From positions 1 through 64,000 of the forward strand of contig OMVJ01000004.1 in NCBI GenBank assembly GCA_900314495.1: 64,000 nucleotides of DNA. Direction: 5' to 3'. The DNA comes from an uncultured Olsenella sp. GTDB lineage: Bacteria; Actinomycetota; Coriobacteriia; Coriobacteriales; Atopobiaceae. Shown piece after piece: positions 1 through 64,000 of the stretch. A program made the position numbers and the translations under genes. The notes beneath the pieces were generated by a model. The model made no database searches, was not told the origin of the DNA, and saw nothing but the letters and a program-made list of their open reading frames with translations. How positions within the stretch are numbered: position 1 is the first letter of the stretch; each line of letters starts with the position of its first letter.

Positions 1-201
1 GTCCCCCGATCCTCCGGATGCATCAGCCGTTCATCCATATGATGCAGCGGAGCGGCGACAGGAATTCCTGCGGTTATGCCGGAGGTCCTCAGCCATTTTC
101 AGGTATTTGCCTGAGTCTAGCACGAGGACGGCAATCGTCTGCAGCTGCCCGCTGACGGCAACGCGCTAGCATTCCGCAGCCGCACGCGTCACGCCACGCC
201 C

Positions 202-1158
202 CTACCCCAGGAACACCGTATCGTTGTGCCATTCCAGGAAGTCCCTCGAAGGCTGGTCGCGCAGCGCGTCCGGCACTATCGCGAGCCTCTCGCCCTGGTA
301 GGCGTAGTAGATGCGCCCGTTGTCGAAGTCTGAGTGCAGTCGCTTGCTCACGTGGATCGTCAGGTCGGGCGTCACGGTGAGGTACCCCGCGTCGAACAGC
401 GTGTGCATGTCGGACCGCAGGAAGAGCCCGTTGCACACGGCGTGCGGGCCCTGCTTTGCGTAGGGCCGGATGTGGGCGGCCTGCAGCACGGGCAGGGTGC
501 GCTCCCCCGTTATGGCGCAGCGGTCATGGTAGGCGTCGGCCACAAGCGCGCGGAAGGCACCCTGGCCCAGCCTGTGCCGAGCCATGGAGAAGCCGTAGCG
601 GCCGTCCTCGCTCGCGCCGTCCGTGCCGAGCGCGGCCATGGGGCCCGTGGGGCAATCCGCCAGCATCTTGGCCTTCAGGCGCATCGCGGTCTGCTCGTAC
701 AGCCACTTGCCGTCCGGCTTCTCGGCATCGTAGCTCTTGCCAGACACGATGTAGCGCCAGTCATCCTGGTTGCCGGGCACGTCGAACCAGTCCCGTTCGT
801 CGAACCAGAACACGTCGTTCAGGATGATGCACCCAATGCGCGGGTTCTCCTCGAGCGCGCCCGCGCCAGACCGGTACCCCACAATTCGCTCGGAGAGCTC
901 CGCCATGTTGTCGACGCCGTTCTCGATGCCGAACGCGCGCCAGGCCCACTCCACCGTCATGGTCACGTACCGCGTGAAGAAGCCGCCGCCCGCGATCTTG
1001 CCGCCCTGCGGAGCCTTCATCTTGAAGAGGAAGAGGTCACCCTCCTGCAGGGCCTTGAAGGGCACGCCGCTCGGCTTCCAGAAGTTGACCTCGTCGAGGT
1101 TCTTGTCACGAAGGTACTCGTACCAAGACCAGTCCGTCTTGCCCACGTATACCTTCAT
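202..1158 (-). CDS. HNH endonuclease with N-terminal reader-like domain
   Basis: Predicted nuclease of about 318 residues. The C-terminal part carries an HNH motif: Cys214 opens a CAITG segment, followed by AAHIRPY (His229), CNGL (Asn243) and SDMHTLFD (His252), the usual metal and catalytic residues of HNH enzymes. The N-terminal ~130 residues (VYVGKTDWSW..., then FKALQEGD and GGGFF) look like a compact beta-rich domain such as the PUA/EVE-like readers found on modification-dependent nucleases; that reading is tentative. I start it at the ATG at 1158 (MKVYV), which overlaps the stop of the upstream YhcG-like gene as ATGA, indicating translational coupling. No partner methylase is present. A defence role against modified DNA is inference; the HNH fold itself is well supported. 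Confidence 0.8.
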   Translation of the reverse strand: MKVYVGKTDWSWYEYLRDKNLDEVNFWKPSGVPFKALQEGDLFLFKMKAPQGGKIAGGGFFTRYVTMTVEWAWRAFGIENGVDNMAELSERIVGYRSGAGALEENPRIGCIILNDVFWFDERDWFDVPGNQDDWRYIVSGKSYDAEKPDGKWLYEQTAMRLKAKMLADCPTGPMAALGTDGASEDGRYGFSMARHRLGQGAFRALVADAYHDRCAITGERTLPVLQAAHIRPYAKQGPHAVCNGLFLRSDMHTLFDAGYLTVTPDLTIHVSKRLHSDFDNGRIYYAYQGERLAIVPDALRDQPSRDFLEWHNDTVFLG

Positions 1159-1730
1159 GCTTCCTCGCTCTCCAGCCACTCGGTCAGCTTTGACTGCAGC
1201 AGCTCCTTGCTGGGCAGGTACAGCCGGTACTCCGCGGCGTATATGTGGGCGTCCTTGGGCAGGGTCAGCTCCACAAGCGCTTGGTCGCTCCGCTTGCAGA
1301 GGCGGAAGGGCATCGTTTGTGGCTGCCCCACGAATTGTCTCGACGGTGTTGAGACAATTCCCTCCGCGTCAAGGGTGGTCAATCGTCTCAATCCCGTTGA
1401 GACAATTGACGCCTGCCTGTCCCTGTATTCCAAATAGAACTGGCGCATCTTGGCTACGTTCGCACGCGAAAAGCCGCGCCCGAACTCGGCAGTCAAATAC
1501 TCGGACAACGCATCAATCACGTGCTTACCGTAGCCAGCACGCTCGTAACCGCCCTGCTCCTCCTCAACAATGTAGCGGCCAAGCTCGAAACTTGTGTACA
1601 CCGTGACGGCGTTGATGAGCGTACCGACATAGCTGCGTGCGTTTTCGACCAGGGACTTTGAGCGTCTAAACAGGTCTGAGAGGTCGGTGCCGTTGGCGCC
1701 GTGTCTAATAGCCTGGGCGTCTTCTACCAT
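1155..1730 (-). CDS. Internally deleted YhcG/DUF1016-family protein
   Basis: 191 residues. Residues ~15-110 match the DUF1016 N-terminal domain (SYVGTLINAVTVY, YGKHVIDALSEYL, ANVAKMRQFYLEY). The last ~45 residues match the extreme C-terminus of YhcG-family PDDEXK nucleases (DQALVELTLPKD, YLPSKELL). The normal family length is about 330-380 residues, so the nuclease core between these ends is missing, although the frame stays open. Around the junction the DNA holds two GTCTCA/TGAGAC palindromes (1333-1359 and 1385-1403), which encode a repeated IVST segment. The start is ATG 1730, preceded by an AGAGG Shine-Dalgarno. It is coupled to the HNH gene downstream. It cannot be an active nuclease by the known mechanism. 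It may be decaying or may keep only the protein/DNA-binding half. Confidence 0.7.
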   Translation of the reverse strand: MVEDAQAIRHGANGTDLSDLFRRSKSLVENARSYVGTLINAVTVYTSFELGRYIVEEEQGGYERAGYGKHVIDALSEYLTAEFGRGFSRANVAKMRQFYLEYRDRQASIVSTGLRRLTTLDAEGIVSTPSRQFVGQPQTMPFRLCKRSDQALVELTLPKDAHIYAAEYRLYLPSKELLQSKLTEWLESEEA

Positions 1731-1967
1731 GTCATCGTCCTCTCCCCTACAATGCGTCCTACCAGTCGCAACATTACAGCCGCAACAGTACTTATCTTAA
1801 CTTTGACATGAGCCAGTTGTGCCTTTGCGCGTGTAGCTGCTCGCGCACTGGTACGGTATACGGCCGGTGATTCCTCACTAGGCTCCCATGCGTAACTCGT
1901 CCCATGCGGACAGTACCATTGTCCTCAAGCATCACGGTCAAACGGCAACACGCTGAAAGGGGCCCGC

Positions 1968-2330
1968 ATGGTATCACTAACGTGCAAGTGGGACAGACTC
2001 GTCAACGAGTTCGTCGAGGATATTCTCGCGGGTGTCGACCTCTACCCCGAGCCAACCGGACCGGGCACCTATGAGGTACAGCTTGAACCCTGGGGTTGCG
2101 ACTGCTCCACATATGCCGTCTGGTGTGAGATTCCCATTGGCGACAACACCCTATCCGTGAGTTTCACGCTGATAGTTGGGGATGGAAGCACCGGCATGCC
2201 CGTGCCGCCACCGAGCTACAGCGACGTCCATGTATCGAAGTCTGCTCGCGAGATACCCGTTACTTCGCACTTCATATGGAACGATCGCGAGAACCGCTGG
2301 AAGTGGGAGAAGCTGCCTCCCAAGATGTAG
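1968..2330 (+). CDS. Hypothetical protein
   Basis: A 120-residue ORF with a GAAAGGGG Shine-Dalgarno a few bases before ATG 1968. It contains no membrane segment or signal peptide. The composition is balanced, with Trp- and Cys-containing stretches (EPWGCDCSTYAVWC) and a Pro-rich turn (MPVPPPSYSD), and it reads like a small folded beta-rich domain. I do not recognise a family. It is transcribed divergently from the YhcG/HNH pair and followed by a repeat-rich noncoding stretch. Real coding potential is likely but unproven. Confidence 0.5.
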   Translation: MVSLTCKWDRLVNEFVEDILAGVDLYPEPTGPGTYEVQLEPWGCDCSTYAVWCEIPIGDNTLSVSFTLIVGDGSTGMPVPPPSYSDVHVSKSAREIPVTSHFIWNDRENRWKWEKLPPKM

Positions 2331-2686
2331 TTTGCATTGCTCCTCAGCGACCGAACGACAACCTTGCCACTAGGCCAAACCGCCCTCAGTGACTCCCCGT
2401 GAGGCATCACCCACCAGAGGTTTCCTTACATCACGACGGTGCTATAGGTTGGTAGCGCCCCACAGTGATAACACGCGCGGCAGCACGCATGTTATTTCTC
2501 GGGGCTAACACGCGTGCGACGCTGCGCCGATTGCGCCAACTGGCCTCCTAGCACGTGCTGATCACCGCACGCGTGTTCCTGCGGGCAAACAACACGCGTG
2601 CCATCCGACCCTTGCGGAGTTTGCTCCAATGGCAGCCGGCAAGTCCGCCCGCACGTCTGGGGCCTGCTGCGTCCCGAGTGCCCATG
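2331..2686. other. Gene-free stretch upstream of the small-ORF array
   Basis: No convincing ORF. It contains the cluster of AACACGCGTG-type half-sites described separately (2468-2600), and its right end runs directly into the first small-ORF cassette. Confidence 0.5.
2468..2600. repeat. Cluster of AACACGCGTG-type inverted half-sites
   Basis: Five half-sites of one motif in both orientations: 2470-2479 and 2484-2493 (together an imperfect inverted repeat with ATAACA ends), 2507-2516, 2568-2577 and 2591-2600. The same motif recurs at 47.0-47.2 kb and as a single variant near 33953. It could be binding sites for one regulator or remnants of a short mobile element; the sequence alone does not decide. 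Confidence 0.5.
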
Positions 2687-2698
2687 CTGCAAGTTTCG

Positions 2699-2727
2699 TG
2701 CAACAAACCGCAGGTCAAGGCTATAAT
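2699..2727 (+). promoter_or_regulatory. Putative sense promoter, cassette A
   Basis: TGCAAC at 2699-2704, 17 bases, then a consensus TATAAT at 2722-2727. The -35 is poor but lies in a block conserved in all three copies. A start near 2734 would give a 5' untranslated region of about 100 bases. Confidence 0.45.
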
Positions 2728-2838
2728 CCGTTCGATTTCCCCGTAACGTCAGCGTCCCTCGCGTAGTAGAATCGCCCCACGGCCGACGGCCACACCGCGT
2801 GCGCAGGCAGCGCCTTTCCACAAAGAGAGGTGATGCCC

Positions 2839-2991
2839 ATGGATAAGCTGATCGTCTTCATCAACCTGGCCACCGCCCTGGCGGGGCTGGCGAGGGAGGT
2901 CCTGAAGCATATCGACGCACGAAGGGAGGGCCGCGATGACAACGGGGAGCCCCGGGCCAGGCCCAAAGCTCCCCGCCATCTAGGCAAGTAG
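2839..2991 (+). CDS. Small amphipathic peptide A, possible type I toxin
   Basis: Fifty residues, read from ATG 2839. The in-frame ATG at 2833 is too close to the AGAGAGG Shine-Dalgarno at 2824-2830, whereas 2839 has normal spacing. The first ~25 residues (MDKLIVFINLATALAGLA, then REVLKHI) form a strongly hydrophobic amphipathic helix. A basic, proline-rich tail follows (DARREGRD, then PRARPKAPRHLGK). Small membrane-active type I toxins such as TisB share this style of helix; there is no clear sequence identity. Membrane location and toxicity are inferred. Two paralogues with the same architecture follow within 1.6 kb. Confidence 0.6.
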   Translation: MDKLIVFINLATALAGLAREVLKHIDARREGRDDNGEPRARPKAPRHLGK

Positions 2992-3066
2992 GCCGCCGGG
3001 TCGCAACCGGCGGCTGAACGCTAACAACGGCGCTGCCTGGGCGACTCAAACGCAGGCGGCCGTCGG
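2935..3066 (-). ncRNA. Predicted antisense RNA to peptide A
   Basis: A promoter at 3071-3100 on the minus strand would start an RNA near 3065. It would run through the post-ORF hairpin and into the 3' coding end of peptide gene A, where a CGGGGAGC/GCTCCCCG stem (2943-2975) could end it. The length would be about 130 nt, complementary to the 3' part of the peptide mRNA. No expression evidence is available. Confidence 0.4.
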
Positions 3067-3070
3067 TCTC

Positions 3071-3100
3071 ATTGTACCCGCGCGTGCGGGCAGATTTCAA
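3071..3100 (-). promoter_or_regulatory. Antisense promoter, cassette A
   Basis: On the minus strand TTGAAA (3100-3095), an 18-base spacer, then TACAAT (3076-3071). Hexamers and spacing are identical in copies B and C although the spacer sequence differs, which is strong internal evidence for a functional promoter facing the peptide gene. Confidence 0.6.
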
Positions 3101-3183
3101 GTTGGTGCACAACTGGATGACCGACGTGACGCGGAGCCTCCGCACAGCGCCGACACAGGCACTGGCGCACCCTGCAAGTTTCG

Positions 3184-3212
3184 TGCAATAAACCGCAGGT
3201 CAACGGCACAAT
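3184..3212 (+). promoter_or_regulatory. Putative sense promoter, cassette B
   Basis: TGCAAT at 3184-3189, 17-base spacer, CACAAT at 3207-3212. Spacing matches copies A and C; the -10 is weaker than in A. Confidence 0.35.
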
Positions 3213-3321
3213 TCGTTCCATTCCCCCATGGCATCCGCACGCCTCGCGTAGTTGAATCGCCCCACGGCCGACGGCCGCACCGCGTGCGCAGGCAGCGCCT
3301 TCTGAAAAGGAGGTAAAGCCT

Positions 3322-3474
3322 ATGGATCTGCTGATCGTCCTTATACGGCTCACCACCGAACTGGTGGGGCTAGCCGGAAAGGTCTTGAAGCTCGTCGACG
3401 CACGAAGGGAGGGCCGCGATGACAACGGGGAGCCCCGGGCAAAGCCCAAAGCTCCCCGCCATCTAGGCAAGTAG
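3322..3474 (+). CDS. Small amphipathic peptide B, possible type I toxin
   Basis: Fifty residues starting MDLLIVLIRLTTELVGLAG. The start at ATG 3322 follows a strong AAGGAGG Shine-Dalgarno at 3307-3313. Charged residues Asp2, Arg9, Glu13, Lys20 and Lys23 fall mostly on one face of a helix whose other face is Leu/Ile/Val, a pattern like the membrane-active peptide TisB. The basic tail matches peptide A almost exactly (DARREGRDDNGEPRA, then KPKAPRHLGK). Function is inferred from architecture only. Confidence 0.6.
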   Translation: MDLLIVLIRLTTELVGLAGKVLKLVDARREGRDDNGEPRAKPKAPRHLGK

Positions 3475-3548
3475 GCCGCCGGGTCGCAACCGGCGGCTAA
3501 AAACTGAAAACGGCGCTGCCTGAGCCACCCAACGCAGGCGGCCGTCGG
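3418..3548 (-). ncRNA. Predicted antisense RNA to peptide B
   Basis: Would start about 6 bases beyond the minus-strand TACAAT at 3558-3553 and end near the CGGGGAGC (3426-3433) / GCTCCCCG (3451-3458) hairpin inside the peptide gene. Same geometry as in copies A and C. Predicted only. Confidence 0.4.
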
Positions 3549-3552
3549 TCTC

Positions 3553-3582
3553 ATTGTACCCACCTGGGCGGGCAGATTTCAA
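3553..3582 (-). promoter_or_regulatory. Antisense promoter, cassette B
   Basis: Minus-strand TTGAAA (3582-3577), 18-base spacer, TACAAT (3558-3553), conserved with copies A and C. Confidence 0.6.
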
Positions 3583-3693
3583 GTTGTCGCACACCCAAGC
3601 GAGCGACGTGGCACGGCCGCCTCTGCGCGGCGTCGGAACACGCTCGCGGAGCTGCCTGAACGCATAGGGTCGGTCTGAGCCGAGCCAACCCGC

Positions 3694-3727
3694 GGGGCGG
3701 GGAGTCGCGTACTCCCCGCCCCTTTCG
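3694..3727 (+). terminator. Rho-independent terminator
   Basis: A perfect 12-bp stem GGGGCGGGGAGT (3694-3705) / ACTCCCCGCCCC (3711-3722), a 5-base loop, then TTTCG. A near-identical terminator lies at 4160-4196. No ORF obviously ends just before it, so the transcript it closes is unknown. Confidence 0.6.
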
Positions 3728-3911
3728 TGCCAGGGCGTCGCGTGGCTGGGCCGCGCCGTGCTCCTCTCCGCCACGGTGGGCGATCGTGACACAGAATTAC
3801 CCCGTCTGACCTGCGGATTCTTTGGTGCTGGTACCGCACGCGGATGGAAACCCGCTCAATTTCGATGACCTTGACCTGCGGGTTCTCTCCGCCCCGGGGA
3901 GCACGGGACCA

Positions 3912-4006
3912 GAAAAACCGTCGCACCTTGGTTGTGGTGACCCGGAAAATACCCAGTTGGCGCATCAAGAACTGTAGCAATATGGCCGAATGTGCGACGG
4001 TTTTTC
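3912..4006. repeat. Short element with 15-bp perfect inverted ends
   Basis: GAAAAACCGTCGCAC (3912-3926) is repeated exactly in inverse orientation at 3992-4006, with 65 bases between. Matching continues imperfectly outside. It may be a degenerate miniature element or the base of a hairpin. Confidence 0.4.
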
Positions 4007-4196
4007 GGGTGCCAAACGCCCGCAGGGGAAGTGAGCACCCTTCCCAAGCGCTATGGGGACGAAGGTTTGGCCGCACACGGCCATGAATCGCCTGCAAACC
4101 TCCCGACCCCATGCAAGCGAAGCATGCGCGCCGCAATGCCTCGCCTGAGACCAGCCCACGGGGCGGGGAGTCGCGTACTCCCCGCCCCTTTTGTTA
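4007..4196 (+). ncRNA. Possible structured small RNA
   Basis: A run of potential stems ends in a good terminator. GGGTGC (4007-4012) pairs with GCACCC (4035-4040). AGGTTT (4063-4068) pairs with AAACCT (4096-4101) around an inner GGCCG/CGGCC stem (4069-4082). CATGC (4110-4114) pairs with GCATG (4122-4126). The terminator stem is at 4160-4188. No ORF is evident and I could not identify a clear promoter. The array of peptides on both sides makes a regulatory RNA plausible but unproven. Confidence 0.25.
4160..4196 (+). terminator. Rho-independent terminator before cassette C
   Basis: Stem GGGGCGGGGAGT (4160-4171) / ACTCCCCGCCCC (4177-4188) followed by TTTTGTT. It ends just before the conserved box of cassette C and would insulate it from upstream transcription. 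Confidence 0.7.
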
Positions 4197-4210
4197 ATCT
4201 GCAAGTTTCG

Positions 4211-4239
4211 TGCAATAAACCGCAGGTCAAAGCCATAAT
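4211..4239 (+). promoter_or_regulatory. Putative sense promoter, cassette C
   Basis: TGCAAT at 4211-4216, 17-base spacer, CATAAT at 4234-4239, directly after the terminator at 4160-4196. Confidence 0.4.
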
Positions 4240-4349
4240 TCGATGCATTCCCCCATAGCGCGTTCGCGCCTCGCGTAGTAGAATCGCCCCACGGCCGACG
4301 GCCACACCGCGTGCGCAGGCAGCGCCTTTCCAAGAGAGAGGTGATGCCC

Positions 4350-4499
4350 ATGGATCTGCTGATCGTCCTCATACGGCTCACCACCGAACTGGTGGAACTG
4401 GCCGGAAAGGTCTTGAAGCTCATCGACGCGCGAAGGGAGGGCCGCGATGCAAAGGAGGGGCCTCGGGGCAAGCCCCGAGGCCCCTCCCCGCCATCTTAG
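4350..4499 (+). CDS. Small amphipathic peptide C, possible type I toxin
   Basis: Forty-nine residues starting MDLLIVLIRLTTELVELAG, nearly identical to peptide B over the helix. The start is ATG 4350, preceded by AGAGAGG with normal spacing. The tail differs from A and B (DAKEGPRGKPRGPSPPS) because codons ~36-46 have been replaced by a perfect 16-bp hairpin (4454-4469 / 4472-4487, AA loop). The N-terminal helix and DARREGRD motif are conserved. That the helix is conserved while the tail can change suggests that the helix is the active part and the 3' end acts as RNA structure. Confidence 0.6.
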   Translation: MDLLIVLIRLTTELVELAGKVLKLIDARREGRDAKEGPRGKPRGPSPPS

Positions 4500-4580
4500 C
4501 AAGTAGGCCGCCGGCCTCGAAACCGGCGGCTCAAAGCGAAAACGGCGCTGCCTGACACCCCAAGCGCAGGCGGCCGTCGG
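4448..4580 (-). ncRNA. Predicted antisense RNA to peptide C
   Basis: Would start near 4579, downstream of the minus-strand TACAAT at 4590-4585. It could terminate at the 16-bp hairpin 4454-4487, which on the minus strand is followed by TTTGC. Of the three copies this one has the best antisense terminator. Confidence 0.45.
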
Positions 4581-4584
4581 TCTC

Positions 4585-4614
4585 ATTGTACCCACGCAGG
4601 CGGGCGGCTTTCAA
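4585..4614 (-). promoter_or_regulatory. Antisense promoter, cassette C
   Basis: Minus-strand TTGAAA (4614-4609), 18-base spacer, TACAAT (4590-4585). Confidence 0.6.
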
Positions 4615-4654
4615 GCGCGAGTCAGAGCGCAACAACCGGGAAAGATCTTCTTCG

Positions 4655-6484
4655 CTACAGCAGCCCCTCCAGCTCGTCCACCAAGGCCGCGAACCGCTTC
4701 AGGGCCTCGTCCACGGCGGCACCGTTGGCCATGTCCACCCCGGCACCCGCAAGCAGGTCCAGCGGCGGCTTGGAGCAGCCGCCGCGCAGGAAGCCAAGGT
4801 AGGCGTCGCGGGCAGGCGCGCCGCCCTTCAGAATGCGCTCCGCAAGGGCCACCGCGGCGGCGAAGCTGGTGGCGTATACGTACACGTAGTAGTTGTAGTA
4901 GAAGTGCGGGATGCGAGCCCACTCCAGGGAAATGTCGTCGTCCACCTTCAGCGCGGGGCCGTAGTACAGCTCGTTGAGCTTGCCATAGCGCTCGCTCAGG
5001 GCGTCCGCGCCCGTGCCTTCCCCGCGCGCGGAGGCCTCGTTGGCGTCGCGCTCGAACTCCGCGAAGAGCGTCTGGCGGTACAGGGCGTTCTTGAACTGGC
5101 TGCACCAGTGGTCCAGCAGGAAGGCGCGCTCCTGCACGGACGCGGCGTGGTCCAGCAGGTACTGCAGGAGCAGCATCTCGTTGGTGGTGGAGGCCACCTC
5201 CGCCACGAACATCTCGTACTCGGAGTAGCGCACCGGCTGGCTGTGGCTGGAGAGCCACGTGTGCAGGGAATGGCCGGTCTCGTGCGCAAGCACGAACAGA
5301 TCCTCGAGAGACCCCTGCCAGTTAAGCAGAATGAGCGGGGCAATGCCGCGGCCGCCGCAGCTGTAGGCGCCACTGCGCTTGCCCGGGGTCTCGTACACGT
5401 CGTACCAGCGGTCGCTTATGGCCTGGCGCACCACGGCAAGGTAGTCCTGGCCCAGGGGCGCGAGGGCGGCGAGCATTATGTCGCAGGCCTCCTCGAACGT
5501 GTAGTGGTGCTCGGGGGCCTGCACGGTGGGCAGGTAGACGTCCCAGTAGCGCATCTGCTCCAGCCCCAGGCGATGCGCGCGCAGGGCCATGTAGCGGTGC
5601 ATAGGTTCCACGTTGGCGTGCACGGCCTGAATGAGCCCGCTGTAGACGGAGACGGGCACCTCCGTGGGCGCCAGGCTGGCCTCCAGGCTGCTGCCGTAGT
5701 GGCGGGCGCGGGCAAAGAACTCAAGGGACTTCATCTGCGCGCCCAGAATGGCGGCGCTGGTGTTCTTGACCTTGCGGTAGGCGCCGTACACGCTGTGATA
5801 GGCGTTCTGACGCAGCGTGCGGTCCGGGCTGACCTCCAGCACGGCCGTGAAATTGCCATGGGTGACGGTGTGCGGCTGGCCCTGGGAGTCCAGCGCGTCC
5901 GGAAAGGCCATGTCCGCCTCGTTGAGCATGGAGAACTCCCGCTCTGGCGCGGCGGCTAGCTCCCCCGCCTGGGCCAGCAGGGCCTCCTCCGCGGGGCTCA
6001 GCACGTGGTCGCGCAGGGCGCGCATCTTCTGCAGCGCACGACGGTAGAGGGCAAGGTCCGGCTCCTGGGCGTACCAGGCGTCAAGAGTTGCGTCGTCCAG
6101 GGCCAGAAGCGCCGGCTGGAACCAGGCCGCCGCAGCACCAACGCGGGCCGCCAGGGCGTGCACTTGGCCCACCAGGTCCTGCCAGCGGTTAATGCGGGTG
6201 TCCTCGTCTCCCCGGCGCTCCAGGTACTCCCACACGCGCTGCAGCTTGGACGTGGCCTCGTCATCAAAGCGCAGGAAGCCCAAGAGCCCCGCGGCCGTGG
6301 CGGTAGCACGGTCCTGCCAGGCGGCGTACTCCTCCGGCAGGCTCTGGCACTCCCCCAGCGAAGCCAGGCAGGCCTCGTCTGAGGGGAACCACAGCGTCAG
6401 GTTCCACTTGTACTTCTGCGGCACCTGGTCGCGCGAGGAATAGGCCACGGTCTCGCTTGCCGCGGTCTTGCTTTCGTCTTGCAT
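4655..6484 (-). CDS. pepF: Oligoendopeptidase F (M3B family)
   Basis: Cytosolic zinc metallopeptidase of 609 residues, the usual PepF length, which cleaves short peptides after import. The zinc motif HETGH is at residues 401-405, with the third ligand Glu429 in YSEYEMFVAEVAS. The N-terminal half is the helical lobe that restricts access to peptides. The start at ATG 6484 has a GGAGGA Shine-Dalgarno. It lies just downstream of the oppBCDF genes on the same strand, separated by a strong terminator at 6502-6552, so peptide uptake and hydrolysis are adjacent but can be expressed separately. Confidence 0.93.
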   Translation of the reverse strand: MQDESKTAASETVAYSSRDQVPQKYKWNLTLWFPSDEACLASLGECQSLPEEYAAWQDRATATAAGLLGFLRFDDEATSKLQRVWEYLERRGDEDTRINRWQDLVGQVHALAARVGAAAAWFQPALLALDDATLDAWYAQEPDLALYRRALQKMRALRDHVLSPAEEALLAQAGELAAAPEREFSMLNEADMAFPDALDSQGQPHTVTHGNFTAVLEVSPDRTLRQNAYHSVYGAYRKVKNTSAAILGAQMKSLEFFARARHYGSSLEASLAPTEVPVSVYSGLIQAVHANVEPMHRYMALRAHRLGLEQMRYWDVYLPTVQAPEHHYTFEEACDIMLAALAPLGQDYLAVVRQAISDRWYDVYETPGKRSGAYSCGGRGIAPLILLNWQGSLEDLFVLAHETGHSLHTWLSSHSQPVRYSEYEMFVAEVASTTNEMLLLQYLLDHAASVQERAFLLDHWCSQFKNALYRQTLFAEFERDANEASARGEGTGADALSERYGKLNELYYGPALKVDDDISLEWARIPHFYYNYYVYVYATSFAAAVALAERILKGGAPARDAYLGFLRGGCSKPPLDLLAGAGVDMANGAAVDEALKRFAALVDELEGLL

Positions 6485-6501
6485 GCGTCACTCCTCCTTA
6501 A

Positions 6502-6552
6502 GAAAAAGGCCCGGCTCCCCGACCCTCCGGCGGGTCTTGTGGGAAGCCGGGC
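6502..6552 (-). terminator. Terminator of the opp operon
   Basis: On the minus strand a GCCCGGCTTCCC / GGGGAGCCGGGC stem with a 20-plus base loop is followed by CTTTTTCTT. It lies between oppF and pepF. Confidence 0.8.
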
Positions 6553-6634
6553 AAAACGGTTGCGGGCTAGGACCGCCCAGAGCAGGGCAATGACCGCCCA
6601 GAACGGTGCTCCCTAGAACAGCGCTCACCACGCG

Positions 6635-7669
6635 CTAGAGCTTGACGGAGCTGTCCTTGATGGGGTGGTCGGCGGCAAAGTGGCAGGCGCAGAAGTGGCC
6701 CGGCGCAACCTCGCGCAGCTCGGGCATGGGCTCCTTGGAGCAGATGTCCTTGGCGATGGGGCAGCGGGTGTGGAAGCGGCAGCCACTGGGCGGGTCTATC
6801 GGCGAGGGAGGGTCGCCCTGCAGGATGATGCGCTTCCTGCTGTGCTGAATGTCCGGGTCAGGCACCGGCACGGCGGAGAGCAGCGACTGCGTGTAGGGGT
6901 GGTGCGGGGCCGCGTACAGGCTCTTCCAGTCCGAGAACTCCATCATGTTGCCCAGGTACATGACGGCGATGCGGTCCGAGATGTGCTGGACCACGGAGAG
7001 GTCGTGGGCAATGAAGAGGTAGGCGGTGCCGTACTCCTGCTGCAGGTCGTTCAGGAGGTTGAGCACCTGGGCCTGGATGGAGACGTCCAGGGCGGAGACG
7101 GGCTCGTCGCAGATGATGAGCTTGGGCTTGAGGGCGAACGCACGCGCGATGCCGACGCGCTGGCGCTGACCGCCCGAGAACTCGTGCGGGTAGCGGTTGA
7201 TGTGCTCGGGGTTCAGACCAACGATGTCCAGGAGGCTGCGCACGTACTTGAGGCGCTCCTCCTTGTCGGGCATGACGCCGTGGATGATCAGCGGCTCGGA
7301 AATGATCTCGCCAATGGTCATGCGGGGGTTGAGGCTGGCGTAGGGGTCCTGGAAGATGAACTGCATGTTGCGGCGCATCTCCTTCAGCTCCGCCTTGCTC
7401 ATCTTGCCAACGTCCTTGCCGTCAAAGACGACGGTGCCCGAAGTGGGCTGCGTCAGGCGCATGATGCAGCGGCCGGTGGTGGACTTGCCGCAGCCGGACT
7501 CGCCGACCAGGCCGAAGGTCTCGCCCGGGTAGATGTCGAAGCTCACGTTGTTGACGGCGTGGACGAACTTCCTGTTCCTGGAGCCAAAGCCGCCCTCCAC
7601 GGGAAACTCCTTGCAGAGGTTCTCCACGTGCAGCAGGGGCTGGCCGGACCTGTTCGCGTTTTCTGCCAT
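6635..7669 (-). CDS. oppF: Oligopeptide ABC transporter ATP-binding protein OppF
   Basis: Second ATPase of the peptide importer, 344 residues from ATG 7669 (MAENANRSG). Walker [10 protein letters not shown]-loop [10 protein letters not shown], signature FSGGQRQR and Walker B LIICDEP are all intact. The C-terminal OppF domain has the cysteine-rich segment [15 protein letters not shown]. Its ATG overlaps the stop of oppD by one base (TAATG), so the two ATPases are translationally coupled and made in equal amounts. It is the last gene of oppABCDF. Confidence 0.93.
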
Positions 7670-8796
7670 TAGGCCTCGCCTCCCTTGGCGACTTCGGGGC
7701 TCTTGCTGGACTTGGTCTTGGTGTGCGAGGTCTGGGGCGCGTTCTTGCGAACGAACTCCGGGTCGTGCGCGTAGTGGCAACGGGAGTAGTGGCCGGTCTC
7801 CGTGGTAAAGCGCTCGGGCACCTTGGTCCTGCAGAGGTCCGTGGCATAGGGGCAGCGCGGCGAGAAGGGGCAGCCGGCGGGAAGGTTCACCAGCGAGGGC
7901 GGGTTGCCCTTGATGGGCGTGAGGGCGTGCTTCTCGTCGAACACAGGGTCTGGGATGGAGCGGGTGAGACCCCAGGTGTAGGGGTGCATGGACTCATAGA
8001 AGATCTCGTCCGCCGTGCCAAACTCCACGGGCGAGCCCGCGTACATGACCATGATCTTGTCCGCCACGTCCGCCACGACGCCCAGGTCGTGCGTGATCAT
8101 GATGATGGCGTTGCCGTTCTTCTTCTGCATCTCCTGCATGAGCTCGATGATCTGGGCCTGGATGGTCACGTCCAGGGCGGTGGTGGGCTCGTCGGCAATG
8201 AGGATGTCCGGGTTGCAGGCAAGGGCCATGGCAATCATGACGCGCTGGCGCATGCCGCCGGAGAACTCGTGCGGGTAGTCCTTCACGCGCTGCTCCGCGT
8301 TGGGGATGCCCACCATCTTCAGCAGCTCTATGGAGCGCTGCAGGGCCTGCTCCTTGGTGTAGCCCATGTGCAGGCGCATGCCCTCGGACAGCTGGCGGCC
8401 AATGGTGTAGACGGGGTTGAGGGAGGTCATGGGGTCCTGGAAGATCATGGCGATGTCGTTGCCACGAACGTGCTCCATCTGCTCCTCGCTCATCTTGAGC
8501 AGGGACTTGCCGCGGTAGCGCACGTCGCCGCCCTCGATCTTTCCCGGCGGCATGTCGATGAGGCCCATGATGGTCATGGAGGTCACGGACTTGCCGGAGC
8601 CGGACTCGCCCACCACGCCCAGGGTCTCTCCGCGGTCCAGCGTGTAGGAGACTCCGTTCACGGCCTTCACCACGCCGTCCTCGGTGTGGAAGAACATCTT
8701 CAAATCATCGACCTCAAGCAGGTGCGAGCCCTCGGGAACGGGCTGGTCCTTGAGTTCCACCCAGTCGTCGGCCTTCTTTTTCTTTCGTCCAAACAT
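7669..8796 (-). CDS. oppD: Oligopeptide ABC transporter ATP-binding protein OppD
   Basis: 375 residues. Walker A GESGSGKS at 63-70, signature FSGGM at 178-182, Walker B DILIADEP at 197-204. The C-terminal extension has four cysteines in the [15 protein letters not shown] region plus a later Cys (SRCHY), a pattern that holds an iron-sulfur cluster in characterised mycobacterial OppD; a cluster here is inferred. The N-terminus is Lys-rich (GRKKKKADD). The ATG abuts the stop codon of oppC with no gap. Confidence 0.93.
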
Positions 8797-9765
8797 TTAT
8801 GCATCCTTCATCTTGACGTCGAGTGCGTCGCGCAGACCGTCGCCCAGCAGGGTGAAGGCAAGCACGGTGGAAAGAATTGCGAGACCGGGCATGATCATGA
8901 GCCAGGGCTGGGTGGCCAGGAACTTCTGGCCATCCTGAATGAGGATTCCCCAGGAGGGGTTGGGAGGCGTGACGCCCATGCCCAGGAAGGACAGGGCCGC
9001 CTCCGTAAGGATTGCGCCGCCGATGTTCATGGTGGCGTAGACCACGATGGAGGCCACGGAGTTGGGGAAGATGTGGCGCGTGATTATGCGGAAGTCCGAG
9101 GCGCCCATGGCGCGGGCCGCGTCCACGTAGTCGTTGGACTTGACGGAGAGGATCGCGGAGCGGAACACTCGGGCGATGGAGGGCCAGCCCAGGACGCCGA
9201 TGGCGATGAACACGTTCTGGATGCCGCCGCCCAACACCGCAAGCATGACAATGACGAAGAGGGTGTAGGGGAAGGCAAGGAAGATGTCTGCCAGGCGCAT
9301 GATGATGGTGTCCCAGATGCCACCGTAGTAGGCAGCCAGCGCGCCCATGACCAGGCCGATGACCGTGGAGATGGCCGTTGCCAGCAGGCCGACCGCCAGA
9401 GAGATGCGGGCGCCGTAGATGACGCGGGCAAAGACGTCTCGGCCAACCTGGTCCGTGCCGAAGGGATGCTGGGCGCTCATGGGCATGCGGACGTCGTAGA
9501 GCTGGTCGTTGGGGCCGCCGAAGGTCTGGGGCACCCAGAGGTCCGCGGTGACCGCAAGCAGGACGATGAAGGCAATCCAGACGACGGCGATGATGGCCAG
9601 CCTGTTGCGCTTCAGGCGCTTCCAGGCGTCGCCCCAGAGGGTACGGACGGGAGCCGCGCCGTCAGGGCCCTGGCCCTCAGCGGGGGCAGCCGCGCGCGCC
9701 TCCTCGGGCGTCTGCACGCCCACCGCGGTCTCGTTGCCCAGACCATGCTTCTTTTTTGATGCCAT
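8797..9765 (-). CDS. oppC: Oligopeptide ABC transporter permease OppC
   Basis: 322-residue integral membrane subunit. About 55 cytosolic residues precede the first membrane helix (LAIIAVVWIAFIVLLAV). The EAA-type coupling loop that contacts the ATPase is visible as DAARAMGASDFRIITRHIFPN. Typical OppC features include FGTDQVGRDVFARVIYGARI after the first helix. ATG 9765 has an upstream AGGAGAT Shine-Dalgarno and starts 8 bases after the oppB stop. Confidence 0.93.
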   Translation of the reverse strand: MASKKKHGLGNETAVGVQTPEEARAAAPAEGQGPDGAAPVRTLWGDAWKRLKRNRLAIIAVVWIAFIVLLAVTADLWVPQTFGGPNDQLYDVRMPMSAQHPFGTDQVGRDVFARVIYGARISLAVGLLATAISTVIGLVMGALAAYYGGIWDTIIMRLADIFLAFPYTLFVIVMLAVLGGGIQNVFIAIGVLGWPSIARVFRSAILSVKSNDYVDAARAMGASDFRIITRHIFPNSVASIVVYATMNIGGAILTEAALSFLGMGVTPPNPSWGILIQDGQKFLATQPWLMIMPGLAILSTVLAFTLLGDGLRDALDVKMKDA

Positions 9766-9773
9766 GTTATCTC

Positions 9774-10814
9774 CTAGCCCTTGTTCTTCGGGCTGCCGTA
9801 CCTGATGCGGGGATCCAGGAAGGCGTAGCTCACGTCAACAACAAGGTTGATGACCATAACGACGATTACGATGACGGTGACGGAACCGATGACGATGGGC
9901 CAGTCACGCTGTGTGATGGCGCGGTAGGTCTCGAAGCCGACACCGGGCCAGTTGAAGACCGTCTCCGTCAGGATGGCGCCGGCAAGCATGCCGCCGAAGT
10001 CGATGCCAATGTAGGTGACCACTGGGATGAGGGCGTTCTTCAGGGCGTGGTGGATGATGACCGCCCTGCGCGAGAGGCCCTTGGCGCGCGCCGTGCGAAT
10101 GTAGTCCTGGTTCATGACCTCAAGCAGCTGCGAACGCATGATTCGCGCGGTGTAGGCGGACGAGACCGAGGACAGGGTGATTGCCGGCAGGATGTAGTAC
10201 ATGGCCGAGACGAACTCCGCCGTCGGGCCGCCCGCGCCAGAGATGGGCAGGTAGAAGGCCCCGCCGGTGGCGTTCTTAAGCAGGATGCCGAAGAAGAGCT
10301 GCAGCAGCATGCCCAGCCAGAAGGCGGGCATGGCAACAAGTATTGACGTGAGCAGCGTGACTATGATGTCTATTGCCGAATATCTCTTGATGGCCGATAT
10401 CATTCCCGCGATTATGCCCACCAAAGCCTCCAAGAGGATGCCCACCAAGGCCAGCTTGATGGTGTAGGGGTACTTCTCGGCCAGGATGTCCGCCACGGGC
10501 TTGCCGTTCTGCTGGTAGGACTTGCCCAGGTCTCCGTGCAGAAGGCCAACCACGTACTCCACGTAGCGCTCCACCAGGGGCGTCTCGATGGTGTTGCCGT
10601 TCTCGTCCAGGATGGGGTTGCCGTCCGCGTCTGTCTTGATGAGGTGGTAGGTGGCGCGCAGGTTCATCTCCGTCTGGGGGTCCAGCTTCTTCTCGCCCGC
10701 AATCAGCTTGATGGGGTCACCGGGGACCACGTTCTGCATGAGGAACAGAATCAGCGTGACTCCCAGGAAGACGGGAATGAACTGAACCACTCTCTTTGCT
10801 ATGTATCTGCCCAT
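9774..10814 (-). CDS. oppB: Oligopeptide ABC transporter permease OppB
   Basis: 346 residues from ATG 10814 (MGRYIAKRVVQFIPVFLG), which is the conserved N-terminus of OppB/DppB. The EAA loop is DYIRTARAKGLSRRAVIIHHALKN. An extended extracellular segment lies between the first and second helices (ETPLVERYVEYVVGLLHGDLG). ATG 10814 is preceded by a GGGAGAGG Shine-Dalgarno. A hairpin at 10953-10982 separates it from oppA, a common way to make more binding protein than permease. Confidence 0.93.
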   Translation of the reverse strand: MGRYIAKRVVQFIPVFLGVTLILFLMQNVVPGDPIKLIAGEKKLDPQTEMNLRATYHLIKTDADGNPILDENGNTIETPLVERYVEYVVGLLHGDLGKSYQQNGKPVADILAEKYPYTIKLALVGILLEALVGIIAGMISAIKRYSAIDIIVTLLTSILVAMPAFWLGMLLQLFFGILLKNATGGAFYLPISGAGGPTAEFVSAMYYILPAITLSSVSSAYTARIMRSQLLEVMNQDYIRTARAKGLSRRAVIIHHALKNALIPVVTYIGIDFGGMLAGAILTETVFNWPGVGFETYRAITQRDWPIVIGSVTVIVIVVMVINLVVDVSYAFLDPRIRYGSPKNKG

Positions 10815-10952
10815 ACGATTCCTCTCCCTTGGTATGGTGACTTGGGTCTTTGACGCCAAACGCGCTAAACATGTCCCTGGGACCCGTTGCATGGCCGGCG
10901 CGTGAAGCAAGGGCCATGGTTAGAGCGTTCAGGCCGACAAGGCCCAAAGACG

Positions 10953-10982
10953 AACGGGGCCCCCAATACCGAGGGCCCCGTT
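10953..10982 (-). terminator. Attenuating hairpin between oppA and oppB
   Basis: Perfect 10-bp stem AACGGGGCCC (10953-10962) / GGGCCCCGTT (10973-10982), followed on the minus strand only by CGTCTTTGG. The T-run is weak, so partial read-through into oppBCDF is likely. Confidence 0.55.
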
Positions 10983-11000
10983 CACAGCGGTGCCTATGCC

Positions 11001-12656
11001 TTAGGCCTTCAGGCTGGCCTCATGCAGGTAGGCCTTGCCCTGGGGGTCAAAGTAGAGCTCCTGGACACGGTCGCTGCCCACGTAGTTGTGGGAGTAGAAC
11101 ATGACGGGGATGGCAGGCAGCTGCTCGCCGATGGTCTGGTTGATCTCGCGCTCCTTGGCCTTGCGCTCGTCGTCGTCGTTGATCTGACGGGCGTCCTCAA
11201 GGGCCTTGTCAACCTCGGGATCGTTGTACTTGGAGTAGTTGTTCTCTGCGGTGCTGAAGAAGTTGGGGTACAGGAAGTTGTCCAGCGTCGGGTAGTCGGC
11301 AATCCAGCCAAGGCGGCCGATCTGGAACTGGCCGTCGCCCAGGGCGGTGAGGTAGGCAGCCCACTCCATGGTGGAAATCTCCACCTCAAAGCCCACGGCC
11401 TTCAGGTTCTCCTGAATCATGGCCATGATGTCCTCGTGGCCGCCACCGGAGTTGCAGGAGAGGGTGATCTTGGTGCCAGCGAGGTTGTTGTCGTCCACGA
11501 TCTTCTTCGCAGCCTCGGGGTCATACTTGCAGTACTCCCAGGCGTTGTCCTGGCCCGGGTCCAGAACCGCGGGGAAGAAGTTGTCGGCAGGCTGGCGGGA
11601 GCCCTCGAAGAGGCTGTCGCAGATCTTCTGGCGGTCGATGGCCAGGGAGATTGCCTGACGGACGGGCAGCTGGCTCATGACCGGGTCTTCCATGTTCACG
11701 ACGAGGTAGTAGACGGAAGTCTCAGCGCCAGTGAGGACCTGCTTGCCCGGCGTGACGGTGTAGCCGTCCTCGGCGACACCCTTGGAGGACTTGAGCTCCT
11801 CCAGACGGCCCGTGGGGATCTGGGCGAAGTCCATGTTGCCGGCCTCGAACTCGCGGAAGGCGGTGTCCGGGTCCTTCTGGATGGAGAAGTTCACGCCGTC
11901 CAGCTTGGCCTTCTCGCCGTAGTAGTCGTCGAAGCGGACGACGTTGATGTACTGGTCGGCCTTCCACTCGCCGTCCATCTTGAAGGGGCCGTTGCCGATG
12001 GGGGCCACGAGGAACTTCTCGGGGTCGTCCAGTGCGGCCTGGGGCACGGGCGCCAGCGCGGGGTGAGCGCAGACGTAGGGGAAGTCGGCCATGGGGGCGG
12101 TCAGCTCGACGACGAAGGTGTTCTCGTCGGGGCAGGTAAGACCGACAATCTCGTCAGCCTCGCCCTTGCCCATCTCCACCGCGCCCTTGACGGGGTTCAG
12201 GTGGTAGCCAATCTCGCTGGGGGTGGCCATGTTCTGGTCACACAGACGCTGCCAGCCGCGCTTGAAGGACTCCGCGTCCACGGGGTCGCCGTTGTGGAAC
12301 TTGGCGCCCTTGACCAGGTGGAAGGTGTAGGTCAGGCCGTCATCGGAGACGTCCCAGGACTCGGCGGCCTTGGGGACGATCTTGCCGGCCTCCCAGTCAT
12401 AGTCCGTAAGGGCGTCGAAGAGCATGTACTCGACCTTGGTGCCCTGATCCTCCTGGGTGTTGTAAGGATCGATGGCGACCGGGTTGTTGATGTAGTACTT
12501 GAAGGTACCGCCGGCTGCGGCAGCGGAACCCGCAGCGCTGGAGGAACCCGCGTCAGAAGCGGCGGGCTGCTTCTTGCCGCAAGCGGACAGGGCGGCCAGC
12601 GCGCTGGCGGCAAGCCCACCCTTCACGAAGGAGCGACGAGAAACCTGATTTGCCAT
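11001..12656 (-). CDS. oppA: Oligopeptide-binding lipoprotein OppA
   Basis: 551-residue SBP_bac_5 family solute-binding protein, first gene of the opp operon. The N-terminus has SRRSFVK (residues 6-12), a twin-arginine motif, and a lipobox ending at Cys26 (LSAC), so it is probably Tat-exported and lipid-anchored. An Ala/Ser-rich linker follows. Family landmarks include TYTFHLVKGAKFHNGDPVDA and the C-terminal PVMFYSHNY. I use ATG 12656, which has a GGGAGA Shine-Dalgarno. It captures peptides for OppBCDF and intracellular PepF. Confidence 0.92.
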   Translation of the reverse strand: MANQVSRRSFVKGGLAASALAALSACGKKQPAASDAGSSSAAGSAAAAGGTFKYYINNPVAIDPYNTQEDQGTKVEYMLFDALTDYDWEAGKIVPKAAESWDVSDDGLTYTFHLVKGAKFHNGDPVDAESFKRGWQRLCDQNMATPSEIGYHLNPVKGAVEMGKGEADEIVGLTCPDENTFVVELTAPMADFPYVCAHPALAPVPQAALDDPEKFLVAPIGNGPFKMDGEWKADQYINVVRFDDYYGEKAKLDGVNFSIQKDPDTAFREFEAGNMDFAQIPTGRLEELKSSKGVAEDGYTVTPGKQVLTGAETSVYYLVVNMEDPVMSQLPVRQAISLAIDRQKICDSLFEGSRQPADNFFPAVLDPGQDNAWEYCKYDPEAAKKIVDDNNLAGTKITLSCNSGGGHEDIMAMIQENLKAVGFEVEISTMEWAAYLTALGDGQFQIGRLGWIADYPTLDNFLYPNFFSTAENNYSKYNDPEVDKALEDARQINDDDERKAKEREINQTIGEQLPAIPVMFYSHNYVGSDRVQELYFDPQGKAYLHEASLKA

Positions 12657-12843
12657 GTTTTCTCCCTTTCCCACAGGCGTCTGCCACAGGACGGCAGAAC
12701 GCTTTACAACAGTGACTTTCCTACTTTACATCAGATTTGCATATTCCCTGCCATAAAGAGCCGCGTATCGCTGTCTGGTAACGGGTCTGTGCCGGCCAGT
12801 TAACCCTTAGGGAAGCACGGTCGCCCTGCTAGCTGCAAATGAA

Positions 12844-12877
12844 AGAGGCCCCCGCCGCATAGCAACAGGGGCCCTTA
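12844..12877 (-). terminator. Terminator after secG
   Basis: Minus-strand stem of about 7 bp (GGGCCCC / GGGGGCC) with a long loop followed by TCTTTC, placed directly downstream of the secG stop. Confidence 0.5.
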
Positions 12878-12929
12878 CGAGCATTTGGTTCTGCAGTTTG
12901 CGCCGACGAATGGCGCTGCAAAGCAAGTC

Positions 12930-13181
12930 CTAGCCGATGGTGCCCTGCGGGAACGTGAGCGCCATGACCACGATGCACACGCCAAAGATGACGGCGCAGA
13001 TGACCGTCAGGCGGTCCAGGTTCTTCTCCCACACGGCGGAGCCGGCGTTGGAGTTGTACATGGACGAGGCGATGAGCTCAGAAACGCCCGTGCCCTTGCC
13101 GGAGTGCATGAGGATGAGGATGACGCAGAGGACGGCCGAGACGGCCATGAGGATGATAAGGACGGTGTTCAGAATGCCCAC
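12930..13181 (-). CDS. secG: Preprotein translocase subunit SecG
   Basis: 83 residues with two hydrophobic helices (ILNTVLIILMAVSAVLCVIL and VICAVIFGVCIVVMAL) around a conserved hydrophilic loop (LMHSGKGTGVSELI), the standard SecG layout. Start codon GTG 13181 with AAGGAG seven bases upstream. It follows tpiA, as in many actinobacteria, but a perfect palindrome lies in the gap. Confidence 0.92.
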   Translation of the reverse strand: MGILNTVLIILMAVSAVLCVILILMHSGKGTGVSELIASSMYNSNAGSAVWEKNLDRLTVICAVIFGVCIVVMALTFPQGTIG

Positions 13182-13249
13182 GATATGGCTCCTTGGGGAC
13201 TGGGAGGTTAGAACCTATACAGACAGTCTGTAAGAATACCACATGTGGG

Positions 13250-13313
13250 TGAGACAGGGGGACGCACCATTTGTCTCATGGAAATGAGACAAATGGTGCG
13301 TCCCCCTGTCTCA
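13250..13313. repeat. Perfect 30-bp palindromic repeat (REPIN-like)
   Basis: Arms 13250-13279 and 13284-13313 are exact reverse complements around a GGAA loop. Each arm is itself bounded by TGAGACA and TGTCTCA and holds a GGGGGACG core, so the whole is a nested palindrome. Related, more decayed copies lie at 37475-37540, 38860-38949 and 39617-39660. No U-run follows, so it is a poor terminator despite lying between tpiA and secG. Confidence 0.85.
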
Positions 13314-13373
13314 TGCAAAGAGGGCCCGAGCCGAAGCCCGAGCCCTCCCTGGCGCGTGGGGTTACTCCCCTGC

Positions 13374-14138
13374 TTACATGGCAGCCTTGACCATGGCGGC
13401 GAAGGAGTCAGCCTTCAGGGAAGCGCCGCCGACGAGAGCGCCGTCGACGTCGTCCTTCTCCAGGAAGCCCGCGACGTTGGTCGGCTTGGCGGAGCCACCG
13501 TAGAGGATGCGGATGCCGTCAGCGGTCTCCTGGCCAAAGATCTCGGCCAGGGTCTTGCGGATGGCGCCGCAGACCTCCTGGGCGTCGTCGGCAGTAGCGG
13601 TCTTGCCGGTGCCGATGGCCCAGATGGGCTCGTAGGCGATGATGTACTTGGAAGGATCGGTGATCTGGAGACCCTCGGTGTCCTTCTTGATCTGGTCGGT
13701 CACGAACTCGACGTGGGTGCCGGCCTCGCGGACCTCAAGAGGCTCGCCGCAGCAGCTGATGGGGATGATCCCATGCTCCATGAGCTTCTTGGCCTTCTTG
13801 TTGATGTCCTCGTCGGTCTCGCCGAAGTAGCCGCGACGCTCGGAGTGGCCGATGATGCAGTAGGTGGCACCAACGGACTCCAGCATGGAGGGAGCGGTCT
13901 CGCCGGTGTAGGCGCCGGACTCCTCGAAGTACACGTTCTGAGCGGAAAGGGCGAACGGGGCCTTCTCCTGCTCGATGACCTCGGCAACGCCCTTGAGGTC
14001 GACCGCAGGCGGCGCGACGATGACGTCCACGGAGCCGGTGCCGTCCTTGAGCTCTGCAGCCAGGCCGGTGGCAAGCTCCACGGCCTCGCTGTAGGTCTTG
14101 TTCATCTTCCAGTTACCCGCCATCACACGATTACGCAT
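13374..14138 (-). CDS. tpiA: Triosephosphate isomerase
   Basis: 254 residues. It interconverts dihydroxyacetone phosphate and glyceraldehyde 3-phosphate. The N-terminal AGNWKMNK (catalytic Lys), GHSERR (catalytic His) and AYEPIWAIGTG (catalytic Glu) are all present, and the phosphate-binding GGSAKP is near the end. The start at ATG 14138 (MRNRVMAGN) overlaps the pgk stop by 8 bases, so it is coupled to pgk. Confidence 0.97.
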   Translation of the reverse strand: MRNRVMAGNWKMNKTYSEAVELATGLAAELKDGTGSVDVIVAPPAVDLKGVAEVIEQEKAPFALSAQNVYFEESGAYTGETAPSMLESVGATYCIIGHSERRGYFGETDEDINKKAKKLMEHGIIPISCCGEPLEVREAGTHVEFVTDQIKKDTEGLQITDPSKYIIAYEPIWAIGTGKTATADDAQEVCGAIRKTLAEIFGQETADGIRILYGGSAKPTNVAGFLEKDDVDGALVGGASLKADSFAAMVKAAM

Positions 14139-15327
14139 CGAGAAGCGCCTCCACTCCAGGAAGAGCCTTGCCCTCGACGAGCTCCATGGAAGCGCCACCG
14201 CCGGTGGAGATCCAGCTCATCTTGTCGGCCAGGCCAAACTTGTTGATTGCAGCCACGGAGTCGCCACCACCGATGATGGAGGTGCCACCGTTGCCCTTGA
14301 CCTCAGCGACGGCCTCGGCGACAGCCTTGGTGCCGTGCTGGTAGTTCTCGAACTCGAAGACGCCGCAGGGGCCGTTCCAGAAGACGGTCTTGGCGCCGGC
14401 GATGGCCTCGGCATAGAGCTTCTCGGTCTCGGGGCCGATGTCCATGCCCATGCAGTCATCGGGGATAGCGTCGGAGGCGACGACGGTGCCGGGCTCGTCC
14501 TTGAACTCCTTGGCAACGACGTTGTCGATGGGGAGCAGGATCTTGACGCCCTTGGCCTCTGCCTTCTTCAGCATCTCGCCAGCGCGCTCGACCCAGTCCT
14601 CCTCCTTGAGGGAGGTGCCCACGGAGTAGCCCTTGGCCAGGAAGAAGGTGTAGGCCATGCCGCCACCGATGATCAGGGTGTCAGCGGAGTCGATGAGGTG
14701 ATCCAGGACGCCGATCTTGGAGGACACCTTGGAGCCGCCGACGATGGCGACGAAGGGGCGCTCGGGCTCGGCGAAGATGGAGGTCAGGGTGTCGACCTCC
14801 TTCTCCAGCAGGAAGCCGGCAACGGCCGGGATGTAGGCGGCGGGGCCGACCACGGAGCCCTGGGCACGGTGAGCGGTGCCGAAGGCGTCCAGGACGAAGA
14901 TGTCACCGTAGGAGGCGAGCTTCTTCGCGACCTCGGGGTCGTTCTTCTTCTCGGCCTTGAGGAAGCGGACGTTCTCCAGAACCAGGATGTCGCCGGGCTT
15001 GACCTCGGCGACGGCAGCTGCGGCCTTGTCGCCGTAGGTGTCGTCCACGAACTTGACGTCGTAGCCGGTGAGCTCAGCGAGCTTCTCGGCCGCGGGCTTC
15101 AGGGACAGCGCGGGCTCGGGGCCGTCGCCCTTGGGGCGGCCGAGGTGGGACATCAGGACGATGCCGGCGTTGTGCTCCTTGAGGTACTGGATGGTGGGGA
15201 TGGCGGCACGCACGCGGGTGTCGTCAGTCACGACGCCGTCCTTCAGGGGGACGTTGAAGTCGACGCGCATGATGACGCGCTTGCCGTCGACGTCGATGTC
15301 GCGAACAGTCTTCTTGGTGAAAGCCAT
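14131..15327 (-). CDS. pgk: Phosphoglycerate kinase
   Basis: 398 residues. It makes ATP from 1,3-bisphosphoglycerate. The substrate-binding VIMRVDFNVPL and SHLGRPKG segments, and the ATP-binding GGSKVSSKIGVL and WNGPCGVFE segments, are complete. I choose ATG 15327, five bases after AAGGAG, over the GTG two codons upstream. A hairpin separates it from gap, while it overlaps tpiA. Confidence 0.97.
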   Translation of the reverse strand: MAFTKKTVRDIDVDGKRVIMRVDFNVPLKDGVVTDDTRVRAAIPTIQYLKEHNAGIVLMSHLGRPKGDGPEPALSLKPAAEKLAELTGYDVKFVDDTYGDKAAAAVAEVKPGDILVLENVRFLKAEKKNDPEVAKKLASYGDIFVLDAFGTAHRAQGSVVGPAAYIPAVAGFLLEKEVDTLTSIFAEPERPFVAIVGGSKVSSKIGVLDHLIDSADTLIIGGGMAYTFFLAKGYSVGTSLKEEDWVERAGEMLKKAEAKGVKILLPIDNVVAKEFKDEPGTVVASDAIPDDCMGMDIGPETEKLYAEAIAGAKTVFWNGPCGVFEFENYQHGTKAVAEAVAEVKGNGGTSIIGGGDSVAAINKFGLADKMSWISTGGGASMELVEGKALPGVEALLDA

Positions 15328-15351
15328 GTTCACTCCTTTTGCGATTGCCCT

Positions 15352-15402
15352 ACAGAAAAGGGGGCGCGGCAGCGGCTCGTAAGCTGCTAACCGCGCCCCC
15401 GT
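15352..15402 (-). terminator. Terminator/attenuator after gap
   Basis: Stem CCGCGCCCCC (15391-15400) with GGGGGCGCGG (15360-15369), followed on the minus strand by TTTTCTGT. It should reduce transcription from gap into pgk-tpiA. Confidence 0.75.
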
Positions 15403-15426
15403 ACTACCTAAAAGCTGAAGCTCATA

Positions 15427-16452
15427 CTAGGCAACGAACTTCTCGAAGTACTTGATGGTGCGGACCATCTGGGAGGTGAAGGAGTTCTCGTTGTCGTACC
15501 AAGAGGTGACCTGGACGAGAGACTGGCCGTTGCCGAGCGGGTTGACCATGGTCTGGGTGGCGTCGAAGAGGGAGCCGTAGGTCATGCCGACGATGTCGCG
15601 AGAAACGATCTGGTCCTCGTTGTAGCCGAAGGTCTCAGGGATCTTCTCGGAGTAAGCCTTCATAGCGGCGTTGACCTCATCAACCGTGACCTCCTTGTCA
15701 ACCACGGCGTAGAGGTTGGTGAGGGAGCCGGTGGGCGTCGGGACGCGCTGAGCAGCGCCGATGAGCTTGCCGTTGAGCTCGGGCAGAACCAGGCCGATGG
15801 CCTTGGCAGCGCCGGTGGAGTTGGGGACGATGTTCTCTGCGCCAGCGCGGGAACGACGGAAGTTGCCCTTGCGCTGCGGGCCGTCGAGGATCATCTGGTC
15901 GCCAGTGTAGGCGTGGATGGTGGTCATGATGCCGGAGACGATGGGGGCGAAGTCGTTCAGGCCCTTGGCCATAGGAGCGAGGCAGTTGGTGGTGCAGGAG
16001 GCGGCGGAGATGATGTCGTCCTCAGCGGTCAGCGTCTCGTGGTTGACGTTGTAGACGATGGTCTTGAGGTCGGAGCCCGCAGGAGCGGAGATGACGCACT
16101 TCTTGGCGCCGGCGTTCAGGTGAGCCTGAGCCTTGGCCTTGGAGGTGTAGAAACCGGTGCACTCGAGAACGACGTCAACGCCGAGCTCGCCCCAAGGCAG
16201 ATCGTTAGCGTCCTTCTCCTTGTAGATCTTGATGGTCTTGCCGTCGACGGTGATGGAGTCCTCGCCAGCGCTGATCTCGTGCTCACGAGAGTAGTTGCCC
16301 TGAGTGGAGTCATACTTCAGAAGGTAGGCGAGCATCTCGGGAGAGGTGAGGTCGTTGATGGCGACGATCTCGGAGCCCTCATGACCGAACATCTGACGGA
16401 AAGCCAGACGACCGATGCGGCCGAAGCCGTTAATAGCAACCTTAACTGCCAT
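15427..16452 (-). CDS. gap: Glyceraldehyde-3-phosphate dehydrogenase
   Basis: 341 residues, glycolytic NAD-dependent enzyme. Rossmann motif INGFGRIGR at the N-terminus, catalytic SCTTNCLAP, and C-terminal [15 protein letters not shown]. The start at ATG 16452 (MAVKVAING) has an AAAGGAGAAAG Shine-Dalgarno. It follows whiA with a ~250-base gap carrying the whiA terminator and presumably its own promoter; a TATACT is visible near 16515 on the minus strand but no clear -35. Confidence 0.97.
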
Positions 16453-16635
16453 GCTTTCTCCTTTCGGATGGCCCTTGGGGCCTATCCCCAACCGGGCCTC
16501 ACAAACCACATTGAAGAGTATACCTACATTTCACGAACCTATACCGTCTTTGCCGCTCAGCGGAAGAAAAATGTTCCAATGCGGTGCAGCTCAGGCCCTA
16601 TGCGCGTACATTACGTTTACAAATCGCGACCAGAA

Positions 16636-16669
16636 AAGTGATTAGTGCACGTATAAACGCTAATCACTT
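16636..16669 (-). terminator. Terminator of rapZ-whiA
   Basis: 10-bp stem AAGTGATTAG (16636-16645) / CTAATCACTT (16660-16669) followed on the minus strand by TTCTGG, downstream of the whiA stop. Confidence 0.55.
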
Positions 16670-16704
16670 CTTTGGCATGTTAGCCCCTTGAAAACTGCAA
16701 CCGC

Positions 16705-17670
16705 CTATTCCCCGTTTGCAAGGCCGTTGGCCGATTTGTTGCCCGCGGCATCTTCCACGATTTTTTGCAGCCGCAGCAGCCGGTGGTACATGGCGGACTT
16801 GGAGACGGGAGGGTCGCAGCGGCGGCCAAGCTCCGCCAGGGACTCCTCCGGGTAGCGCAGGCGCAGGAAGCAGAACTCCCGCAGGGCCCTGGGCAGGGTC
16901 TTCACGCCAACGCTGCGCTCCACGTCTGCCACCAGCATGCGCTGGTCAACGGCCGCCTGGGAGGCGCGCTGCAGGTTGGCCATCTCTGCGTTGACGCGGC
17001 GGTTGGCGTTGTTCTTCTTGGACTTTACCTGCCGCACGGCGGCGACTGCGCGCGTGGTCCGCACCGCGCCCATCTGCACCAGCAGCTTCTCTATGTCCTC
17101 GTAGCTCTTCAAATATATGGCGTAGGCGCCGCGCCGGTGGTTCAGCCGGGCCGAGACCCCCAGGCCGGACAGGACGTCCACCACGCCCTGGGCGAACTCC
17201 TCGCCCGTGACCGCAATCTCAAGGTGGAAGTCGCCCCGCGGGTCTGCGATGAAGCCACCCGCCATGAAGGCGCCGCGCACGAAGGCGCGCTGGCAGCACT
17301 CGCTCTGCAGGAGCTCGTGGGGAACGCCGGGGTTGAGCCCGCGCCCGGGGACGAGGATTCCCAGCTCGTCAAGGGCGGAGGCAAGGTCCTCCCCCTCACC
17401 CATCTCTATGAGGTAGTTGCGCGTCTTGTGCAGGACGGACCGCCGCACCACCAGCTGCGTGTCAAGGTCGAACAGCTTGTGCGTGAGCTTGATGACGGTG
17501 CGCGCCACGGCGCCCGTCTCTGTTGAGATGCGCAGCTGGTAGTGGCCGTTGCCGCGGAAGGAGAGCGTTCCGCACACGCGGATGAGCGCCGACAGCTCCG
17601 CGAAGGGGCAGTCCGGGCAGTCCCCCTCCACGCGCGAGAGCTCCTCCTTGACCTCCGCCGTGAACGACAT
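16705..17670 (-). CDS. whiA: Sporulation/division regulator WhiA
   Basis: 321-residue DNA-binding protein conserved in Gram-positive bacteria, controlling division and growth genes. The N-terminal LAGLIDADG-like domain (FVRGAFMAGGFI) and the C-terminal helix-turn-helix domain (YPEESLAELGRRCDPPVSKS) are intact. It starts one base after the rapZ stop. In the usual actinobacterial order a YvcK-family gene lies between rapZ and whiA; none is present here. Confidence 0.95.
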   Translation of the reverse strand: MSFTAEVKEELSRVEGDCPDCPFAELSALIRVCGTLSFRGNGHYQLRISTETGAVARTVIKLTHKLFDLDTQLVVRRSVLHKTRNYLIEMGEGEDLASALDELGILVPGRGLNPGVPHELLQSECCQRAFVRGAFMAGGFIADPRGDFHLEIAVTGEEFAQGVVDVLSGLGVSARLNHRRGAYAIYLKSYEDIEKLLVQMGAVRTTRAVAAVRQVKSKKNNANRRVNAEMANLQRASQAAVDQRMLVADVERSVGVKTLPRALREFCFLRLRYPEESLAELGRRCDPPVSKSAMYHRLLRLQKIVEDAAGNKSANGLANGE

Positions 17671-17671
17671 G

Positions 17672-18601
17672 CTAGCTTGCCCTCTGGTTGGCCAGGGCCA
17701 GGTCGCGGTGCGAGAGCGTGACGTGGTACTGCTTGCCCTTGAGGTACTCCCCCGTGGCGTTGGCTATGGCCACGCTCCTGTGCTGGCCACCGGTGCAGCC
17801 GACGGCAATGGAGAGCTGCGCCTTGCCCTCCGCCACGTAGCCGGGCATGACAACGTCCAGCATCTCGAACCAGGACCTGAGGAACCTCTGCGTGATGTCC
17901 TGGCCCAGCACGAAGTCGCGCACCTTGGGGTCGTTGCCGGTGAGGGTGCGCATGACCGGGTCATAGAAGGGGTTGGGCAGGAAGCGGACGTCCACCATGA
18001 GGTCGGCCTCTGTGGGCAGGCCGTGCTTGAAGCCGAACGAGAAGACGCGCACGTCCAGCATCTGCTGGTCCGTGAGCTCCGAGAAGGACCTGGTGATGAT
18101 GGCGCGCAGCTCGCTGGTGCGCATGTGGCTGGTGTCTATGACCAGGTCCGAGATGTCCTTGATGACCCTGAGCTGCTGGCGCTCGCGCCCGACGGCGTGG
18201 GCCAGACCCTCCCCCTCCATGGCAATGGGGTGGCGGCGGCGGTTCTCGTCGTAGCGCCGCATGATGACCTCGTCCGAGGCGTCCAGGAAGAGCAGCTTGT
18301 AGGTGTACTGGTGGGCGGACAGCTCCTCCAGGGAGTCCCGCAGCTCGTCGAAGAGGCCCTGCGCGCGCAGGTCGCACGTGACGGCCAGGTGGCGGCCGAT
18401 GCCCTCGTTTATGCCGACGACCATGGCAAGCTGGAGAATCAGGCGCGGCGGCAGGTTGTCTATGCAGTAGTAGCCCATGTCCTCGAACACGTGCATGGCC
18501 TGCGTGCGGCCGCTGCCCGACATGCCGGTAATGACCACTATGTCGGGAACGCGGTCCCTGATGGCGGCCTGCCGCATCTCTTTCCCAAGGTCCTCTGCCA
18601 T
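17672..18601 (-). CDS. rapZ: RNase adapter / nucleotide-binding protein RapZ
   Basis: 309 residues. The N-terminal P-loop is GMSGSGRT with Arg in place of Lys, as in actinobacterial relatives, followed by EDMGYYCIDNLPP. The C-terminal domain has FKHGLPTEADLMVDVRFLPN and the metabolite-binding GCTGGQHRSVA. Start ATG 18601 with GGTGGCATC upstream. Its role outside enterobacteria is not settled. It is coupled to whiA and separated from the sialic acid cluster by a strong terminator. Confidence 0.95.
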   Translation of the reverse strand: MAEDLGKEMRQAAIRDRVPDIVVITGMSGSGRTQAMHVFEDMGYYCIDNLPPRLILQLAMVVGINEGIGRHLAVTCDLRAQGLFDELRDSLEELSAHQYTYKLLFLDASDEVIMRRYDENRRRHPIAMEGEGLAHAVGRERQQLRVIKDISDLVIDTSHMRTSELRAIITRSFSELTDQQMLDVRVFSFGFKHGLPTEADLMVDVRFLPNPFYDPVMRTLTGNDPKVRDFVLGQDITQRFLRSWFEMLDVVMPGYVAEGKAQLSIAVGCTGGQHRSVAIANATGEYLKGKQYHVTLSHRDLALANQRAS

Positions 18602-18652
18602 GATGCCACCTCGCACTTGGTTGCGGGCGCGCCGCGCGGCACGCCGTGTACG

Positions 18653-18679
18653 AAAGCAGGGGGCGTTTGCGCCCCCTGC
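18653..18679 (-). terminator. Terminator of the nan cluster
   Basis: Perfect 10-bp stem GCAGGGGGCG / CGCCCCCTGC (18656-18665, 18670-18679) with a 4-base loop and TTTCG on the minus strand, between nanE and rapZ. Confidence 0.8.
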
Positions 18680-18713
18680 CTAGGATACCCTACCTATGCC
18701 CCACTCTGGCGCC

Positions 18714-19403
18714 CTACTCCTCGATTGCGGCGCGGAACCACTTGGTGAGGCTGGTGGGATGGGTTATGCCCGTGCCCACGACCACTGCCCAGGCGCCCGC
18801 GTCTATGGCCGCCTTGCCGTCCGCCGGGGTGTGGACGTGGCCCTCGCATATGATGGGCAGGCCGGGGAACTCCTCCGTGGCCTGCCTGAGCAGGGCGATG
18901 TCCGGGCCCTCGTCCATGGTGGTCTGGATGGCCGGCTTGTTGTGGCTGAGCGTGGTTGAGACCAGGTCGCAGCCGCACGCCACACCGCGGCGGATGTCCT
19001 CCATGGTCATGCAGTCCGCCATGACCAGGGTCTCGCACTGGGCGCGCAGGTCGCGCACCGTCTGCTCGAAGGTGCGGCCGTCCGGCCGGGGCCGGTCCGT
19101 GGCGTCTATGGCCACGACGTCCGCGCCGGCGTTGACGCAGGCCACGGCGTGGCGCAGCGTGGGAGTAATGTATACGCCCTCGTGCCCCTCCTTCCACAGG
19201 CCGATGACGGGAATCTCCACGCGCCCCTTGATGGCCGCGATGTCCGAGAGGCCCTGGCAGCGGATGGCGGCCGCGCCGCCCTGCTCGCAGGCCTCCGCAA
19301 TCTGGGCCATGGTCTCCGGGTGACGCATGGGCTCGCCGGGGTAGGCCTGCACGCTGACTATGAGCCTGCCCCTGAGCGACTGGACCAGCTGTGAGATCTG
19401 CAT
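18714..19403 (-). CDS. nanE: N-acetylmannosamine-6-phosphate 2-epimerase
   Basis: 229-residue TIM-barrel enzyme converting ManNAc-6-P to GlcNAc-6-P. Recognisable NanE segments are LIVSVQAYPGEPM, AIRCQGLSDI, PVIGLWKEGHEG, AIDATDRPRPDG and the C-terminal VVVGTGITHP. Start ATG 19403, ten bases after the kinase gene. Last gene of the cluster. nagA and nagB, needed to finish the pathway, are not in the window. Confidence 0.93.
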   Translation of the reverse strand: MQISQLVQSLRGRLIVSVQAYPGEPMRHPETMAQIAEACEQGGAAAIRCQGLSDIAAIKGRVEIPVIGLWKEGHEGVYITPTLRHAVACVNAGADVVAIDATDRPRPDGRTFEQTVRDLRAQCETLVMADCMTMEDIRRGVACGCDLVSTTLSHNKPAIQTTMDEGPDIALLRQATEEFPGLPIICEGHVHTPADGKAAIDAGAWAVVVGTGITHPTSLTKWFRAAIEE

Positions 19404-19413
19404 GGCGCACCCC

Positions 19414-20385
19414 CTACGCGAACTCGACGTAGCCGGAGGAGATGACGTTCTCCGCCGCGCCGATGAGCGGGGCATCCCCGCCCAGCTCGCCGGTGACGAT
19501 GGGCGTCTTGGCCACGGGCGGCATGACGGCCTCGTTCCAACCCTTCTCCATGGCGTCGTGCCAGGCGGGGCCGCACTGGGCAACGGAACCGGAGAGAATC
19601 ACGCAGTCAGGGTCGAACATGTTGACCATGGAGCCCAGGACCTCGCCGATGGCGTGGCCGGAGCGGGCCTCCGCGGCAATGGCCGCCTGGTCACCGGCCG
19701 CGGCGCGGCGGTCGATCTCCGCACCGTCCATGGGGCCGCCGTCGGGCAGGGTGGCGTCGCCGCCCAGCTCTATGTAGCGCTCGATGATGCCGGGGCCGGC
19801 CGCGATGGGCTCCAGGTGGCCGGTTGCGCCGCAGGAGCACGGGATGCCCACGGCGTCGGAGCAGGACACGTGGCCGATGTGGCCGGCCTCGTTATGAACG
19901 CCCAGCATGATATGGCCGCGCTCCACGTAGGCGCCGCCGATGCCGGTGCCCACGGCAACCACCAGGCAGGAGGTCTTGCCCAGGCCGCCGCCCCAGCGGG
20001 CCTCGCCCAGAGCGTGGGCGTGCACGTCGTTCTGCACGCGCGCGGGAACGCCGAACTCGCGCTCCAGCTCCGCCCCCAGGTGGGTGCCGCCCCAGCTGGG
20101 CATCATGTCGTTGGCGTAGGTGACGTCGCCGGTCTTGGGGTCAATGACGCCGCCGGACGATACGCCGATGCCGTCCACCGTGCCGCCCGCGTACTCGATG
20201 ACGCGCCGGGCGGAGTCAATGGCCACCTGCAGCACGTGCCTGCCGCCCTTCTTGGCCTCCGTGGGGAGCTTGCCATAGGCCTCGATGCGGGGCTTCTGGC
20301 CGTCGCCCAGGGTGACCAGGGCGGACGCCACCTTGGTGCCGCCAATGTCTATTGCAACTATCTTCTTGACTTCGCTCTGTGCCAT
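19414..20385 (-). CDS. nanK: ROK-family kinase, probable N-acetylmannosamine kinase
   Basis: 323 residues. N-terminal phosphate-binding DIGGTK (residues 13-18) and VGTGIGG (145-151) are the ROK ATP motifs. The zinc region reads HIGH...CSCGATGHLE: Cys183 and Cys185 are present, but the usual last cysteine is His190. Position between a NanA-like lyase and NanE makes ManNAc the most likely substrate; ROK enzymes also include glucokinases, so the assignment rests on context. Confidence 0.8.
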   Translation of the reverse strand: MAQSEVKKIVAIDIGGTKVASALVTLGDGQKPRIEAYGKLPTEAKKGGRHVLQVAIDSARRVIEYAGGTVDGIGVSSGGVIDPKTGDVTYANDMMPSWGGTHLGAELEREFGVPARVQNDVHAHALGEARWGGGLGKTSCLVVAVGTGIGGAYVERGHIMLGVHNEAGHIGHVSCSDAVGIPCSCGATGHLEPIAAGPGIIERYIELGGDATLPDGGPMDGAEIDRRAAAGDQAAIAAEARSGHAIGEVLGSMVNMFDPDCVILSGSVAQCGPAWHDAMEKGWNEAVMPPVAKTPIVTGELGGDAPLIGAAENVISSGYVEFA

Positions 20386-20473
20386 TTTGCACACCCTTTC
20401 GTCCGCGGGAGGGCGCCTCCCCTCCCGCTTGCTTGCATTGCTCGGCGCGCCCGCCAAGACGCGCCGGAAGTTC

Positions 20474-21394
20474 CTACAGCAGGCCGCAGTTGCGGAGCAC
20501 CTGGGCAATGGCCTCGCGGTTCTGGCCCGTGAGGGACTTCACCGGCCGCGGCATGGTGTCGTACTTGAAGATGCCCATGAGGTTGAGGGCCGTCTTGAAG
20601 GCGCCGACGCCGCCGGCATAGCCCTGCACGCCCGTGGTCACGTCGAAGATGTGGCTGAGCTCGTTGAGCTTGTCCTGCTCGGCCTTGACCCTTGCCCAGT
20701 CGCCGGCCTGGAAGGCCTTCCACATGCGCACGTAGCCGTAGGGCTCCACGTTGGCCAGGCCGGGGACGGAGCCGTCCGCGCCGGAGAGGTAGGCGCCGTC
20801 CACCACGATCTCGTGCCCGGTGAGGATGGACATGGGGTGGCCGGCCTTCTCGTTCTCCATGCAGAGGTAGCGGAAGCCGATGTCGTCGCCGGAGGAGTCC
20901 TTGACGCCGGCCAGCACGCCCTCGCGGCCCAGCTTTATTGCCAGCTTCCAGGGCAGCTTGGTGTGCACGCACACCGGGATGTCGTAGGCAAAGAGCGGCA
21001 GGTCAACGGCCTCGTGAATCAGGCGGAAGTGCTCCTCCATCTCCGTCAGGCCGCCCAGGGCGTAGAAGGGGGCCGTGGCCACTATGGCGTCGGCGCCCAT
21101 CTCCTGCGCGTGCTTTGCGTGCTCTATGACGCGGTCGGTCTCCATGTCTATGCAGCCCACCAGTACGGGCACGCGGCCGTCCACGATGCGGATGCCCTCG
21201 CGTACGATCTGCCTGCGATGGTCGTCCGCAGAGAAGGCCACCTCGCCGGTGGAGCCCAGCAGGAAGAGGCCGTCCACGCCCGCGTCGATCATGCGGTTGA
21301 TGAGCTTCTCGAAGGACTCCACGTCCACGGTGCCGTCCGGGTTGTCCGGGGTGACAACAGGGGGTACGACGCCCCTGATCTTGAAGTCTGCCAT
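20474..21394 (-). CDS. nanA: NanA/DapA-family lyase, probable N-acetylneuraminate lyase
   Basis: 306-residue Schiff-base aldolase. GSTGE (residues 47-51), Tyr137 in FAYDIP and the Schiff-base Lys165 in GVKDSSGD are the catalytic set. GSTGE fits sialate lyases, whereas KDSSGD is more like dihydrodipicolinate synthases, so sequence alone gives the family and the neighbours (nanE, ROK kinase, Sia-type transporter) give the substrate. ATG 21394 has a TAGGAGGGA Shine-Dalgarno. Confidence 0.78.
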   Translation of the reverse strand: MADFKIRGVVPPVVTPDNPDGTVDVESFEKLINRMIDAGVDGLFLLGSTGEVAFSADDHRRQIVREGIRIVDGRVPVLVGCIDMETDRVIEHAKHAQEMGADAIVATAPFYALGGLTEMEEHFRLIHEAVDLPLFAYDIPVCVHTKLPWKLAIKLGREGVLAGVKDSSGDDIGFRYLCMENEKAGHPMSILTGHEIVVDGAYLSGADGSVPGLANVEPYGYVRMWKAFQAGDWARVKAEQDKLNELSHIFDVTTGVQGYAGGVGAFKTALNLMGIFKYDTMPRPVKSLTGQNREAIAQVLRNCGLL

Positions 21395-21433
21395 GTTGCA
21401 ATCCCTCCTATTGGTGCAACTGTTGGTGTTGGG

Positions 21434-22339
21434 CTACGGGTGCAGGAACCTGAGGACCTCGTCCTCGAAATCGTTGATGCGCTCGTGGCCCCATTTGGGG
21501 TAGCGCACCTGCCGCTTGGGGCATGATGCGCGGTTAAAGATAGCGAACTGGCCGGGCACGAACGAGGTGTCGTTCATGAGGCCGGTGCCAAGCAGCAGGT
21601 CAGAGCCCAGCTTGACGGAAAAGTTCACGGTGTCAACATAGTCCAGCACGCCGAAGAGCTCCTGGGCGTCCTTGGCCAGGGGGTCGGCCACGCGGAAGTG
21701 CGAGACGAGCCCCGCGTACAGGGACTTGTTGGCGTTGTGCTGGAAGGCGGCCTGGAAGTCCGCCGGCAGCGGGTTGCAGGCGGCAACCTTGCGGACGGAC
21801 GGCACCAGGGCCGCCGCGTCTATGGCCAGTGCCGCGCCAAGGCCCTCGCCCCAGGCCACCACGTGGGCGGTGTCCGTCTTGGGAAGGGCCAGCGCCACGT
21901 TCGCGGTAACGAGCGCGTCGCTGATGACCTGCGCGAAGGCAAGGCCGGACGGGCCCGCCTCCCAGCCCTCCGTGACGTTGCCGGACCACAGGCGATTCTC
22001 CAGCTGCAGCACGGCGTAGCCCATGGCCACGAAGCGCGTGAGGTGGAGCCAGCCGCGCGGGCCGCGGCCGAAGTCGTGGAACATGACGGCCGTGGGCACG
22101 AGCCCCTGGCACTTAGGTGCCACGTAGCGGGCACGGAGCATGCGGCCGTCCGTGGATGGGAACGCCAGCTGCCGGTAGGTTGCCGCGGGCGAGTCCAGCC
22201 CCACCTCCGCAGACGTCACCTGGCGGGCCTGCGCCGCGTGCTCGGCACGGGCGACCCAGAAGGCGTCGAAGCCTTCGGGCTTTTCTCGCAGGCCCCGGTA
22301 GGAGGAGAGCTTACGCACGGTGTCAGAGATACGCGCCAT
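21434..22339 (-). CDS. Catalytically dead AXE1-family esterase paralogue
   Basis: 301 residues of alpha/beta-hydrolase fold, related to the adjacent esterase along its length (shared FDAFW near the start, YP..GHE near the end). The nucleophile elbow is GEGLG (residues 164-168) instead of GDSQG, so the catalytic Ser is Gly166. The acid position is Asn256 (GLMND) instead of Asp. Only His285 of the triad remains. The frame is intact, with a good Shine-Dalgarno (GGGGAG), and the ATG overlaps the stop of the active paralogue (TAATG). A non-catalytic partner or binding role is possible; it is not a simple broken gene. Confidence 0.8.
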   Translation of the reverse strand: MARISDTVRKLSSYRGLREKPEGFDAFWVARAEHAAQARQVTSAEVGLDSPAATYRQLAFPSTDGRMLRARYVAPKCQGLVPTAVMFHDFGRGPRGWLHLTRFVAMGYAVLQLENRLWSGNVTEGWEAGPSGLAFAQVISDALVTANVALALPKTDTAHVVAWGEGLGAALAIDAAALVPSVRKVAACNPLPADFQAAFQHNANKSLYAGLVSHFRVADPLAKDAQELFGVLDYVDTVNFSVKLGSDLLLGTGLMNDTSFVPGQFAIFNRASCPKRQVRYPKWGHERINDFEDEVLRFLHP

Positions 22340-23310
22340 TACCACTCCCCTCCCTTCCAGAAGAAGTTGATGAGCTCGTCGTCGAAGGCCTGAATCTCCT
22401 CGTGGCCAAAGTCCGGGTACAGGAGGTGGCGCTTGTGCTGCGTGCCCAGCGCGTTGTAGACGGCGAACTGCGTGGGCAGGGGGCAGACGTCATCCGAGAG
22501 GCCGGAGCCAAAGAGCACGGGGCACCGGACCATGTGGGCGAAGCCCAAGGTGTCCACGTAGCCCAGCTGGCGGAACTTCTGGTCCGCACGGGAGCCGTCG
22601 GCGTCGAACCAGCGGGAGTAGTAGCGCAGGCCCTCGTAGGCAATCTGGTCCTGTCCCAGCTCCCAGACCTCACGGTAGTCGCTGAGGAAGGGGTACAGGA
22701 TGCCAGCCCGCGTAACCAGGTCCGGGTTGAGCGCGCAGGTGGCCAGGCCCACGCCGCCTCCCTGCGAGTCTCCGTACACGCACACCAGGGAGGTGTCCAG
22801 GCCGGGCAGCTGCCGCACTATGCGGCAGAGGATGCGGATGTCCTGGTGCAGACGGACGTAGTACATGCCCTTGGGGTCGCCCTCCAGGCCGGTAATGAGG
22901 TGGCCGGAGACCGTGGGCCCGCAGAAGCCGCCCACGTCCTGCGACCTGCCGCCCTGGCCGGGGTTGTCCATGGTGATGTCCGCGAAGCCCAAACCCGCGA
23001 AGGAGCTGTTCTCCCACCAGCTGCGGGTGCGGCCGGGGTAGCCGTGGAAGCGCAGCACCAGGGGCACGGGACCTGCCGAGACGGGCTTGAGGTAGCGGGC
23101 GTACAGGCGCGCCCCGCCCATGCCGCGGAACCACAGGTCAAGGTACTCGCAGGTTGGGTAGGCCGGGACGTCCGAGGGCACGACCTTGTAGTCCAGCTGC
23201 ACGGCGTCCGCCTCGGCCATGCGGTCGGCCCAGAAGGCGTCGAAGTCCGCGGGTATCTCGTTCGTGCCCGTGCACGACTCCAGCTCCTTGAGCATCTGAG
23301 GCGTGATCAT
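22339..23310 (-). CDS. AXE1-family acetyl esterase
   Basis: 323 residues, alpha/beta hydrolase of the acetyl xylan esterase/cephalosporin deacetylase family. The triad is visible: Ser182 in GDSQGG, Asp273 in GLSDDVCP, His303 in PDFGHEE. Oxyanion segment RFHGYPGR. I start at ATG 23310 with GGGGGAG upstream. In a sialic acid cluster the likely job is removing O-acetyl groups from imported sialic acids or related sugars before the lyase step; this is inferred, as family members deacetylate several sugars. Confidence 0.85.
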   Translation of the reverse strand: MITPQMLKELESCTGTNEIPADFDAFWADRMAEADAVQLDYKVVPSDVPAYPTCEYLDLWFRGMGGARLYARYLKPVSAGPVPLVLRFHGYPGRTRSWWENSSFAGLGFADITMDNPGQGGRSQDVGGFCGPTVSGHLITGLEGDPKGMYYVRLHQDIRILCRIVRQLPGLDTSLVCVYGDSQGGGVGLATCALNPDLVTRAGILYPFLSDYREVWELGQDQIAYEGLRYYSRWFDADGSRADQKFRQLGYVDTLGFAHMVRCPVLFGSGLSDDVCPLPTQFAVYNALGTQHKRHLLYPDFGHEEIQAFDDELINFFWKGGEW

Positions 23311-23398
23311 GCCAACTCCCCCATGAGTGAAGTACGGGTGACGGTGTGAGACGGGCGTGCCCGGGTTGCCCCGGGCACGCTTCAACTTGCGACGGGTG

Positions 23399-24229
23399 TT
23401 ACTGGCCCAGTTTGGGGTGCAGCAGGGACGGCGCGGCACCCAGGAGCGTCTTGGTGTACTCGTCCTGCGGGTTGTTGAAGACCTGCTGGGCGGGACCCTC
23501 CTCCATGATCTGGCCGTGGTTCATGACGATGATGCGGTCAGAGATGTAGCGGACGGTCTGGATGTCGTGGCTGATGAAGATCATGGAGAGGCCGAAGTCG
23601 CGCTTGAGGTCCGTGAGCAGGTTCAGGATCTGCGCGCGCACGGACACGTCCAAGGCGGACGTGGGCTCGTCGGCGATGATGGCGTCCGGGTTGAGCGACA
23701 TGGCGCGGGCGATTGCCACGCGCTGGCGCTGGCCGCCGGACAGCTGGCCGGGCAGGGCGCGCAGGGCGGAGTGCGGCAGGCCAACCATCTGGATGAGCTC
23801 GTCTATGCGCTTCTCCTGGTCCTGCGTGGAGCCCGTCTTGTGGACGAGCATTGGGTCCAGCAGCTGGTCGTGGATGATCATGCGGGGGTTCAGGGCCGTT
23901 GCGGGGTCCTGGAACACGACGGAGACGACGCGGCCGATCTTCTTGCGCATGTCTGCGGACCGCTTGGTGACGTCCTCGCCCTTGAAGTACACGTGGCCGG
24001 ACGTGGGCGACTGCAGGCCGCACATGACGTTTGCCGTGGTGGACTTGCCGCAGCCGGACTCGCCCACGATGCCGATGGTCTCGCCGGGCATGAGCTTGAC
24101 GGTCACGCCCTGCACCGCGTGCACCAGGTTGGGGTGGAAGAGCGACCCCGTGCGCGTCCTGAAGGTGACGGAGATGTTGTCCAGGAAGATGATGGGCTCC
24201 TGCGCGGAGGCCTTGTTCTGGTCTGCCAT
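23399..24229 (-). CDS. ABC transporter ATP-binding protein (OppF/SiaI-like)
   Basis: 276 residues with complete ATPase motifs: [26 protein letters not shown] and AIIADEP. It ends soon after the ATPase core (LGAAPSLLHP) and lacks the C-terminal cysteine-bearing extension of the peptide-type OppF in this window. ATG 24229 follows the fused gene by 3 bases. Partner of the fused permease-ATPase in a sugar-acid importer. Confidence 0.88.
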   Translation of the reverse strand: MADQNKASAQEPIIFLDNISVTFRTRTGSLFHPNLVHAVQGVTVKLMPGETIGIVGESGCGKSTTANVMCGLQSPTSGHVYFKGEDVTKRSADMRKKIGRVVSVVFQDPATALNPRMIIHDQLLDPMLVHKTGSTQDQEKRIDELIQMVGLPHSALRALPGQLSGGQRQRVAIARAMSLNPDAIIADEPTSALDVSVRAQILNLLTDLKRDFGLSMIFISHDIQTVRYISDRIIVMNHGQIMEEGPAQQVFNNPQDEYTKTLLGAAPSLLHPKLGQ

Positions 24230-24232
24230 GAG

Positions 24233-26272
24233 CTACGCCTCCTTACCGATGCGCTCGAGGTACGGCGTGAGGCCGTTCTGCTTCAGATAGTCGTCGGGCA
24301 GCTCGGAGAACCTGTGGTGGTTGCCACCGGGGAGCTCCTTGAGCACGGGGTGCACGTCCAGACCCAGCGTTGGATGGCTGGAGCGCGGCGCGAAGCGGTC
24401 GCCCTTGGGGAAGTCCTCCGGGGACGGCACGGAACCGGGCACCTGGTGCAGGCGGGTGCCGGTCTTGGCACCCTCCTCGATGGAGAGCACGGAGCCCAGA
24501 AGGCCGCGCGTGTACTCGTGCACGGGGTTGGTGAGCAGCTCCTTGGTGGGCGCCTGCTCCACGATCTGGCCGGCGTACATGACCGTGATCTCAGACGCGA
24601 CCTCGGCAACCAGGGCAAGGTCGTGGCTCACGAAGATCATGGCGAAGCCCAGCTTTGCCTGCAGGTCGTTCAGGAGCTTGATGACCTGCTTCTGGACGGT
24701 CACGTCCAGGGCCGTGGTGGGCTCGTCGCAGATGACCAGGGACGGGTCGCGCGTCAGGGCCATGGCGATGAGCACGCGCTGGCGCTGGCCGCCGGAGAGC
24801 TCGTGCGGGTAGGACTCCAGCGTGCGCTTGGGGTCCAGGCCAACCAGCTCCAACAGCTCCTCCGCGGAGCGGGTGCCGCCGCGGTCCGTGAGCTGCTTCA
24901 TCTGGGCGGAGATGAGCATGGACGGGTTGAGGGACGAGAGCGCGTCCTGGTACACCATTGCCAGCTCCGTGCCCAGCAGCTTGCGGTGCTCCTCCGAGGA
25001 GAGCTTCAGCAGGTCCTGGCCCTTGTACAGGACCTGGCCCGTGATGGTCTCCTTGGGGTCCGTCAGGTTCATGATGACCTTGGTGGTGATGGACTTGCCG
25101 CAGCCGGACTCGCCCACCAGGGCCATGCACTGGCCGGGGCGCACGTCGAATGAGACGTTGTCCACGACCTTGGTGTCGCCGTGGCTCTCGAAGCTGATGC
25201 AGAGGTTCTTGACCTGCAGCAGGGGCTCCACGGAGAGGTCCGGCACGTGGCGGTCCGTACGCCTGAGCTCAACCTCTCGCAGGGCGCTCAGCCTGCGGTC
25301 CAGGGACTCCTTCTGCTCCGCGTAGGCGCGAACGGGGTCGGAGGCCAGGATGTCGTCCTTGCGGCGGCTCTCGGAGTTCTCCGTGTCAACGGGGGCGCCG
25401 GGGGCGGCGGCCATGGCGTCGGTGAGGCCCTCGGAGAGGATGTTCAGCGCCAGGCAGGTGATCATGATGGCCAGGCCCGGGAAGAGCGCCTGCCACCAAC
25501 GGCCGGCCAGCACGCCGCCGCGGGCGTCCGCCAGGATGTTGCCCCACGTGGCCGTGGGCTCCTGGATGCCGGCGCCGATGAAGGTGAGCGAGGCCTCGAA
25601 GATGATGGCGTCTGCCACCAGGGTGACGGTGAAGACCATGATGGGGGCAATGCAGTTGCGCAGCACGTGGCGCCACAGGATCCAGGGGGCGCGAGCGCCA
25701 GAGACTATGACCGCGCGCACGTAGTCCTCGCCGTACTCCGACACGATGTTGGCGCGCACGATGCGGGCCACCTGCGGCGTGTACATGAAGCCGATGGAGA
25801 AGATGATGGAGGGCAGGTTGTTGCCCAGGATGGACACGAACACGGCCGCCAGGGCGATGCCCGGGAAGGACATGATGATGTCCAGGATGCGCATGATGAC
25901 CTCGGACACCCACTTGCGCGACACCGCGGCGATGGCACCGATGATGGAGCCGAACACCAGGGCGAAGAAGACCGCGCCGAAGCCGATGACCAGGGAGTAG
26001 CGGCCGCCGTACATCATGCGTGAAAGGATGTCGCGGCCCTTGTCGTCCGTGCCGAAGAAGAAGCCGCCGCCGGGGGCCTGGCGGGCCAGGAAGATGTCCG
26101 TGGGGTTGTAGGGGGCCAGCAGGGGCGCCAGCACGGAGACCAGCACCACCAGGGCCAGCAGGCAGACGGAGATCTTGGAGCCTACGCTCATCTTCTTCCA
26201 GCCGCCCAGGCGCGCGCCCTTGGACGCGGCCTCCTCAAGCTTGAGGGATTGCTCTTTCCTCTTAGTAAGCAT
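24233..26272 (-). CDS. Fused ABC permease-ATPase (OppC-OppD type, SiaG-like)
   Basis: 679 residues. Residues ~30-290 are an OppC permease (first helix VCLLALVVLVSVLAPLLAP, GTDDKGRDILSRMMYGGR, coupling loop GARAPWILWRHVLRN). A charged linker ~295-345 leads to an OppD-type ATPase with Walker A GESGCGKS at 387-394, signature LSGGQ at 492-496 and Walker B LVICDEP at 512-518. The C-terminal extension keeps the OppD outline but its cysteines are replaced (GDRFAPRSSHPTLG). A fused permease-ATPase is also found in the sialic acid importer described for Corynebacterium glutamicum, which supports the substrate assignment. Confidence 0.9.
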   Translation of the reverse strand: MLTKRKEQSLKLEEAASKGARLGGWKKMSVGSKISVCLLALVVLVSVLAPLLAPYNPTDIFLARQAPGGGFFFGTDDKGRDILSRMMYGGRYSLVIGFGAVFFALVFGSIIGAIAAVSRKWVSEVIMRILDIIMSFPGIALAAVFVSILGNNLPSIIFSIGFMYTPQVARIVRANIVSEYGEDYVRAVIVSGARAPWILWRHVLRNCIAPIMVFTVTLVADAIIFEASLTFIGAGIQEPTATWGNILADARGGVLAGRWWQALFPGLAIMITCLALNILSEGLTDAMAAAPGAPVDTENSESRRKDDILASDPVRAYAEQKESLDRRLSALREVELRRTDRHVPDLSVEPLLQVKNLCISFESHGDTKVVDNVSFDVRPGQCMALVGESGCGKSITTKVIMNLTDPKETITGQVLYKGQDLLKLSSEEHRKLLGTELAMVYQDALSSLNPSMLISAQMKQLTDRGGTRSAEELLELVGLDPKRTLESYPHELSGGQRQRVLIAMALTRDPSLVICDEPTTALDVTVQKQVIKLLNDLQAKLGFAMIFVSHDLALVAEVASEITVMYAGQIVEQAPTKELLTNPVHEYTRGLLGSVLSIEEGAKTGTRLHQVPGSVPSPEDFPKGDRFAPRSSHPTLGLDVHPVLKELPGGNHHRFSELPDDYLKQNGLTPYLERIGKEA

Positions 26273-26274
26273 GG

Positions 26275-27231
26275 CTACACCGTCCTAATCCTGGGGTTGA
26301 TCAGGAGATAGAGCATGTCAACCACAATGTTGATGATGATGAAGGACAGTGCGACCACAATGACGACGCCCTGCACGAGGTTGGTCTCGTTGCCCTGGAT
26401 GCCCTCCAGGATGGCCATGCCCATGCCGGGCAGGTTGAAGATGACCTCGATGACGACGGCGCCACCCATGAGGTAGCCGATCTTCATGCCCAGCGTGGTG
26501 ACGGGCGTGATGAGGGCGTTGCGCAGCACGTTGCGGCCGACGACCACGCGCTGGGGCAGGCCGGCGCCCTTGGCGGTGCGCACGTAGTCCTTGTCCAGCT
26601 CCTCCACCATGGCGGTGCGCACGATGCGAGTCATCTGGCCCGTGAGCGGGAAGGCCAGGGCGATGGCGGGCATGATCATGCGGGCCATGTAGCCGCCGAA
26701 GTTGACCGCGGGGCTGGGCAGGCGGCCGGAGGCGGGCAGCAGGTGCAGGTAGGACGAGAAGACCAGAATGAGGAGGACTGCCAGCCAGAAGGAGGGCGTT
26801 GCCAGGCCCGCGATGGAGAGCACGCGAATGACCTGGTCGGGCCAGCCGTCCCGGTACAGGGCCGAGATTATGCCCAGTAGGAACGAGAAGACCGCGCCGA
26901 TGAGCAGGCCGATGAAGGTGAGCTGCATGGTGACGGGCAGGGCCTTGCCAATGCGCTCGCCCACGGAGTAGCGGGCGGCACCGTAGGTGCCCAGGTCGCC
27001 GTGGAGCAGGCCACCCATGTAGCGAACGTAGCGGACGGGAATGGGGTCGTCCAGGCCATGCTCCTGGTGGTACTGGGCCACGGCCTCAGGCGTGGCGCTC
27101 TCACCCAGGGCGTTGTAGGCAGGGTCGACCTTAGAGAAGGACATGAGGAAGAAAACCAGAATCGTGACGCCAAGGGCCATGATGGGCAGCGCGATGAGGC
27201 GCCGGCCTATGAGTCGCAGAAGGTTGTTCAC
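26275..27231 (-). CDS. ABC transporter permease (OppB/SiaF-like)
   Basis: 318 residues with the OppB N-terminus (LIGRRLIALPIMALGVTILV) and six predicted membrane helices. Coupling loop DYVRTAKGAGLPQRVVVGRNVLRN. It ends two bases before the fused gene's ATG. A terminator-like hairpin at 27299-27337 lies between it and the binding-protein gene, as in the peptide opp operon. Confidence 0.9.
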   Translation of the reverse strand: MNNLLRLIGRRLIALPIMALGVTILVFFLMSFSKVDPAYNALGESATPEAVAQYHQEHGLDDPIPVRYVRYMGGLLHGDLGTYGAARYSVGERIGKALPVTMQLTFIGLLIGAVFSFLLGIISALYRDGWPDQVIRVLSIAGLATPSFWLAVLLILVFSSYLHLLPASGRLPSPAVNFGGYMARMIMPAIALAFPLTGQMTRIVRTAMVEELDKDYVRTAKGAGLPQRVVVGRNVLRNALITPVTTLGMKIGYLMGGAVVIEVIFNLPGMGMAILEGIQGNETNLVQGVVIVVALSFIIINIVVDMLYLLINPRIRTV

Positions 27232-27298
27232 TTGCCTCTCCTTTCCTTGTGTCGAAGTGTGGAAAAACCGACAGTTACATGCGATGGCGCTTCAAAGT

Positions 27299-27337
27299 AC
27301 GGGACCCGGAACTGCAGCGTTGCACTCCGGGTCCCGT
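27299..27337 (-). terminator. Attenuating hairpin after the binding-protein gene
   Basis: 12-bp stem ACGGGACCCGGA / TCCGGGTCCCGT followed on the minus strand by ACTTTG. Likely partial terminator between solute-binding protein and permease genes. Confidence 0.6.
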
Positions 27338-27383
27338 CCCGTGTGCCCGGGGCGGAAGGATACCCCAGGCTATTGGCTATGAC

Positions 27384-28988
27384 TTACTGGGCGGTGGCCA
27401 CGTCAGTGAAGGACAGGCCGGTGGTGCCGATGCCCTTGAAGCCGGAGACGGTCACGCCCTCGGCGTTGGGCGTCTCGCCCCAAGAGGCAGTGGTGGTCTG
27501 GACCTGGAGCACCGGGTACAGAGGCACGTTCTCGGCCAGGAGGTCGAAGCACTGGTTCCAGAGGTCCTGCTGCTCGTCGCCAGAGGTCTGGAGCGCCTGG
27601 TCCATGAGCTCGTGCAGCTTGGTGTACTCCGCGGAGTCCTTCCAGGGGCAACGGGTCTGCATCCAGATGTTGTCGCCGTACCACCAGTTGAGCAGGAGGT
27701 CGGGGTCTGCACCGAAGCAGGACGGGTCACCGGGGGCCAGCAGCAAGTCGTAGGCGTTGGCGCCCTGGTCGATGTTGGCATAGGTGGCCGCAGAGGTGTC
27801 GGACTGGATGGTGGTGTTGAAGCCCAGGGCGTCCAGGTCCTGCTTGATCTGGGTGGACATGGCAACAACCTGGTCGTTGTCGGTGGTGAGCAGGGTGATG
27901 TCACCCGGGGTGATGCCGGACTCCTCGATGAGGCTCTTGGCCTTCTCGGGGTCATAGGTGTAGACCGTCGAGGCCTCGTGGAAGTTGGTGAAGGTCTCCG
28001 GCAGGTAGGACTTGGGAGCCGCGGCCATGCCAGACAGGGCGTTGGTGATCATCTGGTCGTAGTTGAGGGCGTACATGACGGCCTGACGGACCTTGACGTT
28101 GTCCCACGGCGCCTTGGCGATGTCGAACATCATGAAACGGGTGCCGAAGCCCTGGACCGTGTCGATGGTGCAGCCGGCGGCCTTGAGCTGATCGATCTGG
28201 TCGGCCGGGACGGACTCGGAGACGAGCGTGGTGCCCTCCTGCTGGGCGGTGACGCGCGCCGTGGCGTCCTTGAGGACGGAGAAGTTGAGCGCGTTGTCCT
28301 TGGCGGGGTGCTCACCGTTGTAGTTGGGGTTGGGAACCAGGTCGACCTCGGAGTCGGAGATGGAGCTGTACATCCAGGGGCCGGAGCCGACGGGCTGCTT
28401 GGTGAGCTCGTCGTCAGAGGCGGCGGCGGGCACGACGCGGATGATGGCCAGGCGCTCCTTGATCAGGCCGAAGTTGGGAACCGTGGTCTCGATGGCGACC
28501 GTGGTGTCGTCCTTGGCGGAGATGGAGGCGAAGGGAGCCAGCATGGGGATGTAGACGTTGCCCTCGGCCGTGCAGCGCTCGAAGGACTTGGCGACGTCGG
28601 CCGCGGTGACCGGGTTGCCGTCGGAGAACTTGGCGTCGGCGCGCAGCTTGACCTCAAAGTGGGTCTCGTCCACCTGGGTGGGGTCGCCGTCGGCGAGCTC
28701 CGGGAAGGTGCTGTAGTCGTGGTAGTCCAGGCCGTACAGACCCTCGACCACGTTCCAGTTGGTGCTGAGCGCAAGTGCGGACGAGGTGCTGGACGGGTGG
28801 TAGTTCTGCGTGGAGTAGGCGCTGCCAGCCGTCAGGGTGCCACCACCAGTGGCGCCAGCTGCCGCGCCGGAGCCAGAGTCAGACGAACCGCTGCCAGAAC
28901 CGCCACCGCAGCCGACAAGGCCCAGGCCAGCGGCGGCAACGCCTGCGGCGCCCAGGAACGAACGACGAGAAAGGTTCATTTCCTTCAT
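27384..28988 (-). CDS. Solute-binding lipoprotein of the second Opp-type importer
   Basis: 534-residue SBP_bac_5 protein. It has a twin-arginine motif SRRSFLG (residues 7-13) and a lipobox Cys27 (LVGC), then a Gly/Ser-rich linker. Family segments include KLRADAKFSDGNPVTAADV and VRQAVMYALNYDQM. I use ATG 28988 after GGGGGAAG. First gene of the cluster. Together with the fused permease-ATPase it resembles the SatA/SiaE binding proteins for sialic acid; related proteins bind peptides, so substrate is inferred from the downstream catabolic genes. Confidence 0.88.
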   Translation of the reverse strand: MKEMNLSRRSFLGAAGVAAAGLGLVGCGGGSGSGSSDSGSGAAAGATGGGTLTAGSAYSTQNYHPSSTSSALALSTNWNVVEGLYGLDYHDYSTFPELADGDPTQVDETHFEVKLRADAKFSDGNPVTAADVAKSFERCTAEGNVYIPMLAPFASISAKDDTTVAIETTVPNFGLIKERLAIIRVVPAAASDDELTKQPVGSGPWMYSSISDSEVDLVPNPNYNGEHPAKDNALNFSVLKDATARVTAQQEGTTLVSESVPADQIDQLKAAGCTIDTVQGFGTRFMMFDIAKAPWDNVKVRQAVMYALNYDQMITNALSGMAAAPKSYLPETFTNFHEASTVYTYDPEKAKSLIEESGITPGDITLLTTDNDQVVAMSTQIKQDLDALGFNTTIQSDTSAATYANIDQGANAYDLLLAPGDPSCFGADPDLLLNWWYGDNIWMQTRCPWKDSAEYTKLHELMDQALQTSGDEQQDLWNQCFDLLAENVPLYPVLQVQTTTASWGETPNAEGVTVSGFKGIGTTGLSFTDVATAQ

Positions 28989-29353
28989 ACTTCCCCCATT
29001 CGGTAGAACCAACAAAGCCCGCTCGTAGTCGAAAACCCGACATACGTACCAAGCGATTACCTTTAGATTACAGGGCGAACCCCAACTCATCCTGTCTTAC
29101 TCGGTCAGCGGGCGCACATCGGGCATGTGCGTACAGTTTTGGAACAAGACATCGGTGGTCAACATAAGACTCTGTACCGTATAACCCCTTGGCAGCGCCA
29201 TTGTAAATGTGCAATGGAGCGCAGGTATTGCCCATTGGTTATCCGCATGTTTCGGGGGCTTGGCAAGACTTAGCGTGTCATTTGCTGAGAACGTTTTCAC
29301 GCGGGAACGATTCCACATTTTGGGGCAGAAGGTAGGTTCAAAGGCCCACCGGA
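28989..29353. other. Upstream region of the sialic acid cluster
   Basis: 365 bases without a credible gene between uvrC and the binding-protein gene. It holds an inverted repeat described separately. I could not identify a convincing -35/-10 pair on the minus strand. Confidence 0.5.
29198..29217. promoter_or_regulatory. Inverted repeat, possible operator
   Basis: CCATTG and CAATGG separated by 8 bases, about 210 bases upstream of the first gene of the cluster. A candidate binding site for the cluster's regulator, which is not encoded in this window. Confidence 0.3.
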
Positions 29354-31369
29354 CTACCCCTGCAGGCCCTCCGCAGACGCCCCAGGGTGGTCCTCTGCCC
29401 CCGGCTCCGCAAGCTCGTCCTCCCCTTGCCGCACGGCCTGCCACACGGCCTGGGCCACGTCCTCGGGCACGCCCTTGACGGAGGCAATCTCGTCCGCGCT
29501 GGCGGCGCGCAGCTTCCTCATGGAGCCAAAGTGCCTCATGATGGCCTTCTTGCGCTTGGGGCCCACGCCGGGCACCTCGTCCAAGACGGAGACGGTCATG
29601 GCCTTGTCGCGCAGCTCGCGGTGGAAGGTGATGGCGAAGCGGTGGGACTCGTCGCGCACCTGCTTTATGAGGTAGAGGGAGGCTGAGCCGGACGGCAGCA
29701 CGATGGGCGTCTCGTCCCAGGGAACGAAGACCTCCTCGTCGGACTTGGCCAGGCCGCAGCAGGGAATGTCCAGGCCCAGCAGGTCCAGCTGCTCCATGGC
29801 GGCATGGAGCTGGGGCTTGCCTCCGTCCAGGACCAGCAGGTCCGGCCGCGAGCCAAAGCGCTCGTCCGCCATGGTCTTGGGGCCGTAGCGGCGGGACAGC
29901 ACCTCGCTCATGGAGACGAAGTCATTGGCCTCCGTGAGGGGCGTCTGGATCTTGAAGCGGCGGTACTGGGACTTGTCGGGCCGGCCGTTGGTGAAGACCA
30001 CCATGCTTGCCACGGTGAAGTGGCCGTGCAAGGTGGAGATGTCGAAGCACTCTATGCGCATGGGCGGCGCGTCCAGGGCCAGGGCGCTTTCCAGCTGCAG
30101 CAGGGCCTGGTTGGTGCGGTCGTCCGCGTAGCCCGTGCGCACCATGTAGCGGTTGAGGGCGTGGTGGGCGTTCTGGGCGGCCATCTCCAAGAGGCGGCGC
30201 TTCTCGCCGCGCTGGGGCCGGTGCACGCGCACGTTGTGGCCCCTCTTGCCCGTTAGCCACTCCTCTATGACGTCCGCGTCGGGAAGGTCTATGGTCAGGT
30301 CGACCTCCGCGGGAAGGTCCGCCGTCTCGTCGTAGTAGCGCTTGAGGAAGCCCTCCTGCAGCTCCACCTCGTCCACGTCGTTGCCCTTGTCCAGCACGAA
30401 CTCCACGCTGCGCACGGTTATGCCCTCGCGCACCACGAAGACGCAGGCGCAGCTAATGGTCTCCTCGCGGTAGAAGCCAATGAGGTCCAGGTTGACGGAG
30501 GACGAAAAGACCACCTGCTGGCGGGCCTCAACGGCGTTTATGGCCTCCAGCCGCGCCTTGATGCGGCCCGCGCGCTCAAACTCCAGGTCCGCCGCGGCCT
30601 CCTGCATCTGCTGGGTGAGCTCGCTCACCACCTCGGACCGCTTGCCTGAGAGGAACCGCTCCACCTGGCTCACGTGCTTGGCGTAGTCCACGGTGTTTAT
30701 GGCGCCGCAGCACACGCCGGGGCCGCGCCCCACGTGGTAGTCAAAGCAGGGACGGCCGGTATCCGCCAGCAGCAGGTTGGCGTAGGCCGCCTGGTCGGGG
30801 TTCTTCTCCATTATGCGGCGGGCGCGCTTCCACTCCGCGCAGGTGCCGATGCAGATGGGGATGACCTTGCGCAGGGTATCGATGGTCTCGCGCGCGGCCT
30901 TGGCGTCCGTGTAGGGGCCGAAGTAGCGGGTGTCCTTGCGGTGGCGCTCGCGCGTGTACTTTATGGCCGGGAAGACGTCGCCCTCCGTGATGGCTATGAA
31001 GGGGTAGGACTTGTCGTCCTTGAAGTCCACGTTGAAGTAGGGGTGGTACTGGGCTATGAGGTTGCGCTCCAGCACCAGGGCCTCGTGCTCGTTCTGCACC
31101 ACGATGTAGTCGAAGGACCGCACCACCTGCATCATGAGTGGGATCTTGATGCGCTCGTCCGCCAGGGTGGTGTACTGGCGCATGCGGGCGCGCAGGTTCT
31201 TGGCCTTGCCAACGTAGATGACCTGGCCCTTGCCGTCCTTCCACAGGTAGCAGCCGGGCTCCGTGGGAACCTGGTTCACCTGCTCCGCAATGGAGGGCAG
31301 GCCCTGGTCCTCCGGCCGGGGGGCCTGGGACGCGAAGTCCGGTATGTAGCCGGGGCCCTTAGTCGACAT
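29354..31369 (-). CDS. uvrC: Excinuclease ABC subunit C
   Basis: 671 residues. It makes both incisions in nucleotide excision repair with UvrA and UvrB, whose genes are also in the window. Domains in order: GIY-YIG (GCYLWKDGKGQVIYVGKAKN), UVR helical hairpin (QQMQEAAADLEFERAGRIK), RNase H-like endonuclease (IECFDISTLHG, DLLVLDGGKPQL) and C-terminal helix-hairpin-helix (VPGVGPKRKKAIMRHFGS). Start ATG 31369 lies inside the last codons of the ATP-grasp gene (11-base overlap). Confidence 0.96.
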   Translation of the reverse strand: MSTKGPGYIPDFASQAPRPEDQGLPSIAEQVNQVPTEPGCYLWKDGKGQVIYVGKAKNLRARMRQYTTLADERIKIPLMMQVVRSFDYIVVQNEHEALVLERNLIAQYHPYFNVDFKDDKSYPFIAITEGDVFPAIKYTRERHRKDTRYFGPYTDAKAARETIDTLRKVIPICIGTCAEWKRARRIMEKNPDQAAYANLLLADTGRPCFDYHVGRGPGVCCGAINTVDYAKHVSQVERFLSGKRSEVVSELTQQMQEAAADLEFERAGRIKARLEAINAVEARQQVVFSSSVNLDLIGFYREETISCACVFVVREGITVRSVEFVLDKGNDVDEVELQEGFLKRYYDETADLPAEVDLTIDLPDADVIEEWLTGKRGHNVRVHRPQRGEKRRLLEMAAQNAHHALNRYMVRTGYADDRTNQALLQLESALALDAPPMRIECFDISTLHGHFTVASMVVFTNGRPDKSQYRRFKIQTPLTEANDFVSMSEVLSRRYGPKTMADERFGSRPDLLVLDGGKPQLHAAMEQLDLLGLDIPCCGLAKSDEEVFVPWDETPIVLPSGSASLYLIKQVRDESHRFAITFHRELRDKAMTVSVLDEVPGVGPKRKKAIMRHFGSMRKLRAASADEIASVKGVPEDVAQAVWQAVRQGEDELAEPGAEDHPGASAEGLQG

Positions 31370-32648
31370 CTGCCTGCTTGCCGCCCGTGTCCCACACGTA
31401 CTTCTTGAACTTGGAGGGCTGGCGGTAGAACGAGACACCCGCCCAGAACTTGTGCATGAAGGAATCCGGTTCGTAGCCTTCCGGCGAGGCGGCCTGGCCG
31501 TCCTTGTACATGGCCAGCACCCGGCTGCGCAGGGCCTCGTCCTTGACGGTCTTCTCCACCACGGAGGACGGGATCACCGTGTACACAAAGGGCTTGTAGG
31601 CCTCCTGGTAGGGTAACTGCCGGCCAAGAACCCAGTCCTCCACCAGCGGCTTTATGAAGGGCAGGCCGCCCAGGCTCATGTAGAAGGTGTTCTTGCCCGG
31701 CCGGGTGTTGACCTCAAAGAAGCGGTAGGAGCCGTCACGGGAGTCATACTTTATGTCGAAGTTGGCAAAGCCGTGGTAGCCCACGTGCTTGAGGAACTTG
31801 GCCGCGTCGCGAATGATGCGGTCCACGCGCTCCCCCAGAATGCAGACGGGGTTGCCCAGGGCCAGGGGTGAGTGGTCCTGCAGCACAACGCGCCCGCCAG
31901 AGACCGCGCACAGGTTGCCCTCCGCGTCCGAGAAGGTGGTGAGGGAGCGGATGGCGTCGTCCTCGCCGGGCACGAAGTCCTGCACGATGAGCTTGTGCTG
32001 GTAGCCGGAGTGGCGCACCACGTCGTACACGCGGGCCAGCTCCTCCGGGGTCTCTATCTCGTAGATCTTCTTCTTGCCGTGGAACTGCAGCAGGTCGTAG
32101 GTGGCGGAGTTGGACGGCTTGGCGATGAGCGGGTACGGGAAGGCCGAGGTGTCCAGCGTGGACTCCTGGTCCGCGCAGTCCAGGTACCAGGTCTTGGGGT
32201 AGGCTATGCCCAGCTCCTCGCAGATGCCGTAGAAGGTCTCCTTCTGGGTGATGGCGTCCAAGAGGTCGAAGTCTATGTATGGCACCACGTACCACTCGGA
32301 GAGCTCCTCCTTGTGGGCGGAGATGACGCGGGTGTTCCAGTCCGCCGAGCCCACCACCAGGCCGACCTTGCCCTGCTCCTCCAGGTGACGGCCGATCTGC
32401 GAGAGCGTCTCGACCAGGCCCTCCTCGTCGTTGACCTCCGGGATGACGCGGTAGTCGCAGAACTTGCTGGAGGAGGTCACCTTAACGTCTATGGCCGAGA
32501 GGACGATGGGGTCTATGCCGTAGTGCTCGTGGAACTCCCGCACGTAGGAGTAACCCAGGATGTCACCGCCGCAGACGACGGGCTGCAGGTGGTCCTTGAG
32601 GTCTGCCTCGCTCTTGATGAGATCCAGTGCCTTGGGGCGCTTCGCCAT
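31359..32648 (-). CDS. ATP-grasp carboxylate-amine ligase
   Basis: 429 residues of the ATP-grasp superfamily, resembling D-aspartate ligase-type enzymes. A preATP-grasp domain (~20-120, including VVGSADWNTR) precedes the nucleotide site: PLIAKPSNS (ATP-binding Lys), IVQDFVPGEDDAIRS, and the metal-binding FFEVNTRPGKNTF with Glu and Asn. Enzymes of this type join an amino acid to a carboxylate or amine, for example in peptidoglycan crossbridges. Here it is between an aminotransferase and uvrC, downstream of murJ. The substrate is unknown; a cell-wall role is inferred from neighbours. Confidence 0.75.
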   Translation of the reverse strand: MAKRPKALDLIKSEADLKDHLQPVVCGGDILGYSYVREFHEHYGIDPIVLSAIDVKVTSSSKFCDYRVIPEVNDEEGLVETLSQIGRHLEEQGKVGLVVGSADWNTRVISAHKEELSEWYVVPYIDFDLLDAITQKETFYGICEELGIAYPKTWYLDCADQESTLDTSAFPYPLIAKPSNSATYDLLQFHGKKKIYEIETPEELARVYDVVRHSGYQHKLIVQDFVPGEDDAIRSLTTFSDAEGNLCAVSGGRVVLQDHSPLALGNPVCILGERVDRIIRDAAKFLKHVGYHGFANFDIKYDSRDGSYRFFEVNTRPGKNTFYMSLGGLPFIKPLVEDWVLGRQLPYQEAYKPFVYTVIPSSVVEKTVKDEALRSRVLAMYKDGQAASPEGYEPDSFMHKFWAGVSFYRQPSKFKKYVWDTGGKQADVD

Positions 32649-32675
32649 GGTTTACCTTGCCTTTCTTTGGCCGCG

Positions 32676-33875
32676 TTACTCGCCGGCGGCGATGGCTGCC
32701 ACCGCCGCGGCAATCTGCGCCGCCTGGTCTGGTTGGATGTCGCACGGGAGGTCCACCGCGCCGGCGCTGAGACGCGCCGTCTGGGGCCAGGCGTCGGAGG
32801 CGGGGTCATAGCCGAAGGCCGCCGGGTCCAGCGCACCCGGCGAGAGGAGCGGCCGGTACCAGCCCACGGCGTAGAAGCCCATCTGGGCGACCTTTGCGAT
32901 GACGCGGTCCGCCTGGTCCGTGGACGCCAGCGTGACGGGCAGCCGAAGCAGCGGCGCGCTCTCCCCCGCCGCGCGCACGGCCGCCGGCACCTCCACGCCC
33001 GGGGTATCTGGCGTAAGGACTCGCAGGTAGGCAGCCACGCAGGAGCGGTGGCGCGCCTCCGTTGCGTCCAGGTTGGAGAGGCCCGCCAGCGCCTGCTGGG
33101 CAATGTATTCGCTCACTCCCTGAGGCTCGTAGGGCAGCTGGGCGCGCTGCTCGCTGGGAGCGACCGCGGGCTCGAAGGTGCCCTTGCGCTCCATGCGGGT
33201 GCGCAGGGCATGGGAGGCGCCGCGCGGTAGCCGCGTGAGCACGCGTAGCTGGTTGCGATAGCTCTGGGCCGCCTTGTCCAGGCGGGGGTCAAGCTGCGGT
33301 AGGGCGGCCAGGTCGCGCACCACGACGGCGCGCAGGTCAGCGTCCTGCCACGTGGGGTTGATCCAGACGGCACCGCCAAAGTAGCTGGCAGGGAGCATCT
33401 TCTCCACGCCAAAGGAGTGGACGGAGACGTCCACAAGGGGCCTGCCGTCCGCCCCGCGCGAGAGGCGCCCCACGCAATGGGCGTTGTCCTCCATCACGAT
33501 AGCGCCGACGGCGTGGGCCGCACTGCACAGGCGGGCATCGGACGCAGGGTCGATGATGCCAAAAGAGTGCTGAATGACCAGCGCGCGGGTGTCCGCGGGG
33601 AGGCCCTGCTCGGCAGCCGCCGCGTCTATGGCCAAGGTGTCCGGCGAGACGTCCAGGTACAGGGGCGCCAGGCCCGCTGCCGTGATGGGGTCCACCGCCG
33701 TGCAGCAGGTGTAGAGCTGCGTGGCCACCCGGCCGTCGCCGCGCGCGGCGCGCAGGGTGCGAAAGACCTGCTCCATGCCGTAGCGGGCCTTGAAGACCAG
33801 GTACCAGTCCCCCGGCTCCGTGCCCGTGCGCTCCGCCAGGGCGCGACGCAGCTTGGCCTGTGCTGAATCCTGCAT
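32676..33875 (-). CDS. DegT/DnrJ/EryC1-type PLP-dependent aminotransferase
   Basis: 399 residues, fold type I PLP enzyme. YGMEQVFRTLRAARGDG near the N-terminus, IVMEDNAHCVGR (cofactor-binding Asp) and the SFGVEKMLPAS segment with the Schiff-base Lys match DegT-family sugar aminotransferases. Length is normal. It starts at ATG 33875 with GGAAAGGA upstream and is 27 bases from the ATP-grasp gene, so the two probably form one operon that makes and ligates an amino-containing building block. Substrate not predictable from sequence. Confidence 0.75.
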   Translation of the reverse strand: MQDSAQAKLRRALAERTGTEPGDWYLVFKARYGMEQVFRTLRAARGDGRVATQLYTCCTAVDPITAAGLAPLYLDVSPDTLAIDAAAAEQGLPADTRALVIQHSFGIIDPASDARLCSAAHAVGAIVMEDNAHCVGRLSRGADGRPLVDVSVHSFGVEKMLPASYFGGAVWINPTWQDADLRAVVVRDLAALPQLDPRLDKAAQSYRNQLRVLTRLPRGASHALRTRMERKGTFEPAVAPSEQRAQLPYEPQGVSEYIAQQALAGLSNLDATEARHRSCVAAYLRVLTPDTPGVEVPAAVRAAGESAPLLRLPVTLASTDQADRVIAKVAQMGFYAVGWYRPLLSPGALDPAAFGYDPASDAWPQTARLSAGAVDLPCDIQPDQAAQIAAAVAAIAAGE

Positions 33876-34171
33876 GTGGTGTCCTTTCCAAATGCTAAAG
33901 CCCTAGATTACGCCTTTGGCCCGCGCCGTGCGAGCGAGACAGCATCGTAATAGCACGCGTGCAGGCAGATGGCAGGTTGCGAACAAACGAGCTGACGGCG
34001 AATTGGGTCCACACGTAAACGCGTTTACACCTAGAAAAAGTGATCGCTAATCGCGTTACGTGTGGACCAAAAAGAGCGTATGCCGAGTAGCGGACCCCAT
34101 TGGTGCTGGCAACCGGAGTAGATGTCGCCAGCCTTCGCAAGGCACTAGGCCGTCAGAAGGATTGGAACCCC
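33876..34171. other. Repeat-bearing intergenic stretch
   Basis: 296 bases without a credible gene. It contains an AGCACGCGTG variant near 33953, the inverted element at 34006-34068, and a GCTGGC/GCCAGC pair at about 34105-34132 downstream of murJ with no T-run. Confidence 0.5.
34006..34068. repeat. 63-bp inverted-repeat element
   Basis: The left arm 34006-34023 and right arm 34052-34068 match as inverted repeats (GGTCCACACGT ends) with one base deleted. The left arm overlaps a perfect palindrome GTAAACGCGTTTAC at 34015-34028. It could form a hairpin or be a miniature element. Confidence 0.5.
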
Positions 34172-35869
34172 CTACCCGCGGTGCGGTCGTAGGCGCGCGA
34201 GCAGGTTGGTGAAGGTGGAGGCCTCGGGCATCTTGAGGGCGATGGCCAGACCGAACGTAACCAAGAGCGCCGGGATGCCACCTGCGAACGTGAAGATGAG
34301 CGAGCGCAGCATGGAGCCGCCCGTCGGGCCCATGACGCGTGCCAGCGCGAAGAGGATGCCGGCACCCACAGCGGAGCCCGCCAGGCCAACCAAGCAGGAC
34401 TTGATGGCGCTGACCACCACGGCGCGCAGGCCCATCTGCCCAAGGTGGCGGCGCAGGCTGACGAAGGTGACCACGTCCACCATGGCGAAGAAGAAGAGCG
34501 AGGAAAGCGGCACCATCATCAGGCCGCCAACCGGGGTGAGGAAGAGGCAGAAGGCCACCTGCATGGCCGAGCCCAGGATGATGGAGATGGCGTACAGGTA
34601 CATGCGGCGCAGAGAAGAGCAAACTTTCTGCAAGTAGGTGCAGACGCCGTACGCCGGCAGGGACAGCGAGAGAACTGCCAGGTAGTCGGCAGTGAGCTGC
34701 AGGTTCTGGGCCGAGAAGTTGCCGGCGGCCATGATGGTGATGAGCGGCAGGGAGAACACGATGAGGTACATGGTGAAGGGTATCAGCATGAAGAGGATGC
34801 GGCTGGTGCCGTACGAGACGCCGCGCGCGACGGCGGGCAGGTCGTCCTTGGCCATGGCGTCGGAGAGCTCCGTGAACATGGCCGTGGTGATGGGAATAGC
34901 GAAGACCGAGTACGGCAGGGTGTACCAGGTGCGCGTGTAGTAGGCGATGGACGAGCCGGCCACCGTGACGGAGAGCGCGCTCGAGTTCTGCACGGAGAAG
35001 GTGATGAAGGAGCAGATGGTCACCACCAGCGAGGGGATGCCGATGGAGAGGGTCTCCTTGATGGCGGGGTCGTGCACGTCCACGTAGAAGCGCAGCTTGA
35101 TGCCGTTGCGGCGCAGGGACGGCACCTGCATGAGCACCTGCACCAGGACGCCCAGGGGGTTGCCAATGGCCAGGCTGAGGATGGCCACCGTGTAGTTGGT
35201 GCCCGCGAACGCGTAGTAGAGGAAGAAGGACGCAATGCAGACGATGTTGTTGAAGATGGGCGCCGCCTGGCTCCAGAAGTAGTCGCGCTCCGCGTTGAGC
35301 AGGCCGGAGATGAGCGACGACAGCGCGTACAGGATGCACTCGATCACGAAGAAGCGGAAGAGGAAGACCGAGAGGTCGAAGTCGAAGTCACCAGTAGCGT
35401 TGAAGGCCTGCGTCCAGATGGCCTGCCGCGCGAAGACGAAGCCCAGGATGGTGACCGCGCCCATGAGGATGAGCACCAGCGACACCAGGTTGGACGCGTA
35501 CTTGTTGGCGGAGTCACGGCCGGCCTTCTTCTTCAGCGAGAGGTACACGGGCAGGAAGGCGGTGGCGATCATGCCGCCCATGACCAGCTCGTACAGCTGG
35601 TTGGGCAGGTTGTTGGCCGTGGTGTAGACGCTGGAGAGGCCCGTTGCGCCCAACGCGAAGGCCTGGCCCCACGTGCGGAAGAAGCCCGTGATGCGCGAGA
35701 TTATGACCAGCACGCTCATCATGGCGGCGGAACGGCCGACGTTGGCGGCGGTCTCCTCGCTGGCGGCGACTTGCGGCTGGCTGGCAGCGGGCTGCTTGCT
35801 GGCAGCGGGCTGCTTGCTGGCGGGCGCGGCCTGCCCCCGCAGGTGCTTGGGCTCTTGGCTCTGTGGCAT
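34172..35869 (-). CDS. murJ: Lipid II flippase MurJ
   Basis: 565-residue MOP-superfamily membrane protein that moves lipid II across the membrane. Fourteen or so helices are visible. Landmarks are SRITGFFRTW near helix 1, the ANNLPNQLYELVMGGMIATAF segment and the central GIPSLVVTICSFITFSVQ. The cytosolic N-terminus has a tandem AASKQP repeat encoded by an 18-bp DNA duplication near 35777-35820. Start ATG 35869 follows GAGGAG. Confidence 0.9.
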   Translation of the reverse strand: MPQSQEPKHLRGQAAPASKQPAASKQPAASQPQVAASEETAANVGRSAAMMSVLVIISRITGFFRTWGQAFALGATGLSSVYTTANNLPNQLYELVMGGMIATAFLPVYLSLKKKAGRDSANKYASNLVSLVLILMGAVTILGFVFARQAIWTQAFNATGDFDFDLSVFLFRFFVIECILYALSSLISGLLNAERDYFWSQAAPIFNNIVCIASFFLYYAFAGTNYTVAILSLAIGNPLGVLVQVLMQVPSLRRNGIKLRFYVDVHDPAIKETLSIGIPSLVVTICSFITFSVQNSSALSVTVAGSSIAYYTRTWYTLPYSVFAIPITTAMFTELSDAMAKDDLPAVARGVSYGTSRILFMLIPFTMYLIVFSLPLITIMAAGNFSAQNLQLTADYLAVLSLSLPAYGVCTYLQKVCSSLRRMYLYAISIILGSAMQVAFCLFLTPVGGLMMVPLSSLFFFAMVDVVTFVSLRRHLGQMGLRAVVVSAIKSCLVGLAGSAVGAGILFALARVMGPTGGSMLRSLIFTFAGGIPALLVTFGLAIALKMPEASTFTNLLARLRPHRG

Positions 35870-35972
35870 GCATCGCTCCTCTCGATGAAACGAAAGGATT
35901 ATATGCCCCTGCAGCAAACTGGCAGGAAACTGCACCGAAGCTACGCCACGGGCCGCGCCGCCGCGGGGCCCA

Positions 35973-37364
35973 TTACGCCACGGGCGTGCCCATGGCGTAG
36001 ATGGTGAAGTAGCTCAGCGGCTTGATGTTCACCACGTCGCCGGGGTGCGGGTCGTGCACGCACTGGTCGTTGCCAATGTACATGGCCACGTGGTGGCCGC
36101 CGTTGGCAAAGACCAGGTCACCGGGCTGCAGCTGCGTGGTGTCGCTGAAGAGGTGGCCCAGCTGGCGGCAGTAGGGAATCTGCGTGTAGGTGGTGCGCGG
36201 GATGGAGAACCCACCCTGCCGGTAGGCCCATTGGCACAGGCCGGAACAGTCCGTGCCGCCGGACGTGGGCCAGGTGCCGCCCCACACGTAGGGCGTGCCC
36301 AGCAGGGACAGCGCCGCCTGCACGATGGTCTGGCGCGTGGCTGCGTCGAGCGTGCCGGAGGTGCCCGTGGCACCGTAGGCCGCGGAGTAGGAGCCCGCCC
36401 GAGCGGCACGGGCGGCCGCCTCGCGCGCCTTGCGCTCCTCCTCCTCGCGCGCGGCCTGAATCTCCGCGTCGCGCTTGGCCATGAGGTCCTTGACCTCGCC
36501 GTCCAGGGAGTTTACGAGGTTCGTCGCCTCCTGCGACTTGGCTTGAGTGGCCGCCGCCTGGGAATTGAGCTGAGCCTGCAGGCTCTGCAGGGAATTGCGC
36601 TGGGTCACCAGCTCCGCCTGGGCGGCCTCAAGCTCGTCCTGCTGGGAGACAAGCGACGCCTTGGCATCCTCCAGCTGGGACTTCTTGCTTTCGAGGTCCT
36701 TCTTCTGGTCCTCCAGCTGGGCCTTGAGGTCCTTTATCTCCGCCACCTGCTGGGAGTCCTGCTCCTGGATGGCGTCCATGTAGTGCACGCCGCTCAGGAA
36801 CTCGTCCATGGTGGCAGCGTTGAGGGCAACGGAGAGGATGTTGGTGGGGCCGGCCTTGTAGTCGCTCTTGATGCGCCTGGAGAGGAGGTCCTGCTTCTGG
36901 TCGATCTCGCGCTCGGTCTTGGTGATGCTGTCCTGCGTGGACTTGATCTGCGCCTGCGTGGAGTCGATCTGGCCCTGGGTCTTGTCGATCTCCGCCTGCT
37001 TGGCGTCGATCTTCTTCTGCTGGTCCGCGATCTGGGAGTTTACGCCGTCGACCTTCTCCTGCGTCTGCGCCTGCTGGTAGCCAAGCTCCTCCAGCTCCGC
37101 GCCAATCTGCTCCAGCTGGGCCTGGGCAGCGTCGTAGCGGCTTTGCGCGTCGCTGAGGGCGTTGAGAGTCTCCTGCGTGGCCTGGGGCACGGCATGAGCG
37201 GTCACCGGCGCAAGAGCGCTGATGCCGAGGCCCGCGAGCGCGGCCCCCGCTAGGCGGAAGGCGCCGCGGCGGGTGATGTTGGCGGTGGTGCTAGCGCTGG
37301 GAGAAGTGCTGGTGCTTATGTTTGACCCGGCACGCTGGGTGCCGGCGTTGGCTTGTCTGCCCAT
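35973..37364 (-). CDS. Secreted NlpC/P60 peptidoglycan hydrolase with coiled coil
   Basis: 463 residues. The N-terminus carries a twin-arginine-like signal (TRRGAFRLAGAALAGLG, then AHA). Residues ~65-330 are a long Gln/Lys/Glu coiled coil (e.g. KIDAKQAEIDKTQGQID), as in CwlO/RipA-type hydrolases regulated by partner proteins. The C-terminal NlpC/P60 domain has Cys373 in TDCSGL, His425 in GGHHVAMY and His437. It should cleave stem peptides in the wall. Start ATG 37364. Confidence 0.9.
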   Translation of the reverse strand: MGRQANAGTQRAGSNISTSTSPSASTTANITRRGAFRLAGAALAGLGISALAPVTAHAVPQATQETLNALSDAQSRYDAAQAQLEQIGAELEELGYQQAQTQEKVDGVNSQIADQQKKIDAKQAEIDKTQGQIDSTQAQIKSTQDSITKTEREIDQKQDLLSRRIKSDYKAGPTNILSVALNAATMDEFLSGVHYMDAIQEQDSQQVAEIKDLKAQLEDQKKDLESKKSQLEDAKASLVSQQDELEAAQAELVTQRNSLQSLQAQLNSQAAATQAKSQEATNLVNSLDGEVKDLMAKRDAEIQAAREEEERKAREAAARAARAGSYSAAYGATGTSGTLDAATRQTIVQAALSLLGTPYVWGGTWPTSGGTDCSGLCQWAYRQGGFSIPRTTYTQIPYCRQLGHLFSDTTQLQPGDLVFANGGHHVAMYIGNDQCVHDPHPGDVVNIKPLSYFTIYAMGTPVA

Positions 37365-37474
37365 GGGGTACCCCCGAGTTTGGTTGTGGTGTGGTTACGG
37401 TTGCGGTTCGTTTTGCGTTGTGGGTAGGCAACCATTATACGTGCGATGCGCCGACGCGCACCACTTTTTCATCC

Positions 37475-37540
37475 ATGAGACACGGGGTCGGTTCTCACGT
37501 CTCATTCAAATGAGACAAAAGGTGCGTCCCCCTGTCTCAT
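37475..37540. repeat. Palindromic GAGACA repeat abutting hisI
   Basis: Arms 37475-37505 and 37510-37540 begin and end with ATGAGAC/GTCTCAT around a TCAA loop; the right arm has the same GGTGCGTCCCCC core as the element at 13250. The outermost TGA of the right arm, read on the minus strand, is the stop codon of hisI. Confidence 0.75.
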
Positions 37541-37914
37541 CCCACGAGCTGGCGGAAGAAGCAGCTGCGGTGGCCGGTGTGGCAGGCGGGGCCGGGCGAG
37601 TCCACCTCGTATACCAGCGTGTCCGAGTCGCAGTCCACCAGCACGCGGCGTAGCTGCTGCGTGTTTCCGCTGGTAGCGCCCTTGTTCCACAGCTCCTGGC
37701 GGGAGCGGGACCAGAACCACGTGGTGCCCGTCTCAAACGTCAGGCGCACGGCCTCCTGGTTGGCCCACGCCACCATGAGCACCTCGCCCGTATCCCACTG
37801 CTGCACCACCACGGGGATGAGCCCGCGTGCGTCCAGCTTGAGGGGCGTCTGACTCAGCTTGGCGGGCTCCACGGCCTCGCCCGCGTACTTCTCGCACGTA
37901 TCTTCGGCGTCCAT
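37537..37914 (-). CDS. hisI: Phosphoribosyl-AMP cyclohydrolase
   Basis: 125 residues, third step of histidine synthesis. Conserved [31 protein letters not shown], the metal-binding DCDSDTL and the C-terminal [10 protein letters not shown] with its cysteine pair. ATG 37914 is chosen because GGGAGG lies six bases upstream, whereas ATG 37920 abuts it. Its stop codon is supplied by the adjacent repeat. It stands apart from the main his operon, and no hisE domain is fused to it. Confidence 0.93.
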
Positions 37915-38019
37915 TTGCATCCTCCCGTCGCGGAAAACCGTCCGCTTGCGACCTTTTGGCACAACCTTACCACGGGTACATACAATGGAAGCTTACATCC
38001 CAATGCAAGCGAGGTCAGA

Positions 38020-38862
38020 ATGCCAGAAACCCCCAACCAGCATCCCGGCGTGCGCGTCGCCTTCGAGGACGAGCTGTGCGCCGGAGCAACCATGAAGTGC
38101 CTGGACGCGCGCATGATGCAGATTTACGTCCACATGGCCAGCAACGACGCGCTGACGCCGGAGGAACTGCTGCGGCGCAAGGGCTACCTGGTGGGGGACA
38201 CGCTCACCAAGGGCGGGGTGCTGCTGTTTGCCAAGGATCCCGCGCGGTTCATTCCGTGCGCGCGCGTGCACATCGCCCGCTTCAAGCAGTTTGAACGCGG
38301 CGGCCACAAGGAGTCCATCTGCGTGAAGGACCTGCTGCTGGACGGGCCCCTTCCCAAGCTGCTGGCCCGCACGGAGGAGCAGGTGCTGGACCTCACGGAC
38401 GAGATCACCTTCTTCGACACGGACGGCGGCTTCAAGAAGGTGCGAGACTACCCCCGCCACGCCTGGATTGACGGCCTGCTGGGCGCCCTGCTCCACCGGT
38501 CCTATCGGTCGGACAGCTACATCCACATCACGATTCTGGAGGACCGGCTGCAAATCCTCTCCCCCGGCACGCCCGACGTGCCCATCGACCGCGGCGCGCG
38601 CACGGCGGAGGGCAGCATGCGCAACCCCCGCATAACCCGCGGCATGACCGAGATGGGCATCGCCATGGAGCACATCGAGAGCAGCACCTCCCTGCAGGAG
38701 CGGCTGACCAGCCTGGAGCGGCCGGTCTTCGAGGAGCGCGACGCGCTGGACGGCAGCTCCGTGCAGCTGACGGTGAAGAGCAACATCGAGGCCTGGAACC
38801 AGCTGCTGGAGGAGAACATGGTGGATGGCCGCATGCTGCTCTCCCCCATCTACTCGCTGTGA
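38020..38862 (+). CDS. ATP-binding protein, HATPase_c_4-like (AlbA_2-less)
   Basis: 280 residues, divergent from hisI. The region around residues 140-215 (HAWIDGLLGALLHRSY, ITILEDRLQILSPG) matches the GHKL-type HATPase_c_4 domain of proteins often annotated as RecG-like transcriptional regulators. The usual N-terminal AlbA_2 (Schlafen-like) domain is absent and the C-terminus seems short. Start ATG 38020 follows GAGG. The stop TGA at 38860-38862 is the first three bases of a GAGACA repeat. Possibly a truncated or domesticated regulator. Confidence 0.55.
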   Translation: MPETPNQHPGVRVAFEDELCAGATMKCLDARMMQIYVHMASNDALTPEELLRRKGYLVGDTLTKGGVLLFAKDPARFIPCARVHIARFKQFERGGHKESICVKDLLLDGPLPKLLARTEEQVLDLTDEITFFDTDGGFKKVRDYPRHAWIDGLLGALLHRSYRSDSYIHITILEDRLQILSPGTPDVPIDRGARTAEGSMRNPRITRGMTEMGIAMEHIESSTSLQERLTSLERPVFEERDALDGSSVQLTVKSNIEAWNQLLEENMVDGRMLLSPIYSL

Positions 38863-38949
38863 GACACGGGGACGTGATGAGACGGGGGGACGTACCTTTT
38901 GTCTCATGACAAAGGGGGATGACAAAGGGGGACGTTTCCCTTCTGTCAC
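38860..38949. repeat. Degenerate GAGACA/GACAAAGGGGG repeat cluster
   Basis: Starts TGAGACACGGGGACG at the stop of the ATP-binding gene. It continues with an ATGAGAC...GTCTCAT unit (38877-38907) and two GACAAAGGGGGA units ending in GTCAC. Same family as 13250-13313, here decayed and tandem. Confidence 0.65.
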
Positions 38950-39050
38950 GCATGGCAGCCTTCGCGCTGCGGGCGGCCGCCGGCTGGCTACCGTAACCCA
39001 AATTCTGGAGAGCGAAGCCCTCGAATTACGCCAAGTGGCATCACGCGTAG

Positions 39051-39278
39051 ACCCCCAGTCGTGATTCCGGGACTTTTGCACCATTCTCGGCAAGCACAAC
39101 ATGCTATAAGGCCAGCTCAGAGGCACCGTGAAAAAGTGCGTGTTCCCCACCGTAGGGAATCGCACTCTCAAGGGTGCTGCCGTTTCAAGAAAGTGCAGGT
39201 CAGAGGGGGTGGCCGTCTCGTCGCACAACGCCAAAATAGCGCCTAAGGTGCAAAAGTTCGACAATCACGACTGGGGGT
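39051..39278. repeat. 228-bp element with ~31-bp terminal inverted repeats
   Basis: Ends 39052-39082 and 39247-39277 are inverted copies matching at 27 of 31 positions (CCCCCAGTCGTGATT at each end, GGTGCAAAAGT on the inner side). The interior has no transposase. This fits a miniature inverted-repeat element; I could not confirm a target duplication. Confidence 0.6.
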
Positions 39279-39351
39279 AGGCTGGGGAGTCAGCGCCGAA
39301 CGGCAATCGCCCGCTCCGTTCCCCACTGCTCGGCGCCAACCAAGCGCGTAT

Positions 39352-39509
39352 GCCAATGGCGTGCGCACTCTTTCCTCCGCAGGCAACGCAACAGTGCGCA
39401 CGCCAGCTTCGTGACGTGCTAGAAAGCCAGTTGGCATCCGACCGGCCCCACAGAATGCGCACTACCGAATCGGAAAGGTGTACAAGCCATTGGCATGCGC
39501 ACTCTTTCC
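39352..39509 (+). repeat. Imperfect direct repeat
   Basis: A 24-base unit containing TGCGCACTCTTTCC occurs at 39352-39375 and 39486-39509 with two mismatches. Origin unknown. Confidence 0.5.
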
Positions 39510-39616
39510 CCTGCTTCGCTCCTGCCTTCGCGGGCAACGCGACAAGTGGCCCCGCCACCAGCAGAAACAACAAAGGGGCGGTGACCACCGGCCGCCGCCC
39601 CGCATGTCAGAAGAGC

Positions 39617-39660
39617 GTGTCAAAACAGAAACGTCCCCCTTTGTCTCCCCCCTTTGTCAC
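39617..39660. repeat. GACAAAGGGGG repeat next to hisF
   Basis: On the minus strand GTGACAAAGG, then GAGACAAAGGGGGACG, then TTTTGACAC. It begins one base after the hisF stop. Same family as the elements at 38860 and 13250. Confidence 0.6.
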
Positions 39661-39661
39661 G

Positions 39662-40432
39662 TCAGAAGTCGAGGCGGACGGGGATGCCCTGGGAGGCCAT
39701 GTACTCCTTCACCTGGCGAATGCTGTACGTGCCAAAGTGGAAGACGCTGGCGGCCAGCACGGCGTCGGCCTCGCCCTCGATGATGCCCTCGGCAAAGTGC
39801 TCCAGCGTGCCCACGCCGCCGGACGCGATCACGGGGATGGGCACGGCACGGGCGACGGTGCGCGTCAGGGCCAGGTCGAAGCCCTCCTTGGTACCGTCGC
39901 GGTCCATGCTGGTGAGCAGAATCTCGCCCGCGCCGCGGCGCGCGGCTTCCTCCGCCCAGCCAACGGCGTCGATGCCAGTGTTGTGCCGGCCGCCCGCGGT
40001 GAAGACCTCCCACTTGTCACGCCCGTCGCTCACGCGCTTGGCGTCGATGGCCACGATCACGGCCTGGCTGCCAAAGGCCTGGGCCGCGCGCGTGATGAGC
40101 GTGGGGTCCTTGACGGCGGCGGAGTTGAGCGAGACCTTGTCCGCGCCGGCGGAGACCATGCGCACCATGTCGGGCAAGGTGCGGAAGCCGCCGCCCACGG
40201 TGTAGGGAATGCGCAGCTCGGCGGAGGCGCGGCTGGCCAGGTCAACGGTGGTCTTGCGGTCGTCGGAGGTGGCGGTGATGTCCAGGAAGACAACCTCGTC
40301 GGCACCCTCGTGGTCGTAGACGCTGGCCAGCTCAACGGGGTCGCCGGCGTCGCGCAGGTCCACGAAGTTCACGCCCTTGACCACGCGGCCGTCCTTGACG
40401 TCCAGGCAGGGAATCACGCGCTTGGTTAGCAT
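39662..40432 (-). CDS. hisF: Imidazole glycerol phosphate synthase cyclase subunit
   Basis: 256-residue TIM barrel. It condenses PRFAR with ammonia from HisH. Catalytic Asp residues are in [15 protein letters not shown] and [13 protein letters not shown]; phosphate sites GGGFR and ASGGVG are present. ATG 40432 overlaps the hisA stop by 7 bases. Last gene of the main his operon, followed immediately by repeats rather than hisI. Confidence 0.97.
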
Positions 40433-41217
40433 GGTTGGTCCTCCTTCTGGTCTTCGCTGGCGACGCGCGCGGCGGCGGAACCCGTCGCGGCCGCGGCAAG
40501 GGCGTCCTCCAGCGAGAAGTTGCCCTCGTAGATGGCCCTGCCGGTGATTGCGCCCTCGACAACCGCCGGCCCGGCAGCCGCCAGCGCGCGAATGTCCGCC
40601 AGCGTGGCGATGCCGCCGGAGGCAACCACCGGGAAGCCCGCGACGCCCGAGATGTGGCGGTAGGCGTCCACGTCTATGCCCGTCTGCATGCCGTCGCGCG
40701 CGATGTCCGTGAAGACCAGGTGGCGATAGCCCAGCGCGGCCAAGCGCGAGACCAGCTCGTCAGCCTGCAGCGCCTCCCCCTCGCGCCAGCCGTTCACGCG
40801 AACCTGGCCGTCTCGGGCGGCAACGTCCGCCACCAGCAGCTCGCCATACTCGCGCGCGGCCGCCTCCGCGAAGCCGGGATCACGCACCAGGGCCGTGCCG
40901 ATGGCGATGCGCTTGGCGCCCGCGTCCGCCAGTCGCGCCACGGCCTCCATGCTGCGAACGCCGCCACCCGTGTCCACGGAGATGCCCGGAACCTGGCAGA
41001 TGGCTGCAATCGCGCGGCGGTTCTTCTCCAGCGCGTCGGCGTCTTCCTCAAACGTGGCAGAGAGATCCACCACGTGGATCCACTTTGCCCCGCGGGCCAC
41101 GAAGTCGCGCGCCACAGCCGCCGGATCCGTGGAGTAGACGGTCATCTTGGACCGGTCGCCGCGCTGCAGGCGCACCACCTGGCCGGCTATGAGGTCAATC
41201 GCGGGGAAGAGGATCAT
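40426..41217 (-). CDS. hisA: ProFAR isomerase
   Basis: 263 residues, (beta/alpha)8 enzyme paralogous to HisF. Conserved [34 protein letters not shown] and VVASGGIA. The Ala-rich C-terminal tail beyond residue ~240 is an extension. ATG 41217 overlaps the hisH stop as ATGA. Confidence 0.95.
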
Positions 41218-41882
41218 GCGACCCCTCCCCGCTCCACGATGGCCACGTAGTTGCGCAGGATGTTGAGGCCCGTGCGCGAGGACTTCTCGGGGTGGAACTG
41301 CACGCCGAAGACATTTTCGTGCCAGACACCAGAGGCAAAGCTGCGCGTGTAGTGCGTGCGGGTGGTCACCAGGTCGGGCCCCACGTCCTCCGCAAGCGCG
41401 TAGGAATGGGTGAAGTAGACGTTGGCGCCCTCGGCCGTGCCCTGCAGCAGGGGGCACTCGCGGCCGTGCTGCGTGAGGTGAATCTGGTCCCAGCCAACAT
41501 GCGGCACCTTCAGGCGGGGGGACTCCAGCCTGCGCACGGAACCCGGCAGGATGCCCAGGCCCTGGGCCCAAATGTCCTCCGGCGCGTGCTGCAGGGTGCG
41601 CTCGTCCCCGCGCTCGAACAGCAGGTGCAGGCCCAGGCAGATGCCCAGGAAGGGCACGCCGCGCTCGGCGGAGCCCAGAATTGCCTCCGCCTCGCCGGAT
41701 TCCCGCAGGTAGATCATGGCGTCCTCAAAGGAACCGACGCCGGGCACAATGACGCCACCGGCCGCCGCGATGGTCGCGGGGTCGTCCGAGATGACCGCGT
41801 TGCCGCCCGCGTCGTTGATGGAGCGCGCCACGCTGGAGAGGTTGCCCTTGTGGTAGTCCACCACGACGATCTTCTTGCTCAT
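41214..41882 (-). CDS. hisH: Imidazole glycerol phosphate synthase glutaminase subunit
   Basis: 222-residue class I glutamine amidotransferase. The catalytic Cys is in FLGICLGLHLLF and the His-Glu pair in GVQFHPEKSS. VVDYHKGNLSSV at the N-terminus is typical. ATG 41882 shares a base with the hisB stop (TAATG). Works with HisF. Confidence 0.96.
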   Translation of the reverse strand: MSKKIVVVDYHKGNLSSVARSINDAGGNAVISDDPATIAAAGGVIVPGVGSFEDAMIYLRESGEAEAILGSAERGVPFLGICLGLHLLFERGDERTLQHAPEDIWAQGLGILPGSVRRLESPRLKVPHVGWDQIHLTQHGRECPLLQGTAEGANVYFTHSYALAEDVGPDLVTTRTHYTRSFASGVWHENVFGVQFHPEKSSRTGLNILRNYVAIVERGGVA

Positions 41883-42514
41883 TACAGGGCCCCCTTCGTG
41901 GACGGGATGCCGGTCACGCGCGGGTCGTCCTCCACGGCGGTGCGCAGCGCCCGCGCGCAGGCCTTGAACGTGGCCTCGATTATGTGGTGCGCGTTGGTGC
42001 CGGCAATCTTGTGCAGGTGCAGCGTCATGCCAGCCTGCCGCGCGAAGCCGACGAAGAACTCCTGCGCCAGCTCCGTGTCGAAGGTGCCCACCTTGGCCGG
42101 GCCAATCTCCACGTCCCAGTACAGCTCCCCGCGGCCAGAGATGTCCACGGCTGCCATGACCAGTGCCTCGTCCAGCGGCACGGCCACGCTGCCAAAGCGG
42201 CGGATTCCCTCCTTGGTGCCCAGGGCCTGCGCCAGCGCCTGACCCAGCACGATGCCCGTGTCCTCCACGGTGTGGTGGTCGTCCACCCAGGTATCGCCCT
42301 GCGCGTGCACCGTCAGGTCGATGAGCGAATGGCGGCCCAGGGCGTTGAGCATGTGGTCGAAGAAGCCGACGCCCGTGGAGATGTCGCACTTGCCCGTGCC
42401 GTCCAGGTCCACCGTGACGGTGATGTCCGTCTCGCCCGTCTTGCGGGATATGGTTGCGGTTCGCGTACCTGCGACCTGCGTGCCAGCTGCCTGCGTGCCT
42501 GCGGTCTGCGCCAT
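41882..42514 (-). CDS. hisB: Imidazoleglycerol-phosphate dehydratase
   Basis: 210 residues, monofunctional HisB. Metal-binding motifs [24 protein letters not shown] and [13 protein letters not shown] are intact. The first ~18 residues are an unusual tandem AGTQ-type repeat ([18 protein letters not shown]), outside the conserved fold. ATG 42514 is one base after the hisC stop. Confidence 0.96.
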
Positions 42515-42515
42515 G

Positions 42516-43625
42516 CTATGCCTCCTTCGAGCTCTGCGAGAGGATCTGGTTCAGCGCCGCGAGCACGCGGTCGTTCTCCTCTGGCTTCCCTATGGTGACG
42601 CGAAGGCAGCCCCCAAGGCCCGGCGTGGACGAAAAGTTACGAACCAGAATCGAATGCCGGTCGCGCAGGGTGGCCCAGACGCGCGGCGCGTCCGGCACGC
42701 GCACGCACAGGAAGTTGGCGCAGCTGGGCCAGACGGTCACGCCCAGGCCCCCCATGCCGAGAAGCGCCTGGTAAACGCGGGTGCGCTCGGCCTTAATGCA
42801 GTCGATGGTGGGCTGGAAGTCCGCGCGGGAGTCCGCGATGACCTCCGCCGCCGCCTGCACCAGCACGTCCACGGTGTAGGGCTGGCGCACCGCCGCCAGA
42901 GCGCCCACCACGGAGGGGTCCGCCAAAATGTAGCCCAGGCGGCCGCCCGCGAAGGCGAAGGCCTTGGAGAAGGTATGCAGCACGGCCAGGTTGGGGTAGG
43001 TGTTCACCAGGTCCTCACAGGTTGTGCCGTCCGGCGCGAACTCCATGTAGGCCTCGTCCAAGAGCACGATGCCGGGGCAGGCCTGGCACAGGCGCGCCAC
43101 GTCCTGGCGGGAGGCCACGTCGCCCGTGGGGTTGTTGGGCGAGGTCAGGATGACCAGGTGCGCCGTGCGAGCGGCCTCCACCAGGGCATCCATGTTGGGA
43201 CGCAGGGTGACGGGGTCGCGCGGCACGTCCACCACCGGCGTGTCGACCAAGCCGGCGTAGAGGCCGTACACGGAGAACGTGGGCGGGCAGTTCACCAGCA
43301 CATGTCCCGGCCCGCCAAAGGCCAGGAAGAGGTTGAAGAGAAGCTCGTCGCCACCGTTGCCCACGCAGACCTGCGCCGGCGTCACGCCGTGCCAGTCCGC
43401 AATCCTCTGCCGCAGGGCGTCCGCCAGGGGCACCGGGTAGCGGTTGAGGGGCGTGGCCGCCAGCGCGGCGTTCAGGCGCTCGCGCACCGCGGGCGGCATG
43501 CCGTAGGTGTTCTCGTTGGCGGAGAGGTTGACCTCCACCGGCGAGAAGCCCGGATCGTAGGGCTCAAGCGCCGCGGCGGACGGGCGCATCAGGGCGCGTA
43601 CCTGGTCTGATATGGCTAGGGCCAT
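42516..43625 (-). CDS. hisC: Histidinol-phosphate aminotransferase
   Basis: 369 residues, fold type I PLP enzyme. [10 protein letters not shown] (substrate), [10 protein letters not shown], the LLDEAYMEF Asp and the Schiff-base Lys in [16 protein letters not shown] are all present. It ends with SSKEA just before hisB. Confidence 0.96.
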
Positions 43626-43686
43626 GGGTTCTCCCTCGGTGTTCGGGCGCGGACGCGAATTGCGCGGCGTCCGCGCTGCCTGCTCG

Positions 43687-45090
43687 CTACTCCGCGCGGT
43701 CGAAGTCCAGCTTGGGACGGTCGGGCGTGCTCAGCTCGCGCGGCCAGGCGGTGTGCATGGCGTCCTGGGTGGCGGCAACCGGGTCCGCGAAGGTCTCCGT
43801 GCCCTCGGCCAGGAGTTTCTCCCTCATGCCGACCGAGAGCGCGTGCGCCCACAGGCCCTCGCCCTGGGCCAGCGCCTGCACGGCGGGGCCGTCCTTGAGC
43901 AGGCCCTGCGGGGAGTAGCTTATGACGGAGGACCGCTTCACGAAGTCGTAGACGCCCAGCGGATTGGAGAAGGCCGCCGTGCCGCCCGTGGGCAGCGTGT
44001 GGTTGGGGCCGGCCACGTAGTCGCCCAGGGGCTCGGAGGACCAGGGGCCCACGAAGATGGCGCCGGCGTTCTGGATGGAGCCCAGGACGTCGAAGGCATT
44101 GGCGCAGTGCAGCTCCAGGTGCTCCGGCGCCACCACGTTGACGGCGTCCACCGCTGCGGCAAGGTCCTCCGCCAGCACGATGACGCCGTTGTTGTCCAGC
44201 GAGGCACGGGTGATGTCCTCGCGCGGGGACTGGGAGACCAGGCGCTCGATTGCCGCCGTGACCTTGCCGGGCAGGGCCGGGTCGTCCGTGACCAGGTAGC
44301 AGGAGGCCATGGGGTCGTGCTCGGCCTGGGCCATGAGGTCCGCCGCAACGACCACCGGGTCCGCAGTGGCGTCGGCCAGCACGCAGACCTCGGAGGGGCC
44401 GGCCACCATGTCTATGCCCACGTCGCCGGACACGTAGCGCTTGGCGGCGGCCACGAAGGCGTTGCCCGGGCCCACGATCTTGGCCACCTTGGGGATGGTC
44501 TCCGTGCCGTAGGCCACGGCGCCAATAGCCTGGGCGCCGCCCACGGCGTAGACCTCGTCCACGCCCGCGACGGCCGCCGCAGCCAGCGTGTAGGCACTGA
44601 GCGAGCCGTCGCGCTGGGGCGGGGTCACCATGATCACGCGCTTGACGCCCGCGACCTTGGCGGGAATGGTGTCCATGAGCACCGTGGAGGGGTACTGGGC
44701 GCGGCCGCCCGGCACGTACACGGCAACGGAGGGCACGGGCGTGACCTTCACGCCCAGGATGGTGCCGTCGGGCTTGCTGGTGAACCAGGACTGCTCCACC
44801 TCGCGCTGGTGGAAGTCGCGAATCTGCTGGTAGGCAAGGCGGAGGGAGCTCAGGAACTCCGGGTCAACCATATCCAGCGCGCCCTCAACGACCTCCTTTG
44901 GCACCAGGAAGCTCTGGGGGCAGGCGCCGTCGAACTTCATGCAGTAGCCGCGCACGGCCTCGTCGCCGCGCTCGCGCACGGCGTCCACGATGGCCTGGGC
45001 GGACTCCTCCACCTCGCGCGGCAGGGTGCCCGCGCGATTGAGGTCCCTGTTGGTGAGCTTGCGGCCGTCCTTGAGTTCTATGGTCCTCAT
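43687..45090 (-). CDS. hisD: Histidinol dehydrogenase
   Basis: 467 residues. Zinc- and NAD-dependent oxidation of histidinol in two steps. Conserved YVPGGRAQYPSTVLM, GGAQAIGAVAYGT, KIVGPGN, and the zinc/catalytic AEHDP and PNHTLPTGG. Start ATG 45090 with GGAGGACA upstream. Thirteen bases separate it from hisZG. Confidence 0.96.
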   Translation of the reverse strand: MRTIELKDGRKLTNRDLNRAGTLPREVEESAQAIVDAVRERGDEAVRGYCMKFDGACPQSFLVPKEVVEGALDMVDPEFLSSLRLAYQQIRDFHQREVEQSWFTSKPDGTILGVKVTPVPSVAVYVPGGRAQYPSTVLMDTIPAKVAGVKRVIMVTPPQRDGSLSAYTLAAAAVAGVDEVYAVGGAQAIGAVAYGTETIPKVAKIVGPGNAFVAAAKRYVSGDVGIDMVAGPSEVCVLADATADPVVVAADLMAQAEHDPMASCYLVTDDPALPGKVTAAIERLVSQSPREDITRASLDNNGVIVLAEDLAAAVDAVNVVAPEHLELHCANAFDVLGSIQNAGAIFVGPWSSEPLGDYVAGPNHTLPTGGTAAFSNPLGVYDFVKRSSVISYSPQGLLKDGPAVQALAQGEGLWAHALSVGMREKLLAEGTETFADPVAATQDAMHTAWPRELSTPDRPKLDFDRAE

Positions 45091-45103
45091 TTGGAATGTC
45101 CTC

Positions 45104-46771
45104 CTACTTGTTCTGGTCTGCCGCGATGTCGGAGAGGCGCTCCGCCAGGTCGCGGATGCGGGCATCCACGCGGTAGGCCGCGGGACCCGCGAAGAAGCGC
45201 GCCGAGCACTCCAGCACGTCGTCCACGATCACCAGGTCGTTCTCGCGCAGGGTCGTGCCCGTGGCGGTTATGTCCACAATGCGGTCGGTCATGCCCACGA
45301 TGGGGCCCAGCTCTATGTTGCCGTGCAGCTGGATGATGTCCACCTGCTGGCCGATGCGGTCGTAGTACATCTGCGTTATGCGCGGGTACTTGGTGGCCAC
45401 GCGCACCGTGCCGCGCCAGGCGTAGTTGCGCTCCGCCTGGCCCTTGGCGGCCGCGGGCTCCGCCACGATGAAGCGGCAGCCGCCGTAGCGCAGGTCCACC
45501 AGCTGCAGCAGGTCGTAGCCGGCCTCGATGAGGGAGTCGTAGCCGCAGATGCCGCAGTCCGCGCCGCCATGCCCCACGAAGGAGGGGGCGTCCTGGGCGC
45601 GCACGATCACGTACTCCACGTCCTGCTCGCGCACGATGAGCTTGCGGCCGGGGTCGCGCAGGTTGTCCACGGGCAGGCCCGCGCGTTGCAGCAGGTCAAC
45701 GGTGTCGCCGAAGAGCGAGCCCTTGGGCACGGCAATGCGCAGCGGGCGCTCCGACAGGCGCACGCCCGGCGTGGCCACGCCGGAATCGCCCTGCTCGCCC
45801 AGGACCTCCTGCAGGCGCTCCATGGAGAGCGCGAAGCCGCAGGCGGCAATGCCCGGCCGGCCAAGGTTGCCGAGAACCGCGTCGTAGCGGCCGCCGGAGG
45901 CCAGCGAGGCCGCGATGCCGTCCGCGTAACCCTTGAAGATGATGCCCGTGTAGTAGTCAAAGGAGTTGATGATGGAGAAGTCGAAGCGCAGGCGGCCCTG
46001 GCGCACCAGCGGGGCGCAGTTCTGCACCAGCTGGCGCAGGGCGTCGGTTCCGCGTTCGGCCTCAGGCACGCCGGCGGCGGAGAGGAGCTGGTCGATCTTC
46101 TCGATGACGGAGACGTCACCGGAGAGGCGCGGAACCTGGTGCAGGGCGCGCGACTGGTCCGGCGCCAGGCCGGGGGTGGCGTCCACGTAGGCGTCCAGGC
46201 TCACCAAGTCGGACTCGTGCACGTAGCTGAGGACGCGGCGCGAGAACTCAGCGCTGGGAGAGCAGGCCGCCAAGAGCGAGGTCAGCGGCGAGACGGACCC
46301 GCACACGATGCGCCAAGCGGGCACGCCCAGGCGCGCCAGTGCGTCTGCCAGCAGGTTTACGACCTCGGACTCCGCCTTCGTGCCGTCCTCCCCCACCAGT
46401 TCCACGCCCAGCTGCGTGAACTGGCGTGGCTGGCCCTTGAGGGACGACTCCTCGCGCACCACGGGCGCCTCGTAGCGGAAGCGGCACGGCAGCTCGTCCG
46501 CAGAGATGCGGCCCGCCACCAGGCGCGCGATGGGCAGCGTGAGGTCCGGGCGCAGGACCAGCAGGTTGCTGTCGGAGTCGAACAGCTGGAAGGGGGCGTC
46601 CTGGATGCGGCAGCCGCGCTCCAGCACGGCGCGGTCCTCCAAGAGCGGCGTCTCCACCGGCAGGTAGCCGTGCGCGGAGAAGCACTCGCGCACCGTGCTG
46701 GAGATGCGCTCGCGCGCCAGCGCCTCCTGCGGAAGAATGTCCCTGAATCCCCTGGGCGTTCCCTCTATCAA
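45104..46771 (-). CDS. hisZG: Fused HisZ-HisG ATP phosphoribosyltransferase
   Basis: 555 residues. Residues 1 to ~325 are HisZ, a histidyl-tRNA synthetase-like regulatory subunit (TPRGFRDILPQEA, LVLRPDLTLPIARL, FDFSIINSFDYYTGIIF). Residues ~343-555 are a short-form HisG catalytic domain (PLRIAVPKGSLFGDTV, GADCGICGYDSL, LGPIVGMTDRIVDITATGTTL). Short-form HisG normally needs a separate HisZ; here both are in one chain. The start appears to be TTG 46771 after GAGAGGGG. First gene of the operon and the feedback-controlled first step of histidine synthesis. Confidence 0.9.
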   Translation of the reverse strand: MIEGTPRGFRDILPQEALARERISSTVRECFSAHGYLPVETPLLEDRAVLERGCRIQDAPFQLFDSDSNLLVLRPDLTLPIARLVAGRISADELPCRFRYEAPVVREESSLKGQPRQFTQLGVELVGEDGTKAESEVVNLLADALARLGVPAWRIVCGSVSPLTSLLAACSPSAEFSRRVLSYVHESDLVSLDAYVDATPGLAPDQSRALHQVPRLSGDVSVIEKIDQLLSAAGVPEAERGTDALRQLVQNCAPLVRQGRLRFDFSIINSFDYYTGIIFKGYADGIAASLASGGRYDAVLGNLGRPGIAACGFALSMERLQEVLGEQGDSGVATPGVRLSERPLRIAVPKGSLFGDTVDLLQRAGLPVDNLRDPGRKLIVREQDVEYVIVRAQDAPSFVGHGGADCGICGYDSLIEAGYDLLQLVDLRYGGCRFIVAEPAAAKGQAERNYAWRGTVRVATKYPRITQMYYDRIGQQVDIIQLHGNIELGPIVGMTDRIVDITATGTTLRENDLVIVDDVLECSARFFAGPAAYRVDARIRDLAERLSDIAADQNK

Positions 46772-46805
46772 ACCGTTCCCCTCTCGACGCGGTGGGATGG
46801 CGCTT

Positions 46806-46825
46806 CACTTTAGCGCGCTACAGTG
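46806..46825. promoter_or_regulatory. his operator 1
   Basis: Palindrome CACTTTAG-N4-CTACAGTG with one mismatch between arms. It lies downstream of the predicted -10, near the transcription start. Confidence 0.6.
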
Positions 46826-46836
46826 TGTGCGGTGGA

Positions 46837-46856
46837 TACTTTAGCACACTAAAGTG
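46837..46856. promoter_or_regulatory. his operator 2
   Basis: TACTTTAG-N4-CTAAAGTG. Its centre is 31 bases (about three helical turns) from operator 1, so a repressor could bind both on one face. It lies between and over the -35/-10 elements. TrpR/YerC-type repressors bind sites of this kind; the regulator is not in the window. Confidence 0.65.
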
Positions 46857-46865
46857 CCTGTGCAA
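46838..46865 (-). promoter_or_regulatory. Promoter of the his operon
   Basis: Minus-strand TTGCAC (46865-46860), 16-base spacer, TAAAGT (46843-46838). The spacer and -10 overlap operator 2, a classic repressible layout. Confidence 0.55.
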
Positions 46866-47007
46866 TAGTCACACTCGCACTAGTCACACTCATAAATAAG
46901 AGAGAGTAGCATTTTGAAGCTATGGAGTGGTGAATGAGGGGCAGTTCAACGGGAACCTACTCAGGGCGCTCCCCCTCCGCCGAGGCCCCCAGGCGTCGGT
47001 GGCGCCT

Positions 47008-47165
47008 CCCAACAACACGCGTGCTGGCGCGCGTGTTAACTTGCGCACCTAACATACGCGCGGCCAAAGAGACATGCTATGACCCCAGTTGGCAAGCGCA
47101 TTTTGCTCTCACACGTATGTTAACGTCCGGCCCTAACACGCGTGCTGGCGCGCGTGTTGTTGGGG
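47008..47165. repeat. Inverted-repeat element built from AACACGCGTG half-sites
   Basis: Outer ends CCCAACAACACGCG (47008-47021) and CGCGTGTTGTTGGGG (47151-47165) are inverted. Each end region is itself a palindrome of the form AACACGCGTGC-TG-GCGCGCGTGTT. Inside are inverted AACATACG (near 47057) and CGTATGTT (near 47115). About six half-sites in 158 bases. Related to the cluster at 2468-2600. Confidence 0.65.
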
Positions 47166-47257
47166 ATGGCGTACAGCAACGCACCGAGGCCGGCCAGCTG
47201 GAGAAGATTCAGCGAAATCTGGCGGTTTTTCCCAAGCGGGCTCGCCAAACGAAGCGC

Positions 47258-47298
47258 ACAAAAGAGCCCCGCACGTGGACCACTGCCACATGCGGGGC
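47258..47298 (-). terminator. Terminator of the NlpC/P60 gene
   Basis: Stem GCCCCGCACGTGG (47266-47278) / CCACATGCGGGGC (47286-47298) with one mismatch, followed on the minus strand by TCTTTTGTG. Confidence 0.75.
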
Positions 47299-47353
47299 AT
47301 ACATGAAAATCGCTTAGGGCTCGAACCGCGATGCCGTGCGGAACAGAGGCGTC

Positions 47354-48751
47354 CTACAGGGAGCCGCCGCCGATGAAGGTGCCGGGGAAGTACAGGTCGC
47401 GGACGGCCACGCCGGAGCCGGGCTCGGAGTCAATGATCTGACCGCCGCCGATGTAGATACCCACGTGACCGGGGTACCGGCCGCCCCAGGAGTAGTACAC
47501 GAGGTCGCCGGCGACCAGCTCGTCCGCGGACTTGCTCATGCCCGTGATGGCCGCGAAGCCCTCCGGCGAGTGGGAGTTGGTGGAGTAGCCATACGCGAAG
47601 TCCACCAGGCCAGAGCAGGTGAAGGCGGAACCAGAGGGGCTGCCGGACCAGTAGTAGCCGCTCCACTGGTAGCCGGAACCGATTGCCGCGTAGGCGCGGG
47701 CGATGACGCCCGTCGGCGTGTAGGCGGAAGAATTGGAACCGGAGTTGCTGCTGGAGCCGCCGTTGTAGGTGCCGGAGCCAGAGTTGCTGCTGGAGCCGCG
47801 ATTGGAAGTGGAACCGGAGTTGGAACCGGAGTTGGAACTGCTGGAGCTAGAGGACCCGGAGTTGGAGCTGCTGGAACCGGAATTGCTGGCAGAGCCGCCG
47901 TTGGAGCTGGAGGAACCGGAGTTTGCCGAGCTGTTGGAGCCCGTGTTGGCGCTGGAGTTCGAGGCGCCGGAGTTGGAGCTGCCGGAGTTGGAGGCGGAAG
48001 AGCCCGACCCCGTGGAGCTGGAGGAGCTGGAAGCTGAGCCGTTGTTGGAGGCGGCCTTCTTGGCAGCCTCCTCCTCCGCGGCCTTCTGCGCGGCCGCGGC
48101 AGCCTCGGCGGCAGCCTTCTGCTGGGCCTCCCTCTCCGCAGCCTCCTGGGCGGCAATCTCCGCCTGGAGCTCCGCGGACAGGCCGTTGTAGTAGTTCTGG
48201 GCGGAGCTGGCGGCAGCCTGGGCGGACGCCTGCTTCTGCGCAGCGTCCTCGACCTCCTGCTTCTGGGCGGCCTGCTGGTTCTCCAGGTCGGACTGCTGCT
48301 GGTGAAGGTCTGCCGAGAGCGTCTTCACGTTGTTGACGGCCTCCGTCTTGGACTCGGAGACCTTCTCGGCGTAGTGGACGCGCGTGACCAGGTCGTCGAA
48401 GTCGTTGGCGCCGAGCACGATGGAGAGCAGGCTGGTGGTGCCGCTGGTGTAGTCGTCCTCCACCACCTGGGCCAGGGTCTTGCGCGCGGCGTCCAGCTGA
48501 ACCTGCGTGTCAGCAATCTGGCCATTCAGGTCGTCGATCTTGGCGTTGGTCTGCGCAAGTGCGTTGGCAGCGTCGTCGTAATCGTAGTTCGCCTGCTCGG
48601 CCTCACGCGAGAGCGAGTAGTACTGCTGACGGGCGGACTCAACCTCACCGGAAGTCACGGCAAGCGCGGGCGCGGCGGAGCCGAAAGCCAGCATGGCGGA
48701 GACGAGCCCCGCAATGACTGCGCGGCGTGCACTGAAGTGCGGTTGGTACAT
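47354..48751 (-). CDS. Secreted NlpC/P60 hydrolase with Ser/Asn/Gly-rich linker
   Basis: 465 residues. A Sec signal peptide (AVIAGLVSAMLAFGSAAPALA) is followed by a coiled coil ~35-235 and then a low-complexity linker of about 115 residues, almost only Ser, Asn and Gly. The C-terminal NlpC/P60 domain has Cys379 in FTCSGL and His429 in PGHVGIY. The coiled coil resembles that of the hydrolase at 35973, but here a flexible spacer could reach through the wall. The signal peptide is Sec-type, not Tat-type. Start ATG 48751 after GGGAGGTTTC. Confidence 0.88.
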   Translation of the reverse strand: MYQPHFSARRAVIAGLVSAMLAFGSAAPALAVTSGEVESARQQYYSLSREAEQANYDYDDAANALAQTNAKIDDLNGQIADTQVQLDAARKTLAQVVEDDYTSGTTSLLSIVLGANDFDDLVTRVHYAEKVSESKTEAVNNVKTLSADLHQQQSDLENQQAAQKQEVEDAAQKQASAQAAASSAQNYYNGLSAELQAEIAAQEAAEREAQQKAAAEAAAAAQKAAEEEAAKKAASNNGSASSSSSSTGSGSSASNSGSSNSGASNSSANTGSNSSANSGSSSSNGGSASNSGSSSSNSGSSSSSSSNSGSNSGSTSNRGSSSNSGSGTYNGGSSSNSGSNSSAYTPTGVIARAYAAIGSGYQWSGYYWSGSPSGSAFTCSGLVDFAYGYSTNSHSPEGFAAITGMSKSADELVAGDLVYYSWGGRYPGHVGIYIGGGQIIDSEPGSGVAVRDLYFPGTFIGGGSL

Positions 48752-48897
48752 GAAACCTCCCTTGGGATTGGGATCTCTTGGGTGGTACTAGGAAGCCCGC
48801 GCCACGAGCGGCACAGGCCATAAGGTTGCAAACATATGTCAACATACCACACCGCCCTTACGATGCCAAAACGTTGCGGCGCTCGCACACACAAGGA

Positions 48898-48929
48898 CCG
48901 CCTTTCTGAAACTGCGTTCAGAAAGGCGG
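48898..48929 (-). terminator. Hairpin downstream of uvrA
   Basis: Perfect 12-bp stem CCGCCTTTCTGA (48898-48909) / TCAGAAAGGCGG (48918-48929) with an 8-base loop, then TCCTTG on the minus strand. Likely uvrA terminator despite a short T-run. Confidence 0.6.
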
Positions 48930-49008
48930 CCGGTTGCTTCCGCGGGAGCCACGCGCACGGAACTTACGTCCTAGTGCCGCGGAGCCCTACTCGTTGCGCA
49001 ACAAGCGC

Positions 49009-51897
<2,889 letters not shown>

Positions 51898-51992
51898 GCT
51901 TTGGCTCCGTCCCTATCGAGGCACCACCGGGATGGCGTGCCCCACTTTGCAGCGGGCAACAGTCTATACGACCGCGCGGCGCTCAGGCGTAA

Positions 51993-52004
51993 GAACAGAT
52001 GTTC
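51993..52004. promoter_or_regulatory. LexA (SOS) box upstream of uvrA
   Basis: GAACAGATGTTC matches the Gram-positive LexA core GAAC-N4-GTTC, and flanking AA/TA bases extend it. uvrA is a standard SOS gene. Confidence 0.7.
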
Positions 52005-52110
52005 TACATTATTCCCCCGCACTCGGGTAGGGGCGAACAGCCACGAGGCGCCGCCTGCAGGCGTGTACCACGACTTCCGGCAGGACCCATACTTTGGGTG
52101 CCCAAGAATC

Positions 52111-52215
52111 TTGTACACCTTAACTCTTGTTGTCACATATCAGGTTCAATGCCAACTGGCTTTATAGCATGTCTACATGCCGCGGACTGTTTCTGCATCG
52201 TGTTGAGGTGTACAA
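52111..52215. repeat. Inverted repeat pair
   Basis: TTGTACACCT (52111-52120) and AGGTGTACAA (52206-52215) are perfect inverted copies; matching continues for about four more bases with one mismatch. Possible miniature element of about 105 bases. Confidence 0.4.
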
Positions 52216-52259
52216 CTTTTCGGGACCCTCTGAGTAGCCAAGCTGCTAGAACCGCAGGT

Positions 52260-52277
52260 CGCAGGCGCGCGCCTGCG
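52260..52277 (-). terminator. Possible terminator of the DUF4173 operon
   Basis: Perfect 18-bp GC-rich palindrome (CGCAGGCGC/GCGCCTGCG), 42 bases past the DUF4173 stop. No T-run follows directly. Confidence 0.3.
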
Positions 52278-52318
52278 GTGTGGTGCGCCCACGGACCATC
52301 TATCGCGCGGCCAAAGCC

Positions 52319-53746
52319 TTAGTCCCACGCACCGGACGCCGACCCAAGCTCCTCCAGCGCGGCGCGAGTCTCCTCGGGCGAAAGCGACTCCAGGTAGTAC
52401 TCGTCAATCTGCTCGATCGTGCCGTTGAGGTAGCCATCCACGTTGTAGCGGGCGATCCACGTCGCCGGTCGCGAGAGCGCAAAGGCCAGCCACGCCACCA
52501 AAATCACGCCGGTACCCCACGCGACGGCATTCACACTCGTGCGCAGCACGCGCGCAGCTGCCACCACGAGAAGCCCCACAATCGTGACCATGCCCACGCA
52601 CGTGAGCGCTCGCAGCAGCGTGAGGCCGTACTCCCCCACATAGAGGGCCATGCGCCAAGCGGCCGACGCCACCAAGAGCGCGGTCAGAACAACGAGTGCC
52701 AGCTCGAGGGCCACGAGCGGGCGCGACCGCTCGGCCTCGCGGCGCGCGTGGAGTGCACCCGAGAGCAAGGCCAGGTTGATCGCCGCCACGGACACCAACT
52801 GAAAGAAGCCTGACCGCGCGTACTCCGCGTAGCCGCCGTGGGAGGCCGCGTCCCCGAAGAGGTAGCCCGCTTGGAGGGCAATGAAGAGCAGGTAGATGGC
52901 ATCGACGGCCGCAAGCACGATGGCGACCGTAATGGGGCTTGCGGGACGGCCCGGCTCGCGGTGCGGCACTGGGCGCGCCTCTCCGTGCGTTGCCGCGTAC
53001 AGCAGCGAGAAGCCCAAGAGGGTGAGCACGAGGGCGTGCGCGATGCGCACGAGGTCGTCCGGCAGATTGCTCAGCATGCGCCCGAAGAGTCCCGTCAGCA
53101 CACTATTGAAGATGTAGTCCGCGCTTGCAAGCAAGGGCACCACCACGACGAGCACGCCCGCGGCCACGAGCGCGCCCAGCAAGACGGCGCCGACCGACCC
53201 CCTCGAAGCCCCGCGCGCGGCCCTGAACGGCAGCGCCATGTGCGCCAGCTGCGCCCGCACGAAGTTGCCCACCGACCGGAACATGCCCCCGATTCCCAGC
53301 GCATCCTCGACGCTCGCCCCGCAGAGGGTGTAGAAGGTGACCAGGCAGCAGGCGCCTAGCACGAAGGCATTGAGCGCGCGCACATCTTGGCAAAGGTTGA
53401 CCGCGGGGACCAGGGCGCAGCCGAGCGTCGCCGCCAAGAGGGCTCGCTTGCCACGCGTCAGGCGTAGGTCGCGGCGCCTAAGCACGAGGATGACCGTGAA
53501 AAAGGCCACAATCATCAGCGTGAGCTCGGGGCCACCCACCAGGAAGAAGAAGCTGGAGAAGCCCGAATAGTCGCGGTCCAACACCGCACACCAGGCCACG
53601 CCCAGGACCCCCGCCGCGGCCAGCGCCAGCCAGTCGCGCGCGGCCATGGCGGGCGCAGCGCACACATGCGGGTTGTCCCCGGCACGTTTTTCGGCACAGT
53701 CGTACCCTTGGGGCGCCAGGGGGCGTCCCTCGTCACTCATGCTCAT
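52319..53746 (-). CDS. DUF4173/DUF4153-family membrane protein
   Basis: 475 residues with about twelve hydrophobic segments. The region FGDAASHGGYAEYARSGFFQ matches the most conserved part of the DUF4173 family, whose function is unknown. A cytosolic N-terminus with several cysteines precedes the first helix (DWLALAAAGVLGVAW). Start ATG 53746 with AAAGGAGAG upstream. It is the third gene of an operon with DUF2975 and an Xre regulator. Confidence 0.75.
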   Translation of the reverse strand: MSMSDEGRPLAPQGYDCAEKRAGDNPHVCAAPAMAARDWLALAAAGVLGVAWCAVLDRDYSGFSSFFFLVGGPELTLMIVAFFTVILVLRRRDLRLTRGKRALLAATLGCALVPAVNLCQDVRALNAFVLGACCLVTFYTLCGASVEDALGIGGMFRSVGNFVRAQLAHMALPFRAARGASRGSVGAVLLGALVAAGVLVVVVPLLASADYIFNSVLTGLFGRMLSNLPDDLVRIAHALVLTLLGFSLLYAATHGEARPVPHREPGRPASPITVAIVLAAVDAIYLLFIALQAGYLFGDAASHGGYAEYARSGFFQLVSVAAINLALLSGALHARREAERSRPLVALELALVVLTALLVASAAWRMALYVGEYGLTLLRALTCVGMVTIVGLLVVAAARVLRTSVNAVAWGTGVILVAWLAFALSRPATWIARYNVDGYLNGTIEQIDEYYLESLSPEETRAALEELGSASGAWD

Positions 53747-53805
53747 TCGATTCTCTCCTTTGGTCTAGTGCTTCGGTCTGTAACTTGGGGCCTCGCCTTG
53801 CGGAC

Positions 53806-54033
53806 CTACGCGTCACCAGCCCCGTCACCGGGCTCGTACTTGATCAGGTCACCGGGCTGACAGTCCAACTCCCTGCAGATTGCCTCCAGCGTGGTGAAGC
53901 GCACGGCCTTGGCCTTGCCGTTCTTCAGGATGGAGAGGTTGGCCATGGTGACGCCCACCCGCTCCGAAAGCTCCGTGAGGGTCATCCTGCGGCTGGCCAG
54001 CACGACGTCCAGATTGACAACAATGCGGCCCAC
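53806..54033 (-). CDS. Small Xre/HTH_26-type transcriptional regulator
   Basis: 75 residues made of one Cro/C1-type helix-turn-helix (RMTLTELSERVGVTMANLSILKNG) followed by the typical AVRFTTLEAICRELDCQPGDL. Start codon GTG 54033, one base after the DUF2975 stop. Proteins of this YozG-like type are usually encoded with DUF2975 membrane proteins and are thought to respond to them. It probably binds the two palindromes upstream of the operon. Confidence 0.88.
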   Translation of the reverse strand: MGRIVVNLDVVLASRRMTLTELSERVGVTMANLSILKNGKAKAVRFTTLEAICRELDCQPGDLIKYEPGDGAGDA

Positions 54034-54034
54034 G

Positions 54035-54493
54035 TCACACCACCAAATCGTTCTCTGACTTGATGTCCGCGGCGTTCGCCGTGAAGAGCGAGAGGGCCGC
54101 CGAGACCACCGCCAGGCTCACTGCGAAGATCAGGGCCACGGAAAGCGACGCCACCACGGAGAAGACCACCACCTCGGCCACCGCAAGGTATGTCACCAAG
54201 GCAAGCACCCACACGGCCGCATCCGCCGCCGAGGCGTAGGCCATGGCGCGCAGGCGGCGGGAGTTGGCGGCCACGAAGACCTCCCCACGACCGATAGCCG
54301 CGAAGAGTCGCCAGGCAACAACGGCCACGACCATCAGCGGGGCCACGCCGAGGGCGAACACGACCGCGGAACCCCGTGGCACGACGCCGCGCGCCTCCAC
54401 GCCCGGTATGACCAGGGCCGCGACCACGGCGCAGGCCACCACCGCAACCACGTCCACCACGCGCAGCAACACCGAAAGCTCCCTGTGCGACAT
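54035..54493 (-). CDS. DUF2975 membrane protein
   Basis: 152 residues with four hydrophobic segments, the DUF2975 layout, and the characteristic FAAIGRGEVFVAANSRRLRAM between helices two and three. I start at ATG 54493, seven bases after GGGAGG, rather than at the GTG at 54526. Likely a membrane partner of the adjacent HTH protein. Confidence 0.8.
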   Translation of the reverse strand: MSHRELSVLLRVVDVVAVVACAVVAALVIPGVEARGVVPRGSAVVFALGVAPLMVVAVVAWRLFAAIGRGEVFVAANSRRLRAMAYASAADAAVWVLALVTYLAVAEVVVFSVVASLSVALIFAVSLAVVSAALSLFTANAADIKSENDLVV

Positions 54494-54542
54494 CTGCGTC
54501 CTCCCGTCTCCGCTCTCGTTGGTCACAGCATAGGCGGTTGTT

Positions 54543-54557
54543 TATCGTTTTTCAATA
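54543..54557. promoter_or_regulatory. Operator-like palindrome 1 (DUF2975 operon)
   Basis: TATCG-TTTTT-CAATA, imperfect copy of the site at 54564, with centres 21 bases (two helical turns) apart. Confidence 0.5.
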
Positions 54558-54563
54558 TGAATT

Positions 54564-54578
54564 TATCGTTTTTCGATA
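54564..54578. promoter_or_regulatory. Operator-like palindrome 2 (DUF2975 operon)
   Basis: Perfect TATCG-TTTTT-CGATA, about 70 bases upstream of the DUF2975 start. Probably the autoregulatory site of the Xre protein. Confidence 0.55.
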
Positions 54579-54714
54579 AACCATGGAATTCACTGGGAAC
54601 AGGTCACAGAGAACCGAGACCACTCCCGACACCCAGCCGTTGCCGTAGAATGGTGTCTGTTGGCCCGAACGCGCGCCCGACGCGCGCAACCACACACAGA
54701 GAGAGGGAAACACC

Positions 54715-55563
54715 ATGGACGCATCCGAAGAGGAGGCGCTGCGCCGCGAGGTCCAGCAGACCTTCCACCACGAGCAGCCCTCGTTCGACATGAACGACCG
54801 CTCCACCATCAAGCACGTCATCGGCGTCGTGTCCGGCAAGGGCGGCGTCGGAAAGTCGCTGGTCACCGGCCTTCTGGCCACCGAGCTCGCGCGCACCGGC
54901 GCCAAGGTCGGCATCCTGGACTGCGACATCACCGGCCCCTCCATCCCCAAGATGTTCGGCCTGTCAGGCCAGCACATCACGGCCATTGACCAGCTCATGA
55001 TCCCCGCCCAGACCAAGGGCGGCATCAAGGTCATGAGCGCCAACCTGGTGCTGGAGAACGAGGACGACCCCGTGCTGTGGCGCGGCCCCGTGCTCTCCGG
55101 CGCGCTGCGCCAGTTCTGGAACGAGTCCCTGTGGGGCGACATCGACTACATGATCTGCGACATGCCCCCCGGAACCGGCGACGTGGCGCTGACCGTGTTC
55201 CAAGAGCTGCCCATCGAGGGCGTGGTCATCGTGACCTCCCCGCAGGACCTGGTGAAGATGATCGTGGGCAAGGCCGTCAACATGGCAACCATGATGAAGG
55301 TGCCCGTGCTCGGCCTGGTGGAGAACATGAGCTACATCGAGTGCCCCCACTGCGGCGAGAAGATCCAGCCCTACGGCCCCAGCCACCTGGACGAGACCGC
55401 CCAGGCCTACGACCTGGACATCCTCGGCCGCCTGCCCATTGACCCCAAGATCGCCGCAGCGTGCGACGCGGGCACCATCGAGGACGTGCAGCGCGACCTG
55501 TTGCCCGAGGCGGTGCGCGTGATCCAGACGGTCGCCGCCATCGACGAGGCCAAGGGCGAGTAA
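54715..55563 (+). CDS. Mrp/NBP35-type Fe-S cluster carrier ATPase
   Basis: 282 residues. The deviant Walker A GKGGVGKS is near residue 42, Asp switch motifs LDCDITGPS and CDMPPGTGD follow, and a CxxC in ECPHCGE should hold a bridging iron-sulfur cluster. It carries clusters to apoproteins. There is no DUF59 domain. Start ATG 54715 after GAGAGAGGG. Three bases before the flavoprotein gene, so they are co-transcribed. Confidence 0.9.
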   Translation: MDASEEEALRREVQQTFHHEQPSFDMNDRSTIKHVIGVVSGKGGVGKSLVTGLLATELARTGAKVGILDCDITGPSIPKMFGLSGQHITAIDQLMIPAQTKGGIKVMSANLVLENEDDPVLWRGPVLSGALRQFWNESLWGDIDYMICDMPPGTGDVALTVFQELPIEGVVIVTSPQDLVKMIVGKAVNMATMMKVPVLGLVENMSYIECPHCGEKIQPYGPSHLDETAQAYDLDILGRLPIDPKIAAACDAGTIEDVQRDLLPEAVRVIQTVAAIDEAKGE

Positions 55564-55566
55564 CCC

Positions 55567-56805
55567 ATGGCCAAGGGGCGGGAGAGAGGACGCGAGACCC
55601 GGCAGCAGAGGCGGACGCGCGAGCTTGCGGCCGCCCAGGCCGTTCGGCCGCCCGCAGCCTGCGACGTATGCGTGGTTGGTGGCGGGGCCGCGGGGCTGGC
55701 CGCCGCCATCACCGCTGCGGAGGCCGGGGCGAGCACGGTCGTGCTGGAGCGCGACCTGGAGTGCGGTCGCAGCATCCTGGCAACCGGCAACGGCCGGTGC
55801 AACTTCAGCAACGCCAACCTCTCCCCCGCCGCCTACAACCAGCCAGACTTTGTGGGGGCCGTCTGCGGCCCCCTCTTTTTGGACGGCGTGCTGGACTTCT
55901 TCCGCGACTGCGGCCTAGTCTGGGCCGTGGAGGAGGGGCGGCTCTACCCCGCCAGCTTCCAGGCGGCGTCCGTGCGCAACGTGCTCTTGGCGCGAGCGCG
56001 CAAGGCGGGCGTCGTGGAGGCCTGCGGGCGGGCCGTCACCGCCGTATCCGCGCAGGTCAATGGGGGTGTCGCGGGCTTCCGCGTTACGTTTGAGGGCGAG
56101 GCCCCCGAGCTTTGCGGCACGCTGGCCGCGCGGCGCGTTGTCTGGGCCACCGGCGGCGGCACCAGCGATGCGCTGGCCGGGCTCGGCCTTTCGATGGTTC
56201 CGACCCAGCCCGTGCTCTGCCCCCTTGCCTGCGATTCAGTGGACGGCCTCCCCCTTGCCCGCCTGGACGGCCGCCGGGCCCACGCCGCGCTGACGCTGCT
56301 GCGCAACGGCCTGCCCCTGGCATGCGAGCGCGGGGAGGTGCTCTTCCGCCCCTATGGCGTCTCCGGCATAGCGGTCTTCAACCTCTCGCGGGTGGCGAAG
56401 CCGGGCGACGCGCTGGTGGTGGACCTCCTCCCCCAGACGGGCGAGGACGACCTTGCGCAGGTTCTCAGCCATGGGACGCCGCTGGACGGCGCGGTAGACC
56501 CTGCGATTGCCCAGGTCCTCTTGGACGCGGCAAGGGCACGGGGCGACGCCTCCCCGGCCGCGCTGTCGCGCGCAGTAAAGCACGTGACGCTGACCGTCCG
56601 CGGCCTGGCGGACACCAACCACGCGCAGGTCACAAGGGGTGGCTTGGCCGTGGAGGGCTTCTCGCCTCGCACGCTGCAGAGCAAGGTGGCCCCCGGCCTC
56701 TTCGCCGCCGGAGAGGCGCTGGATGTGGACGGCGCCTGCGGGGGCTTCAACCTCTCGTGGGCGTGGGCCAGCGGCATGGTGGCCGGCGCGGCGGCTGCCA
56801 GGTAG
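55567..56805 (+). CDS. BaiN/HI0933-family NAD(P)/FAD-dependent oxidoreductase
   Basis: 412 residues. After a basic N-terminus of ~30 residues comes the FAD-binding VVGGGAAGLAAAITAAEAG, then the family hallmark GRSILATGNGRCNFSNAN. The C-terminal LFAAGEALDVDGACGGFNLSWAWASG is also typical. Members reduce steroids or other substrates; the substrate here is unknown. In an operon with the Fe-S carrier, convergent with hemB. Confidence 0.88.
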   Translation: MAKGRERGRETRQQRRTRELAAAQAVRPPAACDVCVVGGGAAGLAAAITAAEAGASTVVLERDLECGRSILATGNGRCNFSNANLSPAAYNQPDFVGAVCGPLFLDGVLDFFRDCGLVWAVEEGRLYPASFQAASVRNVLLARARKAGVVEACGRAVTAVSAQVNGGVAGFRVTFEGEAPELCGTLAARRVVWATGGGTSDALAGLGLSMVPTQPVLCPLACDSVDGLPLARLDGRRAHAALTLLRNGLPLACERGEVLFRPYGVSGIAVFNLSRVAKPGDALVVDLLPQTGEDDLAQVLSHGTPLDGAVDPAIAQVLLDAARARGDASPAALSRAVKHVTLTVRGLADTNHAQVTRGGLAVEGFSPRTLQSKVAPGLFAAGEALDVDGACGGFNLSWAWASGMVAGAAAAR

Positions 56806-56855
56806 GTGCCTCGAGGCGTCCCGCCGAAGGCCCCGAAAGCTCGCGCCGGCGCAGG

Positions 56856-57845
56856 CTAGCCCTCCGCCAGCCAGCGGGCGGCGTCCTTGGCATGGTAGGT
56901 GATGATCATGTCTGCGCCAGCGCGCTTGATGCTGGTGAGCAGCTCCAGCACCACGCGGCGCTCGTCGACCCAGCCATTTGCCGCGGCAGCCTTGACCATG
57001 GAGTACTCGCCAGACACGTTGTAGGCCACCGTGGGGAAGTTGGTCTCGCGCTTGACGCGCTCCAGCACGTCCAGGTAGGGCAGGGCGGGCTTGACCATGA
57101 CAAGGTCCGCACCCTCCGCAATGTCGTACATGGCCTCGCGCACGCCCTCGTCCGCGTTGGCGGGGTCCATCTGGTAGGCGCGCCGGTCGCCGAAGGCGGG
57201 TGCCGAATCCGCCGCGTCGCGGAAGGGGCCATAGAAGCCGCTGGCGTACTTGGTGGAGTAGCTCATAATGGGCACGTTGGAGAAGCCCGCTTGGTCAAGC
57301 GCGCGGCGGATGTGGCCAATGCGGCCGTCCATCATGTCCGACGGGGCCACCATGTTGGCGCCGGCCTGGGCGTGGCTCACGGCCTCGCGGGCCAGAAGGT
57401 CCAAGGTCTCGTCGTTCATCACGTAGCCGTCCTGGTCCAGCTTGCCGCAGTGGCCGTGGCTGGTGTACTCGCACATGCAGACGTCCGTGATCACGTACAT
57501 CTGGGGCGCGTTGGCGCGGATGATGCGCACGGCCTCCTGCACCACGCCGTGCTCGTCCCAGGCGCTGGAGCCCACCTCGTCCTTGGAGGCGGGCAGGCCG
57601 AAGAGCAGCACGTAGTGGATGCCGCAGTCCAGGAGCTCCCGAGTCTCCGGCATGAGCATGTCCAGCGAGACTTGGTACACGTTGGGCATGCTGGGAATCT
57701 CGTCCCGCCTGCCCTGGCCCGGCTTCACGAACAGCGGGTAGATGAAGTCCTTTGCGCTGAGCTCCGTCTCGCGAATCATCTGGCGGGCCAGCTCGCCGTC
57801 GCGCATGCGGCGTGGCCTGTATGCTGGGAACTTTCCGTACTCCAT
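56856..57845 (-). CDS. hemB: Delta-aminolevulinic acid dehydratase (porphobilinogen synthase)
   Basis: 329 residues. It joins two 5-aminolevulinate molecules. The zinc-binding DVCMCEYTSHGHC has three cysteines, so it is the zinc-dependent type. Schiff-base lysines lie in YSTKYASG and MVKPALPYL. ATG 57845 (MEYGKF) has better spacing from GGGAGG than ATG 57851, which however overlaps the preceding stop as ATGA; either is possible. Confidence 0.95.
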   Translation of the reverse strand: MEYGKFPAYRPRRMRDGELARQMIRETELSAKDFIYPLFVKPGQGRRDEIPSMPNVYQVSLDMLMPETRELLDCGIHYVLLFGLPASKDEVGSSAWDEHGVVQEAVRIIRANAPQMYVITDVCMCEYTSHGHCGKLDQDGYVMNDETLDLLAREAVSHAQAGANMVAPSDMMDGRIGHIRRALDQAGFSNVPIMSYSTKYASGFYGPFRDAADSAPAFGDRRAYQMDPANADEGVREAMYDIAEGADLVMVKPALPYLDVLERVKRETNFPTVAYNVSGEYSMVKAAAANGWVDERRVVLELLTSIKRAGADMIITYHAKDAARWLAEG

Positions 57846-57847
57846 GA

Positions 57848-59431
57848 TCATTTCCTCCCATCGGGCTTGAAGCTTGCGGCCATTGCCGCAACAAGCCCCT
57901 CCACCGTGTACCTTTCCGCCTGCACCGTGACCCCAAGGCCATGCTGGCGCAGGGTCGCGCTGGTGACGGGACCTATGGAATAGGTCTCCACACCGCGCAG
58001 GAGGCCGGGGGCGTCCGCCCCCAGGGCCGCCACCAGGTTGCGCGCCGTAGAGGAGGACGTGAACGTGATGCCATCCACTTCGCCCTCCCGCAATGCACTC
58101 GCAAGCTGCAGAACGTCCTCCTCCAGGGGCCCGGCCGCCTGGTAGGCGGCAACCACGTCCACCGTGGCACCCGCCGCCCGAAGGAGGTGGGGCAGCGCGT
58201 CGCGGGCCACCTGCGCGCGCGGAACCAGCACCCTGGAGCCCGGCCCAAGTGGCTTTGCCCCATTCTGAGCCGCCGCCCTCATTGCGTCGAGAATCGCCTC
58301 CGACTCGTAGCAATCCGGCATGGCATCCGCAACGATCCCGTGCCCGCGCAGGCGCCCGGCCGTCGTGGGGCCTATGACCGCCACGCTGGCGCCCGCAAGC
58401 GCCCGGGCGTCCGCCCCGAGCTTGGCAAGCCGCCGGAAGAAGGCGTCGACGCCGTTGACGCTGGTGAAGACGACCCACGAGTAGGTTCCCAGGGCCCTCA
58501 GCGCACCGTCCAGGGGACCGTAGTCGTCCGGCGGAACGATGCGGATGGTGGGCAGCTCCAGGACGTCCGCGCCCAGCTCCCGCAGGCGGTCGCTCAGGGC
58601 GGGAGCCTGGGCGCGGGGCCGCGTGACCAAAATCCGCCTGCCGAAGAGCGGCGCGTCCTCGAACCAAGACAGGCGGTCCCGCAGGCCGACGACCCTTCCC
58701 ACCACGATGATGGCCGGGGCACCAAAGCCCGCCTCCGTCACCCTGGCAACCACATGGTCCAGAGTGGAGACGAGCGTCTGCTGCGCGGGCAGCGTGCCCC
58801 AGCGCACCAGGGCAACCGGCGTGGAACCAGCCAGGCCCTCCTCGCCCAGCCGGCGCACTATGAGGGGCAGGCCGTGCACGCCCATGTAGAAGCAGAGCGT
58901 GTCTCCCCGGGCGGCAAGCGCCGCCAGCGCGCGCCAGTCCAGGCCGGAGACGTCACGCGTGGGGTCCTCGTGGCCCGTGACCAAGGTCACCGAGGAGGCG
59001 ACCTTGCGGTGCGTCACCGGGATGCCCGCGCAGGCCGGCGCGGCGATTCCGCTGGTCACGCCCGGGACGACCTCGAAGGGTATGCCCGCCGCGCGCAGGG
59101 CCAGGGCCTCCTCCCCACCACGGCCGAAGACAAAGGGGTCGCCCCCCTTCAGCCGCACGACCACGGCAGGCCCCGAGCCCGGCCTCCCCGCCAGCTCGCG
59201 CGCCTTGACCACCAGAAGGTCGTTGACCTGGTCCTGGCTCATGTGGTTTGCGAACCCGCGCTTACCCACGAAGATGCGCTCCGCATCGGGCATCGTGTTG
59301 CGAAGGAGCTGGTCGTTGGCCAGGTAGTCGTACACCACCACGTCCGCGCGGCGCAGGAGCTCCCGGCCGCGAACGCTGATGAGCGCAGCGTCGCCGGGAC
59401 CAGCCCCCACAAGAAAGACCTTGACGTCCAT
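57848..59431 (-). CDS. cobA-hemD: Uroporphyrinogen-III methyltransferase / synthase fusion
   Basis: 527 residues. Residues 1 to ~250 are the SAM-dependent methyltransferase CobA/SUMT (VFLVGAGPGDAALISVRG, VVRLKGGDPFVFGRGGEE, CFYMGVHGL). Residues ~262-527 are uroporphyrinogen-III synthase HemD (RRILVTRPRAQAPALSDRL, VVFTSVNGVDAFF, ITFTSSSTARN). One chain therefore cyclises hydroxymethylbilane and commits the product to precorrin-2. Start ATG 59431 is preferred over GTG 59440, which overlaps the hemC stop. Confidence 0.93.
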   Translation of the reverse strand: MDVKVFLVGAGPGDAALISVRGRELLRRADVVVYDYLANDQLLRNTMPDAERIFVGKRGFANHMSQDQVNDLLVVKARELAGRPGSGPAVVVRLKGGDPFVFGRGGEEALALRAAGIPFEVVPGVTSGIAAPACAGIPVTHRKVASSVTLVTGHEDPTRDVSGLDWRALAALAARGDTLCFYMGVHGLPLIVRRLGEEGLAGSTPVALVRWGTLPAQQTLVSTLDHVVARVTEAGFGAPAIIVVGRVVGLRDRLSWFEDAPLFGRRILVTRPRAQAPALSDRLRELGADVLELPTIRIVPPDDYGPLDGALRALGTYSWVVFTSVNGVDAFFRRLAKLGADARALAGASVAVIGPTTAGRLRGHGIVADAMPDCYESEAILDAMRAAAQNGAKPLGPGSRVLVPRAQVARDALPHLLRAAGATVDVVAAYQAAGPLEEDVLQLASALREGEVDGITFTSSSTARNLVAALGADAPGLLRGVETYSIGPVTSATLRQHGLGVTVQAERYTVEGLVAAMAASFKPDGRK

Positions 59432-59436
59432 GCCGC

Positions 59437-60375
59437 TCACCTGCCCCCGTCTATCTGGGCGAGAATCTCTCGGGCGCCCTGCGCCTCAAGGTCCTCCAGA
59501 ACAAGCGGAACAAGGTACATGGGGTCGGCACCCGCCCGTTCGCGCCTGCTGTGGGCGGCGCGGCTTCCGTCCACGGAGAGCACGATCGCATCCAGCGAGG
59601 TCACGCCGCCATCGGCCGTGGCGTACACGCCTATGGGTACCTTGCAGCTTCCTCCCACCGCTGCCAAAACCGCCCGTTCCGCATCCACGTACCGGTGCGT
59701 TGCCGGGTCGTCTATGGCGGCGCACAGGGCAAGCAGCTCCGCGTCGTCCGCGCGCACCTCCACCCCAATGGCGCCCTGGCCGGCGGCGGGAATGAGCTCC
59801 GTCGGCGGGATGAGACCAGAGATGGCCTCCTGGCAGCCCATCCTCCGCACGCCGGCCGCGGCAAGGATGACCGCATCGTAGTCCGGCCCCTGCGACTTGG
59901 CCAGACGGGTGTCCACGTTGCCCCGCAGGGCCGTGGGAACCAGGTGCGGGAAGCTGGCGCGCAGCTGCGCCGCCCGCCTGAGGGAACCCGTGCCCACGCG
60001 CGCACCCGCCGGCAGGTCCGCCAAGGCGCGGACGCCGGCCACCCGGGGCCCGCAGACCAGGGCGTCGCGGGCGTCTGCCCGCGGCAGCATCGCCGCCATG
60101 CAACAACCCGCAGGCAGCGTGCTCGGCACGTCCTTCATGGAGTGCACGCACATGTCGACCTGGCCCGCGAGCAGGGCTGACTCCAGCTGCTTGGTGAAGA
60201 CGCCGTTAGCGCCCAGCTTGTGCAGGGGCCTGGTGGGGTGCAGGTCGCCCGTCGTCCGGTACGGCACCACCCGGAAGTCCCGGTTGGGGAAGGCGCTGCG
60301 CAGGAGCCGCACGGCCTCGTCCGTCTGCTCCAGGGCCAGCCGGCTGCCACGCGTGGCAATGGTTATGGTCCTCAC
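59437..60375 (-). CDS. hemC: Hydroxymethylbilane synthase (porphobilinogen deaminase)
   Basis: 312 residues from GTG 60375 (conserved N-terminus RTITIATRGSRLALEQ; GGAAGGA upstream). Dipyrromethane cofactor Cys244 in GGSCKVPIG. Substrate-binding VHSMKDVPS, GTGSLRRAAQL and RGNVDTRL are intact. A GTG at 60420 would add 15 residues without a better ribosome site. Between sirC and cobA-hemD in the tetrapyrrole operon. Confidence 0.94.
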   Translation of the reverse strand: MRTITIATRGSRLALEQTDEAVRLLRSAFPNRDFRVVPYRTTGDLHPTRPLHKLGANGVFTKQLESALLAGQVDMCVHSMKDVPSTLPAGCCMAAMLPRADARDALVCGPRVAGVRALADLPAGARVGTGSLRRAAQLRASFPHLVPTALRGNVDTRLAKSQGPDYDAVILAAAGVRRMGCQEAISGLIPPTELIPAAGQGAIGVEVRADDAELLALCAAIDDPATHRYVDAERAVLAAVGGSCKVPIGVYATADGGVTSLDAIVLSVDGSRAAHSRRERAGADPMYLVPLVLEDLEAQGAREILAQIDGGR

Positions 60376-60463
60376 TCCGCCGTCCTTCCGCAGGACCCCG
60401 CACGACGCCAGCTCGCGCACGTCCGGGTCGCCGTCTTGTAGCTCGCTCCCGTCGCAACAGGGC

Positions 60464-61168
60464 TCATGAGCTCATCTCTTTCAGCTTGGGCAGCACGATA
60501 CGCTCGTACGCCTCCTCCAGGCCGGGCAGCCTGCCCTCGGCCGCGCACTGGCTCAGGTCGCTCTTGGCAACCGCCTCGTACAGGGGCAGGCGGTTCTCGG
60601 CGGGGCCGGGCACCCGCTCCCGGACCATGGTCCGAAGTGCCCCGACGAAGTCCACGTATTCGGCCAGGTACGGGGGCAGGTGGTCCTCAAGCTCCCGCCG
60701 GACCTCCCGGGCCAGGCCGGGTGCCGCGCCAGAGGTGGAGACCGCCACCTGCAGCCTGCCGCGCCTTGCCACGGAGGGAACGGCCACGTTGCCGCCGAGC
60801 GCCCCGTCTGCAATGTTGACCAGCTGGTTGTTGCGCAGGGCCTCGTCACGCGCGGCGGCGTTGACAGCGGCTTCGTCCGCCGCGCACACCACGAGCGCGG
60901 CACCCGCCGCGTCACCCGCCAGGTAGGGCCGGCCCTTCCAGGCGAGCCTGCCCTCGGCGGCAGCCTGCCTCAGGAAGTCCGTGGCCTTCGGTGAGACCAC
61001 GGTGATGCGGGCGCCGTAGCCAAGCAGCATGCGCACCTTGCGCTCCGCCACCCTGCCGCCGCCGACAACGCACACGGGGCGCCCCGCAAGGTCCACGAAG
61101 AGCGGGCACGGCAGGTACGCGACGGCATCCGCCGCGGTCGCCTTGGTGCCACCCCTCAGGTCCTCCAT
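60464..61168 (-). CDS. sirC: Precorrin-2 dehydrogenase / sirohydrochlorin ferrochelatase-like (CysG_N)
   Basis: 234 residues from ATG 61168. YLPCPLFVDLAGRPVCVVGG and GGGRVAERKV form the NAD site; VVCAADEAAVNAA and the VAVSTSGAAPGLAREVR segment follow as in Met8/CysG N-terminal domains. It oxidises precorrin-2 to sirohydrochlorin. It is the first gene of an operon with hemC, cobA-hemD and hemB, so the pathway serves siroheme or corrinoids; no gene for later heme steps is present. Confidence 0.9.
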   Translation of the reverse strand: MEDLRGGTKATAADAVAYLPCPLFVDLAGRPVCVVGGGRVAERKVRMLLGYGARITVVSPKATDFLRQAAAEGRLAWKGRPYLAGDAAGAALVVCAADEAAVNAAARDEALRNNQLVNIADGALGGNVAVPSVARRGRLQVAVSTSGAAPGLAREVRRELEDHLPPYLAEYVDFVGALRTMVRERVPGPAENRLPLYEAVAKSDLSQCAAEGRLPGLEEAYERIVLPKLKEMSS

Positions 61169-61414
61169 CAGAACTTCCCCCTCCAGACTTCCAGCCAGCG
61201 CCCGCTGGCTTGCGCACGGCTCCCTATTTTGCCCCATCAGTGCCACCGCCCGCATCCCATTGGGCGTGTATTCATTGTCCTGACGCACGCATGGCACTCC
61301 GCGCAAGGTCGCTCAAAACGGATTTTGCACGGGGAGTTTGCGGTCCCGCGCCGCACGCCCGCCGCGAGTGCGATGATTCCCCCGCACAGTGCACGCGTCC
61401 CGATGGGAGCCAAG

Positions 61415-63091
61415 GTGATAGAGGTCTCGAACGTCTCAATTCCGCTCGACAGGGCTGGAACGACCGGCCCGCAGGAGGAAGCCGCGCTCTGGCGCGCCGT
61501 CTGCCACCGCCTGCGCCTGAGGAGGGACGAGGTCTCCGCGCTGGAACCGCGCCGCCGGTCCATCGACGCCCGCAAGAAGCAGAGCATCTGCCTGCTCTAC
61601 ACCGTGCGGGTCGAGCTCGTGGGCGGCAAGGAGGCGGAGAGGCAGCTCCTGACGCGCCTGCGCCGCCACCACGCGGATAAGAACGTGCGCACGGTGAGCC
61701 CCCAAAAGAGCCAGCTTCCAGGCTTCCTTGGCACCGCCCTCCCCCCGCGCCCCGTGGTGGTGGGAGCGGGGTGCGCCGGCCTCTTCTGCGCCCTCGCCCT
61801 GGCGCAGGCGGGCCTGGCGCCGCTCTTGGTGGAGCGCGGCCAGGACGCCACGCGACGCACCGCCGCGATCGAGCGCTTCAACCGGACGGGCAGGCTGGAC
61901 CCAGAGAGCAACATCCAGTTCGGCCTGGGTGGCGCGGGGACCTTCTCGGACGGCAAGCTTGCCACGGGCACCAAGAGCCCCTACCACCGGCTTGTTCTGG
62001 AGGAGTTCGTGCAGGCGGGGGCGCAGCGGCAGATCCTGTGGGACGCCAAGCCGCACGTGGGCAGCGACGTGCTCCCCACCGTTGTCACCAACCTGCTGCG
62101 CAAGATCCAGGACCTTGGCGGGGAGGTCCGCCTGGGGCAGCGCCTGACGGACGTGGACACCACGGGCGGCCGCGTGCGGGCCGTCACCCTGGCGCACACC
62201 GACCCTGCCACGGGCATGCTCATAGAGGAGACCATCCCCGCCCAGGACGTGGTGCTGGCCTGCGGCCACTCCGCGCGGGACGTCTTTGAGCTGTTGTCCT
62301 GCCGCGGGGTGGCGCTGGAGCGCAAAACCTTCGCCATGGGCGCCCGCATAGAGCACCTGCAGGCGGACGTGGACCGGGCCCAGTACGGCCCCTACGCGGG
62401 ACACCCCGCCCTGGGCGCGGCGCCATACAAGCTGGCCTGCCACCTGCCAGACGGGCGCGGGGCCTTCTCCTTCTGCATGTGCCCCGGCGGCTACGTGGTT
62501 GCCGCGGCAAGCGAGCCGGGCGGCGTGGTCACCAACGGCATGAGTCTCTCGCGCCGGGACGGCACCAACGCCAACGCGGCCCTGCTGGCAAACGTCTTCC
62601 CCACGGACCTGCCCGGCAGCGACCCCCTGGAGGGCGTGCGCCTGCAGCGCCAGTGCGAGCAGGGGGCCTTCGCGGCGGGCGGGGGCGACTTCGCTGCGCC
62701 GGCACAGCTGGTGCGCGACTTCCTGGACGACGTGCCCTCCACGGCGGGCGGCGACGTCGTGCCAACCTACCCGCGCGGCGTGACCTGGGGGGACGTCGGC
62801 GCCTGCCTGCCCGACTACGTGGCGCAGACCATGCGCGCGGCCATACCCCTCATGGAGCGCCAGCTGCACGGGTTCTCACGCGCGGACGCCGTCCTGACGG
62901 GAGCGGAGACACGCTCCAGCTCCCCCGTGCGCGTCACCCGTGGTGCCGACGGCCAGTCCGTGAGCACTCGGGGGCTCTGGCCCTGCGGCGAGGGCGCCGG
63001 CTACGCGGGCGGCATCATGAGCGCCGCAGCGGACGGAATTCGCCAGGCGGAGGCTCTGGTCAAGCGGTACAACGACGACACGCAGGCGTAG
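61415..63091 (+). CDS. COG2509-type FAD-dependent dehydrogenase
   Basis: 558 residues. The N-terminal ~110-residue domain (VIEVSNVSIPLDR, DARKKQSICLLYTVRVEL) precedes the FAD site VVVGAGCAGLFCALALAQAG. Family segments IQFGLGGAGTFSDGKL, ACGHSARDVFELL and the C-terminal GLWPCGEGAGYAGGIMSAA are clear. GTG 61415 has GGGAG five bases upstream and fits the family N-terminus; ATG 61403 lacks a ribosome site. The substrate of this family is not established. Divergent from sirC, convergent with uvrB. Confidence 0.88.
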   Translation: MIEVSNVSIPLDRAGTTGPQEEAALWRAVCHRLRLRRDEVSALEPRRRSIDARKKQSICLLYTVRVELVGGKEAERQLLTRLRRHHADKNVRTVSPQKSQLPGFLGTALPPRPVVVGAGCAGLFCALALAQAGLAPLLVERGQDATRRTAAIERFNRTGRLDPESNIQFGLGGAGTFSDGKLATGTKSPYHRLVLEEFVQAGAQRQILWDAKPHVGSDVLPTVVTNLLRKIQDLGGEVRLGQRLTDVDTTGGRVRAVTLAHTDPATGMLIEETIPAQDVVLACGHSARDVFELLSCRGVALERKTFAMGARIEHLQADVDRAQYGPYAGHPALGAAPYKLACHLPDGRGAFSFCMCPGGYVVAAASEPGGVVTNGMSLSRRDGTNANAALLANVFPTDLPGSDPLEGVRLQRQCEQGAFAAGGGDFAAPAQLVRDFLDDVPSTAGGDVVPTYPRGVTWGDVGACLPDYVAQTMRAAIPLMERQLHGFSRADAVLTGAETRSSSPVRVTRGADGQSVSTRGLWPCGEGAGYAGGIMSAAADGIRQAEALVKRYNDDTQA

Positions 63092-63153
63092 GCTACGGAC
63101 GCGCGGGCGCCACCTACGTGGCCCGCGCCCGCGCGGCGATGCGGTGGGGCGGC

Positions 63154-64000
63154 TCAGTGCTTGGGGTGGTAGCGGCGCCTGGTCGCATGGGTGCTCCCCT
63201 TGCGGGCGCCCTGCTTGAGCTTCTTCATCACGTCCTCCTCTGAGACGCCCTCCAGGTGGGACTTGAGCTCCACCAGCTGGTCGCGCACGCGGGCGGCGCG
63301 CTCGAAGTCCATGTCCGCCGAGGCGGCTGCCATCTCCTCCTCCAGAGACTGCATGATGCGGGCCACCTCCTCCTTGGGCAGCTTGGAGAGCTCCGCGGCC
63401 ACGGACTCGATGGTCTGCTCGTCCTCCTGCGGGGCGGCCTTGCCCTCGCTTCCGGCCGCGGTGTAGAAGACGCCGTCCTTGCGCTGGCGCTTGTCCACGT
63501 TCTCCGACGCCTCGGCAATGAAGCTCGTGATGTCGCTGATGGCCTTGCGCACGGTCTTGGGCTCTATGTGGTGCTCCTCGTTGAAGCGCTCCTGGATGGC
63601 GCGGCGGCGGCGCGTCTCGCCTATGGCGGCGCGCATGGAATCCGTGACCTCGTCCGCGTACATGATGACCTCGCCGGACACGTTGCGCGCCGCGCGGCCC
63701 ATGGTCTGGATGAGCGAGCGCCGGTTGCGGAGGAAGCCCTCCTTGTCCGCGTCCAAGATGGCCACGAGCGAGACCTCCGGGATGTCCAGGCCCTCACGCA
63801 GCAGGTTGATGCCCACCAGCACGTCGATCTTGCCCTCGCGCAGGGTGCGGATGATCTGCACGCGGTCCAGGGTGGCAGTGTCCGAGTGCATGTAGTTGAC
63901 CTTGATGCCCTCGTCCAGCAGGTGGTCGGTCAGGTCCTCCGCCATGCGCTTGGTGAGGGTGGTCACCAGCACGCGCTCCTTCCTGGCGGTTCGGGTCTTT
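63154..64000 (-). CDS. uvrB: Excinuclease ABC subunit B, 3' part
   Basis: C-terminal ~281 residues; the gene continues past the right edge. Helicase motif IV-VI segments [53 protein letters not shown] and [14 protein letters not shown], then the UVR domain ([17 protein letters not shown]) that binds UvrC. The 3' end extends ~25 residues past the UVR domain and is basic. Confidence 0.96.

Follow-up and report, generated by a model that had tools for sequence, protein, structure and literature searches.

A candidate type I toxin-antitoxin family in Coriobacteriales with antitoxin genes that start like the inverted toxin leader

Introduction

A micropeptide gene that is faced, in each of its tandem copies, by a promoter on the opposite strand raises two questions: are the peptide and the opposing RNA a toxin and its antitoxin, and where did the antisense gene come from? 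The window analysed here, a stretch of 64,000 nucleotides from an uncultured Olsenella sp., holds three such units. Their arrangement led the initial annotation to propose type I toxin-antitoxin loci. A 2025 paper limits the range known until then to Proteobacteria, Firmicutes and Tenericutes, and reports a candidate in Cyanobacteria (PMC12390103). For Coriobacteriia, and for Actinomycetota as a whole, the open-licence literature yielded no report of such a system, although an unseen one is possible. The evidence assembled below argues that each cassette is very probably a type I toxin-antitoxin module, a judgement that rests on comparative sequence analysis.

Organization of the cassettes

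Direct repeats (families of 148, 228 and 83 nt, spaced by 483-485 and about 1028) bear out the three-copy cassette of the initial annotation; the three homologous units lie at 2691-3101, 3176-3583 and 4203-4615. The left half of each unit runs from a 25-mer, ~132 nt 5' of the start codon, through a -10 box and a leader containing CCGACGGCC and CAGGCAGCGCC to a Shine-Dalgarno (SD) sequence and an ORF of 49-50 codons; the right half has a hairpin (GCCGCCGG/CCGGCGGC) at the stop codon, followed by GGCGCTGCCTG and GGCCGTCGG as inverted counterparts of the leader arms, and a minus-strand TTGAAA-N18-TACAAT promoter (Table 1). The predicted peptides have the expected lengths; copies 2 and 3 begin exactly with the MDLLIVLIRL that had been given as the N-terminal sequence, and copy 1 reads MDKLIVFINL. 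Elsewhere in the genome (2.8 Mb, 65 contigs), contig C42 has one more copy and C54 has three; two of those on C54 are intact and one is decayed (C54a), having lost its ORF start and kept the RNA.

Table 1. Features of the three cassettes in the window
Feature	Position	Strand	Remarks
25-mer element, cassette 1 (AAGTTTCGTGCAAYAAACCGCAGGT)	2691..2715	+	~132 nt 5' of start codon
25-mer element, cassette 2	3176..3200	+	pattern search of genome
25-mer element, cassette 3	4203..4227	+	pattern search of genome
Toxin -10 box, cassette 1	2767..2772	+	TAGAAT; -35 without recognisable match
Toxin -10 box, cassette 2	3252..3257	+	TTGAAT
Toxin -10 box, cassette 3	4279..4284	+	TAGAAT
Toxin leader pairing arms, cassette 1	2783..2814	+	CCGACGGCC 2783-2791, CAGGCAGCGCC 2804-2814; reverse complements at 3058-3066 and 3029-3039; tested for cognate pairing
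Pairing sequences			leader GGCAGCGCC; 3' arm GGCGCTGCC
Peptide 1, 50 aa	2839..2991	+	MDKLIVFINLATALAGLAREVLKHIDARREGRDDNGEPRARPKAPRHLGK; ATG at 2839; Shine-Dalgarno GAGAGGTG 5' of ORF
Peptide 2, 50 aa	3322..3474	+	MDLLIVLIRLTTELVGLAGKVLKLVDARREGRDDNGEPRAKPKAPRHLGK; ATG at 3322
Peptide 3, 49 aa	4350..4499	+	MDLLIVLIRLTTELVELAGKVLKLIDARREGRDAKEGPRGKPRGPSPPS; ATG at 4350; C-terminus encoded by long perfect hairpin
Terminator-position hairpin, antisense RNA 1	2992..3014	.	GCCGCCGG/CCGGCGGC; covarying stem; U-tract weak in window copies
Fold-back region, toxin mRNA 1	3029..3066	+	GGCGCTGCCTG, GGCCGTCGG; DNA of antisense 5' hairpin
Antisense RNA gene 1	2981..3101	-	promoter TTGAAA-N18-TACAAT 3100-3071; covariance model E 2.8e-30; predicted RNA from ~3064 leftward
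Antisense RNA gene 2	3464..3583	-	promoter 3582-3553; E 2.0e-30; sub-threshold RF01700 match 3476-3647, 22.8 bits
Antisense RNA gene 3	4496..4615	-	promoter 4614-4585; covariance model E 9.0e-27

A neutral promoter scan of positions 2600-4700 returned the three minus-strand promoters as the sole consensus sites and nothing else (0.3 expected in shuffled sequence); their spacers differ among the copies, as had been observed. The toxin promoters have a -10 box, 70-72 nt 5' of the start codon in the window copies, and lack a -35; the antitoxin promoters of the Olsenella sp. genome carry both elements. The 25-mer (AAGTTTCGTGCAATAAACCGCAGGT) occurs six times in the genome with at most 3 mismatches, each time at a constant distance 5' of one of the six intact cassettes; a reversed-pattern control gave zero occurrences. 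The element is thus a putative dedicated control site of the toxin genes; LexA-like and other known operators were considered for it and none was identified.

Inverted repeats some 215 nt apart that flank an ORF, in several copies per genome, could also be the ends of a miniature mobile element with an incidental peptide. This reading is rejected on the boundaries of homology: on the left it continues for ~95 nt outside the repeat, as far as the 25-mer, and on the right for ~35 nt, as far as the antisense -35 element, and the outer ends do not form inverted repeats. Such an element would not be expected to have a peptide under purifying selection or a strand-specific terminator, both described below, and we regard its probability as very small.

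The predicted antisense RNA: structure and range

A covariance model (R1) comprising the promoter, a hairpin with a variable loop and a terminator hairpin was built from the seven RNA copies of the genome itself, which show compensatory changes in both hairpins. R1 matches are present in 40 of the 140 genomes searched from the same family and, at the level of the order Coriobacteriales, in 62 of 299. A second, broader model (R2) finds the RNA in 100/398 genomes of the class and 33/153 genera, at up to 9 copies each and always within the order; among 396 genomes sampled across the phylum R2 has zero matches outside it. A pattern scan of named genomes showed the family searched with R1 to be Atopobiaceae (Olsenella, Thermophilibacter and MAGs); two further families, f10 and f2, probably correspond to Coriobacteriaceae and Eggerthellaceae. 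Neither the cassette nor the pattern has a match in phages, plasmids, viral contigs or E. coli genomes.

When 52 RNAs were aligned by sequence only, RNAalifold recovered two hairpins. Changes on both sides affect 11 of 16 base pairs, with 128 covarying cells, where shuffles give 30 and slid controls 11-27. A T-rich tract follows the second hairpin in the antisense direction in 45/52 RNAs and in the sense direction in 1/52; the hairpin is therefore read as the terminator of the minus-strand RNA. The U-tract is weak in the three window copies and in C42, making the antitoxin 3' end uncertain there. By sequence, the predicted antisense RNA of the family is non-coding, has a promoter and a terminator to itself and can be matched as a complement to its toxin mRNA. 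The arms of the antitoxin hairpin are nearly fixed (0.45-0.57 bits) and its apical loop is variable (1.55 bits), a pattern that recurs within the Olsenella sp. genome (arms 0.17-0.27, loop 0.94) and that would be expected if each antitoxin must recognise its own mRNA.

The peptide and its association with the RNA

In 45 non-redundant loci the RNA faces a peptide of 34-53 aa with an amphipathic N-terminus; the hydrophobic moment exceeds that of shuffled sequence (z>1) in 36 of them, and 39 peptides end in a net positive tail. The basic tail codons (AAA, AAG, AGA) often lie opposite the antitoxin U-tract, which may be the source of the tail. A pooled pN/pS of 0.53, falling to 0.41 over the first 28 codons, points to purifying selection on a hydrophobic micropeptide gene of fewer than 60 codons. 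At the same time the peptides differ greatly between clades and diverge so fast that searches of relatives with the peptide only gave almost no matches, making the RNA model the key to the family; two weak hits of these searches (L010 and L011) proved to be unrelated reading frames. Pfam, NCBIfam and PHROGs contain no match that names the cassette peptides, and Rfam none above threshold. The initial annotation had recognised no described family, which holds for the peptide; for the RNA a sister family, Rfam RF01700, had been described without a function.

Searches from either side meet at the same loci. An ORF with an SD, a start codon and a hydrophobic N-terminus lies opposite 59 of 82 RNA hits, and in all 59 it stops between -10 and +35 nt from the RNA 3' end, a placement reached by 1.2% of random positions in the same loci. 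The antisense match spans the stop codon and the 3' region only, leaving the ribosome-binding site outside. The converse search, by peptide alone in two genera, found the RNA directly opposite in 37 of 39 loci; of the two others, L172 sits at a contig end and L181 is decayed, having lost its leader and start, so that an intact toxin without an antitoxin was not seen. Antitoxins without a toxin are common: an intact peptide is absent at 23 of the 82 RNA hits.

These results bear on the two sequence checks that the initial annotation had named, and both support its type I interpretation: the paired sense and antisense genes are conserved across many genomes of Coriobacteriales, in 1 to 9 copies, and peptide homologues that never have the antisense promoter were sought and not found. 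Any peptide/antisense pair would fit the sequence evidence equally well, including a non-toxic small membrane protein tuned by its cis-antisense RNA as a regulatory pair, and the strong variation of the peptide between clades would suit such a protein. Tandem multiplication to as many as nine copies per genome with a patchy distribution, RNAs that outlive their decayed ORFs (C54a, C18) where the opposite state is not found, and a strong antisense promoter facing a weak sense promoter are nevertheless the pattern of a toxin-antitoxin module, and we consider the regulatory pair unlikely.

A leader-like start of the antitoxin gene

Local alignment reveals that the antitoxin RNA starts with the same sequence as the leader of the toxin mRNA. 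The mean alignment score of a leader with its own antitoxin is 25.6, compared with 20.3 for non-cognate pairs and 14.5 for shuffled sequences, and in one RF01700-type locus the alignment takes in the -10 box (GGGTAAAATC / GGGTAGAATC). With an inverted copy of the leader at the start of the antitoxin gene, the predicted mRNA 3' end becomes complementary to its own leader: it could pair with the leader just 5' of the ribosome-binding site and, perfectly, with the antitoxin. Leaders pair better with their own 3' ends (0 of 20,000 permutations were as low in energy), and lineage-specific compensations link the leader to the 3' arm (e.g., GGCAGAGCC/GGCTCTGCC and GGCAACGCC/GGCGTTGCC). The leader, the 3' end of the toxin mRNA and the antitoxin thus share what is predicted to be one covarying pairing element, and the leader-like start of the antitoxin appears to have arisen by inverted duplication.

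When whole mRNAs are folded by partition function, this pairing takes up the greater part of the leader at only 16 of the 45 loci; the folding shows no extra burial of the SD by the leader/3'-end pairing, a local hairpin already covering the SD. Fold-back is therefore the weakest step of the mechanism proposed below. The covarying complementarity of leader and 3' end would also be expected if the 3' antisense region were mainly a cis-acting fold-back riboregulator of the mRNA, the minus-strand promoter being secondary; we hold this to be quite improbable, since conservation of the promoter hexamers and of the U-tract is limited to the minus strand and the RNA is still present at loci that have lost the toxin.

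Collinsella-1 RNA as a probable sister family

A low-threshold Rfam search gave a match that overlaps antisense RNA gene 2 of the window (3476-3647, minus strand, E 4.5e-4 in 321 nt) to the Collinsella-1 RNA, RF01700, which was published in 2010 without a function (PMC2864571). At 22.8 bits and a gathering cut-off of 35 bits, the window RNA is not an RF01700 member. The anatomy is shared: genomic RF01700 hits include a promoter-like box (GGGTAaAAT) inside the model, a hairpin with arms ending CGGGCRRCGC and a terminator hairpin. An amphipathic micropeptide lies opposite in 10 of 22 loci checked, e.g., MDMNFVLKVLQSLALVASIARTSLDVVREARELIREHRHHNG and MDTILQVIRALGALSSIARLLFELSERWNRRKHIAEDERQK, and at these peptide loci the toxin leader repeats the RNA start. 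The best-scoring members are without a peptide, and at the RF01700-type locus of the Olsenella sp. genome (C18, L137) leader and RNA are preserved but the ORF has an internal deletion. The two groups differ in that their peptide sequences are dissimilar and the RNA usually lies just past the ORF in RF01700 loci, whereas it overlaps the ORF end in the window family. Our interpretation is that RF01700 and the window RNA are sister antitoxin families.

Taken further, antitoxins throughout this order of Actinomycetota would be inverted duplicates of the toxin promoter and leader, i.e., leader mimics, with leader and antitoxin competing for the mRNA 3' end and the Collinsella-1 RNA forming a branch of the same system. 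We lean towards this broader reading, with distinctly less assurance than towards the module itself.

Proposed mechanism and relation to known systems

In the scheme that we propose, toxicity, repression, fold-back silencing and loop specificity would build on parts whose conservation, directionality and covarying complementarity are seen in the genomes. A gene with a -10 but no -35 element would be weakly transcribed into the mRNA of a peptide of 34-53 aa, which starts with an amphipathic helix and in most cases ends in a basic tail. Downstream, a strong sigma-70-type promoter would read back over the 3' end of the gene, giving a predicted ~80-nt RNA with a variable-loop 5' stem followed by the terminator hairpin; the gene for this RNA starts with the toxin leader in inverted form, together with the -10 box where that aligns. 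The full-length mRNA would fold back, leader on 3' end, with the SD also held in the local hairpin, and so be poorly translated. The abundant antitoxin would anneal to the 3' end of the mRNA and to the last part of the ORF, from the variable loop outward, the duplex would be cut by a double-strand RNase, and the loop would keep paralogues specific to their own mRNAs. Upon induction of the toxin promoter or a halt in antitoxin synthesis, the peptide would be made and inserted into the membrane, leading to depolarisation or cell arrest.

Antisense RNAs that overlap the 3' end act via duplex formation, cleavage by double-strand RNases and structural change, and the peptides that they control typically hit the membrane (PMC6733600, PMC4147584). 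In TxpA/RatA and BsrG/SR4 of Bacillus subtilis, a small membrane peptide is encoded by an mRNA that converges with its antisense RNA in a 3' overlap, with the ribosome-binding site outside (PMC4147584). By sequence, the window family has the same convergent overlap outside the ribosome-binding site; homology to these systems was not found above cut-off in Pfam, NCBIfam or Rfam, and an antitoxin that begins with the inverted toxin leader has no counterpart in a review's account of them (PMC4147584).

Full-length AapA mRNA of the AapA/IsoA system (Helicobacter) combines long-distance 5'-3' pairing with local SD-sequestering hairpins, and its paralogues have module-specific antitoxins (PMC6733600). 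As in AapA/IsoA and hok/Sok, the window family has 5'-3' long-distance complementarity, a local SD hairpin and several paralogues; however, the AapA pairing traps the SD itself, while here the leader would be paired just 5' of the SD, and, unlike in AapA/IsoA, the antitoxin gene itself supplies the pairing segment.

A short amphipathic helix is common to the window peptides and to TisB/IstR-1 and ZorO/OrzO of E. coli. The "TisB-like" label of the initial annotation thus holds as a resemblance and fails as a family assignment: the TisB profile (PF13939) does not match the window peptides, and 2 of 10 family members reach 13.4 and 12.1 bits, far below the cut-off of 25 bits. In TisB/IstR-1 and ZorO/OrzO the antitoxin targets the 5' UTR (PMC4147584), whereas that of the window family overlaps the 3' end.

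Significance

The cassettes appear to represent a new family of type I toxin-antitoxin loci, which would seem to be the first for Actinomycetota; if true, this phylum would be added to the known range of type I systems. The Collinsella-1 RNA, without a function since 2010, would gain a likely and testable one. About a quarter of the sampled genomes of the class carry the family, and they belong to several families of common gut bacteria. The anatomy of the cassettes suggests a simple route by which an antitoxin may be born: the toxin promoter and leader are copied in reverse at the other end of the gene.

Sequence elements and surroundings of the cassettes

The 25-mer AAGTTTCGTGCAATAAACCGCAGGT occurs genome-wide only 5' of the six intact predicted toxin genes, at a constant distance from them; within this element and the bases that precede it lie TGCAA direct repeats, 11 bp apart. 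At the other end of the gene, the hairpin of the C-terminal codons has arms GGGGAGC../..GCTCCCC; in copy 3 it is rebuilt from other bases. This hairpin may serve as a stand-in for the terminator of the predicted antitoxin RNA, whose U-tract, the T-rich run after the terminator-position hairpin, is weak in the window copies.

Features in and beside the cassette array of the window
Feature	Position	Remark
HNH_2 endonuclease and DUF1016_N (YhcG-type; weak in its C-terminal part) gene	202-1730	adjoins array
25-mer	2691-2715, 3176-3200, 4203-4227	
Long hairpin, C-terminal codons of peptides 1, 2 and 3	2935-2981, 3418-3464, 4446-4495	
44-bp palindromic, terminator-like sequence (GGGGCGGGGAGTCGCGTACTCCCCGCCCC + T), two copies	3685-3728, 4151-4194	between cassettes 2 and 3
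46-nt inverted repeat, imperfect	3884-3929, 3989-4034	between cassettes 2 and 3

Fragments similar to the reversed 25-mer (ACCTTGACCTGCGGGTT) lie close to the 46-nt inverted repeat, and together they are possibly the remnant of a lost cassette. The array on C54, another contig of this genome, adjoins an SNF2-type helicase gene.

On contig C18 of the same genome, a cassette of the RF01700 (Collinsella-1 RNA) type, at about 1301-1692 (locus L137), retains an intact leader and RNA; its predicted toxin ORF no longer has the hydrophobic part (MDVDEFVESVSTKTDDA), and the cassette is apparently a disarmed copy.
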